Below, piece after piece: positions 1 through 30,037 of a stretch of DNA of 30,037 nucleotides. The first letter of the stretch is position 1; the number at the start of each line of letters is the position of its first letter. This stretch comes from a virus. The translations under genes were made by a program, and so were the position numbers. Where the stretch lies: IMG/VR virus record IMGVR_UViG_3300025127_000168, positions 1-30,037 of that record. One strand, 5' to 3'. The notes below the pieces were generated by a model that did not search any database, was not told where the DNA came from, and was given only the letters and a program-made list of their open reading frames with translations.

Positions 1-886
1 GCTTTCTGCCCTCTGATACGTTTTCATCTCCAAGTTGACGATTGATATTCTCAATTTTACCAACAAACTTAGACATATTTTCTTTACCAAGTTGTTTGTT
101 TAGCTCACTCAGTTCAAGGTTCTCTTGAGCTACTTTCTTTCTAGCAAGTTCGAGTTTAGAAAGTGCAACACCTATGGTTGCCTCATTTGTTGATCCTACT
201 CTGTTTCCTTTCACTGCTTTATCGTAGGCTCTTTGTGCTTGGCCTAATTCATTTTGCGCTTTTTTTAACGAACGTCGTTGACTTGTTCTTTGTCCATACA
301 ATTCTTTCAAACGAGGCTGCGGCATTTTTGTTTGTTTAGCGTATTCAAAACTTTCTGCAAGAGGTGGTTCCTCAGCCAAAGCCTCAAGTGTTGCAATGCC
401 GAATGAAGAGGCATCTTTAGGTGGAACTACTTGTTCTTGCTCTCGTAGAATCCGTGCTCGGTCAGGTCTTTCTGCCGTGTTTGTGCCCATAATTCTTGAG
501 CGTATGTTTCCAACAACAAGAGTAGGATCAACAAGAGCTTCACGAGGTGTCATAGTCGCTGGGTCTGGAGACAATCCTCGCTTTTGCACCTCTGGCAAAG
601 CACCAATTCCCATACCAGTGTTAGACACTTGTGGTATGCGTAGTTGGGCTGATGGTGGCTGTGTTAATACACTAGAAATAGGCGATGAAAGATACTGCAA
701 TAAACGTCGTTGGCGTTCTTGCTCCAACGCGACATCGCCCCCGGCCACCATACGAACTGGTTGCACTTCGTCCATCAACTCGCGTGAGGAGGCAAGTATG
801 CCTATGGCCTGTCTTGTAAGACTAGGCTTCTTCGTTGCTGGAGTTTCGTTGCGAAACATTCTGCGTCGTGAACCTGAGAACATCAT
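1..886 (-). CDS. Partial coiled-coil protein, putative internal/ejection protein (runs off left edge)
   Basis: The frame is open for 295 codons from an ATGATG start to the window edge with no stop, so the gene is truncated by the window. A clear ribosome binding site (GAGGAGAG) lies about 8 nt before the start, and the upstream gene stops 16 nt away. The first 180 residues are Arg/Pro-rich with low complexity. From about residue 185 the protein is a charged helix, with related segments NKQLGKENMSK and NRQLGDENVSE near the visible end. Being large, helical and third in a row after the tail stabilisation gene, it resembles the DNA-ejection proteins at the end of podovirus morphogenesis clusters (P22 gp7/gp20/gp16). 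That role is inference from position and character; I recognise no catalytic motif. The coding call is firm, the function weak. Confidence 0.75.
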   Translation of the reverse strand, partial: MMFSGSRRRMFRNETPATKKPSLTRQAIGILASSRELMDEVQPVRMVAGGDVALEQERQRRLLQYLSSPISSVLTQPPSAQLRIPQVSNTGMGIGALPEVQKRGLSPDPATMTPREALVDPTLVVGNIRSRIMGTNTAERPDRARILREQEQVVPPKDASSFGIATLEALAEEPPLAESFEYAKQTKMPQPRLKELYGQRTSQRRSLKKAQNELGQAQRAYDKAVKGNRVGSTNEATIGVALSKLELARKKVAQENLELSELNKQLGKENMSKFVGKIENINRQLGDENVSEGRK

Positions 887-902
887 GCTCTTACTCTCCT
901 CA

Positions 903-2306
903 TCAGGCTGGCCCGAAGATAGATTTATACGCACCCAGACCCGCGATTCCCAAACCAGCAAGCTGGCCTAGACGGTCAGGTGATTGCGGAGGCGGTGCCA
1001 CTGGGCCGGGTGCCAAGCTCAATGCAGATTGCGAAGACGGTATGCCTGCAAAGATATCTGACTGCAACTGTATGGCACGATACGGATCCATCTGTTGTGC
1101 CACAGCATCTTGGAACTGTGCTTCGAGCATTGTTTGTTGTTGACCTTGTGTCAGTCCACCAAGACTCAACAATGTGTTTATGTCTTGCAACTGTGCTTGT
1201 TGCTGTGCGCCTGCAAGGTCAGCGCGTAAACCACCAAGGCCGCGCAACTGTGTGGCTTGGTCACTTAACAAGCCAGCACCTGCGCCTAGAATATTTGCAC
1301 CGAGTTCCGTGCCTGATAACCCAAGTTGCCCCGCACTCAAACCAAGGCGACCACCTTCAATACCTAACTGACCAGCACTCAGACCAAGCCGACCACCCGC
1401 CTCTAGTCCACCAAGCCCTAATTGTACGGCCTGTTGACGACGAGCCTGCTGTGACTCAAACGCTTGCTGTGCCCGTGCTTGTGCATCATCAAAGCCTTGT
1501 TTTCTCAACCGCGTTATTGTATCAATTTCTGTTTCGAGAGCTTTTTGTGATAAGTCAGCACGTTGTCTGTCTGCGCGTGTGCCCATGGCGGCGGCACCAG
1601 ATGCAGCGAGTGCTTGTTCTTGTCTCTGCCTTTGAATCCCCGTGGACTCTGCGATGTCTTCCCGTATCTGTGCTACTAGCTGGTCTTCAAACGGATTGCG
1701 GAACGCGCTTATGTCTGAAGGATCAAACCTACCCGTGGTGTCTTGTAAGGCTGCAACTTGTTGCCCAATGCCACCAACCGCGCCTCGCGCACCCATAATG
1801 TCTGCACCAGTTCTTTGCACCGCGCCTGTTGCAAGATCAGTAAAAGGTTGAACTTGCCCTGCCGCCGTACCACCCATGCGTGCGAGTGTGTCGGAATAAT
1901 CTCCTAACGTACTTAGCGCACCGCCAGCTTGATCAAACGTAGCACCTGCTTGTTGCAAAAAGGGTTGGTAAGAACCAAGGCCAGCTTGTGCGCGTTGTAG
2001 AGCTTGTTGTTGTTCTGCACTCAGACCAGCTACAAAAGGTGCTCTTGCGGGAGACACATATTGAATACCTGTTTCGGGATCCGATACAGCCTGTAGTCTT
2101 TCGAACAACTGTCTTTGAAAATCTTTTTGATACTGCGGTGTAACAGGAACCTGTATCGCAGCTTGAAGATTATCTGTATCAATTTTTTGAAGAAGCGCGT
2201 CAAGCGGATCAGTTGAACCACTAGTTAACTCAACGGGTGCTATAGGAATGTTCGATAATGGTGCCCGTCCCCCACCTTTGTTTGTTGTGCCACTCATTAT
2301 AGCCAT
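903..2306 (-). CDS. Ala/Gln/Gly-rich putative internal virion (ejection) protein
   Basis: 467 aa. The ATG is preceded by GGAGG at good spacing and overlaps the upstream stop by 1 nt (TAATG). Residues 50-130 are helical and Gln/Ala-rich; the middle (about 200-290) is a charged helix rich in QQ, AR and QR. A tandem 14-residue repeat (GGRLGLSAGQLGIE, then GGRLGLSAGQLGLS) follows at about residues 295-325. The C-terminus is a Pro-rich linker and a Gly/Ala helix (LGIAGLGAYKSIFG). There is no signal peptide or enzyme motif. Long helical Ala/Gln-rich proteins next to the tail genes in podovirus-like genomes are often injected with the DNA; this role is inferred from composition and position. A structural tail role is the alternative. 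Confidence 0.7.
   Translation of the reverse strand: MAIMSGTTNKGGGRAPLSNIPIAPVELTSGSTDPLDALLQKIDTDNLQAAIQVPVTPQYQKDFQRQLFERLQAVSDPETGIQYVSPARAPFVAGLSAEQQQALQRAQAGLGSYQPFLQQAGATFDQAGGALSTLGDYSDTLARMGGTAAGQVQPFTDLATGAVQRTGADIMGARGAVGGIGQQVAALQDTTGRFDPSDISAFRNPFEDQLVAQIREDIAESTGIQRQRQEQALAASGAAAMGTRADRQRADLSQKALETEIDTITRLRKQGFDDAQARAQQAFESQQARRQQAVQLGLGGLEAGGRLGLSAGQLGIEGGRLGLSAGQLGLSGTELGANILGAGAGLLSDQATQLRGLGGLRADLAGAQQQAQLQDINTLLSLGGLTQGQQQTMLEAQFQDAVAQQMDPYRAIQLQSDIFAGIPSSQSALSLAPGPVAPPPQSPDRLGQLAGLGIAGLGAYKSIFGPA
1333..1397 (-). repeat. Tandem 42-bp coding repeat
   Basis: Two near-identical 23-bp cores starting at 1333 and 1375 are 42 bp apart and encode the 14-residue repeat GGRLGLSAGQLG(I/L)(E/S) of the 467-aa protein. 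A degenerate further half-unit (LGGLEAGG) lies just before it in the protein. The repeat is in frame, so copy number can change without breaking the gene. Confidence 0.75.
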
Positions 2307-3622
2307 TATGCAGCCTCCAGATTCTTCATGAGTTTGTACATTTTGGCTGCACCTTTGCGGCGATTACCGCCACCTGCGTTACGGACTGCTTCCGCAGTCA
2401 TGACAAACTCACCGTCTGACAACAAGGCTGGTATGCTATCCGAGGTTCCCGTACCGGGGCCAGCGACTTCGCCACCCTCCATCAAGGTTGGAATACCTGA
2501 ACCACCTACCTGTTGACCGCCAGCACCTTGATAGTTTTGTCTGTCTCTGTAAAATTTTGCAAAAGCTATAGCTGCGGGAGAGGGTGGGCCTGCATCGGCT
2601 TTGCCCGTTAACGCATCTATGTCTTCCTGCGTCAGTGGTATACCAGATTCTTGTTGATACTGTTCAACATCTTGAGGAAGCAAAATAGGTAACACGGTCA
2701 ATGCAGTTGCTGTTGTAGCAAAAGTTTTTGCCCCAGGACTCATGCCAGCAAGGAAACCCGTTTCGGCACCCGGTGCCGAACTAAATGGGTTTAAGGATGA
2801 AAGACCTGATGCAATTTTTTCTCCAAACGTTGCAGGAGCACTGGCTAATTGAGTACCCTTTTGGATCGCTTCTAATTCTGCCGTGCGTTGTGCTGATGGT
2901 GCAAACGATTGAGACGCAACTTCCGGTTTAACAGACATTTGAGGAACAGTCGATGGGTCAACAGACATGTTCGCGCCTTGGGCAGTGGTAGCACTACTAA
3001 CACCACTACTAGCACTAGCTGTGGGTGCGTATTGTTTAAGTGGGTCAAAAGCACCAATACCTTGCGCGGCACCCGTGATTGCCGCAACCTTGGCACCTCT
3101 TTTAAGTGAGTCTTTAAGATTCTTACCTCTTGCAAGTCCGTAAACTGTGCCACCAACTAAACCAGCTGTGGCGGCACTACCAATGGAAGTGGTAAGCGCG
3201 CCTGCTAAGTTAGAACCGAGAGCACTAAGACCACCAGTCGTAAAAGGGTTGACCAAGCCTCCGGTTAAACCTGCCGCAGCAAGACCAAGAATAATCGGCG
3301 CGGCTTTCTTAACTATTTTTTTAATGCCTTTAAATACTTTCGAAAGGAAACCAAACTCTTGGACACCCGTGTACGGGTTTCGCGCAACCATGTCACCGCC
3401 AACGATAAATTCTTGCGGATCCATTCCTTCTTTTCTAATAACATCAAATATCTCCTCTCTTACATCTGGGTAATATTTGAGAATAGGTGCCGGTACAAGC
3501 ATCTCACCTTCGGCAACGTGTGCGATTTGGTCGTCATCATATCGACCCATTTGAGCTAATCTATTAGCCATCATGGGGGTAGATAGCGAAGCTACACCAG
3601 CGGGTTGTTGCATATTCATCAT
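2306..3622 (-). CDS. Gly/Ala-rich membrane-active virion protein with two DGE-type boxes
   Basis: 438 aa; ATGATG start overlapping the upstream stop by 4 nt. Residues about 30-75 hold a compact domain with HVAEGEMLVPAPIL and ending EFIVGGD. A Lys-rich segment (KVFKGIKKIVKKAAP) leads into long hydrophobic Gly/Ala stretches at about residues 105-185 that could span or insert into membrane. The C-terminal 60 residues carry the motif GPGTGTSDSIPALLSDGEFV followed by a basic helix. I associate that motif with C-termini of tape-measure-like and internal virion proteins of marine phages. Located between gp10-like and other large helical proteins, it is a plausible ejected protein that helps DNA cross the envelope; that is inference. 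Confidence 0.7.
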   Translation of the reverse strand: MMNMQQPAGVASLSTPMMANRLAQMGRYDDDQIAHVAEGEMLVPAPILKYYPDVREEIFDVIRKEGMDPQEFIVGGDMVARNPYTGVQEFGFLSKVFKGIKKIVKKAAPIILGLAAAGLTGGLVNPFTTGGLSALGSNLAGALTTSIGSAATAGLVGGTVYGLARGKNLKDSLKRGAKVAAITGAAQGIGAFDPLKQYAPTASASSGVSSATTAQGANMSVDPSTVPQMSVKPEVASQSFAPSAQRTAELEAIQKGTQLASAPATFGEKIASGLSSLNPFSSAPGAETGFLAGMSPGAKTFATTATALTVLPILLPQDVEQYQQESGIPLTQEDIDALTGKADAGPPSPAAIAFAKFYRDRQNYQGAGGQQVGGSGIPTLMEGGEVAGPGTGTSDSIPALLSDGEFVMTAEAVRNAGGGNRRKGAAKMYKLMKNLEAA

Positions 3623-3858
3623 GAGACTACCTTAACAGTTCCACTATCGCTGAACAATGCACCACTTTCAAGACCCGTAGAAGCTGTAGGTATTTGTGTT
3701 AGGGTCAGTGTGGTGCCTCGAAGGGCGCGAGTGCTACGTTCCTCATCTATAAATTGTTGTAAAACAAGGACAAGATCCGTCAGATACTCCAACGTAACCT
3801 CGCCGCTTCCGGGTGGCGTGGGTAGGATAATTGTAGAAACTTCTACCTTTCTTGCCAT
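3619..3858 (-). CDS. Small conserved-looking virion-associated protein (79 aa)
   Basis: Starts with ATG overlapping the upstream stop by 1 nt (TAATG) and stops 4 nt inside the next gene, so it is translationally coupled on both sides. The N-terminus is a beta/Pro segment (VSTIILPTPPGSG), then a helix (LEYLTDLVLVLQQFIDEE) and a beta tail containing TLTQIPTASTGLESG. No catalytic residues or membrane segment are evident. Its fixed place between the stabilisation protein and the putative ejection proteins suggests a small tail-tip or connector component. Function unknown; the coding call is well supported by frame and coupling. Confidence 0.65.
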   Translation of the reverse strand: MARKVEVSTIILPTPPGSGEVTLEYLTDLVLVLQQFIDEERSTRALRGTTLTLTQIPTASTGLESGALFSDSGTVKVVS

Positions 3859-5996
3859 TATCTTCTCCCGTCTGGTCTGATATCAAAGCGCGGTGAGCCA
3901 AGTTGCCACTGCACGCCTAGCTGATCAGACGATATCTTGAGCGTGTAAGCTCTGCCGCGTAACCTGATATGCAACTGATCTGTGTACTGATCGACAGGAG
4001 ATGTAGCTGTGCGAGTTACAGTGCCTGAGTCACTTGCACCGAACGTTGTGCCAGGGAATGTCCTAGCTTCCATAGTAAACGTGGCAGTCACACCTGTCTG
4101 TTCAGAACCAGTGAAGTTGATGTCCGGTACGACTCGTCTGACAAAACTAAAGTTCTCGCCATCACCGATGTCCATGACCGCAGATGTAATAGAAGGTGTC
4201 ATGGCTGTTGTATCATCATCCACACCGTCCTCGTGCTTGAACAGCTTCGATGCACCCGCCGCGTGTGGATTAGACCGACTGGTTTTATCTATCCATGCTG
4301 TGCGTGACAGAGAACCGAAGTACCAGATCTGTGTCTGATAGTTGTAGATGACATAACGGTCATTCTCAGTTGCACTTGCGGATGTATAAAACCACCATAT
4401 CTCGCCATGGTCTGCGTTAGCCCCGGCTGTAATCTTGTTGAACTGACTGACGTTGATGTCACCAAACACTTTCAACTCTACTGTGCAGGGCAGTTTTTCT
4501 GTTGTGCCGCGATAGATATAGAAGTTGTTCTTACCCATCCAGTAGACCGTATCGTCAACAGCAACAGCAGCATTGGGACTGATGATGGATATGTTGGATG
4601 CAACGAGGTTGGCGGCAAAAATTGATTGCCCACCTATGAAAGTCATAGAATAGATAGCCGTATCCGTAAGCACTACCACCTCGCGACGTGTCTTAACAGC
4701 TTGTACAATCGTTGAGCCGACACCCAAGTCAAAGCCACCAGCTGTGTTGATGCCAGAGCCTGATGTAACAGCAAACCACTTCAGTTGATCTTCTGAATCG
4801 CTGAACCTAATCTTCAACGGATTCTGTGTGCCATTGCCCTCAGTCTCGCTACTACTGGCGTTCTCATCATCGCAACCGAAAGCAATAACATGACGCGGGA
4901 ACGGAAAGACCATTACTTGTTTTGCTATTGTGGGCACACTGCGAGATGTGCCACCCGTGGTGCTGACCAGTTTGATGGCACGAGTGGTAACACCATTTGC
5001 TTTTTCCCAACGAAAGATAGAGCTATCACGCGCACACAAAAGAAGATCATCGCCCAGCGTGTCGTGTGACCAAAGCCGTAAGTCTAGTGCGGTGCCTGTA
5101 GGTGCGGCACTACCCCAACCAAAGAAGTCTGTGGCATTTGTGACAGTTACTCCATTGCTATGAGTAGCGGCTGTCGTGCCCAAGGCACCGCGTGTTGCTC
5201 CTGTAATATCATTAGTGCTTTTGCCGCTGTAAGTAATAAGTTCTGATTCAATCAATAATGTCCCAGAACTTGGAAAACTAGCTGCGCTTGTAAGCGTAAT
5301 TGTTGTCTCGCTAGTATCCAAATCTTCGTTTACAGTTGTGAACACAGCACCAGATACTTCACCACCCCACAGACCACCGCCCCAACCTGTGCCATCAACA
5401 GCACTATCAAGGCCGGTGTTGATCTGATACTTGCCAACAACAGAACTACCACCATTACCGGAGTCGCTACCGTTGGCTGTAACGGTTGTACCGCTTGTGT
5501 CTTTGGCAGTTATTTGAAAGCTGTTGGCGTTTACGATGTTCGTAATCTGATACTCTTGATTGAGTACTGCCGCAGTTACATTGCCACCAAGAGATGCAGC
5601 ACCTGAGAAAGTAATGAAGTCATTTTCAAGAGCGTTGTGTGCTACTTCAGTCACCGTAATTGTCGAAGACCCATTTGATGCAGCAAAGGTTACGTCCCCT
5701 GCGGATGTGGTCAGACGCAACGGTGTTACATCATTATACGAGCCACCTTGTTCGAGATAGTATTTCAGGTGTGTGCCAATACCCATAAGGTCTGAACTGT
5801 CCGTGGTAACAAAGTTTACCAAAGCACGGGCAGTGCCTTCATAAGTTGCACTCGATATCTTTTTCCAGCCACCAATCTTTTCAGGATAACCAAACCGGAA
5901 ACGTACCTTATCGCAATCTACCCAGCTACCTTCATTGCTGTATGAGGTAACGTCGGTTGCAACACCGGGCCTGAACTGAAGTTTCGTAAGCGGCAC
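3858..5996 (-). CDS. P22 gp10-like tail/packaged-DNA stabilisation protein
   Basis: 712 aa. It starts with GTG immediately after the upstream TAG, with GGAGAG as ribosome binding site. The N-terminus (LQFRPGVATDVTSYSNEGSW..CDKVRFRFGYPEKIGGW) is the hallmark of podoviral gp10-type stabilisation proteins, which plug the portal/neck and hold packaged DNA. Residues about 105-190 hold an inserted beta module (ITVTEVAHNAL...NSFQIT). Residues about 220-290 hold a second one (FPSSGTLLIESELITYSG...TRGALGTTAATHSNG). The rest has repeated propeller-like strands (VVVLTDTAIYSM, DTVYWMGKNNFYIYRG, EIWWFYTS, RYVIYNYQTQIWYFG), typical of the family's central domain. P22 gp10 is near 470 aa, so this is a longer, insert-bearing version. 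High confidence in family, moderate in details. Confidence 0.85.
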   Translation of the reverse strand: MPLTKLQFRPGVATDVTSYSNEGSWVDCDKVRFRFGYPEKIGGWKKISSATYEGTARALVNFVTTDSSDLMGIGTHLKYYLEQGGSYNDVTPLRLTTSAGDVTFAASNGSSTITVTEVAHNALENDFITFSGAASLGGNVTAAVLNQEYQITNIVNANSFQITAKDTSGTTVTANGSDSGNGGSSVVGKYQINTGLDSAVDGTGWGGGLWGGEVSGAVFTTVNEDLDTSETTITLTSAASFPSSGTLLIESELITYSGKSTNDITGATRGALGTTAATHSNGVTVTNATDFFGWGSAAPTGTALDLRLWSHDTLGDDLLLCARDSSIFRWEKANGVTTRAIKLVSTTGGTSRSVPTIAKQVMVFPFPRHVIAFGCDDENASSSETEGNGTQNPLKIRFSDSEDQLKWFAVTSGSGINTAGGFDLGVGSTIVQAVKTRREVVVLTDTAIYSMTFIGGQSIFAANLVASNISIISPNAAVAVDDTVYWMGKNNFYIYRGTTEKLPCTVELKVFGDINVSQFNKITAGANADHGEIWWFYTSASATENDRYVIYNYQTQIWYFGSLSRTAWIDKTSRSNPHAAGASKLFKHEDGVDDDTTAMTPSITSAVMDIGDGENFSFVRRVVPDINFTGSEQTGVTATFTMEARTFPGTTFGASDSGTVTRTATSPVDQYTDQLHIRLRGRAYTLKISSDQLGVQWQLGSPRFDIRPDGRR

Positions 5997-7400
5997 CTAG
6001 CTCTCCAGTTTGACTTCAAGTTCTTCAACTTTGTTTGTTAGCTCATGCACAGCATTTACCAGCAGAGCTACAACACGATCATATTTGATAGCCTTGAAGC
6101 CATCTTCTCTGTTGGCGACTACCTCTGGTAGAACTTTTTCTACGTCTTGAGCAATTAGTCCGACATCATGTTTGCGTACAAACATACCGTCCTCGCCACC
6201 ACGCCTCTCCATGTAGTCTTCTGTCCAATCAAACTCTACACCTTGTATCTGTGCCACCTTGTCTAGAGCTTCGTCGATGTAGCAGATGTTTTCTTTCAAA
6301 CGTGCATCTGAAGAAAAGAACGCCGTGATGTCATTCGTCGCTCTTATCTCACCTTGTGTTGTTGATGATGCTGTGCCCACACCAAGTGCATTGAACTGAA
6401 CATTTGAGCCTGTTCCTACAGCTTGACCAATGGCTATGGTTGGCGTTATTCCCTCACCGCTAGTCGCGCTTAATGTGATGCCTGTGCCAGCACTGAGTGC
6501 GGCTACATAGTTACCTGTCGTATGCGTCGTCAAATCAACAGAGTTGTTTGCTTGTGCTGTAGTGATTGTAATATTTGCACTGCCATCAAACGATACAGCA
6601 CTGGATGTAACATCTCCTGCTAACGTAATCGTTCGGGCATTTGCAAGCGCAGTGGCTGTTGCGGCGTTACCCGTGCAACTACCAGACGAGCCACTTGTGT
6701 TGCCGGTTACATTACCAGTGACATTACCAGTAACGTTGCCGGTCACATTACCCGTAACGGCACCTGTAAGATTACCAGTGACAGAAGTTGTCGTTAGAAC
6801 ACCTGTGCTTGGGTTGTAGCTTAATCCGGTATCGCTTTCCAAACCTTGTGCGCCAGTTGCACCATCAACAAACACAGGAAACACGCTTTCGTTTGTGCTG
6901 TTGTTGGCGGTAACGTTTATGTTATCAACGGCATCAAGGGTCAGACTACCAAGGGCATTAACAACTGTTGCACTCGATCCTCCCCCATCAAACTTTGCTA
7001 CAACTGTTTTGCCGTTTGCCAAGGTCAAGACATTAGCAGCATCGTATGTGCCTTGGATCAAAACAAGTGACTGGCTACCCGCTAGGCTGTTTTTAATAAT
7101 CGCAATCTTTTCGACTGCGTTATCAAGCAAGCGAAGATACACCGTGCCGCCTAAATCACTACCACTCGTAACATTGATGTACTTGTGACGTAGTGTAGAA
7201 GAGGTTCCATCTGCAATCGTCTGATCGTTTGGGCTACCTGTTGAGCCTGTGGCTGAAAGCGTCAGGGTTACAACGCCGTTGATTGCTTCGTCGAGCAGTT
7301 CAAAGTTTGTATTAGTAGTCGTGCCCCAGGTTCCGGCCTGTTGACCCGTACCGATCAGAGTGATGCCTAGATTATTGCTATATGTCGTTGTCGTGGTCAC
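5997..7400 (-). CDS. Tail fibre/spike protein with C-terminal S74 autoprocessing chaperone
   Basis: 467 aa, GTG start preceded by AGAGGA. Residues about 8-40 (LGITLIGTGQQAGTWG...NFELLDEAI) form an N-terminal module common in marine phage fibres. Residues about 205-240 contain seven VTGN-type tetrapeptide repeats, followed by a fibre motif ending LAGDVTSSAVSFDGSANITI. The last 105 residues are an intramolecular chaperone of peptidase family S74: SSDARLKENI at 363-372 carries the Ser-Asp-x-Arg-x-Lys signature of the Ser/Lys dyad, then GVEFDW, DVGLIAQDVEKVLPEVV, and a C-terminal coiled coil. In this family the chaperone trimerises the fibre, then cleaves itself off near that serine. Host-binding role is inferred from position in the fibre block. 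Confidence 0.88.
   Translation of the reverse strand: MTTTTTYSNNLGITLIGTGQQAGTWGTTTNTNFELLDEAINGVVTLTLSATGSTGSPNDQTIADGTSSTLRHKYINVTSGSDLGGTVYLRLLDNAVEKIAIIKNSLAGSQSLVLIQGTYDAANVLTLANGKTVVAKFDGGGSSATVVNALGSLTLDAVDNINVTANNSTNESVFPVFVDGATGAQGLESDTGLSYNPSTGVLTTTSVTGNLTGAVTGNVTGNVTGNVTGNVTGNTSGSSGSCTGNAATATALANARTITLAGDVTSSAVSFDGSANITITTAQANNSVDLTTHTTGNYVAALSAGTGITLSATSGEGITPTIAIGQAVGTGSNVQFNALGVGTASSTTQGEIRATNDITAFFSSDARLKENICYIDEALDKVAQIQGVEFDWTEDYMERRGGEDGMFVRKHDVGLIAQDVEKVLPEVVANREDGFKAIKYDRVVALLVNAVHELTNKVEELEVKLES
6699..6782 (-). repeat. Seven 12-bp in-frame repeats (VTGN units)
   Basis: Seven consecutive 12-bp units encode VTGN, LTGA and five VTGN tetrapeptides. The units differ mostly at third positions (gttgccggt versus attaccagt types), suggesting old, purified repeats rather than a fresh expansion. 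They form a linker in the S74 fibre and are not a CRISPR. Confidence 0.8.
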
Positions 7401-7411
7401 TGTCTAATCCT

Positions 7412-7831
7412 CTAACTCGTATCAATATCCGTATAAGACTCAGAGCCTGATGGTGTTATCGTTGTCCAACTGTCTCCAGTATGCGTAATATTCGTCCAGC
7501 TTTCTGCCGGAGTTCCAGCGTCTAACGGAGCAAACAAAAGTTCTCCGTTAGAAGTTACATCAAAAGACGGGATTAGGGAACCTACACCGGACGCAATATA
7601 TATGGCGGTAGTGGTTTTTGTGAAATTAGCGTCTATAGTTGCGCTGTCTTCAAGAACGGTGTTTGCAGCAGAAGTCTTCGTAAAATTAAAATCTGTGACG
7701 ATAGCCGGGGGTATAGCTATCAATGTCGGCGTAGCTGTTTGAGTTGCATTAAAGCTCTGGGTAGACGCTTCGCTAACTATCGCTCCGTGTGCAGAAAAGC
7801 CCCGATCTGAAAATGATAACTCACCGAACAT
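7412..7831 (-). CDS. Hypothetical protein with C-terminal WT-I repeats
   Basis: 139 aa; ATG directly follows the upstream TAG (TAGATG). The N-terminus MFGELSFSDRGFSA resembles a start I associate with small virion proteins in marine phage fibre blocks. The middle is Thr/Ala-rich beta. The C-terminus holds three imperfect 9-10 residue repeats: ESWTNITHTG, DSWTTITPSG, ESYTDIDTS. There is no membrane segment. It lies between the S74 fibre and a small hypothetical gene, so an accessory fibre or tail role is reasonable but unproven. Confidence 0.6.
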   Translation of the reverse strand: MFGELSFSDRGFSAHGAIVSEASTQSFNATQTATPTLIAIPPAIVTDFNFTKTSAANTVLEDSATIDANFTKTTTAIYIASGVGSLIPSFDVTSNGELLFAPLDAGTPAESWTNITHTGDSWTTITPSGSESYTDIDTS

Positions 7832-8113
7832 CTAGGCTGGCCCTGTTTGACTATCCATGAATGTTTCGTAGGCAGACTTCACGCTATCCGTCCAAACTGC
7901 GTTGCACACAGCCTGTACGGTTGCATCTTCACCTGAGATGTCTGTGTCACCCCAAGTGTCACCAGACTTCGTGCGGCAGTAAAGAACATGCCTGTGATAG
8001 TTACGGCTTATTTCTGCTCCGTCATCTTTTACAATGGTTGCCTTGCGAACTTGGACATTTTTGTAAACGCCTTTGACTTCACAGTCATATTCAAATTCTT
8101 TCGTTAGTGCCAT
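7832..8113 (-). CDS. Small hypothetical protein in fibre block (93 aa)
   Basis: ATG start with AGGAG in ATAGGAGATAAAAATG. The sequence is a compact mixed alpha/beta protein: beta strands EFEYDCEVKGVYKNVQVRKATIVKDD, a histidine pair in NYHRHVLYCRTK, the segment SGDTWGDTDISGED, and a C-terminal helix AVCNAVWTDSVKSAYETFM. Three cysteines are present. I recognise it only as a type recurring near tail fibre genes of marine phages; no function can be given. It ends immediately before the next start. Confidence 0.6.
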   Translation of the reverse strand: MALTKEFEYDCEVKGVYKNVQVRKATIVKDDGAEISRNYHRHVLYCRTKSGDTWGDTDISGEDATVQAVCNAVWTDSVKSAYETFMDSQTGPA

Positions 8114-8161
8114 TTTTATCTCCTATGGTTGGACTGTCCGACCCGACTTCCAGACGGGTTA

Positions 8162-9220
8162 TCATGTAAAATAAAATCCAATTCCGATAATACGGGTGCC
8201 AGCGTTCATTGTGTCGAGAGAGCTTGTTCCAGCTTGAACCAAAATTATTTGGTCTGAATTGTGACCTATATATCCACCTTGTATTCCATCGGCTGTTGCA
8301 TGAGCCACATGCAATGCACCAAAACTTCCACCGGGTGTAAATGGTAATCCGGTAATTGCATGTGTGGCTGATGAGCCAGACGCTGATGTCGCATCAATAG
8401 TTAGAAAAACACCGCGACCAATTTTTGTGTATTTACACGGAGTGGATTGCGTCATGTTATTGCCGCCGTGAACTGGAGTCCAAGTTCCTTCTTCGTAGTC
8501 ATCCTGTAAATTGGCGGCGGTTTCAGCATCGTTGCCAGCAAAAGATAATCCCCCTGAGAGTTGCACATTCCCAGAACTATGAATGAACATGGCAGTATTA
8601 GTTATTCCAGAGCCATAGCTGTTCGATGTTCCGAAGGCTAGGTTTGACCCGCCGCCATCAAACATACCCGCAATGCGAACATTGGCGGCAGTCTGACTGT
8701 CGTCATACGGAGCCTCTACAAGACTGACATAATTACCAGCAGTGTAGTCTGTTTGTGTAACTCGTAGACCTTCACCATCTACTGTGCCTGTAAACGTGCC
8801 ACCAAGTTTGTTTGTTGTTTCTATCTCAATAGGATTTTCTGGTGAAGTAGTTCCTACCCCAACCCGATTGTTAGTACTGTCAACGTGTAAGGTGGTGCCA
8901 TCAACAGTAAGGTCGCCACCTACAGATACGTCCTGTGCAAACTCACCGGAGAACAACCCAAACGTGTCAAACGCCAGTATCTCTAGCGTGTCGTTTGCGG
9001 AGGCACCGCTGTCCAGCACGATGCTCGTACCGCTAGTGGCGGTGTAGTCTGTCTTGTCTAGCTTAACGCCGTTGAGAAACACATCCGTGTATTCGGAGTC
9101 TGTGTATGTCAGGGTGCGCCCAAGACTGTCAGATCCAGTGAAGCTGGTCTGCCCTGCTGTGGCTGTGTAGACAAACCTGCCTCGAAGACCACTGCCGGGT
9201 TCTTTGCCTATGTATGCCAT
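8162..9220 (-). CDS. Tail fibre protein with DYEEGTWTP-type C-terminal module
   Basis: 352 aa, ATG overlapping the upstream stop by 1 nt. Residues 1-95 form an attachment-type domain (AYIGKEPGSGLRGRFVYTATAGQTSF...TDVFLNGVKLDKTDYTAT...LEILAFDTFG) widespread in marine phage fibres. A short shaft with RVGVGTTSPENPIEI follows. From about residue 238 the distal part begins NLQDDYEEGTWTPVHGG, a motif that commonly introduces a small beta domain containing a YTKIGRGVFLT strand, here at 265-275, and ends in aromatic IGIGFYFT. Probably a receptor-binding fibre or its distal subunit. It differs from the other four fibres in the distal module, not in the general plan. Confidence 0.75.
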   Translation of the reverse strand: MAYIGKEPGSGLRGRFVYTATAGQTSFTGSDSLGRTLTYTDSEYTDVFLNGVKLDKTDYTATSGTSIVLDSGASANDTLEILAFDTFGLFSGEFAQDVSVGGDLTVDGTTLHVDSTNNRVGVGTTSPENPIEIETTNKLGGTFTGTVDGEGLRVTQTDYTAGNYVSLVEAPYDDSQTAANVRIAGMFDGGGSNLAFGTSNSYGSGITNTAMFIHSSGNVQLSGGLSFAGNDAETAANLQDDYEEGTWTPVHGGNNMTQSTPCKYTKIGRGVFLTIDATSASGSSATHAITGLPFTPGGSFGALHVAHATADGIQGGYIGHNSDQIILVQAGTSSLDTMNAGTRIIGIGFYFT

Positions 9221-9402
9221 TAATCTGCGTCCTCGATTGTTAGTGTGCCAGCTTCTACTTGGCGTAAGATTTCTGCGTAGTGGCGGTTGGCTGGGTCAAG
9301 TGGTACAAACATAGTTGTTCCATCAACAACTGCCTGCACAATGCTATTTTCTCCATTGTCGGCAATATATTTTGCAGATGTAAATGTAATTTTTTTTTCC
9401 AC
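9220..9402 (-). CDS. Small acidic fibre-associated protein (60 aa)
   Basis: Starts with GTG 2 nt after the upstream stop, with GGAG 8-9 nt before it, and its own stop overlaps the next ATG (TAATG). The body reads ITFTSAKYIADNGENSIVQAVVDGTTMFVPLDPANRHYAEI, then a C-terminal helix with EAGTLTIEDAD. The pattern of a short beta hairpin followed by NRHYAEI..QVEAGTLTI recurs in small proteins beside phage fibre genes. It could be a fibre assembly helper; no catalytic features. Short, but coupling on both sides supports it. Confidence 0.6.
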   Translation of the reverse strand: MEKKITFTSAKYIADNGENSIVQAVVDGTTMFVPLDPANRHYAEILRQVEAGTLTIEDAD

Positions 9403-9404
9403 AA

Positions 9405-10376
9405 TTATAACTCCGCATCTGCCGCTGGTGATATATTGCCAGTATTAGTGGTCATTCCAGTAACTGTAACAAAATTTGTTCTTGTTCTATTAACAGAACC
9501 CCCTGTTGGCACAGCAGATAAAGTGACAGTGGGATTTGCTCTCATTGTGGTGGGAAAAGGGTAGTGTGCTTCTGGAAAATCTCCATAATGAAAGCGACCT
9601 GACCCAGCAAAGTAATACCTCTGGCACAACTGCAACTCTTCAGCAAAACTTCGATGCTCAAACTCAGTGGCTACTGAGCCAACTTCTAGTTGCATCCCAG
9701 TTATAAACAAAGTGTTGTCTGTACTACTGAAAAAGTTAGAGCCACCTACGTTTCTATTTGCACTACTACTCGCTACCCAAGATGTTTGCAAAGTTCCACT
9801 ATTATATGTAGACCCCGATGCTAACCAAAAGGCAACATACAAACTTAGAGCGTTATCATCATCAAATGCACCTGTAGTATCTGCTCCAAAGTCAATTTCG
9901 ATGCGTGACCAATCTGTTGTTGTTGTAAATGTTCTGCTAACTGCTCTACTGTTGTCATTGTCAAAAAGTTCTGCAACCATAGTACGGGCAGAGTTTGCCT
10001 TCACATAGAAACTAAACGTAAAGTTTTTTGCGCTAGACGTTCCTTTAGAAAATCTTTGTAAATCTTGACCCTCAATACGAGTTTGGAACCAAGCAAAATC
10101 TCCTGCGTCTAAACTAGATTGTGCTGTTGTGCAATCAAACTTCAAAGAGTTAGCAAAACCATCAGGGCTATCGCTATCTTGCGACATGGTTAATCTTCCA
10201 TCCATGCCAGCAAGACCTAAATTCATTCTATCAGTTACAAAAATACCTGATGATGCACCAATACCTGTAACTGAGGTCGAGCGTTGAGCCACGTTCATTG
10301 AACCGTTGGTCACAACATTCTTCCGACCATCAGGTGCGCTTGCGGATTGTGCTAGTTGTCTTGCTTTGCTTGCCAT
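9405..10376 (-). CDS. Tail fibre/receptor-binding protein, carbohydrate-binding-like
   Basis: 323 aa, ATG 2 nt after the upstream stop. The N-terminus is helical (SKARQLAQSASAPDGRK) and leads into NVVTNGSMNVAQRS, a motif typical of phage tail proteins that carry a carbohydrate-binding-like jelly roll. The middle (about 70-235) is beta-rich (SLKFDCTTAQSSLDAGDFAWFQTRIEG, FTFSFYVKANSARTMVAEL, WSRIEIDFGADT), followed by MQLEVGSVATEFEHRSFAEELQLCQRYY. That last pattern closes the same module in many fibres. A C-terminal beta stretch ends the protein. Sugar binding on the host surface is the family-based expectation, not shown by the sequence. Confidence 0.78.
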   Translation of the reverse strand: MASKARQLAQSASAPDGRKNVVTNGSMNVAQRSTSVTGIGASSGIFVTDRMNLGLAGMDGRLTMSQDSDSPDGFANSLKFDCTTAQSSLDAGDFAWFQTRIEGQDLQRFSKGTSSAKNFTFSFYVKANSARTMVAELFDNDNSRAVSRTFTTTTDWSRIEIDFGADTTGAFDDDNALSLYVAFWLASGSTYNSGTLQTSWVASSSANRNVGGSNFFSSTDNTLFITGMQLEVGSVATEFEHRSFAEELQLCQRYYFAGSGRFHYGDFPEAHYPFPTTMRANPTVTLSAVPTGGSVNRTRTNFVTVTGMTTNTGNISPAADAEL

Positions 10377-10377
10377 T

Positions 10378-11211
10378 CTAACTTGCCCCTAAAAGAACGC
10401 CGCCAAAATTACATCTTGTCCTATCAAGACTAAAGCTGGTGTTATTGTTGTTAATCGCCTGTATTTTAATGACATCACTTGCGGCACAGTCATCAATACC
10501 AATCATAACATTTTGGTCGTAGCTATCTCCGTAGCCGATAACTCTTGCAATGCTTGAGCTAGTAGTTTCGTTGACAATAAAAGCCTCAACACCTGTAGCT
10601 GCATCTGTCGTCGTTACACTTGCGAAAAACAAATAGATACCCGCTACTGGGCATGTGAATTTACCCGTTGTCGTGTTGTAATCAGAGCCGTTATTCACAA
10701 AAGCTGAACTTAGAACAACGTCAGCCAAAGCCGCCGACCCCGAAAAGGCCATAAGACCTGAACCAGTTGCTTGAAATGCTGGTAAATTAGGAATACCAAG
10801 AAGCCCCGCAGAAGTAACATTAAACAAAGTGCTTCCTGAACTATCCCCCACCATAAAGGCATTTGCAGAACTAGCTCCTATAAAACCTCTTGTTGTTCCA
10901 TTGTCGGAAAACTCTTGTTTTAGTGAATTACTATTAGTGCTGTTTACTTCAAAAGGAACGCCACTGCCTGCTACATGCAAAGCAGTATCAGGAGAAATAC
11001 CCACACCAACGCGGCCAGAACTATCAACTCTGACTCTTTCACCTCCAGCCGTTTCGAGGGTAATAGTATCGGTATCAGCAAAGCGGATGGCGGTGTTAGT
11101 ATCTCCTGAGTGAACGATTTTGTCAGCGATTGTCAGGTCGCCATCAACCGTAAGTGATTGCGTTTCGCTGACATCGACTACATTGGTTGGCTTCTTACCA
11201 GTATAACCCAT
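10378..11211 (-). CDS. Tail fibre protein with C-terminal C1q-like globular head
   Basis: 277 aa; ATG overlaps the upstream stop by 1 nt (TGATG). Residues 1-20 (MGYTGKKPTNVVDVSETQSL) are a fibre N-terminal signature. A shaft-like region follows with RVDSSGRVGVGISPDTALHV. Residues about 144-277 match the C1q/TNF-like jelly roll pattern: AFQATGSG at the start, FVNNGSDYNTTTGKFTCPVA, GIYLFFASV, and a closing strand CNFGGVLLGAS. C1q heads trimerise and bind ligands at the tip of stalks, so this suits a receptor-binding tip. The assignment comes from recognising the NNGSDYNTTTGKFTCPVAGIY core; a profile search (Pfam C1q) would confirm it. Confidence 0.78.
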   Translation of the reverse strand: MGYTGKKPTNVVDVSETQSLTVDGDLTIADKIVHSGDTNTAIRFADTDTITLETAGGERVRVDSSGRVGVGISPDTALHVAGSGVPFEVNSTNSNSLKQEFSDNGTTRGFIGASSANAFMVGDSSGSTLFNVTSAGLLGIPNLPAFQATGSGLMAFSGSAALADVVLSSAFVNNGSDYNTTTGKFTCPVAGIYLFFASVTTTDAATGVEAFIVNETTSSSIARVIGYGDSYDQNVMIGIDDCAASDVIKIQAINNNNTSFSLDRTRCNFGGVLLGAS

Positions 11212-11561
11212 CAGGTAATCTCCATAATACTGAGTGTTGCGTCAATCTTTGCCGCCGTGTCTGCGTCAATCTTCAAAACATCTGAGTCCTGCAATACAAC
11301 TTTACCGCCAGACAAAACCTCTAACGACGAGCCTACAGGTATCGGCACATTCTCCAGCAACTTCACTGTCGCGTTTGTTTCTGTGTCATTGGTATCTGAA
11401 ACCAACTGCACATCTACAGTGTGTTGCGCCGTTCCTACGTTGCAAAGTATCAGTCCAAGGACAACAGAAGTTGTAGAGCCGGGGCAGGTATACAATGTCT
11501 CCAAAGTCCCAGCCGAAGCAGGCATTGCCGCATGTGTTTTTACCTTGAATGTATTAGCCAT
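11211..11561 (-). CDS. Small beta-rich virion protein in fibre block (116 aa)
   Basis: ATG start 3 nt after the upstream stop, with AGGA upstream (TAGGATAAAACATG). All-beta pattern: FKVKTHAAMPASAGTLETLYTCPGSTTSVVLGLILCN, AQHTVDVQLVSDT, then ENVPIPVGSSLEVLSGGKVVLQDSDVLKI and a final ATLSIMEI. This resembles a small single-domain protein common between fibre genes in marine phages, in which a hydrophobic strand is followed by VPIPVGSSLEVL. It may cap or connect fibres. No enzyme motif. Confidence is high that it is coding, low for role. Confidence 0.65.
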   Translation of the reverse strand: MANTFKVKTHAAMPASAGTLETLYTCPGSTTSVVLGLILCNVGTAQHTVDVQLVSDTNDTETNATVKLLENVPIPVGSSLEVLSGGKVVLQDSDVLKIDADTAAKIDATLSIMEIT

Positions 11562-11564
11562 GTT

Positions 11565-13730
11565 TTATCCTAACGCGATTGCCAATGCCGTTGCATCGTC
11601 CGTGGTTGCCACCGTGCCTGTTGCACTGGGTAGTGTCAGCGTTACATCGGCAGTAGAAGCTGGGCCGATAAGCGTTGCCTTGTTCGTGCCGTTATCGCTG
11701 TCTTCAAAGAACTCTACAAACCCTGCTGATGTGGCTCCGTTCTTTACCGACATGCCTGCATTGAACACATCCTTTGCCGTTGATGTTGACACGCCTGTCT
11801 GAGTTGTAGTGCCGCTAATCTCTACATTACCGTTGATGTCTATCGTCGTGGCGTTCAGTTCTAGTTCTGTATCAGATACCAAATCAAGAACACCGTCTGC
11901 GCTTTGATGAATATATGTACCTGAGTCACCAAACTGTAGTTGGCGTGAGCTATTCAGCAACAAAGCAGTATCAGCAACATGCGTAAGCGTTACGTCCTTA
12001 TCTGCACCAAAACCTAGAACCGCCGCATCGCTGTCCAATGTAATGTCATCACCTACAAGCAGGTCGCCATCTATGTCTACATCACTAGAAAAGTCACCTG
12101 TTGCCGCGTCCAATTCCCCAGTAACTGTAAAGTTTCTAATTCCAGTGTAATCTTTGTTGGAGTCTAGTATGACTGCCTTTGACGCAATCGCTGTGCCAGC
12201 AGCTGTTGAGCCTAAATCAAGGAAGTTTATCTCACCAACAACTACGGTTGCACCATCTAAGATGTTTAGCTCTGCTGGTGTGGATGTGATTGCTGTGTTA
12301 CTTGCGGCGGCAAGCACAGGTATCGTGCCCGACTGGTTCGGTAAGTTGATTGTTCTGTCTGCCGTTGGATCTACGATTGTTAGCGTGGTTTCATGGGCAT
12401 CCGCAGTAGCACCTTCAAAGATAATCGCGTTTTGCGCGTTCATCGTAACGGTGTCTACCGTTGTGGTTGTCCCTGATACCGTGAGCTTTGGAACCAACAA
12501 CTCACCCGTGCTTGGGTTATATCGCAGTGCGCCCGTGTCATCTAACAGCGCGTTTGATTCATCATGAAACACGACGGGGAAGTTTGTATTTGCTGTGCTG
12601 TCGCTGACAGTAACTGTCGTGGCAACCGCCGCAGTACCTGAGTATCCAGACGATGTAATCGTACCTAGCGATGAGCCTGCATCGGCAAAGGTAATTGTAC
12701 CGCCATCTGCGTCCAATGTAATCCCACCGGATGAGTCAAGCGTAACCGTTGTGCCTGCAAGCTCTGCTGTGCCATCTGCGGTAATCTGTATGTTTGCAGC
12801 CGCCGCTGCGTCATCTGTTGTGACAATATCTAGTGTGCCGTTTGTTCCCACCGTAAACGTAGCAGTATCACTGGTAGAGCCGGTCATCGTAATCACTTTA
12901 CCGTCTACCGCTACATCATCCACTGTCAGCGCAGTTAGCGTGCCGACAGATGTAAGGTTAGGCATTGCCGTGATTTCATCATCAAAGTATGCGGCTAAGT
13001 CTGTAACAGCCACCTGCTTCATTGTACCTGCATCGTTGAACACAACACGGTCTGCGTCAGCCACTGTGACAGATGAAGCTGAAGTATTCCCGTCAACAAT
13101 ATTTAGCTCTGCTACCGTAGAGGTAATACCGTCGAGTACGTTCAACTCGTCCGTAGTGACGGTTGCTCCGTCAAGTATCTCTAGTTCTGCTTCACTGATA
13201 CCAGCACTGCCGATTGTGACAGTCCCGGCAAACGTTGCATTGGCTCCGTCAAATGTAATTGCAGTAGTAGAACCTGACTTCAAGACTAGATTGCCGGAAG
13301 AATTAGTCAGCGCAGCATATTGTGTGCCAGCATCTTTCAGCAAAACATCCGCGCCATCTGCATCAAGAATGATGTCAGCAGGTGCATCAATCGTCAGATC
13401 ACCCGACCCTGGCACCAGCAATGCTTTTTCAGCAGGCAATGTGCAGAACACAGTCTTCGTGCCAGACGAAAAGTTTACTGCGCTATCGCTGTTCGAGCTT
13501 TCTAGTATGGTTGTGCGAGACAGCGTATCAGGCGAGGCATCCGTTACGGTGCCGATGCCTACCTCAAACTCGTTGGCACTTTCGTGAACAATCGCATAGT
13601 AGGTAGTGTTGCTGTTACCTATGCCAGCTACAAAGGTTTGAAACCCAGTTAGCGCACCAGCCAACGAGAGAGTGCCAGTGCCTGTAGTCGTGCTGGTTTC
13701 TTTTACTCTATCGTTAACTGCAAAAGCCAT
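11565..13730 (-). CDS. Long tail fibre protein with AELN-LDG repeats
   Basis: 721 aa, the longest fibre in the window; ATG overlaps the upstream stop (TAATG). Residues 1-105 (DRVKETSTTTGTGTLSLAGA..GFQTF, TTYYAIVHESANEFEVGIGT, SGTKTVFCTLPAEKAL) form an N-terminal module shared with cyanophage and marine phage fibres, probably for virion attachment. The shaft contains variants of an 11-13 residue unit (ISEAELEILDG, TTDELNVLDG, TVAELNIVDG, TPAELNILDG, VGEINFLDL) and strands such as GITLDADGGTITFADAG. The C-terminus ends in a coat-type segment with TLIGPASTADVTLTLPSATGT. Strongly Asp/Thr/Ala-rich, typical of trimeric beta fibres. No chaperone domain is visible at its end. Confidence 0.8.
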   Translation of the reverse strand: MAFAVNDRVKETSTTTGTGTLSLAGALTGFQTFVAGIGNSNTTYYAIVHESANEFEVGIGTVTDASPDTLSRTTILESSNSDSAVNFSSGTKTVFCTLPAEKALLVPGSGDLTIDAPADIILDADGADVLLKDAGTQYAALTNSSGNLVLKSGSTTAITFDGANATFAGTVTIGSAGISEAELEILDGATVTTDELNVLDGITSTVAELNIVDGNTSASSVTVADADRVVFNDAGTMKQVAVTDLAAYFDDEITAMPNLTSVGTLTALTVDDVAVDGKVITMTGSTSDTATFTVGTNGTLDIVTTDDAAAAANIQITADGTAELAGTTVTLDSSGGITLDADGGTITFADAGSSLGTITSSGYSGTAAVATTVTVSDSTANTNFPVVFHDESNALLDDTGALRYNPSTGELLVPKLTVSGTTTTVDTVTMNAQNAIIFEGATADAHETTLTIVDPTADRTINLPNQSGTIPVLAAASNTAITSTPAELNILDGATVVVGEINFLDLGSTAAGTAIASKAVILDSNKDYTGIRNFTVTGELDAATGDFSSDVDIDGDLLVGDDITLDSDAAVLGFGADKDVTLTHVADTALLLNSSRQLQFGDSGTYIHQSADGVLDLVSDTELELNATTIDINGNVEISGTTTQTGVSTSTAKDVFNAGMSVKNGATSAGFVEFFEDSDNGTNKATLIGPASTADVTLTLPSATGTVATTDDATALAIALG

Positions 13731-14158
13731 TATTTCAACTCAATGGTTAGATTACTCGCGTTGATTCGGAAGATATCACCAGACGCAACAGACCTTGAAG
13801 AGTCTAAAGCACCTACAAAAAGTATGTTGCCGCTAGACGATGCGTCTACCAAAAACACATGTGTGATTGTCTGAGTGCTACCGCCCGATGCTGGAAACTC
13901 TATGTTGGCAGCGTTTACAACGGTCTGTGCATCTGTGCTTGTAGAAGCAATCGTCCAGTTAGATGCTGTAACTTGCTGTCGCGCATAATTAGTAAAACTA
14001 GCTTCTGTCAGACTACCGGCTTCTGCATCAGACACAGCAGTTGCTAGGCCGACATAGATACTGTCGCCGGGTGATGAGAAACTTGCGGCGTTGTTTTTGA
14101 AGATAAAGCTGAGTAGCTTGCCCTCAAGATATGTGGTTGCAGCATTAGAGGTAGCCAT
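13730..14158 (-). CDS. Small tail fibre-type protein
   Basis: 142 aa, ATG 2 nt after the upstream stop. The N-terminus NAATTYLEGKLLSFIF begins a pattern known in small phage tail fibre-type proteins: SIYVGLATAVSD, then FTNYARQQVTA, NAANIEFPASGG, THVFLVDASSSGNILFVGAL, and a final strand FRINASNLTIEL. In that family a YVGL strand is followed by YAR and a closing gain-of-strand segment. A head- or tail-tip beta protein is likely. It stands between the neck proteins and the long fibre, coupled to the fibre by a TAATG overlap, so it may be part of the fibre attachment site. Confidence 0.7.
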   Translation of the reverse strand: MATSNAATTYLEGKLLSFIFKNNAASFSSPGDSIYVGLATAVSDAEAGSLTEASFTNYARQQVTASNWTIASTSTDAQTVVNAANIEFPASGGSTQTITHVFLVDASSSGNILFVGALDSSRSVASGDIFRINASNLTIELK

Positions 14159-14160
14159 CG

Positions 14161-14808
14161 TTACGTCCTTTCTCTACTTGGAAGACCCTTACGATAAGCA
14201 TCTGTGTTTTCTCGTGCTTCACCCAGATCTTTCAGTCGCAACAGTTCCTCTGTAAATCTGTCACTGTAAACTTTTAACATATCAGGGTCGCTTTTCATAT
14301 AAGCGTAGGCTTCAAACAAGCTGCCGTACAACAAAGCAAAAGACGCATTTGTACTAAGCCATGTCGTGCCGCTATCTGCACCGGCTGTGAGACTTGCAGG
14401 TCTGAAATAATAGTGTAGCTCTACCGTGTAATTAGAGTTTGGTGTCGGCGCAACGATGAGGTTTGTTTCATCAAACCGTGCATAATATCGTGGCACACCT
14501 GTAGTAGATGCAGAGGGTGTGAAGGTCTGTAAAAAGTTTACGTCTTTTTGTTCTAAAAACCGTTCAGAACCCGATGTTGTGATACGCAATGAAAATGACG
14601 CTAAAAAATCAGTGGGTACTGTCAAGAACCGATCACTTGAGGTAAACGCGCTGGTAACGTTTTTACGGAATATCTCAAAGTCCACGGACTTGAAGAGCCT
14701 GTCTTCAGCCGCCTTGATGAAGTCATTCAGGTGCGTAACAAAAGATGTCTCTGTGTTTTCGGTATAATCCTGAATCGCTGTTTTTAATTCGCTGTAAGTA
14801 AAACTCAT
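14161..14808 (-). CDS. Putative adaptor / tail tube-type protein
   Basis: 215 aa, ATG start 2 nt after the upstream stop. The sequence opens TYSELKTAIQDYTENTETSFVTHLNDFIKAAEDRLF, continues with FLTVPTDFLASFSLRI and FLEQKDVNFLQ, then IVAPTPNSNYTVELHYYFRPASL, WLSTNASFALLYGSLFEAYAYM and a C-terminal helix. This layout (helical start, PTDF.., PTP...Y.VELHYY, late helical bundle) is that of the phage adaptor or gp11-like family that joins portal to tail in short-tailed phages. Family placement is from pattern recall and is moderate. Place: between the 171-aa beta protein and the small fibre-type protein. Confidence 0.68.
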   Translation of the reverse strand: MSFTYSELKTAIQDYTENTETSFVTHLNDFIKAAEDRLFKSVDFEIFRKNVTSAFTSSDRFLTVPTDFLASFSLRITTSGSERFLEQKDVNFLQTFTPSASTTGVPRYYARFDETNLIVAPTPNSNYTVELHYYFRPASLTAGADSGTTWLSTNASFALLYGSLFEAYAYMKSDPDMLKVYSDRFTEELLRLKDLGEARENTDAYRKGLPSRERT

Positions 14809-14810
14809 AA

Positions 14811-15326
14811 TTATGCACTCACTGTTACTGGCCCAGCCGAAGCTACTTTGCCGCCACCAGACACAGAGCCAATAGTGGCTGTCTCCGATGACCCTCGCTG
14901 ACTAATATCAAAAGTATAAGAGTTTGTGTCCACAACGGTGATTGTAAATCCGCTGCTATTTTCAAGCGCAGCTGATGTAAAACCATCAAAAGGCACAGTA
15001 GACCGGAACCGAACTACATCACTGGTCGAACGACCATGGGCTGTTTCTGCAACAGTTATAACTGCCGAACTAGCAGACCCCGATGTAAACGGATCAAGAT
15101 CTAGCAGAACTTCGATAGCTGGTTCTGTTCGATCTGTCCTAGCATTGCGGATAGCTTCTGGGTCAGAGATGTTGCGTGGCGGTGTAAGTTGAGGATGTTT
15201 GGGTTCATACTCATCCGGCCCCACCAATAGACCGTTCCACTCTTTCCGCATCTCTGCCTTGCGATAACGAAAGCCAGATCTGTCTGAGATGCCGTATGCT
15301 CTTTTACCTGATGCAAACCGGGCCAT
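14811..15326 (-). CDS. Hypothetical neck/tail protein with shared beta module
   Basis: 171 aa. ATG overlaps the upstream stop by 1 nt (TAATG). The N-terminal 60 residues are basic and may bind the neighbouring connector (SGKRAYGISDRSGFRYRKAEMRKEWNGLLVGPDEYEPKHP, in two pieces). Residues about 85-150 form a beta module with ITVAETAHGRSTSDVVRFRS, then GFTITVVDTNSYTFDIS. It resembles the inserted module of the gp10-like protein (ITVTEVAHNALENDFITFS and NSFQIT). No enzyme motif. It sits between two neck-type genes, so a structural role in the head-tail junction is likely. Confidence 0.62.
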   Translation of the reverse strand: MARFASGKRAYGISDRSGFRYRKAEMRKEWNGLLVGPDEYEPKHPQLTPPRNISDPEAIRNARTDRTEPAIEVLLDLDPFTSGSASSAVITVAETAHGRSTSDVVRFRSTVPFDGFTSAALENSSGFTITVVDTNSYTFDISQRGSSETATIGSVSGGGKVASAGPVTVSA

Positions 15327-15994
15327 TAGCGCACCCGTAGATAATCAATACTTGGAGTAAGTTTGAGTGCTACACGATCCTCGTCTTCATCTGCGGCACG
15401 TTGGAACTCTTCTTCGTAGATTGATTTCAACACCTGTATTCTTTGAGGTGCGCGTTTAACAGACAAGTAGTATGCCAGTCCTGCTGCCATGCAGGGCAGA
15501 AACCGGAAGGGTGCATCTACATCATTCACCAAAGCATCAGCATCTTGTATGCGTTGAACAAAGTAATAACGCAAAACATCTGTGCTGTTTTCAGGCGTGG
15601 GCCACAGGTTTATCTCTGGTGTAATCTGTCTGTTGAAATAGAAACTAGAGGGCTTGCCTGTTGTCGCCTTGTTTGGTTGGTTCTGATACTCGCCCCGGCT
15701 GATGCGTTGCACCTGAAAATCAGTGTTGTCACGACGAACAACCACTTCAAGTATATCAGTAATCTCGCTAGATAGAGTGTAGGTAGATGTACCTGATGTG
15801 AGAGCTTGTGTGCCCAACTGCACTGTCCACAGATTTACGCCTCTATTTGCCCAGTCTGCAAACATGATGTTAAGTGAGCGTCTCGCTGTCTCAGCATCAT
15901 ACCCAGTCCTGACTTCCAACCCACAACGTTCGTAGGCTTCCTCGATGACTTCAGCTACATCAAGAGTAAAGTTCCTTGAACTGGACGTTGCCAT
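15326..15994 (-). CDS. Putative head-tail connector (P22 gp4-like neck protein)
   Basis: 222 aa from the ATG at 15994, which forms a TGATG junction with the upstream stop; a GTG 3 nt earlier is a possible alternative. The order of elements fits the gp4-type tail accessory family: an N-terminal helix (VAEVIEEAYERCGLEVRTG), then a helix with ARRSLNIMFADWANRGVNLW, a beta strand ALTSGTSTYTLSSEITDILEVVV, INLWPTPENSTDVLRYYFVQRI and a C-terminal bundle (FLPCMAAGLAYYLSVKRAP). P22 gp4 is about 166 aa, so this is longer. In P22 it docks on the portal and recruits gp10, which is present here. Confidence is moderate to good. Confidence 0.75.
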   Translation of the reverse strand: MATSSSRNFTLDVAEVIEEAYERCGLEVRTGYDAETARRSLNIMFADWANRGVNLWTVQLGTQALTSGTSTYTLSSEITDILEVVVRRDNTDFQVQRISRGEYQNQPNKATTGKPSSFYFNRQITPEINLWPTPENSTDVLRYYFVQRIQDADALVNDVDAPFRFLPCMAAGLAYYLSVKRAPQRIQVLKSIYEEEFQRAADEDEDRVALKLTPSIDYLRVR

Positions 15995-16671
15995 CACTCT
16001 TCCTCATTATAAAGGTTATCAAACACCCTGTTTACATCTAACGTATAATCTAAATCACTTTTAGAATAATGTATATGAGCAGATGGCTTGAAGTCTGGGG
16101 CACCAGTCCCCGTCTCAAACCAAGCTGGATGAGTTACTCTAACACGGTTGTTGGGCAACGCCACAATATTTCCTGTCCACTCACCAGCATCAAGCAAATG
16201 CAACACATGGCTCTGCTTATGTTGTGCGGGATCATCCGCGATTTCGTTTTCTGAATAATCTACAGTGAACAAATATTTGGCAGGAAACATCTCGCCATCT
16301 ATCTTTGCAAACCAGGGACAAGGTGTGGCTCTATCTAAGACATACACAGCGTGGTTATGTGATGAGCAATCCCATGGTTGTGCATCATGAACAGCCATAG
16401 GGACAGGCCATTCTTCTAAAGGCTCATCTGCCACCAGTGCAGTGATAGGCATACGCGCCCACATCGCACCACCGTGTACAGTGTCCTCTTCCTCGCCTTC
16501 TGCTTCGATGCCCGTGAATATAACCTGAAAGCTCAACGACCTGCATGGCATAGTCGTCACAGCAATAGCCATGGCGTGTAAAAACTCGCCATGGTATTTC
16601 TCATGGTTGTGTGTGTATTCCCGGCGCACCCAGCACTTGAAGTGAGGGATGTTGCTTTGAAGATAAGGCAT
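15994..16671 (-). CDS. Conserved hypothetical protein (225 aa), His/Trp-rich
   Basis: ATG start overlapping the upstream stop by 1 nt. The N-terminus reads MPYLQSNIPHFKCWVRREY then THNHEKYHGEFLHAMAIAV; the core has GGAMWARMPITALVADEP and WDCSSHNHAVYVLDR, and the rest is beta-rich with many His and Trp residues (HKQSHVLHLLDAGEWTGN, VRVTHPAWFETG). Two Cys/His pairs could bind a metal, but no standard zinc motif is present. I have an impression of related proteins in marine phages with no known role. Position between the basic-protein cluster and the neck genes suggests a virion protein, but nothing shows it. Confidence 0.6.
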   Translation of the reverse strand: MPYLQSNIPHFKCWVRREYTHNHEKYHGEFLHAMAIAVTTMPCRSLSFQVIFTGIEAEGEEEDTVHGGAMWARMPITALVADEPLEEWPVPMAVHDAQPWDCSSHNHAVYVLDRATPCPWFAKIDGEMFPAKYLFTVDYSENEIADDPAQHKQSHVLHLLDAGEWTGNIVALPNNRVRVTHPAWFETGTGAPDFKPSAHIHYSKSDLDYTLDVNRVFDNLYNEEE

Positions 16672-16892
16672 TACGCTTTAGTGAGCTTGTAACCTTTTTT
16701 CTTCGCTGCTGCTCTTATTTGAGCCAGTGTCATTGTGGGTTTTTTAGTGGCACCGCCACGCTTCATGCCCTTGGACTTCATCATACCGCCACGCTTCATG
16801 CCCTTGGACTTCATACCAACGGCACCGCCACGGCGATAGCCTTTAGACTTCATCATACCGCCCTTTTTCATGCCCTTCCGTTTCTTCATCAT
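16671..16892 (-). CDS. Lys/Gly/Met repeat mini-protein (73 aa)
   Basis: ATGATG start overlapping the upstream stop by 4 nt, with AGAAGGAG 9-10 nt before it. The first 50 residues are almost only K, R, G, M and S, in repeated units of the type MKSKGMKRGGM (11 residues). The last 20 (TMTLAQIRAAAKKKGYKLTKA) are helical. The composition suggests nucleic acid or membrane contact. It belongs to a run of five basic small genes. Function unknown; I would treat a DNA-compaction or virion DNA-associated role as speculation. Confidence 0.6.
   Translation of the reverse strand: MMKKRKGMKKGGMMKSKGYRRGGAVGMKSKGMKRGGMMKSKGMKRGGATKKPTMTLAQIRAAAKKKGYKLTKA
16752..16814 (-). repeat. 30-bp direct repeat, 33-bp period
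   Basis: The 30-bp sequence at 16752-16781 recurs exactly at 16785-16814, and a degenerate third copy lies around 16822-16856. It encodes the MKSKGMKRGG units of the 73-aa protein. Identity at the nucleotide level, including third positions, means the duplication is recent or kept similar by recombination. Confidence 0.85.
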
Positions 16893-17173
16893 CGCGTCTT
16901 TCTCCTTCTAACTGCTTTGACTCTACGAGGTTTACCGGCTGGTTGTCCCAACCGTTTCTTTTGACTAACTCTACTGCGCTTCTCAGCGGCTGTCATTTCT
17001 TTAGTAGTCTTGGGTGTTTTAGAAGAGACTCGTTTTGACGGACGACAATACGGTGTGCCCCTCTTCTCTCCTTTTCTACGACCACACTTTTTACCCGTGC
17101 GAACGTCTTTCCAGTCCTCTTTGAACCAGCGTTTAAGGGCCAACCCTTTTTTAGTTTTTCTTACTGCTGGCAT
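16889..17173 (-). CDS. Basic small protein, DUF5872-like (94 aa)
   Basis: ATG overlaps the upstream stop by 1 nt (TGATG). Contains KRWFKEDWKDVRTGKKCGR, GEKRGTPYCRPSKRVSSKTP and a C-terminal Lys/Arg tail (GKPRRVKAVRRRKTR). The pattern W(F/V)KEDW.D...GK.CGR...YC(R/K)PS.R resembles a family of unknown function found in phages and large viruses (named DUF5872 in my recollection). Two Cys residues, 20-25 residues apart, could form a small metal site. Net charge is very positive. A DNA- or RNA-binding role is inferred only from composition. Confidence 0.62.
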   Translation of the reverse strand: MPAVRKTKKGLALKRWFKEDWKDVRTGKKCGRRKGEKRGTPYCRPSKRVSSKTPKTTKEMTAAEKRSRVSQKKRLGQPAGKPRRVKAVRRRKTR

Positions 17174-17400
17174 CAGTAGATCTTGGTGGTTTTATAGCGG
17201 TACTTCTGTCCGTTTCTGAACTTTGAAGCTCCGCGCACCATTCCTCCATCTGCTTTTCTAACTGTTTTACTCTTGCTTTTATTTCCCCAGTTTTTAGCTC
17301 CGACTTTTCTGCACTTGGCAATTGCACCGGAAGCGTAAGCACTCGGAAAGACACGATAACGTGCCTTGACTTTGTGGTAACAAGCATCCTTTTTTGACAT
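17173..17400 (-). CDS. Basic small protein with KDACYHKVK motif (75 aa)
   Basis: I use the ATG at 17400, 1 nt after the upstream stop, with AGGA about 10 nt before it; a start at 17439 would overlap the upstream gene by 38 nt and is less likely. The sequence begins MSKKDACYHKVKARYRVFPS, then AYASGAIAKCRKVGAKNWG, then a Gly/Lys/Arg-rich tail. The segment around Cys, Tyr, His and Val followed by FPSAYASGAIAKCRKVGA is strongly conserved-looking and occurs in small phage and algal-virus proteins of unknown function. Two Cys and a His could chelate metal. It overlaps the next gene by 1 nt. Confidence 0.62.
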   Translation of the reverse strand: MSKKDACYHKVKARYRVFPSAYASGAIAKCRKVGAKNWGNKSKSKTVRKADGGMVRGASKFRNGQKYRYKTTKIY

Positions 17401-17401
17401 C

Positions 17402-17557
17402 TCATTTCTTCCTTTTCCTGCGTCCTGCACAATGGGCACGCTCTGAAAAGCCTCTGGGCTTTTTACAGTTTATACTACGCTTGCGTTTTGCGCTCCATTT
17501 TCTTTTCTGTGGAGGCTTGGTGATCTGCTTCGGTATGCTCGACCTAGAGATCGTCAT
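17402..17557 (-). CDS. Basic mini-protein with CKKPRGFSERAHCA motif (51 aa)
   Basis: ATG at 17557 forms TAATG with the upstream stop; the stop TGA at 17402-17404 lies 1 nt before the next ATG. The protein starts MTISRSSIPKQITKPP, then KRKWSAKRKRSINCKKPRGF, then SERAHCAGRRKRKK. The GFS..(A/H)C pattern after CKKP is also present in the neighbouring DUF6321-like gene (FCARS). It is close to 50% Lys/Arg/Ser. The tight spacing on both sides and the recognisable Cys-containing motif support it despite its length. Confidence 0.55.
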   Translation of the reverse strand: MTISRSSIPKQITKPPQKRKWSAKRKRSINCKKPRGFSERAHCAGRRKRKK

Positions 17558-17757
17558 TAGAACAACCTCTCAACAAAAGGCAGTAACGCAGTTGCTATGA
17601 TGATACCCACCAGATATTTAAAGTTTGCTGAGATGTTGGCATCCAGCTTATCCATTTTTTGTTTACCGTCTTCTAGCCGACGTTGTATTTCCTCGTATCG
17701 AAGAGAACATTCTGCTTCGTGCTTTTCTATACGGGCTACTGCTTCCTGAATTTTCAT
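17557..17757 (-). CDS. Tail-anchored coiled-coil protein, XhlA-like (66 aa)
   Basis: ATG is 1 nt downstream of the upstream stop. Residues 1-45 form a charged coiled coil (AVARIEKHEAECSLRYEEIQ, then RRLEDGKQKMDKLDANI), and residues about 48-65 a single hydrophobic helix (YLVGIIIATALLPFVERLF). This layout (coil, then one C-terminal membrane segment) matches small phage membrane proteins of the XhlA type, sometimes tied to lysis, though homology is not established here. It could also anchor a virion or DNA-binding complex to the membrane. It sits among basic proteins, not beside the holin. Confidence 0.55.
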   Translation of the reverse strand: MKIQEAVARIEKHEAECSLRYEEIQRRLEDGKQKMDKLDANISANFKYLVGIIIATALLPFVERLF

Positions 17758-17758
17758 G

Positions 17759-18043
17759 TCAACACTTCCACCGTCTTCTTGCCTGACGCAATCTGCTGTT
17801 AGGATTCTTCGCGGCTTTGGGAAACTTCTTCATCTGACCAGCAGAACGAGCGCAGAATGATTTTCTACGCTTTGCCGCCGCGCTACCTTTTTTGACTTTA
17901 CCTGTAACGGCAGTCTTCAGCTTACTACCGGGGTTCATACGACGATATGCAGCTACGCCCTTCTTAGTCATGCCTGCTCCGGCCTTGGTTGGCCTGAAGT
18001 TCTTTTTGTTTCGGGCTGGCATCTTGCTGGCTTTTCTAGTCAT
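17759..18043 (-). CDS. DUF6321-like basic protein (94 aa)
   Basis: I choose the ATG at 18043, which overlaps the upstream gene by 8 nt; a GTG at 18079 gives a longer form but overlaps more. The core reads AGAGMTKKGVAAYRRMNPG, SKLKTAVTGKVKKGSAAAKR, RKSFCARSAGQMKKFPKAAK, NPNSRLRQARRRWKC (consecutive pieces). This is a well-populated phage family, which I recall as DUF6321, with conserved GVAAYRR, NPGSKLKTAVTGKVKKGS and KRRKSFCARS. Function unknown. It is basic and likely nucleic-acid-binding. The two conserved Cys are at positions about 60 and 94. Confidence 0.7.
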   Translation of the reverse strand: MTRKASKMPARNKKNFRPTKAGAGMTKKGVAAYRRMNPGSKLKTAVTGKVKKGSAAAKRRKSFCARSAGQMKKFPKAAKNPNSRLRQARRRWKC

Positions 18044-18743
18044 CTCGACCACCATAGTAATCAGACATGGACACTTCACCGCTTGCAGGCACGTTAGGGT
18101 TTACAGAAGAACTGACCGTTGTTGTTTCGGCTTTACGACGAACAATTCCGTAACTTATTGGGTCATCAAACGTATTCGGACTTGCGCCAACCCCAGGATC
18201 AGCCTCACTATCCGTTGCAAAGATTGTTGGGCCAAGTTGATAAATGAAACCACCTGTTTGAATTAAAATAGTGTTGGCTGCATTAGTCGCGTTTCCAAGT
18301 ATGAAAAACGCTGATTGAGTTCCAAAAAACCCAGGGTCTCCAAGAGTTCCATTACTGGTTGAGCTTCCAGATATACTTCCCGTTGTATCAGCAACAATCG
18401 TTACGCCTGCCCAGACCAATGTAAAAACTGCTGAAGGCAGTGTAAAACCACCGCTTTGGAAGCCTCTGTTTACAGTGCTAACTCTATAGTAATACTCATT
18501 CCCATCACTTGGTGTTCCTGAAAAAGTAACGGGAAAAGAACTTGAGGAATTAGAGTTGGTTATTTTACTGCTAGGTGTGCGCCCGTAATACGCACTAAAA
18601 GTCCCTGCGGTTGTACTTGAAATAGTGGCGGGGACATTATCCCCGCCAATGTAATACTCCGAAAGCGAGATTGGATTCGTGCCTCCAAACTCTGACTGAA
18701 TTTCAGAAAACTTTATTGCAGAACCGGAAGCCTGAAGAACCAT
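18036..18743 (-). CDS. Virion protein with SEIQ-EFGG and S(L/M)S(E/D)YY motifs (235 aa)
   Basis: ATG preceded by a GGGGGACGAG Shine-Dalgarno-like stretch. Residues 10-35 read IKFSEIQSEFGGTNPISLSE then YYIGG; this is a motif of small marine-phage virion proteins. The middle is beta-rich with TTAGTFSAYYGRTPSSK and VFTLVWAGVTIVADT. The C-terminus closes with VSMSDYYGGRDD, a second copy of the SLSEYYGG box. The two boxes at opposite ends could mediate assembly contacts. No enzyme motif. Its stop codon overlaps the DUF6321-like gene by 8 nt. Confidence 0.7.
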   Translation of the reverse strand: MVLQASGSAIKFSEIQSEFGGTNPISLSEYYIGGDNVPATISSTTAGTFSAYYGRTPSSKITNSNSSSSFPVTFSGTPSDGNEYYYRVSTVNRGFQSGGFTLPSAVFTLVWAGVTIVADTTGSISGSSTSNGTLGDPGFFGTQSAFFILGNATNAANTILIQTGGFIYQLGPTIFATDSEADPGVGASPNTFDDPISYGIVRRKAETTTVSSSVNPNVPASGEVSMSDYYGGRDD

Positions 18744-18752
18744 CTCGTCCCC

Positions 18753-19373
18753 CTAACCGTGGAAGAACGTCATCATGTCTACTGTGGCAATGGTGTAAAC
18801 AACATACAAACCATCTTCAAACACCACGCCCTCTTCGGGTATCGTGTTATCAATCGTTGTATTGTCTGTACCAATCGTTCTGGCCTTAAATGTTGCTGAA
18901 CCACTTGCGTTCGGATCGCCATTGAAAAACTCAATCACTCCAGCAGTACCACCAGAGACAATCGAATAACCTTTCAAACGTGTGCGACCAGCAAATACAA
19001 CATCAGCGGCTGAAGCACTTGTACCTGCTGTAACTGTACCAGCAGGATCACCAACAGCAGTGATGCTTGTAATTGTCTTGAAGTAGTTTGAGCTTGTAGC
19101 TGTGCCTGAGTCTGCACCAGTCAAAGATTCCGTCAAAGCAGAACCGTTCACATCTGTACCAACGATAGTGAAAGAAATACCACTGTCATCACCGCCTGAC
19201 ACAACCACCAGCTTTCGGCCTGACCCTGCAAGGGTAACTGCACCACTGTCAGCCAAGGCACCACCAATAACCAAAGCAGCGTTGTTGGCTACTTGAGCAG
19301 AAGCTGAAATGCCATCTGGATCAGCAGCAACTTCGTCGCTAATGAACCTAGCTTTTACGTCTGAACCTGCCAT
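18753..19373 (-). CDS. Structural beta protein (206 aa)
   Basis: ATG with AAGGAG 7-8 nt upstream. The N-terminus is MAGSDVKARFISDEVAADPD. Most of the protein is Ser/Thr/Gly/Val-rich beta: AALVIGGALADSGAVTLAGS, GRKLVVVSGGDDSGISFTIV, then RTRLKGYSIVSGGTAGVIEF and a closing EEGVVFEDGLYVVYTIATVD. This arrangement (gain-of-strand repeat, FNGD, then EDGLYV.Y near the end) is one I associate with abundant virion proteins of marine phages, possibly decoration or tail proteins. A weak hairpin lies upstream. Confidence 0.65.
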   Translation of the reverse strand: MAGSDVKARFISDEVAADPDGISASAQVANNAALVIGGALADSGAVTLAGSGRKLVVVSGGDDSGISFTIVGTDVNGSALTESLTGADSGTATSSNYFKTITSITAVGDPAGTVTAGTSASAADVVFAGRTRLKGYSIVSGGTAGVIEFFNGDPNASGSATFKARTIGTDNTTIDNTIPEEGVVFEDGLYVVYTIATVDMMTFFHG

Positions 19374-19388
19374 GCTAAACTCCTTATC

Positions 19389-19415
19389 AAAAGGAGAGGG
19401 GTTTTACCCCCTCTC
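19389..19415 (-). terminator. Weak intrinsic terminator or processing hairpin
   Basis: 8-bp perfect GC-rich stem (GAGAGGGG with CCCCTCTC, arms 19394-19401 and 19408-19415) around a 6-nt loop. On the minus strand it is followed by CTTTTG, a poor U tract. It sits in the 46-nt gap between the 208-aa and 206-aa genes, just before an AAGGAG ribosome binding site. It could attenuate rather than stop transcription, giving the upstream gene more mRNA. Confidence 0.55.
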
Positions 19416-19419
19416 GTTA

Positions 19420-20046
19420 CTAGGCTTCGTAACCCATCAATTCAATAAAGAGTTTACCAGCAGTATAATCAGCGTCAGTTGTGTCACCCAGTGTGAGGTA
19501 CAAGAACTCATCCGCAGCAGGTACAGCTGAGAAATAGACCTTACTACCAAGAGTAGCATCGCCTGCGTTTACCAAAAGGGTTTCTGTCAAACTAGAGATA
19601 GCACCGTCTTCAACACCTGTGCTTTCTGTAGCCGAATGTACGTTGATGTCTGGATCGCCACCAGCAGGTGCTTCAAAGCACTCCATGCTACCTGTCAGAA
19701 TCGTGCCGTTTCGGGCGGCTGTAATCTGACCAATGTGACATACGTTAGACGTTCCGTTCACACCGATGATGTCACCGCTTGCAGTTGAGCGCAAACCAGT
19801 CAGGTCGATAAGAATACGGGTAGTGATGATACCACCCACACGCTGGACAGCACTGCGATAAATCGTACCTGTGCCGCCTGTGATACCTGTTCCAGCTTCG
19901 GTTGCAAGTGTGTTTGCATCAAACGACGATACGCCTGTTGAACTGATGCTTGAGAGCGTTGTGATGGCTCCCGTTGTAGCGTTTTCACTGATTGAGGTGA
20001 ATCCACCTTTGGAGCGCACTGGCCCCGTGAATGTTGTATTAGCCAT
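19420..20046 (-). CDS. Structural protein following the internal promoter (208 aa)
   Basis: ATG with AGGAGA about 7 nt upstream. Begins MANTTFTGPVRSKGGFTSIS, a start typical of abundant virion proteins in marine phages. The rest is beta-rich with IYRSAVQRVGGIITTRILID, a glycine hinge GTNGTSNV-like region, GSMECFEAPAGGDPDINVHS, TETLLVNAGDATLGSKVYFS and a closing AGKLFIELMGYE. The gene lies directly after a promoter candidate and hairpin leader and is followed by a hairpin, which suggests independent, strong expression. Candidate head decoration or tail protein. Confidence 0.7.
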   Translation of the reverse strand: MANTTFTGPVRSKGGFTSISENATTGAITTLSSISSTGVSSFDANTLATEAGTGITGGTGTIYRSAVQRVGGIITTRILIDLTGLRSTASGDIIGVNGTSNVCHIGQITAARNGTILTGSMECFEAPAGGDPDINVHSATESTGVEDGAISSLTETLLVNAGDATLGSKVYFSAVPAADEFLYLTLGDTTDADYTAGKLFIELMGYEA

Positions 20047-20071
20047 GTAAATCTCCTGTCGTGGCTAGTGT

Positions 20072-20090
20072 CAGTCACACCATGTGACTG
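20072..20090 (-). other. Hairpin in 5' leader of the 208-aa gene
   Basis: Near-perfect palindrome CAGTCAC-acc-aTGTGACTG with a stem of 8 bp and a 3-nt loop. Relative to the promoter candidate its 5' edge would be about 7 nt from the transcription start, and it ends about 14 nt before the ribosome binding site. Position and shape fit a 5' mRNA stabiliser; an operator is the alternative. Confidence 0.5.
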
Positions 20091-20103
20091 TCAGGATTTT
20101 TAA

Positions 20104-20132
20104 AGTATAGACACAAAAAAAGGGGCGGTCAA
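20104..20132 (-). promoter_or_regulatory. Sigma70-like promoter inside the capsid terminator
   Basis: On the minus strand TTGACC (20132-20127) and TATACT (20109-20104) are separated by exactly 17 nt, matching TTGACA-17-TATAAT at 5 of 6 positions in each box. The -35 box lies in the loop and 3' arm of the capsid-gene terminator, and the T tract forms part of the spacer. The predicted start, near 20097, is about 50 nt upstream of the 208-aa gene. Confidence 0.55.
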
Positions 20133-20144
20133 ACAACCGCCCCT
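20115..20144 (-). terminator. Strong intrinsic terminator after the major capsid gene
   Basis: Perfect 9-bp stem (20121-20129 pairs with 20136-20144), loop of 6 nt, GC-rich, immediately followed on the minus strand by a run of seven T (20121-20115, the first paired at the stem base). It lies 18 nt after the capsid stop codon. There is no T run on the other side, so it is directed to the minus strand only. The sequence fits the textbook rho-independent form. Confidence 0.9.
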
Positions 20145-20161
20145 CTTCTGGCGTGGGAAAG

Positions 20162-21070
20162 TTACGCGCCCGGTGAGCCGAACACGCACCGTGGGTCGCT
20201 AAAGCCGAAGCTATAACGCTCACGCGCCTTATAACGCATGTTGCCTGTATCGAAATCAGGCTCCATTTGTGTTGTCAGCGACAGACGCTCAAAGTGCTTG
20301 AAGCCATTCGGTGAGTCCGTCTTGATGAAGAACGCATCTGTGTCTGTCAGATAATCGTTTACGACATAACCTTCCGGCAACATTCCCATGTTGCGGATGG
20401 CATTTGTGTCGTTATCTGCCGTAGCAGTACGAAGATTTGAAGCCATCAGACGCTCTGCAACAAACTGAAGCTGACGCGGAATGATCAGTTTCGACCCGCG
20501 AAGGGCGATGATCAGACCACGCTCATCAACAAAACCAGCAATGCTGATCAGAGCATCTTCAAGAGATGTCTCGTTCAGATCAGCAGCTACGCTGGGTTCG
20601 TTAGCCAGTGTGCCACCATTAGTAAGCGGGTGATCAGTTGCACAAAGCTCTTTGCCATCGCCACCTTTTTTGGTGCTGTCGAAAGCATTGTTGAGAATTG
20701 CAGCAGCTTTAACCTGCTTAGTATGAGCCATGGCCCGTGCCAACGCACGAGTGTAACGAGATGAGAGACGATCATACAGATTGTCCTCAACAGCTTCTTC
20801 CGTTACGGAGAAAGCCGACGCTACTGTTTCGTGATTGTAACGAGCCGTGTATGCCTCTTGTGCGTCATCGAAAGTTACTGCTGAACCTTCAGACTTAGTG
20901 GGAGCAGCACCGAAACCAGACAGCATGACCTCTTCTTCAAAGGCTCTATCAGAAGCCTCTGTGTCGAAGATTTCAGCGTGTTGGCCTTCGTAACGGTTAT
21001 ACTCCATCCCGAACAGGGCGTTGAGGCCGGGTTCGAGTTCTTTTGCAAGTTGTGCGCGAGAAATAGCCAT
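20162..21070 (-). CDS. Major capsid protein, HK97 fold, Mu gpT-like
   Basis: 302 aa. Begins MAISRAQLAKELEPGLNALF. Contains a block common to gpT-like capsid proteins: YTARYNHETVASAFSVTEEA, then DNLYDRLSSRYTRALARAM, KQVKAAAILNNAFD, then DGKELCATDHPL and a later FVDERGLIIALRGSKLIIP. The final part has FFIKTDSPNGFKHFERLSLT, RYKARERYSFGFSDPR. Location (after scaffold-like and decoration-like genes) and length near 300 aa fit the family. No separate prohead protease is visible. The GroES-like gene upstream may help fold it. The gene is the last before a strong terminator, as expected for the most abundant virion protein. Confidence 0.82.
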   Translation of the reverse strand: MAISRAQLAKELEPGLNALFGMEYNRYEGQHAEIFDTEASDRAFEEEVMLSGFGAAPTKSEGSAVTFDDAQEAYTARYNHETVASAFSVTEEAVEDNLYDRLSSRYTRALARAMAHTKQVKAAAILNNAFDSTKKGGDGKELCATDHPLTNGGTLANEPSVAADLNETSLEDALISIAGFVDERGLIIALRGSKLIIPRQLQFVAERLMASNLRTATADNDTNAIRNMGMLPEGYVVNDYLTDTDAFFIKTDSPNGFKHFERLSLTTQMEPDFDTGNMRYKARERYSFGFSDPRCVFGSPGA

Positions 21071-21081
21071 AACCTAAACTC

Positions 21082-21717
21082 CTATACGCCTGTCGTCGAA
21101 ACAGTACCACCTGCAATCGCACCATTCGGTGAATTGAAGTGGTTGTTCAGACGCACGATTACACCAATGCCAGAGGCCGCAAAGTCTGCGTTCTCGACAT
21201 CATCAACAATACCCATAATCCGAAGATTCAGATTAGCTGTTGTAGCGATAGTACTGACTGCCAACGCTGCGGAGGACTTGCCGGTAGTTGTGCTACCAGA
21301 AGTACCCGAAGAGAAGTTCGCGTTCGCAAAAATTGCGGCACGAGCTGTCGCTTCGTTTGTCAGCGTAGCGTCAGACGCTACTATATACAGTTGTAGGGGA
21401 TCATCATTAACAAAGGCACGGACAGGAAAATTACTGTCTGCGCCAGAACCAGGCCAGTGTTTTGAGAACACTGTTTCACCGGTAGTTGAGCTTACATATT
21501 CGCATCCAGCAAACGCTCCCAACAGACCTACAGTTCCACCAGCGGCTGCACCAACAATGTCGATAAAACCTGTGCTAAGTGGAATAACTGGAGAACCTGT
21601 ATAGATGACGTTTGAGTTATCGGAAGCAATACGGTACTCAGTCAAACCAGTGCTGTTTGTGTTCTGTCCTACTTTTGCGTAAGGACGTAGGCCAAATGCA
21701 CCATTTGAGTTTGCCAT
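21082..21717 (-). CDS. Head decoration/stabilisation-type protein (211 aa)
   Basis: ATG with AGGAG 7-8 nt upstream. Opens MANSNGAFGLRPYAKVGQNT; the body is beta-rich with YRIASDNSNVIYTGSPVIP, an FAGCEYVSSTTGETVFSKHW segment, FVNDDPLQLYIVASDATLTN and a Gly/Ser/Thr linker, ending with NLNLRIMGIVDDVEN and VIVRLNNHF. It lies directly upstream of the capsid gene. The form (small, Gly/Ser/Thr-rich, no helices) matches capsid decoration-type proteins in marine phages. Family assignment is by pattern; moderate confidence. Confidence 0.68.
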   Translation of the reverse strand: MANSNGAFGLRPYAKVGQNTNSTGLTEYRIASDNSNVIYTGSPVIPLSTGFIDIVGAAAGGTVGLLGAFAGCEYVSSTTGETVFSKHWPGSGADSNFPVRAFVNDDPLQLYIVASDATLTNEATARAAIFANANFSSGTSGSTTTGKSSAALAVSTIATTANLNLRIMGIVDDVENADFAASGIGVIVRLNNHFNSPNGAIAGGTVSTTGV

Positions 21718-21744
21718 TTTATACTCCTAACAAACGTTTCAGTT

Positions 21745-22209
21745 CTATTCGGAGGAATCGTTTCCTTTGCCCCCGAAAGTTACACGACTTTGCCGATCAC
21801 TTTGTATCGGCATTGAGGGATGTTGCTCCCTCATGAGGTTTTCATCAACGGCTTTCATCTGGTTGCGGGTCTGATCCCGGAAATAAGCAGTTCTTTCAGA
21901 AACCGTTTCCTCTGAAATCCGGCAGAGCATAAGCCCACCGTTTCCAATCACACCTTGAAATTTACCTTCGTCGATTGTGGGTGCCTCAAAATCTGGATAT
22001 TCATCCGATCTTACCGGCTCCCATCCTTCTCGAAGTTTGGCATGAACATTTGTCTTGTCATCCTCACCTCTAATGCCGACTCTTACCCACCGATGCACAT
22101 ATCCAGCGGGGGGTTGCGGTGCCTCCAGCATACTAGGGGGCTTCCAAGGAGTTTTGCGCGCAGTTTTTTTGCGAGTCTGCGACTCTCGTGGTATGCGTTT
22201 CTCAGTCAT
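21745..22209 (-). CDS. Conserved-type hypothetical protein between scaffold and decoration genes (154 aa)
   Basis: ATG start 1 nt after the upstream stop. N-terminus is strongly basic (RIPRESQTRKKTARKTPWKP). The core reads HRWVRVGIRGEDDKTNVHAK then LREGWEPVRSDEYPDFEAP, GVIGNGGLMLCRISEETVSE, and an acidic/helical end with FRDQTRNQMKAVDENLM. The pattern WVR...DD..NV..K...GWEPV......P..........IG..GL.L..........R..Y(F) is one I associate with short proteins next to capsid genes of marine phages. Role unknown; it may help capsid assembly. No membrane segment. Confidence 0.65.
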   Translation of the reverse strand: MTEKRIPRESQTRKKTARKTPWKPPSMLEAPQPPAGYVHRWVRVGIRGEDDKTNVHAKLREGWEPVRSDEYPDFEAPTIDEGKFQGVIGNGGLMLCRISEETVSERTAYFRDQTRNQMKAVDENLMREQHPSMPIQSDRQSRVTFGGKGNDSSE

Positions 22210-22210
22210 G

Positions 22211-23140
22211 TTATCTATCCTTATTTAGTTTTGCAACTTCTTTGGCGTAAGCCTCGTATGGAACGTTCAGTTTTCTAGCTATCGCCTTTTCTGATTCCGT
22301 CAGTTTTATCGTTCTTTTGCCTTTTGCCGAAGTACGAGAACCGGAATTAGTTGCCGCCGCTACAGGTGGTTTTGATTTTTTCCCACCCGTTTTTGGATAT
22401 TTGCTTGGGAAATCCTCTTGGAGTTGTGCGTCCAGCCTAGCGTAATAATCGTCCGTGGATGGATCCACGCCCTCTTGCACCAGCTTCTGATGTATGCCCA
22501 TCGCCGCGTATGTCATAGATTGATCCTCGCCAAACCAGTCATTACGTTCTGCCCACGCCTGCGCTTTTGCATCAGGAACATTTGGAGCTACAGGTTGTGG
22601 AGTCGGATCAGGCTGCTCTTGTTGAACTTCTAGCCTGTTTTTTGCTTCTTCGTGCCGTGATTGCTCCAAAGCCAACCGGCTTATTTTTTGTTGGGCTTCA
22701 AAAAGTTTATCAGGATCTGCCTCTTCATGCGCCTCCCGATACTGTGACTTTGCCGATTCAAGTTCAGATTCAATGCGACTACCGAACTCGTTAACAAGAC
22801 TGCTTTCGTTCTTTTTGTTTTCTGAGCGCAACTCTTCCAGCTGCTTTTTCATAGCTTCAGCGTATTCCAAAGCTGCTTGTTCTCTACGCTCTGCCTCGCG
22901 TCTTTTGTGTGTTATGGCAGTTATTCTTTTTTGAACACCTAGTGAATATTCTGATAATTCTTCTGAGTTGTCCTCAGTGTTATCTTCGGTTTGTTCGTCC
23001 GAAGTTTCTGTTGAATCATCGACCTCTTCAGATGGGGTCGATTCCTCATCAACTTTGGCAGGTTCAGTCGCGCTTGTTCCATCTTCTTCAACCTCTAATT
23101 CAAACTCAGGTTCTGTTTCTTTTACTTCTGCTTCAGACAT
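22211..23140 (-). CDS. Putative capsid scaffolding protein
   Basis: 309 aa; ATG with AGGAG upstream (TTAGGAGAACAGTATG). Residues 1-66 are extremely acidic and disordered (many E, D, S, T). Residues about 80-175 are a long coiled coil (HKRREAERREQAALEYAEAM, KKQLEELRSENKKNESSLVN). About 185-250 is a Pro-rich link and helical domain (AWAERNDWFGEDQSMTYAAM). The last 55 residues are basic (KRTIKLTESEKAIARKLNVP). Acid N-terminus, coil, basic capsid-binding tail and position just upstream of the capsid genes fit scaffolding proteins of P22-type phages (about 300 aa). The family cannot be identified by sequence alone. Confidence 0.75.
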   Translation of the reverse strand: MSEAEVKETEPEFELEVEEDGTSATEPAKVDEESTPSEEVDDSTETSDEQTEDNTEDNSEELSEYSLGVQKRITAITHKRREAERREQAALEYAEAMKKQLEELRSENKKNESSLVNEFGSRIESELESAKSQYREAHEEADPDKLFEAQQKISRLALEQSRHEEAKNRLEVQQEQPDPTPQPVAPNVPDAKAQAWAERNDWFGEDQSMTYAAMGIHQKLVQEGVDPSTDDYYARLDAQLQEDFPSKYPKTGGKKSKPPVAAATNSGSRTSAKGKRTIKLTESEKAIARKLNVPYEAYAKEVAKLNKDR

Positions 23141-23149
23141 ACTGTTCTC

Positions 23150-23566
23150 CTAAATTTTTATGTCTTCTGGATCTATAATCGTAGCGATTACTTCATCGTC
23201 GTTAATTATACGAACCTCACCGTCCTCTAGCTTGAAGCGAGAACCAGCATATCGACCAATGCAAACCCAGTCGCCTTCTTTGCACCAAGGCTCCATGTCT
23301 GCACCAAATTTTTCAGGATCTTTGTAGGCAAGCGGCCCGACTTTCACGACATATGCGACCACAGTTGCAAGTGCCTCACGATCCGCAACAGCATCTGGGA
23401 TATAAACACCACCATCTGTCTTCTGTCGCCCCCGATATGGCATGACAAGTAAACGCCAACCCGTAGGCTGCGGTACTCTCTCCATTGCTTTCTGTTTGGA
23501 TTCGGCTTTCTTTTTTGCTTCTATCGCCGCTTTTGCGTAGTCAGGAACCAGTAACGTCTTCGTCAT
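23150..23566 (-). CDS. GroES-like co-chaperonin (phage Cpn10)
   Basis: I take the ATG at 23566 (138 aa; a TTG gives 3 more residues). After a charged 30-residue helix, the core starts PTGWRLLVMPYRGRQKTDGG then VYIPDAVADREALATVVAYV: a GroES beta barrel with the mobile-loop pattern (K-T-D-G-G-V-Y-I-P-D) at about residues 49-58, which would dock on host GroEL. The second half (VKVGPLAYKDPEKF, WCKEGDWVCIGRYAGSRFKL) follows the Cpn10 order of V-G-P/G, then a G-D-x-V strand. Phage versions (T4 gp31) help fold capsid proteins. No GroEL gene lies in the window, so host GroEL is the expected partner. Confidence 0.88.
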   Translation of the reverse strand: MTKTLLVPDYAKAAIEAKKKAESKQKAMERVPQPTGWRLLVMPYRGRQKTDGGVYIPDAVADREALATVVAYVVKVGPLAYKDPEKFGADMEPWCKEGDWVCIGRYAGSRFKLEDGEVRIINDDEVIATIIDPEDIKI

Positions 23567-23753
23567 CTGTATCAAAACCTTTTAGCAGGGAACTTAATTC
23601 ATCTAGTGCAGTTGAGAGTCCCTGGATCTCACCTACGATGCTGCGGTACTGTTCCATGTCTTTTATAGACCCGCTAGAAACAGTAATCGTTAAATCACTT
23701 ATGCGATTGTTCAGAGTTTTGCGGTATTTGGTTACGAAGTCAACAAGGTTCAT
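23541..23753 (-). CDS. Small helical protein before the co-chaperonin (70 aa)
   Basis: ATG overlaps the upstream stop by 4 nt (ATGA), and its own 3' end overlaps the GroES-like gene by 26 nt. A helical protein, LVDFVTKYRKTLNNRISDLT, then EQYRSIVGEIQGLSTALDEL, ending with an acidic tail DDEDVTGS. It reads as a short coiled coil. No close family recognised. Coding is supported by coupling and by good amphipathic pattern; the long overlap with GroES is unusual. Confidence 0.6.
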   Translation of the reverse strand: MNLVDFVTKYRKTLNNRISDLTITVSSGSIKDMEQYRSIVGEIQGLSTALDELSSLLKGFDTDDEDVTGS

Positions 23754-24094
23754 CGGATGCCTTTGAAGCCGACACCAGATATAGCTGCACCCGTACCACG
23801 AATTGTTCCGCGACTAGGACACTTGCCACCTTTGGCAACCTTGCCACCGTTCTTGAAACCCATTCTAGCTACAGCCTTCTTACCTTTTTCCGTTCCGGCA
23901 AGAGCCTTCAAACCGGGATTGGGTAAATCATCGACTGGGGTTTTCATTTTAACGTCACCACCATCTTTCATTTTCTTTACTCCTGATATCTTGTCTTTGT
24001 TGAGACTAGCATAAAAAACCTGCTTGCCTTTCTTCTTGCCATACTGATCTGTCATGGCATCCATAATCTTCTCACCTTTTTTATTCAACGGCAT
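23750..24094 (-). CDS. Basic small protein with GEKIM..QYGKKKGKQVFYAS and RGTGAA motifs (114 aa)
   Basis: ATG start 4 nt after the holin gene stop. Residues 5-35 read KKGEKIMDAMTDQYGKKKGK then QVFYASLNKDKISGVKK, a motif common to small phage proteins. Then come a Lys/Asp/Pro region and a Gly/Lys tail with CPSRGTIRGTGAAISGVGF. No membrane helix or enzyme motif. Basic overall. The first motif is often found near portal or capsid genes in marine phages; function is unknown. Confidence 0.68.
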   Translation of the reverse strand: MPLNKKGEKIMDAMTDQYGKKKGKQVFYASLNKDKISGVKKMKDGGDVKMKTPVDDLPNPGLKALAGTEKGKKAVARMGFKNGGKVAKGGKCPSRGTIRGTGAAISGVGFKGIR

Positions 24095-24098
24095 CAGA

Positions 24099-24560
24099 CT
24101 ATCCTCTTCCTCGTGCTTTATCTATAGCTCTCGAACCAAACCAGAAACTAATGATAGCAGCAAAGATTGCTTTTGTATCCTCATCCCACAACACATTGAG
24201 AGACTCAGCCACACTCATGCCGCTATTCAATGCCTCACGCAATAGCGTAATTTCAATCGCCAGAAACAAACCAAAGAAACAATATGTGATTACCGGACGC
24301 ACCGAACGCTGTAGACCAGATATGATACCGCTACCTTTGTTCATGCTGATGTCGTGCTGTATCAGTCTGTCGTGTTCTTTGTCCGAAGCCTGCGCCTCAA
24401 ACGCCTTTAGTTCAAAGTCATAACCGTCTTTGCGTAACTCAGCCGCGCACTTCATCTTCTCTAGCTCAAACTTCTGGTCACTCTTTTGTTTGAAATGATC
24501 AGCAATCGCCGGAGCCGTACTGCTGGCAAAACCTATCAGAGAACCTATTACACTTAACAT
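24099..24560 (-). CDS. Holin, GTA-type three-helix family
   Basis: 153 aa. Residues 1-20 are a hydrophobic, Ser/Gly-rich helix (MLSVIGSLIGFASSTAPAIA). Residues 25-70 are a charged coil. Residues 75-106 read KGSGIISGLQRSVRPVITYC then FFGLFLAIEITLLREA; residues 127-145 read DTKAIFAAIISFWFGSRAID. The order RP.ITY.FF, then ...FW.GSRA in two membrane helices, is the pattern of the GTA holin (3TM) family, which permeabilises the inner membrane at lysis. The middle coil is longer than usual. No endolysin is in the window. Confidence is good but not final. Confidence 0.72.
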   Translation of the reverse strand: MLSVIGSLIGFASSTAPAIADHFKQKSDQKFELEKMKCAAELRKDGYDFELKAFEAQASDKEHDRLIQHDISMNKGSGIISGLQRSVRPVITYCFFGLFLAIEITLLREALNSGMSVAESLNVLWDEDTKAIFAAIISFWFGSRAIDKARGRG

Positions 24561-24562
24561 TA

Positions 24563-24697
24563 TCAGTACCCCTTGAACCCTTTGTTTTTAGCAGACCAAT
24601 CTTTCCTAAGTCGTCTTTGCTTTTTTCTCATTAAATTATACTCACGATATTTGTTTAATGAGCCTTCATACCTGTAAATTATTTTCGGCTCATCCAC
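24563..24697 (-). CDS. Tiny basic ORF between the EF-hand gene and the holin (44 aa)
   Basis: The frame is open from a GTG at 24697 to TGA at 24563-24565, 2 nt before the holin start. It begins VDEPKIIYRYEGSLNKYREY, then NLMRKKQRRLRKDWSAKNKG and FKGY. Aromatic and Lys/Arg-rich, it resembles basic mini-proteins elsewhere in the window. The start overlaps the EF-hand gene by 19 nt. There is no clear ribosome binding site and the true start is uncertain; the ATG of the MRKKQRR segment would give only 22 aa. Without it the gap would be the longest unexplained stretch in the small-gene block. Confidence 0.4.
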   Translation of the reverse strand: MDEPKIIYRYEGSLNKYREYNLMRKKQRRLRKDWSAKNKGFKGY

Positions 24698-25002
24698 GCC
24701 GATACACCCATGTATGCGCCAACAACGCCAGCTTGAGCGATATAGAAAAGACCAAGGAGATCAGCGAGAGCATTGACACGACTATCAGAAACCACAGGTA
24801 GAAAAAGGATTGTTGAAAAAACGAGCATACTTCCCATGGCGACCCAAGCCATGTACTGCTGTGCCTTTGCTTTTTCCTCGCGTAACTCAAGCTCAATCAT
24901 CTCCTTTTCACGGGCTATCTCTTCGTCTGTAACGACCCCATCATTATCTAAATCATGAGTCTCGTAGCGGCTACCGCGTTCTAGCTTCTTATTGGGTGCC
25001 AC
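24679..25002 (-). CDS. Two-helix membrane protein with EF-hand loop (107 aa)
   Basis: GTG start with GGAG 9 nt upstream, overlapping the upstream mini-gene by 14 nt. Residues 17-28 (DLDNDGVVTDEE) are a textbook EF-hand calcium loop: Asp at 17, 19 and 21, Gly 22, hydrophobic 24, Glu 28. Residues 28-50 form a highly charged helix. Two membrane helices follow (about 51-70 MAWVAMGSMLVFSTILFLPV; about 82-104 LLGLFYIAQAGVVGAYMGVS). It lies one mini-gene from the holin. A membrane-anchored, calcium-responsive factor is a reasonable reading; a lysis role (second holin or antiholin) is inference. Confidence 0.68.
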   Translation of the reverse strand: MAPNKKLERGSRYETHDLDNDGVVTDEEIAREKEMIELELREEKAKAQQYMAWVAMGSMLVFSTILFLPVVSDSRVNALADLLGLFYIAQAGVVGAYMGVSAWMSRK

Positions 25003-25153
25003 TGATAATCTCCACTGCGCTTTGTTTTATCAATCCAGTTCCCGGTAACGAGCCGGTGTAAAAATAAACTTTATGTTCTGGGTAATATGCAATCAGTCGC
25101 AAAAGCTCATTGGTTTGCTTGCACCGTGCCCTCAAATTTATTTCTTTAGCCAT
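24989..25153 (-). CDS. Mini-protein (54 aa), overlapping coupled gene
   Basis: ATG at 25153 overlaps the upstream stop by 8 nt (AATGGCTAA) and the stop TAA lies 14 nt inside the next gene. Sequence starts MAKEINLRARCKQTNELLRL, then IAYYPEHKVYFYTGSLPGTG, then LIKQSAVEIISGTQ. Helix-then-strand with several Tyr and a Gly turn; no family recognised. Translational coupling on both ends supports it, although it is short. Confidence 0.55.
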   Translation of the reverse strand: MAKEINLRARCKQTNELLRLIAYYPEHKVYFYTGSLPGTGLIKQSAVEIISGTQ

Positions 25154-25298
25154 TGACCACTTTCAACGGCACACCTTCTAGTTCTCTGCGTAGCCGTGCT
25201 TCTATCTCATCCATACTCAAACCTTTTTTGTGCCACTCATGCGCCATCTTCTTTAGCGCAAAGTATTCACCCCAGCGACCAGCCCAAACAGATGTCAT
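25146..25298 (-). CDS. Mini-protein with Trp-Gly start (50 aa)
   Basis: ATG at 25298 overlaps the upstream stop by 4 nt (ATGA); AAGGAAAAAGA lies just before it as a ribosome binding site. The protein reads MTSVWAGRWGEYFALKKMAH, then EWHKKGLSMDEIEARLRREL, then EGVPLKVVNG. It is an amphipathic helical domain, with a possible short DNA- or protein-binding helix (GLSMDEIEARLRREL). No family recognised. Overlap with genes on both sides supports it. Confidence 0.55.
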   Translation of the reverse strand: MTSVWAGRWGEYFALKKMAHEWHKKGLSMDEIEARLRRELEGVPLKVVNG

Positions 25299-25426
25299 TT
25301 CTTTTTCCTTCTTTTAGAAGAGAGAACAGTTTTCAAGGTCTTCGCTTGCTTGGCGTGCGATTTAGAAGCCTTGTTAAGACCCTTAATTACTTTTCTCAGG
25401 GTGCGTTTGTTTTTAGGGCTAGTCAT
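25295..25426 (-). CDS. Lysine-rich mini-protein (43 aa)
   Basis: ATG at 25426 overlaps the portal stop by 4 nt (ATGA) and its own stop overlaps the next ATG by 4 nt. Sequence: MTSPKNKRTLRKVIKGLNKA, then SKSHAKQAKTLKTVLSSKRR, then KKK. It is 37% Lys/Arg with a helical centre. The SKSHAKQAKTLK segment is of a type I associate with tiny phage proteins downstream of portal genes. A nucleic-acid-binding role is suggested by charge only. Confidence 0.55.
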   Translation of the reverse strand: MTSPKNKRTLRKVIKGLNKASKSHAKQAKTLKTVLSSKRRKKK

Positions 25427-27885
25427 TTTTTGTTCAACTCTCTCATTACAGCAATCTCTTCCTGCGTTTGTATGCGCTCCCTATTCGTCGCATCACGTTT
25501 TGCGGCAATCTCAACTTGCGTATCCAACCGATCTTCGGCCTGCTGTGCAGACTGCTGTATGCGTGCCGTTTCAAGTGCCGCGTCAGTCTGATCTTTCTGC
25601 GTCTTGCGCTGTTGATCAGCCGCTGCAATCTGAACTTCAGCTTGGCGAATGCCAACAAGCGGATCAGGTGATTCAGGCGGCGATATACCCGGTGCATACT
25701 GTGCCACCAACTGTGCCGTGATCTGCGGAACCAGAACTGCTAGCTGCTGTTGAGCTTGTGCCTGTATCTGCATCTGCAACTGTTGTGCCATAGCCGGATC
25801 AGTAATCGTAGCCATGGCCTGTTGCATTTGTTGTTGAGCCTGTGCCTGTATCTGTTGAACCGCTGTCTGCTGTGCAAGAAAACCAATCCGTTCAAACAGT
25901 TTGGAAATCAGCGCACCTTTAACCGGAGCCACTTCACGCATGATAGGTGTCTGCAACATGGAAACATAAGCCGTGATATGTGCTTCCTGATTTTGTTGCG
26001 GAAATACTTTGAAGTCCTGACCAGCAAAAAGCTTCGATATCTCTGATGCTGGATCCATGGGTTGCGGTTCGGGTTTCTTGGGCAACACCTCATCAATATT
26101 CTTAACTTCAAGCGCGGCATACATACGACGATACGCTTCGCGTAAATCATGAATCTCTGGGCTTTGCATCGCCATCTGCAACTGCGTTTGTGCCAGAGCC
26201 TGACGCTGTGCGGCAGAAAAAATATTCGGATCTGATACCGGAATGATGTCTACCCGACCATCAAAATCCTGTGCGGCAACCTGTGCAGGGACACGCAACT
26301 GATACGGATACATCTCAACCGTATCACCGATGATGGCAGAGAGAAGTTTGAACTCCTGCTTTTGGGCATAGTGCATCCGTTTGTGGATGGCACTCATGAC
26401 CCGTGATCCGCGCTCCAGCAAAGCAACAGTCGTGCCTACCGGCGCATTTGAGTTCATGTCACCCGTGGCATTGTCAGCAATCGACGCATATCTGCGACCA
26501 CTATCAATAATCACGCCCAGTAATTGTGACAGAGTTCCCGAAGGTTCCTTGTACGGTAGCGGCGATATTGCGTTACGAATATCACCACCGGGCGCATCAA
26601 TATCCCTGAACTCACCAGGCTGTAACGGTTCATCATCATTACGGATACGGACACCACGAGCCTTGAAACCAGCAGGTAGATTCGACAACGTACCAGCATC
26701 AATCAACTGACGCAGGATAGAAGTGGCAGCACGAGACAAACCACCAATCATGTGGATCAAACCAAAGCCATAGAAACCAAAGCCCGGTAAAAACTTGTAG
26801 TGCACAAAGTGTTGAAGTGCTGCGCGTGACTCATCTTCTTCTTCGTAGTTACGATAAATAGCCAGCACCTTATTGCTATCCCGATCCAAGGTAACTGCAT
26901 AAGGGAGCTTCACACCCGTGGGTTCGCCAGCATCATCGACATCCTCAAACCCTTCGAGATCCAGATAAGTGTGTATCTCAAGAAGCGTGTAGCCCGTATC
27001 CTGATAAGACGGGCGTACACCGGATATCTCGTTTACACGATCCTTCAGTTCATCCGAATCAGAATCAAGTTGCGAAGCTGATATCTCAACATCCCTGTAT
27101 ATCCCACCGACCTGCATCTTACGCAGATCATTTTCCGAGGTTCGCAAAACGTGAGTGATGCGCTCTGCCGTGCGGATATCGGTTGCCGAATATGGCACCA
27201 CAACATCTTCAGCTGGTAAAAACTTGGCTACCGCCCGACCCTTAATCGGATCGAAGTACACTTTCTTGAACGTTGAACCAGCCAGTGGCAGGTAAAAGAG
27301 CATCTGATCAGTGTCCAGATCATACTCTTCCATCACTTCCATGATGTAGTAGTTCATAAAATCTTCGACACGCTTTGCCTGATCTTCAGCTTCTGGTGTG
27401 TGTGCACCCAGTATCTGTGTGCGTACCGGCCCTGCTGACGGAAGTATTTCCTTATATGCTTGCGCCTGAAACTGTGTCACCGATTCTGAAATAAGCGGGT
27501 GTGTTACACCCGACGCGCCAGAGAAAGGCTCGTCACGCTCTTCATAGTTGATGCCAAGTAGACCCAGACCCTTGGACAGTGCCTGTTCCCACTCGTCTCG
27601 TGAATCAAGGTCATCTTCAAAAGCATCAACAAGCTCACCAGCAATCCCTTCAAGCACGCGCTCGTCCAGAGATTCAGCAAGATTGGATGTGTGACCTATT
27701 TCCTGTAAGGCTTCTTCGGGATCTAGTGTATCACCTTCACCAGCCTCAACAATAAGCTCTTCCAGTATCTCGTCAGTTATACCGGGGCTTTGTGCCTCTG
27801 CTTCAATAAGAACATCTTCAGCACCGCCACCCGCAGGCATTGCCGAATCAACCATTGCTCCCGGTGGATTGCCCGTTTGTGACAT
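25423..27885 (-). CDS. Portal protein (P22-type, marine podovirus)
   Basis: 820 aa, ATG start. The N-terminal 120 residues are very acidic. The core begins ERDEPFSGASGVTHPLISES, then the pattern VTQFQAQAYKEILPSAGPV, VEDFMNYYIMEVMEEYDLDT, then MLFYLPLAGSTFKKVYFDPI. Mid-protein: HFVHYKFLPGFGFYGFGLIH and GTLSQLLGVIIDSGRRYASI, then NSNAPVGTTVALLERGSRVM. These are typical of portals of podovirus-like phages; the portal forms the dodecameric DNA gate on which the terminase docks. The last 160 residues are Gln/Ala-rich coil, a barrel-type extension. P22 gp1 is 725 aa; the present length is near that. High confidence. Confidence 0.88.
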   Translation of the reverse strand: MSQTGNPPGAMVDSAMPAGGGAEDVLIEAEAQSPGITDEILEELIVEAGEGDTLDPEEALQEIGHTSNLAESLDERVLEGIAGELVDAFEDDLDSRDEWEQALSKGLGLLGINYEERDEPFSGASGVTHPLISESVTQFQAQAYKEILPSAGPVRTQILGAHTPEAEDQAKRVEDFMNYYIMEVMEEYDLDTDQMLFYLPLAGSTFKKVYFDPIKGRAVAKFLPAEDVVVPYSATDIRTAERITHVLRTSENDLRKMQVGGIYRDVEISASQLDSDSDELKDRVNEISGVRPSYQDTGYTLLEIHTYLDLEGFEDVDDAGEPTGVKLPYAVTLDRDSNKVLAIYRNYEEEDESRAALQHFVHYKFLPGFGFYGFGLIHMIGGLSRAATSILRQLIDAGTLSNLPAGFKARGVRIRNDDEPLQPGEFRDIDAPGGDIRNAISPLPYKEPSGTLSQLLGVIIDSGRRYASIADNATGDMNSNAPVGTTVALLERGSRVMSAIHKRMHYAQKQEFKLLSAIIGDTVEMYPYQLRVPAQVAAQDFDGRVDIIPVSDPNIFSAAQRQALAQTQLQMAMQSPEIHDLREAYRRMYAALEVKNIDEVLPKKPEPQPMDPASEISKLFAGQDFKVFPQQNQEAHITAYVSMLQTPIMREVAPVKGALISKLFERIGFLAQQTAVQQIQAQAQQQMQQAMATITDPAMAQQLQMQIQAQAQQQLAVLVPQITAQLVAQYAPGISPPESPDPLVGIRQAEVQIAAADQQRKTQKDQTDAALETARIQQSAQQAEDRLDTQVEIAAKRDATNRERIQTQEEIAVMRELNKK

Positions 27886-27922
27886 GCCTGTTTCTCCAAT
27901 TGTTTATAAAACGTAAATTACA

Positions 27923-28390
27923 CTAGCCCAGTTTGACATAACCGACAACGGCTAGAACAAATAGCATCGATACGATGGCAACAGAACCAATCACTAGAAG
28001 AAGTTCTTGGCGTTCTTTTTTCTTCTGTCTGGCAATACGTTTTTGTTCAGCTATTCTTTCTTTTTCTTCCTTAATACGCCTGTTTCTTTCGGCAATGATT
28101 TGCCTCCACGTTCCGTATCCAAACCGATTGTCGATGAGAGTTTGCATATCGCGGAGTTGTTCCTGCGCCAGTTTTGCGTCGATAACAGTGTGTGCAGCAT
28201 CCTTGCTCTGCCCGATAATACTTTTGCTACCAAACCGTTCTTGTTGTAATTGTTTTTCACCCGCAAAAAGTCCTTCCACTGCTCCCGCAATTTGCGAAAT
28301 ATCATTGGCAGTATCTATGTTTGATTTTATAAACTCGACCGATTTTTGCACAAGTGCGATACCAGCCAGTCCTGTTGTCAAAGGATCCAT
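27923..28390 (-). CDS. Tail-anchored coiled-coil protein between terminase and portal (155 aa)
   Basis: ATG overlaps the terminase stop by 1 nt (TGATG). Residues 1-85 hold a soluble helical domain (MDPLTTGLAGIALVQKSVEF, then KSNIDTANDISQIAGAVEGL). Residues about 100-128 form a dense basic coil (RNRRIKEEKERIAEQKRIAR), and about 130-152 a single membrane helix (LLLVIGSVAIVSMLFVLAVV). The order suggests membrane anchorage of a nucleic acid-contacting coil. It lies between two packaging genes. I do not recognise a named family. Confidence 0.68.
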   Translation of the reverse strand: MDPLTTGLAGIALVQKSVEFIKSNIDTANDISQIAGAVEGLFAGEKQLQQERFGSKSIIGQSKDAAHTVIDAKLAQEQLRDMQTLIDNRFGYGTWRQIIAERNRRIKEEKERIAEQKRIARQKKKERQELLLVIGSVAIVSMLFVLAVVGYVKLG

Positions 28391-29868
28391 CAGTAATACT
28401 CATACTTCTTGCGCCTGTAGTACGGATCTTCCTCATCTTCTTCTAACGACGCAAAGCCGCCTTGCCTAAATCTAATAAGTGCCATCGTCATGCTGTCACA
28501 ATAGTCATCGTAGTCGCCCTTTGGAAAAGAAGCAACTTCTTCAATAACATCCTCCGCAAAAGTCTCTTCCGGTGCCCAGACTCGACCAGCCTCGAACAAC
28601 GGAGCGACCATGTGCATACGGGTAATCTTGTCAATACCACCACGACCCTTGGCTTTACCCGGTGAATACGTCACAACAGGTATATCAATCCTGAGTAACT
28701 CATCTGCCAGTGGCTGACCCGACGCTTTTGCCTCAATCAACACCATGTCCGGTTCCCAATACTCATGCTGTTCCGCTGCAACTTCCTTCAGTTCGGGAAA
28801 ATTGTACCGACCCTTCATGGCATCCAACAAAATGATGTGTTCGGTGTTGTCCTCATCAGGATCAAAGATGCCCCATGTCGTGATCGCCGTGTAATCAGCC
28901 GTTTCTTTCTTGGAAAACGCCGTGTCATAACTCTGAAGTATGTACTTGAGCCGTGGGATCTTCTTTTTTGTCCAACTCTGCCACCATTCGCGCTTGACCA
29001 TGGCAGTTTCTTCGGATGTAGGGTTTTGTTGCCACTGCGCGTTCCATTTCGAAGGGGACAAAGACGCTTTTACCGACAGTAGTTCGTCCTTGTTCCAAAA
29101 TTCAGGCCAGACAGGGTTCCCCGATGGCATGATTGCAGGAAATTCTATCAAATCCCACTGATCAGCCATCGTATCTTTCATCTGTTCGGTCAGTAACCGG
29201 CCTGTTAAGTCCTTTTTTGACCACCTTGTCTGAACAATGATGATCGAACCACCAGGCTGGAGTCGCTGACGAGGCCCAGAGGTGTACCATTCATAGGTAT
29301 GGTCATATGCAGTCGAGGATAATGCGTCTTGTTCCGAGTGTGGATCATCAATAATCAACAAATCTGCACCGCGACCCGTCATTGCCGCACCAACACCCGC
29401 CGCAAAGTACTCGCCCTTCTTACTTGTCTCCCATCTACCAGCAGCTTGACTGTCTTGTTTGAGGTCGGTTTCTGGAAATATTTCCGTGTATATGGGGTCA
29501 GCAATCAAATCACGCACTTTCCTACCAAAACGGGTGGCTAGTTCCGTGTTCATCGTTGCCTGAATGATTTTCAGTCTAGGGTTCCTTCCCAAAAACCATG
29601 CAGGCATCAAATAGGATGCTAATTCAGATTTGGAATGGCGGGGTGGCATGTTAATGATCAGTCGTTTCAACTTACCCTGTGCAACAAGCTCAAGTTTTTC
29701 TGAAATAACTCGGTGGTGGTTCCCCTCAATAAAGTCGTCATACACATGGTGAGCAAAAGACATGAACTTGTCCTTGGCTTCTTCACGCTTGGTTAGGGTT
29801 GCTTGTGCTTCCTGTAACAAAAGGATTTCACGAAGTTTCTCTTCGGGAATGATATCGAGATTTGTCAT
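28390..29868 (-). CDS. terL: Terminase large subunit (packaging ATPase and nuclease)
   Basis: 492 aa from the ATG at 29868 (a TTG 6 nt upstream gives 494; residue numbers below use that longer form). The Walker A-type motif is MPPRHSKSE at 76-84, and Walker B is DLLIIDDP at 171-178. The coupling region is SIIIVQTRWSKKDLTG. The C-terminal RNase H-like nuclease shows SYDTAFSKKETADYTAI with Asp 316, then VLIEAKASGQPLADEL with Glu 380 and a late DDYCDSM with Asp residues. Together these drive DNA translocation and cut the concatemer during packaging through the portal encoded downstream. A small subunit is not seen in the window; it may be outside. High confidence. Confidence 0.93.
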   Translation of the reverse strand: MTNLDIIPEEKLREILLLQEAQATLTKREEAKDKFMSFAHHVYDDFIEGNHHRVISEKLELVAQGKLKRLIINMPPRHSKSELASYLMPAWFLGRNPRLKIIQATMNTELATRFGRKVRDLIADPIYTEIFPETDLKQDSQAAGRWETSKKGEYFAAGVGAAMTGRGADLLIIDDPHSEQDALSSTAYDHTYEWYTSGPRQRLQPGGSIIIVQTRWSKKDLTGRLLTEQMKDTMADQWDLIEFPAIMPSGNPVWPEFWNKDELLSVKASLSPSKWNAQWQQNPTSEETAMVKREWWQSWTKKKIPRLKYILQSYDTAFSKKETADYTAITTWGIFDPDEDNTEHIILLDAMKGRYNFPELKEVAAEQHEYWEPDMVLIEAKASGQPLADELLRIDIPVVTYSPGKAKGRGGIDKITRMHMVAPLFEAGRVWAPEETFAEDVIEEVASFPKGDYDDYCDSMTMALIRFRQGGFASLEEDEEDPYYRRKKYEYY

Positions 29869-29879
29869 GCCCAAACGAT

Positions 29880-29885
29880 ATTATA
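29880..29885 (-). promoter_or_regulatory. Perfect -10 box just before the terminase start
   Basis: TATAAT on the minus strand at 29885-29880, in an AT-rich stretch. No -35 match lies at 16-18 nt. A start 7 nt downstream would fall at about 29873, within 5 nt of the ATG at 29868, leaving no room for a ribosome binding site. No Shine-Dalgarno sequence is visible before this gene, unlike most others here. Confidence 0.3.
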
Positions 29886-29934
29886 TTGAAATGAATTTAT
29901 CAATCTAGCTACATAACAGATATACGCACCTGCC

Positions 29935-29956
29935 CACCCCGCGCTTGGTTGGGGTG
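29935..29956. other. Hairpin 1 upstream of terminase
   Basis: CACCCC pairs with GGGGTG (6 bp) around a 10-nt loop. Neither side carries a T run, so a terminator is unlikely. Confidence 0.45.
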
Positions 29957-29964
29957 CCCCTTGC

Positions 29965-29982
29965 GGCGCGTGTTGTCGCGCC
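29965..29982. other. Hairpin 2 upstream of terminase
   Basis: GGCGCG pairs with CGCGCC (6 bp, all G-C) around a 6-nt loop TGTTGT. It is separated from hairpin 1 by 8 nt. No T run on either side. Confidence 0.45.
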
Positions 29983-30001
29983 TAACAATCGCCAAAAGTA
30001 A

Positions 30002-30035
30002 CCCCAAAAAAAAGTTTTTTTATTTTGCCATGGGG
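30002..30035. other. A-tract/T-tract palindrome flanked by CCCC...GGGG
   Basis: Eight A, one G and seven T form a 15-nt palindrome bounded by CCCC on the left and GGGG on the right. Long A/T tracts bend DNA or melt readily. It lies against the window edge, so its context is incomplete. Confidence 0.4.
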
Positions 30036-30037
30036 CT

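Follow-up and report, generated by a model that had tools for sequence, protein, structure and literature searches.

In the filamentous phages fd and M13, the junction of genes VIII and III carries a terminator after the major coat gene and a weak promoter for the minor-coat gene within the same small region. A literature search on this filamentous-phage precedent gave no usable paper. Terminator-promoter overlaps between neighbouring operons are known from bacteria and matter in Salmonella, where interrupting the tufB-secE overlap lowers fitness (PMC7055797). In phages T7 and LUZ100 a strong terminator stands right after the major capsid gene and capsid expression is under local promoter control (PMC10134795). 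Here we describe the junction behind a phage capsid gene. We consider it probable (roughly 80%) that a terminator and a promoter overlap at this site, between two virion transcription units, and that the overlap serves as a platform for a 5′-terminal RNA leader. Judged by comparison across a large, mostly marine group of phages, the overlap is conserved by selection and is not a chance match.

The window analysed is a 30,037-base virus record whose large structural genes lie on the minus strand, as do the parts of the site described here. The upstream transcription unit is that of the major capsid protein (20162..21070, 302 aa), which matches PHROG 371 (major head protein, 1.3e-23) and, above the curated cut-offs, Pfam Phage_capsid_4 and Mu-like gpT. 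The capsid stop is followed by a hairpin (20144-20121), a T run (20121-20115), GTGTC, TATACT, TTAAAAAT, the leader and an ATG at 20046. Read 5′ to 3′, the hairpin is AGGGGCGGT-TGTTTG-ACCGCCCCT followed by seven T; when folded, it forms nine Watson-Crick pairs (20121..20144, loop TGTTTG) and its GC-rich stem leads directly into the U tract (20115..20121), as expected of an intrinsic terminator. The −35 box TTGACC (20127..20132) straddles loop and 3′ arm of the hairpin, taking three bases from the end of the former and three from the beginning of the latter, whilst the 17-nt spacer (20126-20110) holds the remainder of that arm and the U tract. The −10 box is TATACT (20104..20109), and its position predicts a transcription start at an A, 7 nt past the box, at 20097 (± 1-2 nt). 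A first-pass annotation of this DNA had proposed just such a minus-strand promoter, TTGACC-17-TATACT with 5/6 matches to consensus in each box, with its −35 in the loop and 3′ arm of a perfect 9-bp terminator and the U tract in its spacer. Direct reading of the letters gave exactly this geometry.

The hairpin at 20144-20121 is the only strict terminator (a perfect stem of at least 8 bp with at least 6 T in 8) in the 30 kb, and five shuffles of the window gave none. The promoter match taken alone is unremarkable. Two sites with 5/6 in both boxes at spacer 17 were found in the window, compared to 1.45 ± 1.10 in shuffles, and the right half of the window contains 16 promoter-like sites against 17.6 expected. 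The only other one of these to score 10/12 is TAAACA-17-TATAAT (16006-16034, minus strand), which lies just upstream of a gene starting at 15997. Counts that equal expectation are what would be seen if only the terminator were real, the hexamers being chance matches in an AT-rich flank and the downstream gene being expressed by read-through. With the single-site match at chance level, comparison with relatives had to decide, and the significance of the promoter rests on its conservation.

Relatives were gathered from capsid homologues and from leader-pattern matches in viral contigs. These collections consist of environmental contigs that carry no host assignment. At least 245 distinct leader instances were reduced to 127 non-redundant junctions (<80% identity over the 45 nt upstream). 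Pattern searches fix some parts of the leader, and only the unfixed parts were counted as evidence. Among the 127 junctions there are three architectures by the distance from hairpin to leader, with class borders and non-redundancy thresholds of our own choosing. Class A (17-31 nt, n = 56), to which the window belongs, has a −10 box of at least 4/6 in 50 junctions. Class B (32-45 nt, n = 33) has one in 28, often preceded by TG, with a loop that is mostly CTTCGG and without a −35. Neither box is typical of class C (≤16 nt, n = 29), where a −10 was found in three. The −10 is thus kept in 78/89 spaced junctions compared to 3/29 abutting ones, and boxes of at least 5/6 pile up 8-10 nt ahead of the leader.

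The −35 box also has a fixed register. Class A junctions match TTGACA at 3.0-3.1 of 6 positions when the spacer is 17, compared to approximately 1.3 at other spacers. The distance from hairpin to −10 varies from 4 to 17 nt within this class, and the −35 tracks the −10, not the hairpin (mean 3.04/6, compared to 1.52 ± 0.17 in register permutations, with a maximum of 2.16 and 0/5000 reaching 3.04). We also considered that TTG might be kept because of its position in the hairpin register, but no peak was found in that register. The signal at spacer 17 holds among 24 sequences of less than 60% identity, in which T occupies each of the first two −35 positions in 88% and G the third in 58%; past TTG the hexamer is weak in most relatives. 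A −35/−10 pair within the 16-18 nt spacing of sigma70-type promoters therefore appears to be under selection. In all class A cases analysed the hexamer lies within the hairpin loop and arms, such that terminator and promoter share conserved sequence. Terminator loops differ accordingly between classes: hairpins that leave the −35 position outside mostly have a UUCG loop, and those that enclose it have a −35-like one.

These architectures have changed repeatedly. Counting only supported branches of the capsid tree, class A must have changed at least 10 times, class B at least 8 times and class C at least 7 times, which argues that the pattern is not one frozen ancestor. U tracts seemed to be weaker where the promoter is missing, significantly so in raw counts, but this vanished in phylogenetically independent pairs on the capsid tree and is not counted in favour of the promoter. 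The capsid gene and the leader are less than 150 nt apart in 252/279 loci. Extra sequence between them was found in 24 loci, yet in 23 of these a box resembling the −10 (matching at 3/6 to 5/6, and almost always TAnnnT) stands 8-11 nt from the leader. The box is thus a partner of the leader, not of the capsid terminator.

In class C loci (L083, L087, L222, L232, L268 and others) the leader abuts the terminator hairpin and leaves no space for a −10, so expression there would need read-through or another mechanism. That these relatives keep the leader and the gene without a promoter again fits a site at which only the terminator is real. However, such a site would explain neither the −10 at a fixed distance and a −35 that tracks it at spacer 17, seen in two clades (see below), nor terminator loops that differ by class according to whether the −35 position lies inside the hairpin. 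We therefore regard it as very unlikely; conservation rules out a chance match, despite the chance-level count for the single site. The nested promoter is not universal across the relatives, class B being without a −35 and class C without a promoter, and the family can evidently do without it.

A second clade gave the same picture. In the cultured pelagiphage HTVC023P, TTCACA-17-TATAAT lies inside the capsid terminator, and an Rfam scan did not find the Mu-gpT-DE leader described below. A mis-framed pattern for relatives of the HTVC023P leader (ACTGACYTAGNCAGAC) returned chance matches only, and relatives were instead recovered by a capsid-protein search. In 33 non-redundant junctions whose −10 scores 5/6 or better, the −35 match reaches 3.36 at spacer 17, compared to approximately 1.3 elsewhere (permutations 1.81 ± 0.21, maximum 2.55, 0/5000 reaching 3.36), and a −35 of at least 5/6 is present in 8/33. 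By this comparison the HTVC023P clade replicates the nested geometry, with many of its junctions carrying a different leader. The dual use of one element to end the capsid transcript and restart transcription, as put forward in the first-pass annotation, therefore gains support from the relatives. It is not the terminator alone that is conserved but the promoter boxes too, with a −10 in most spaced junctions, a class A −35 peak at exactly spacer 17 and a second clade in agreement. The nested arrangement holds in class A and in the HTVC023P clade; as a universal feature it does not.

The structured leader at the HTVC023P junction (L319:4935-5089) is also present in DSL-LC04 (L316:4916-5046) and in relatives such as L567, L577, L580, L589, L599, L612 and L618. 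Its three helices interlock, their strands following one another as P1a-P2a-P1b-P3a-P2b-P3b, and P3b contains or adjoins the Shine-Dalgarno sequence. Over 22 sequences, 92% of the cells of P1 and P2 are paired, both-side changes occur at all 12 pairs, and covariation is 0.66 compared to 0.23 in shuffles. No Rfam 15 family exceeded its cut-off in the loci scanned; permissive matches on the HTVC023P junction all fell below their own cut-offs, and the best of them cover the terminator. A putative further leader type (L610, L613, L617, L620, L637) follows the capsid terminator and a TATATT box, and has CCGGG/CCCGG and GCATGT pairing beside GAGG. Lastly, a short and possibly structured leader with a TTATTAAC...CTTCGGGGACTATTAACAAAAGGAG-like sequence was seen after the capsid terminator in L606, L635, L642 and L643.

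The first-pass annotation had overlooked the element at the start of the restarted transcript. Mu-gpT-DE RNA (RF03012) matches 20044..20096 over its full length (1-53); the score of 75.4 bits (E 1.5e-16) exceeds its gathering cut-off (49 bits), and no other Rfam family in the window reaches gathering level. As expected of this family, it lies downstream of a gpT-like capsid gene, which ends approximately 66 nt before the motif. The first base of the motif (20096) adjoins the predicted +1 (20097), and we read it as the 5′-terminal leader of a new transcript. The AT box could alternatively be an RNA-processing site or a part of the leader, with read-through RNA from the capsid gene being cut there and the leader forming the processed 5′ end. 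The tight spacing between box and leader would suit processing, as would the typing of Mu-gpT-DE in Rfam as gene/sRNA. Yet cleavage would leave a TTG-rich hexamer exactly 17 nt upstream unexplained, and in the HTVC023P clade this box stands ahead of a leader of unrelated type, so we give processing very little credence.

Two helices of the leader are supported by covariation. P1 pairs CCUG (20092..20095) with CAGG (20055..20058), the latter including part of the Shine-Dalgarno sequence AGGAG (20057-20053). When anchored on the 3′ part alone, CAAGG occurs with a TTG-type arm in 104/104 sequences and CAGG with a CTG-type arm in 120/121. P2 is the hairpin CAGUCACAUGGUGUGACUG (20072..20090), folded alone, which shows several compensatory pair types at its variable positions. 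The structure line of RF03012 contains only these two. A third helix, P3, is a probable pseudoknot crossing P1, in which UAGCCA in the linker (20062..20067) would pair with UGGCUA (20040..20045), which takes in the second and third bases of the start codon and also codon 2. In relatives the two strands co-change: GCC is found with GGC 205 times and CCC with GGG 125 times, whilst the 15 sequences that contain ATGGGCAA have a shifted pairing, TTGCC:GGCAA. Exceptions among 352 pattern matches are limited to 4 apparent false matches and 3 ACC linkers that still partly pair. P3 co-changes in 17/17 independent pairs and pairs in 83% of cells of a MAFFT alignment, a figure held down because the CCC type pairs in a shifted register. 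Some of these co-changes could stem from joint transfer of leader and gene start by recombination. Moreover, a covariation study lists Mu-gpT-DE among families with extra covarying pairs (PMC7657543), and P3 may therefore not be wholly new.

The leader opens onto a gene of 208 aa (19420..20046) whose predicted fold and position suggest a capsid decoration or cement protein. The model is beta-rich (pLDDT 75) and its best fold neighbours in the PDB are the capsids of phages Pam1 and GP4, which are weak matches (E 3e-3 to 4e-3); a PDB profile search with the protein gave no significant match. Genes at the same position are annotated as cement or minor capsid proteins. A search of the genome collection with the 208-aa protein found five relatives only. 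When 228 relatives are compared, their N-terminal 38 residues belong to a single family (MANTTFSGPVRSENGF...), whilst the remainder falls into at least 14 unrelated clusters of 67-329 aa; fold prediction for a second C-terminal family reached a pLDDT of only 39. Leader and N-terminus together look like a fixed docking module for exchange, and the product is likely a decoration protein whose fixed tail, the N-terminus, would bind the capsid. A second, weaker terminator-like hairpin (GAGAGGGG-GTAAAA-CCCCTCTC, 19394..19415) with a weak T tail lies after the gene and would make it a one-gene unit. Thus, of the earlier proposal that transcription restarts for the next virion genes, the restart is supported by conservation, but the plural may be too generous, as the unit may consist mainly of one probable decoration gene.

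Taken together, these data suggest the following sequence of events. RNA polymerase leaving the capsid gene would stop at the hairpin and U tract, giving a 3′ end near 20115, and a sigma70-type promoter in the same DNA would start a new RNA at approximately 20097. This RNA would open with Mu-gpT-DE, in which P1 uses nearly the first transcript bases and captures part of the Shine-Dalgarno sequence, whilst P3 would capture the region of the start codon. This arrangement probably serves to give the decoration protein a message of its own, separate from the very abundant capsid mRNA; the nested promoter would set the protein level and the leader would adjust it at translation. Capsid and downstream expression levels would in this way be decoupled.

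The polymerase involved may be that of the host. The cultured relatives CRP-901/902, which carry Mu-gpT-DE behind a class B-like junction, have no RNA polymerase gene (PMC10149686), and this suggests host transcription. The promoter could also be envisaged as serving an RNA polymerase that the phage encodes or modifies, or an activator, with a partial likeness to sigma70: four genomes of the CRP-901 group do encode an RNA polymerase (PMC10149686), and in class B the −10-like box, often after TG, is conserved without a −35. The classic −35/17/−10 arrangement in class A and the HTVC023P clade, reaching TTCACA-17-TATAAT, stands against it, as does the missing polymerase gene of CRP-901/902; the window itself is a partial genome. 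On balance we think such a promoter improbable and prefer a sigma70-type promoter read by the host enzyme.

With the junction read in this way, the orphan RNA family Mu-gpT-DE gains a concrete place as the first bases of an mRNA with a predicted promoter of its own, and from there it could mask the start site of the probable capsid-decoration gene. The junction would also show how compact phage genomes may end one message and begin the next within approximately 50 nt. The same type of junction reveals a second, uncatalogued pseudoknot leader, and control of capsid-to-decoration stoichiometry becomes directly testable in the cultured phages CRP-901/902 and HTVC023P. More speculatively, and at somewhat less than even odds, the junction may be a dedicated control module, in which a terminator loop doubles as a promoter and a 5′-terminal pseudoknot RNA keeps the ribosome-binding site out of reach. 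Pseudoknot leaders of at least two unrelated kinds would serve there, the HTVC023P/DSL-LC04 type being absent from Rfam, and the module would set decoration-to-capsid stoichiometry, perhaps through feedback by the protein product.

The likeness of the fd/M13 VIII/III junction to the capsid-decoration junction is offered as a lead only; these are unrelated phages, in which we know of no Mu-gpT-DE-like leader. As in Salmonella tufB-secE, the terminator of one operon shares sequence with the next promoter at a conserved junction. It differs in that virion genes of phages are involved, that the terminator hairpin contains the −35 and that the new RNA would start with a structured leader, and the case made here is one of sequence comparison. 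The strong terminator immediately behind the major capsid gene resembles the T7 type, as far as the available sections of that account go, but no restarting promoter inside the capsid terminator is described in them (PMC10134795). The leader resembles RF03012 in its full-length 75-bit match and its position downstream of a gpT-like capsid gene; the Rfam entry is typed as an sRNA gene with two helices up to the AUG, whereas here it is read as a 5′-terminal mRNA leader with a third helix reaching into codon 2. Against the literature searched, two features of the junction are apparently new: a −35 box conserved at a position within the terminator hairpin of a phage capsid gene, and the coupling of the nested promoter to a 5′-terminal structured leader.
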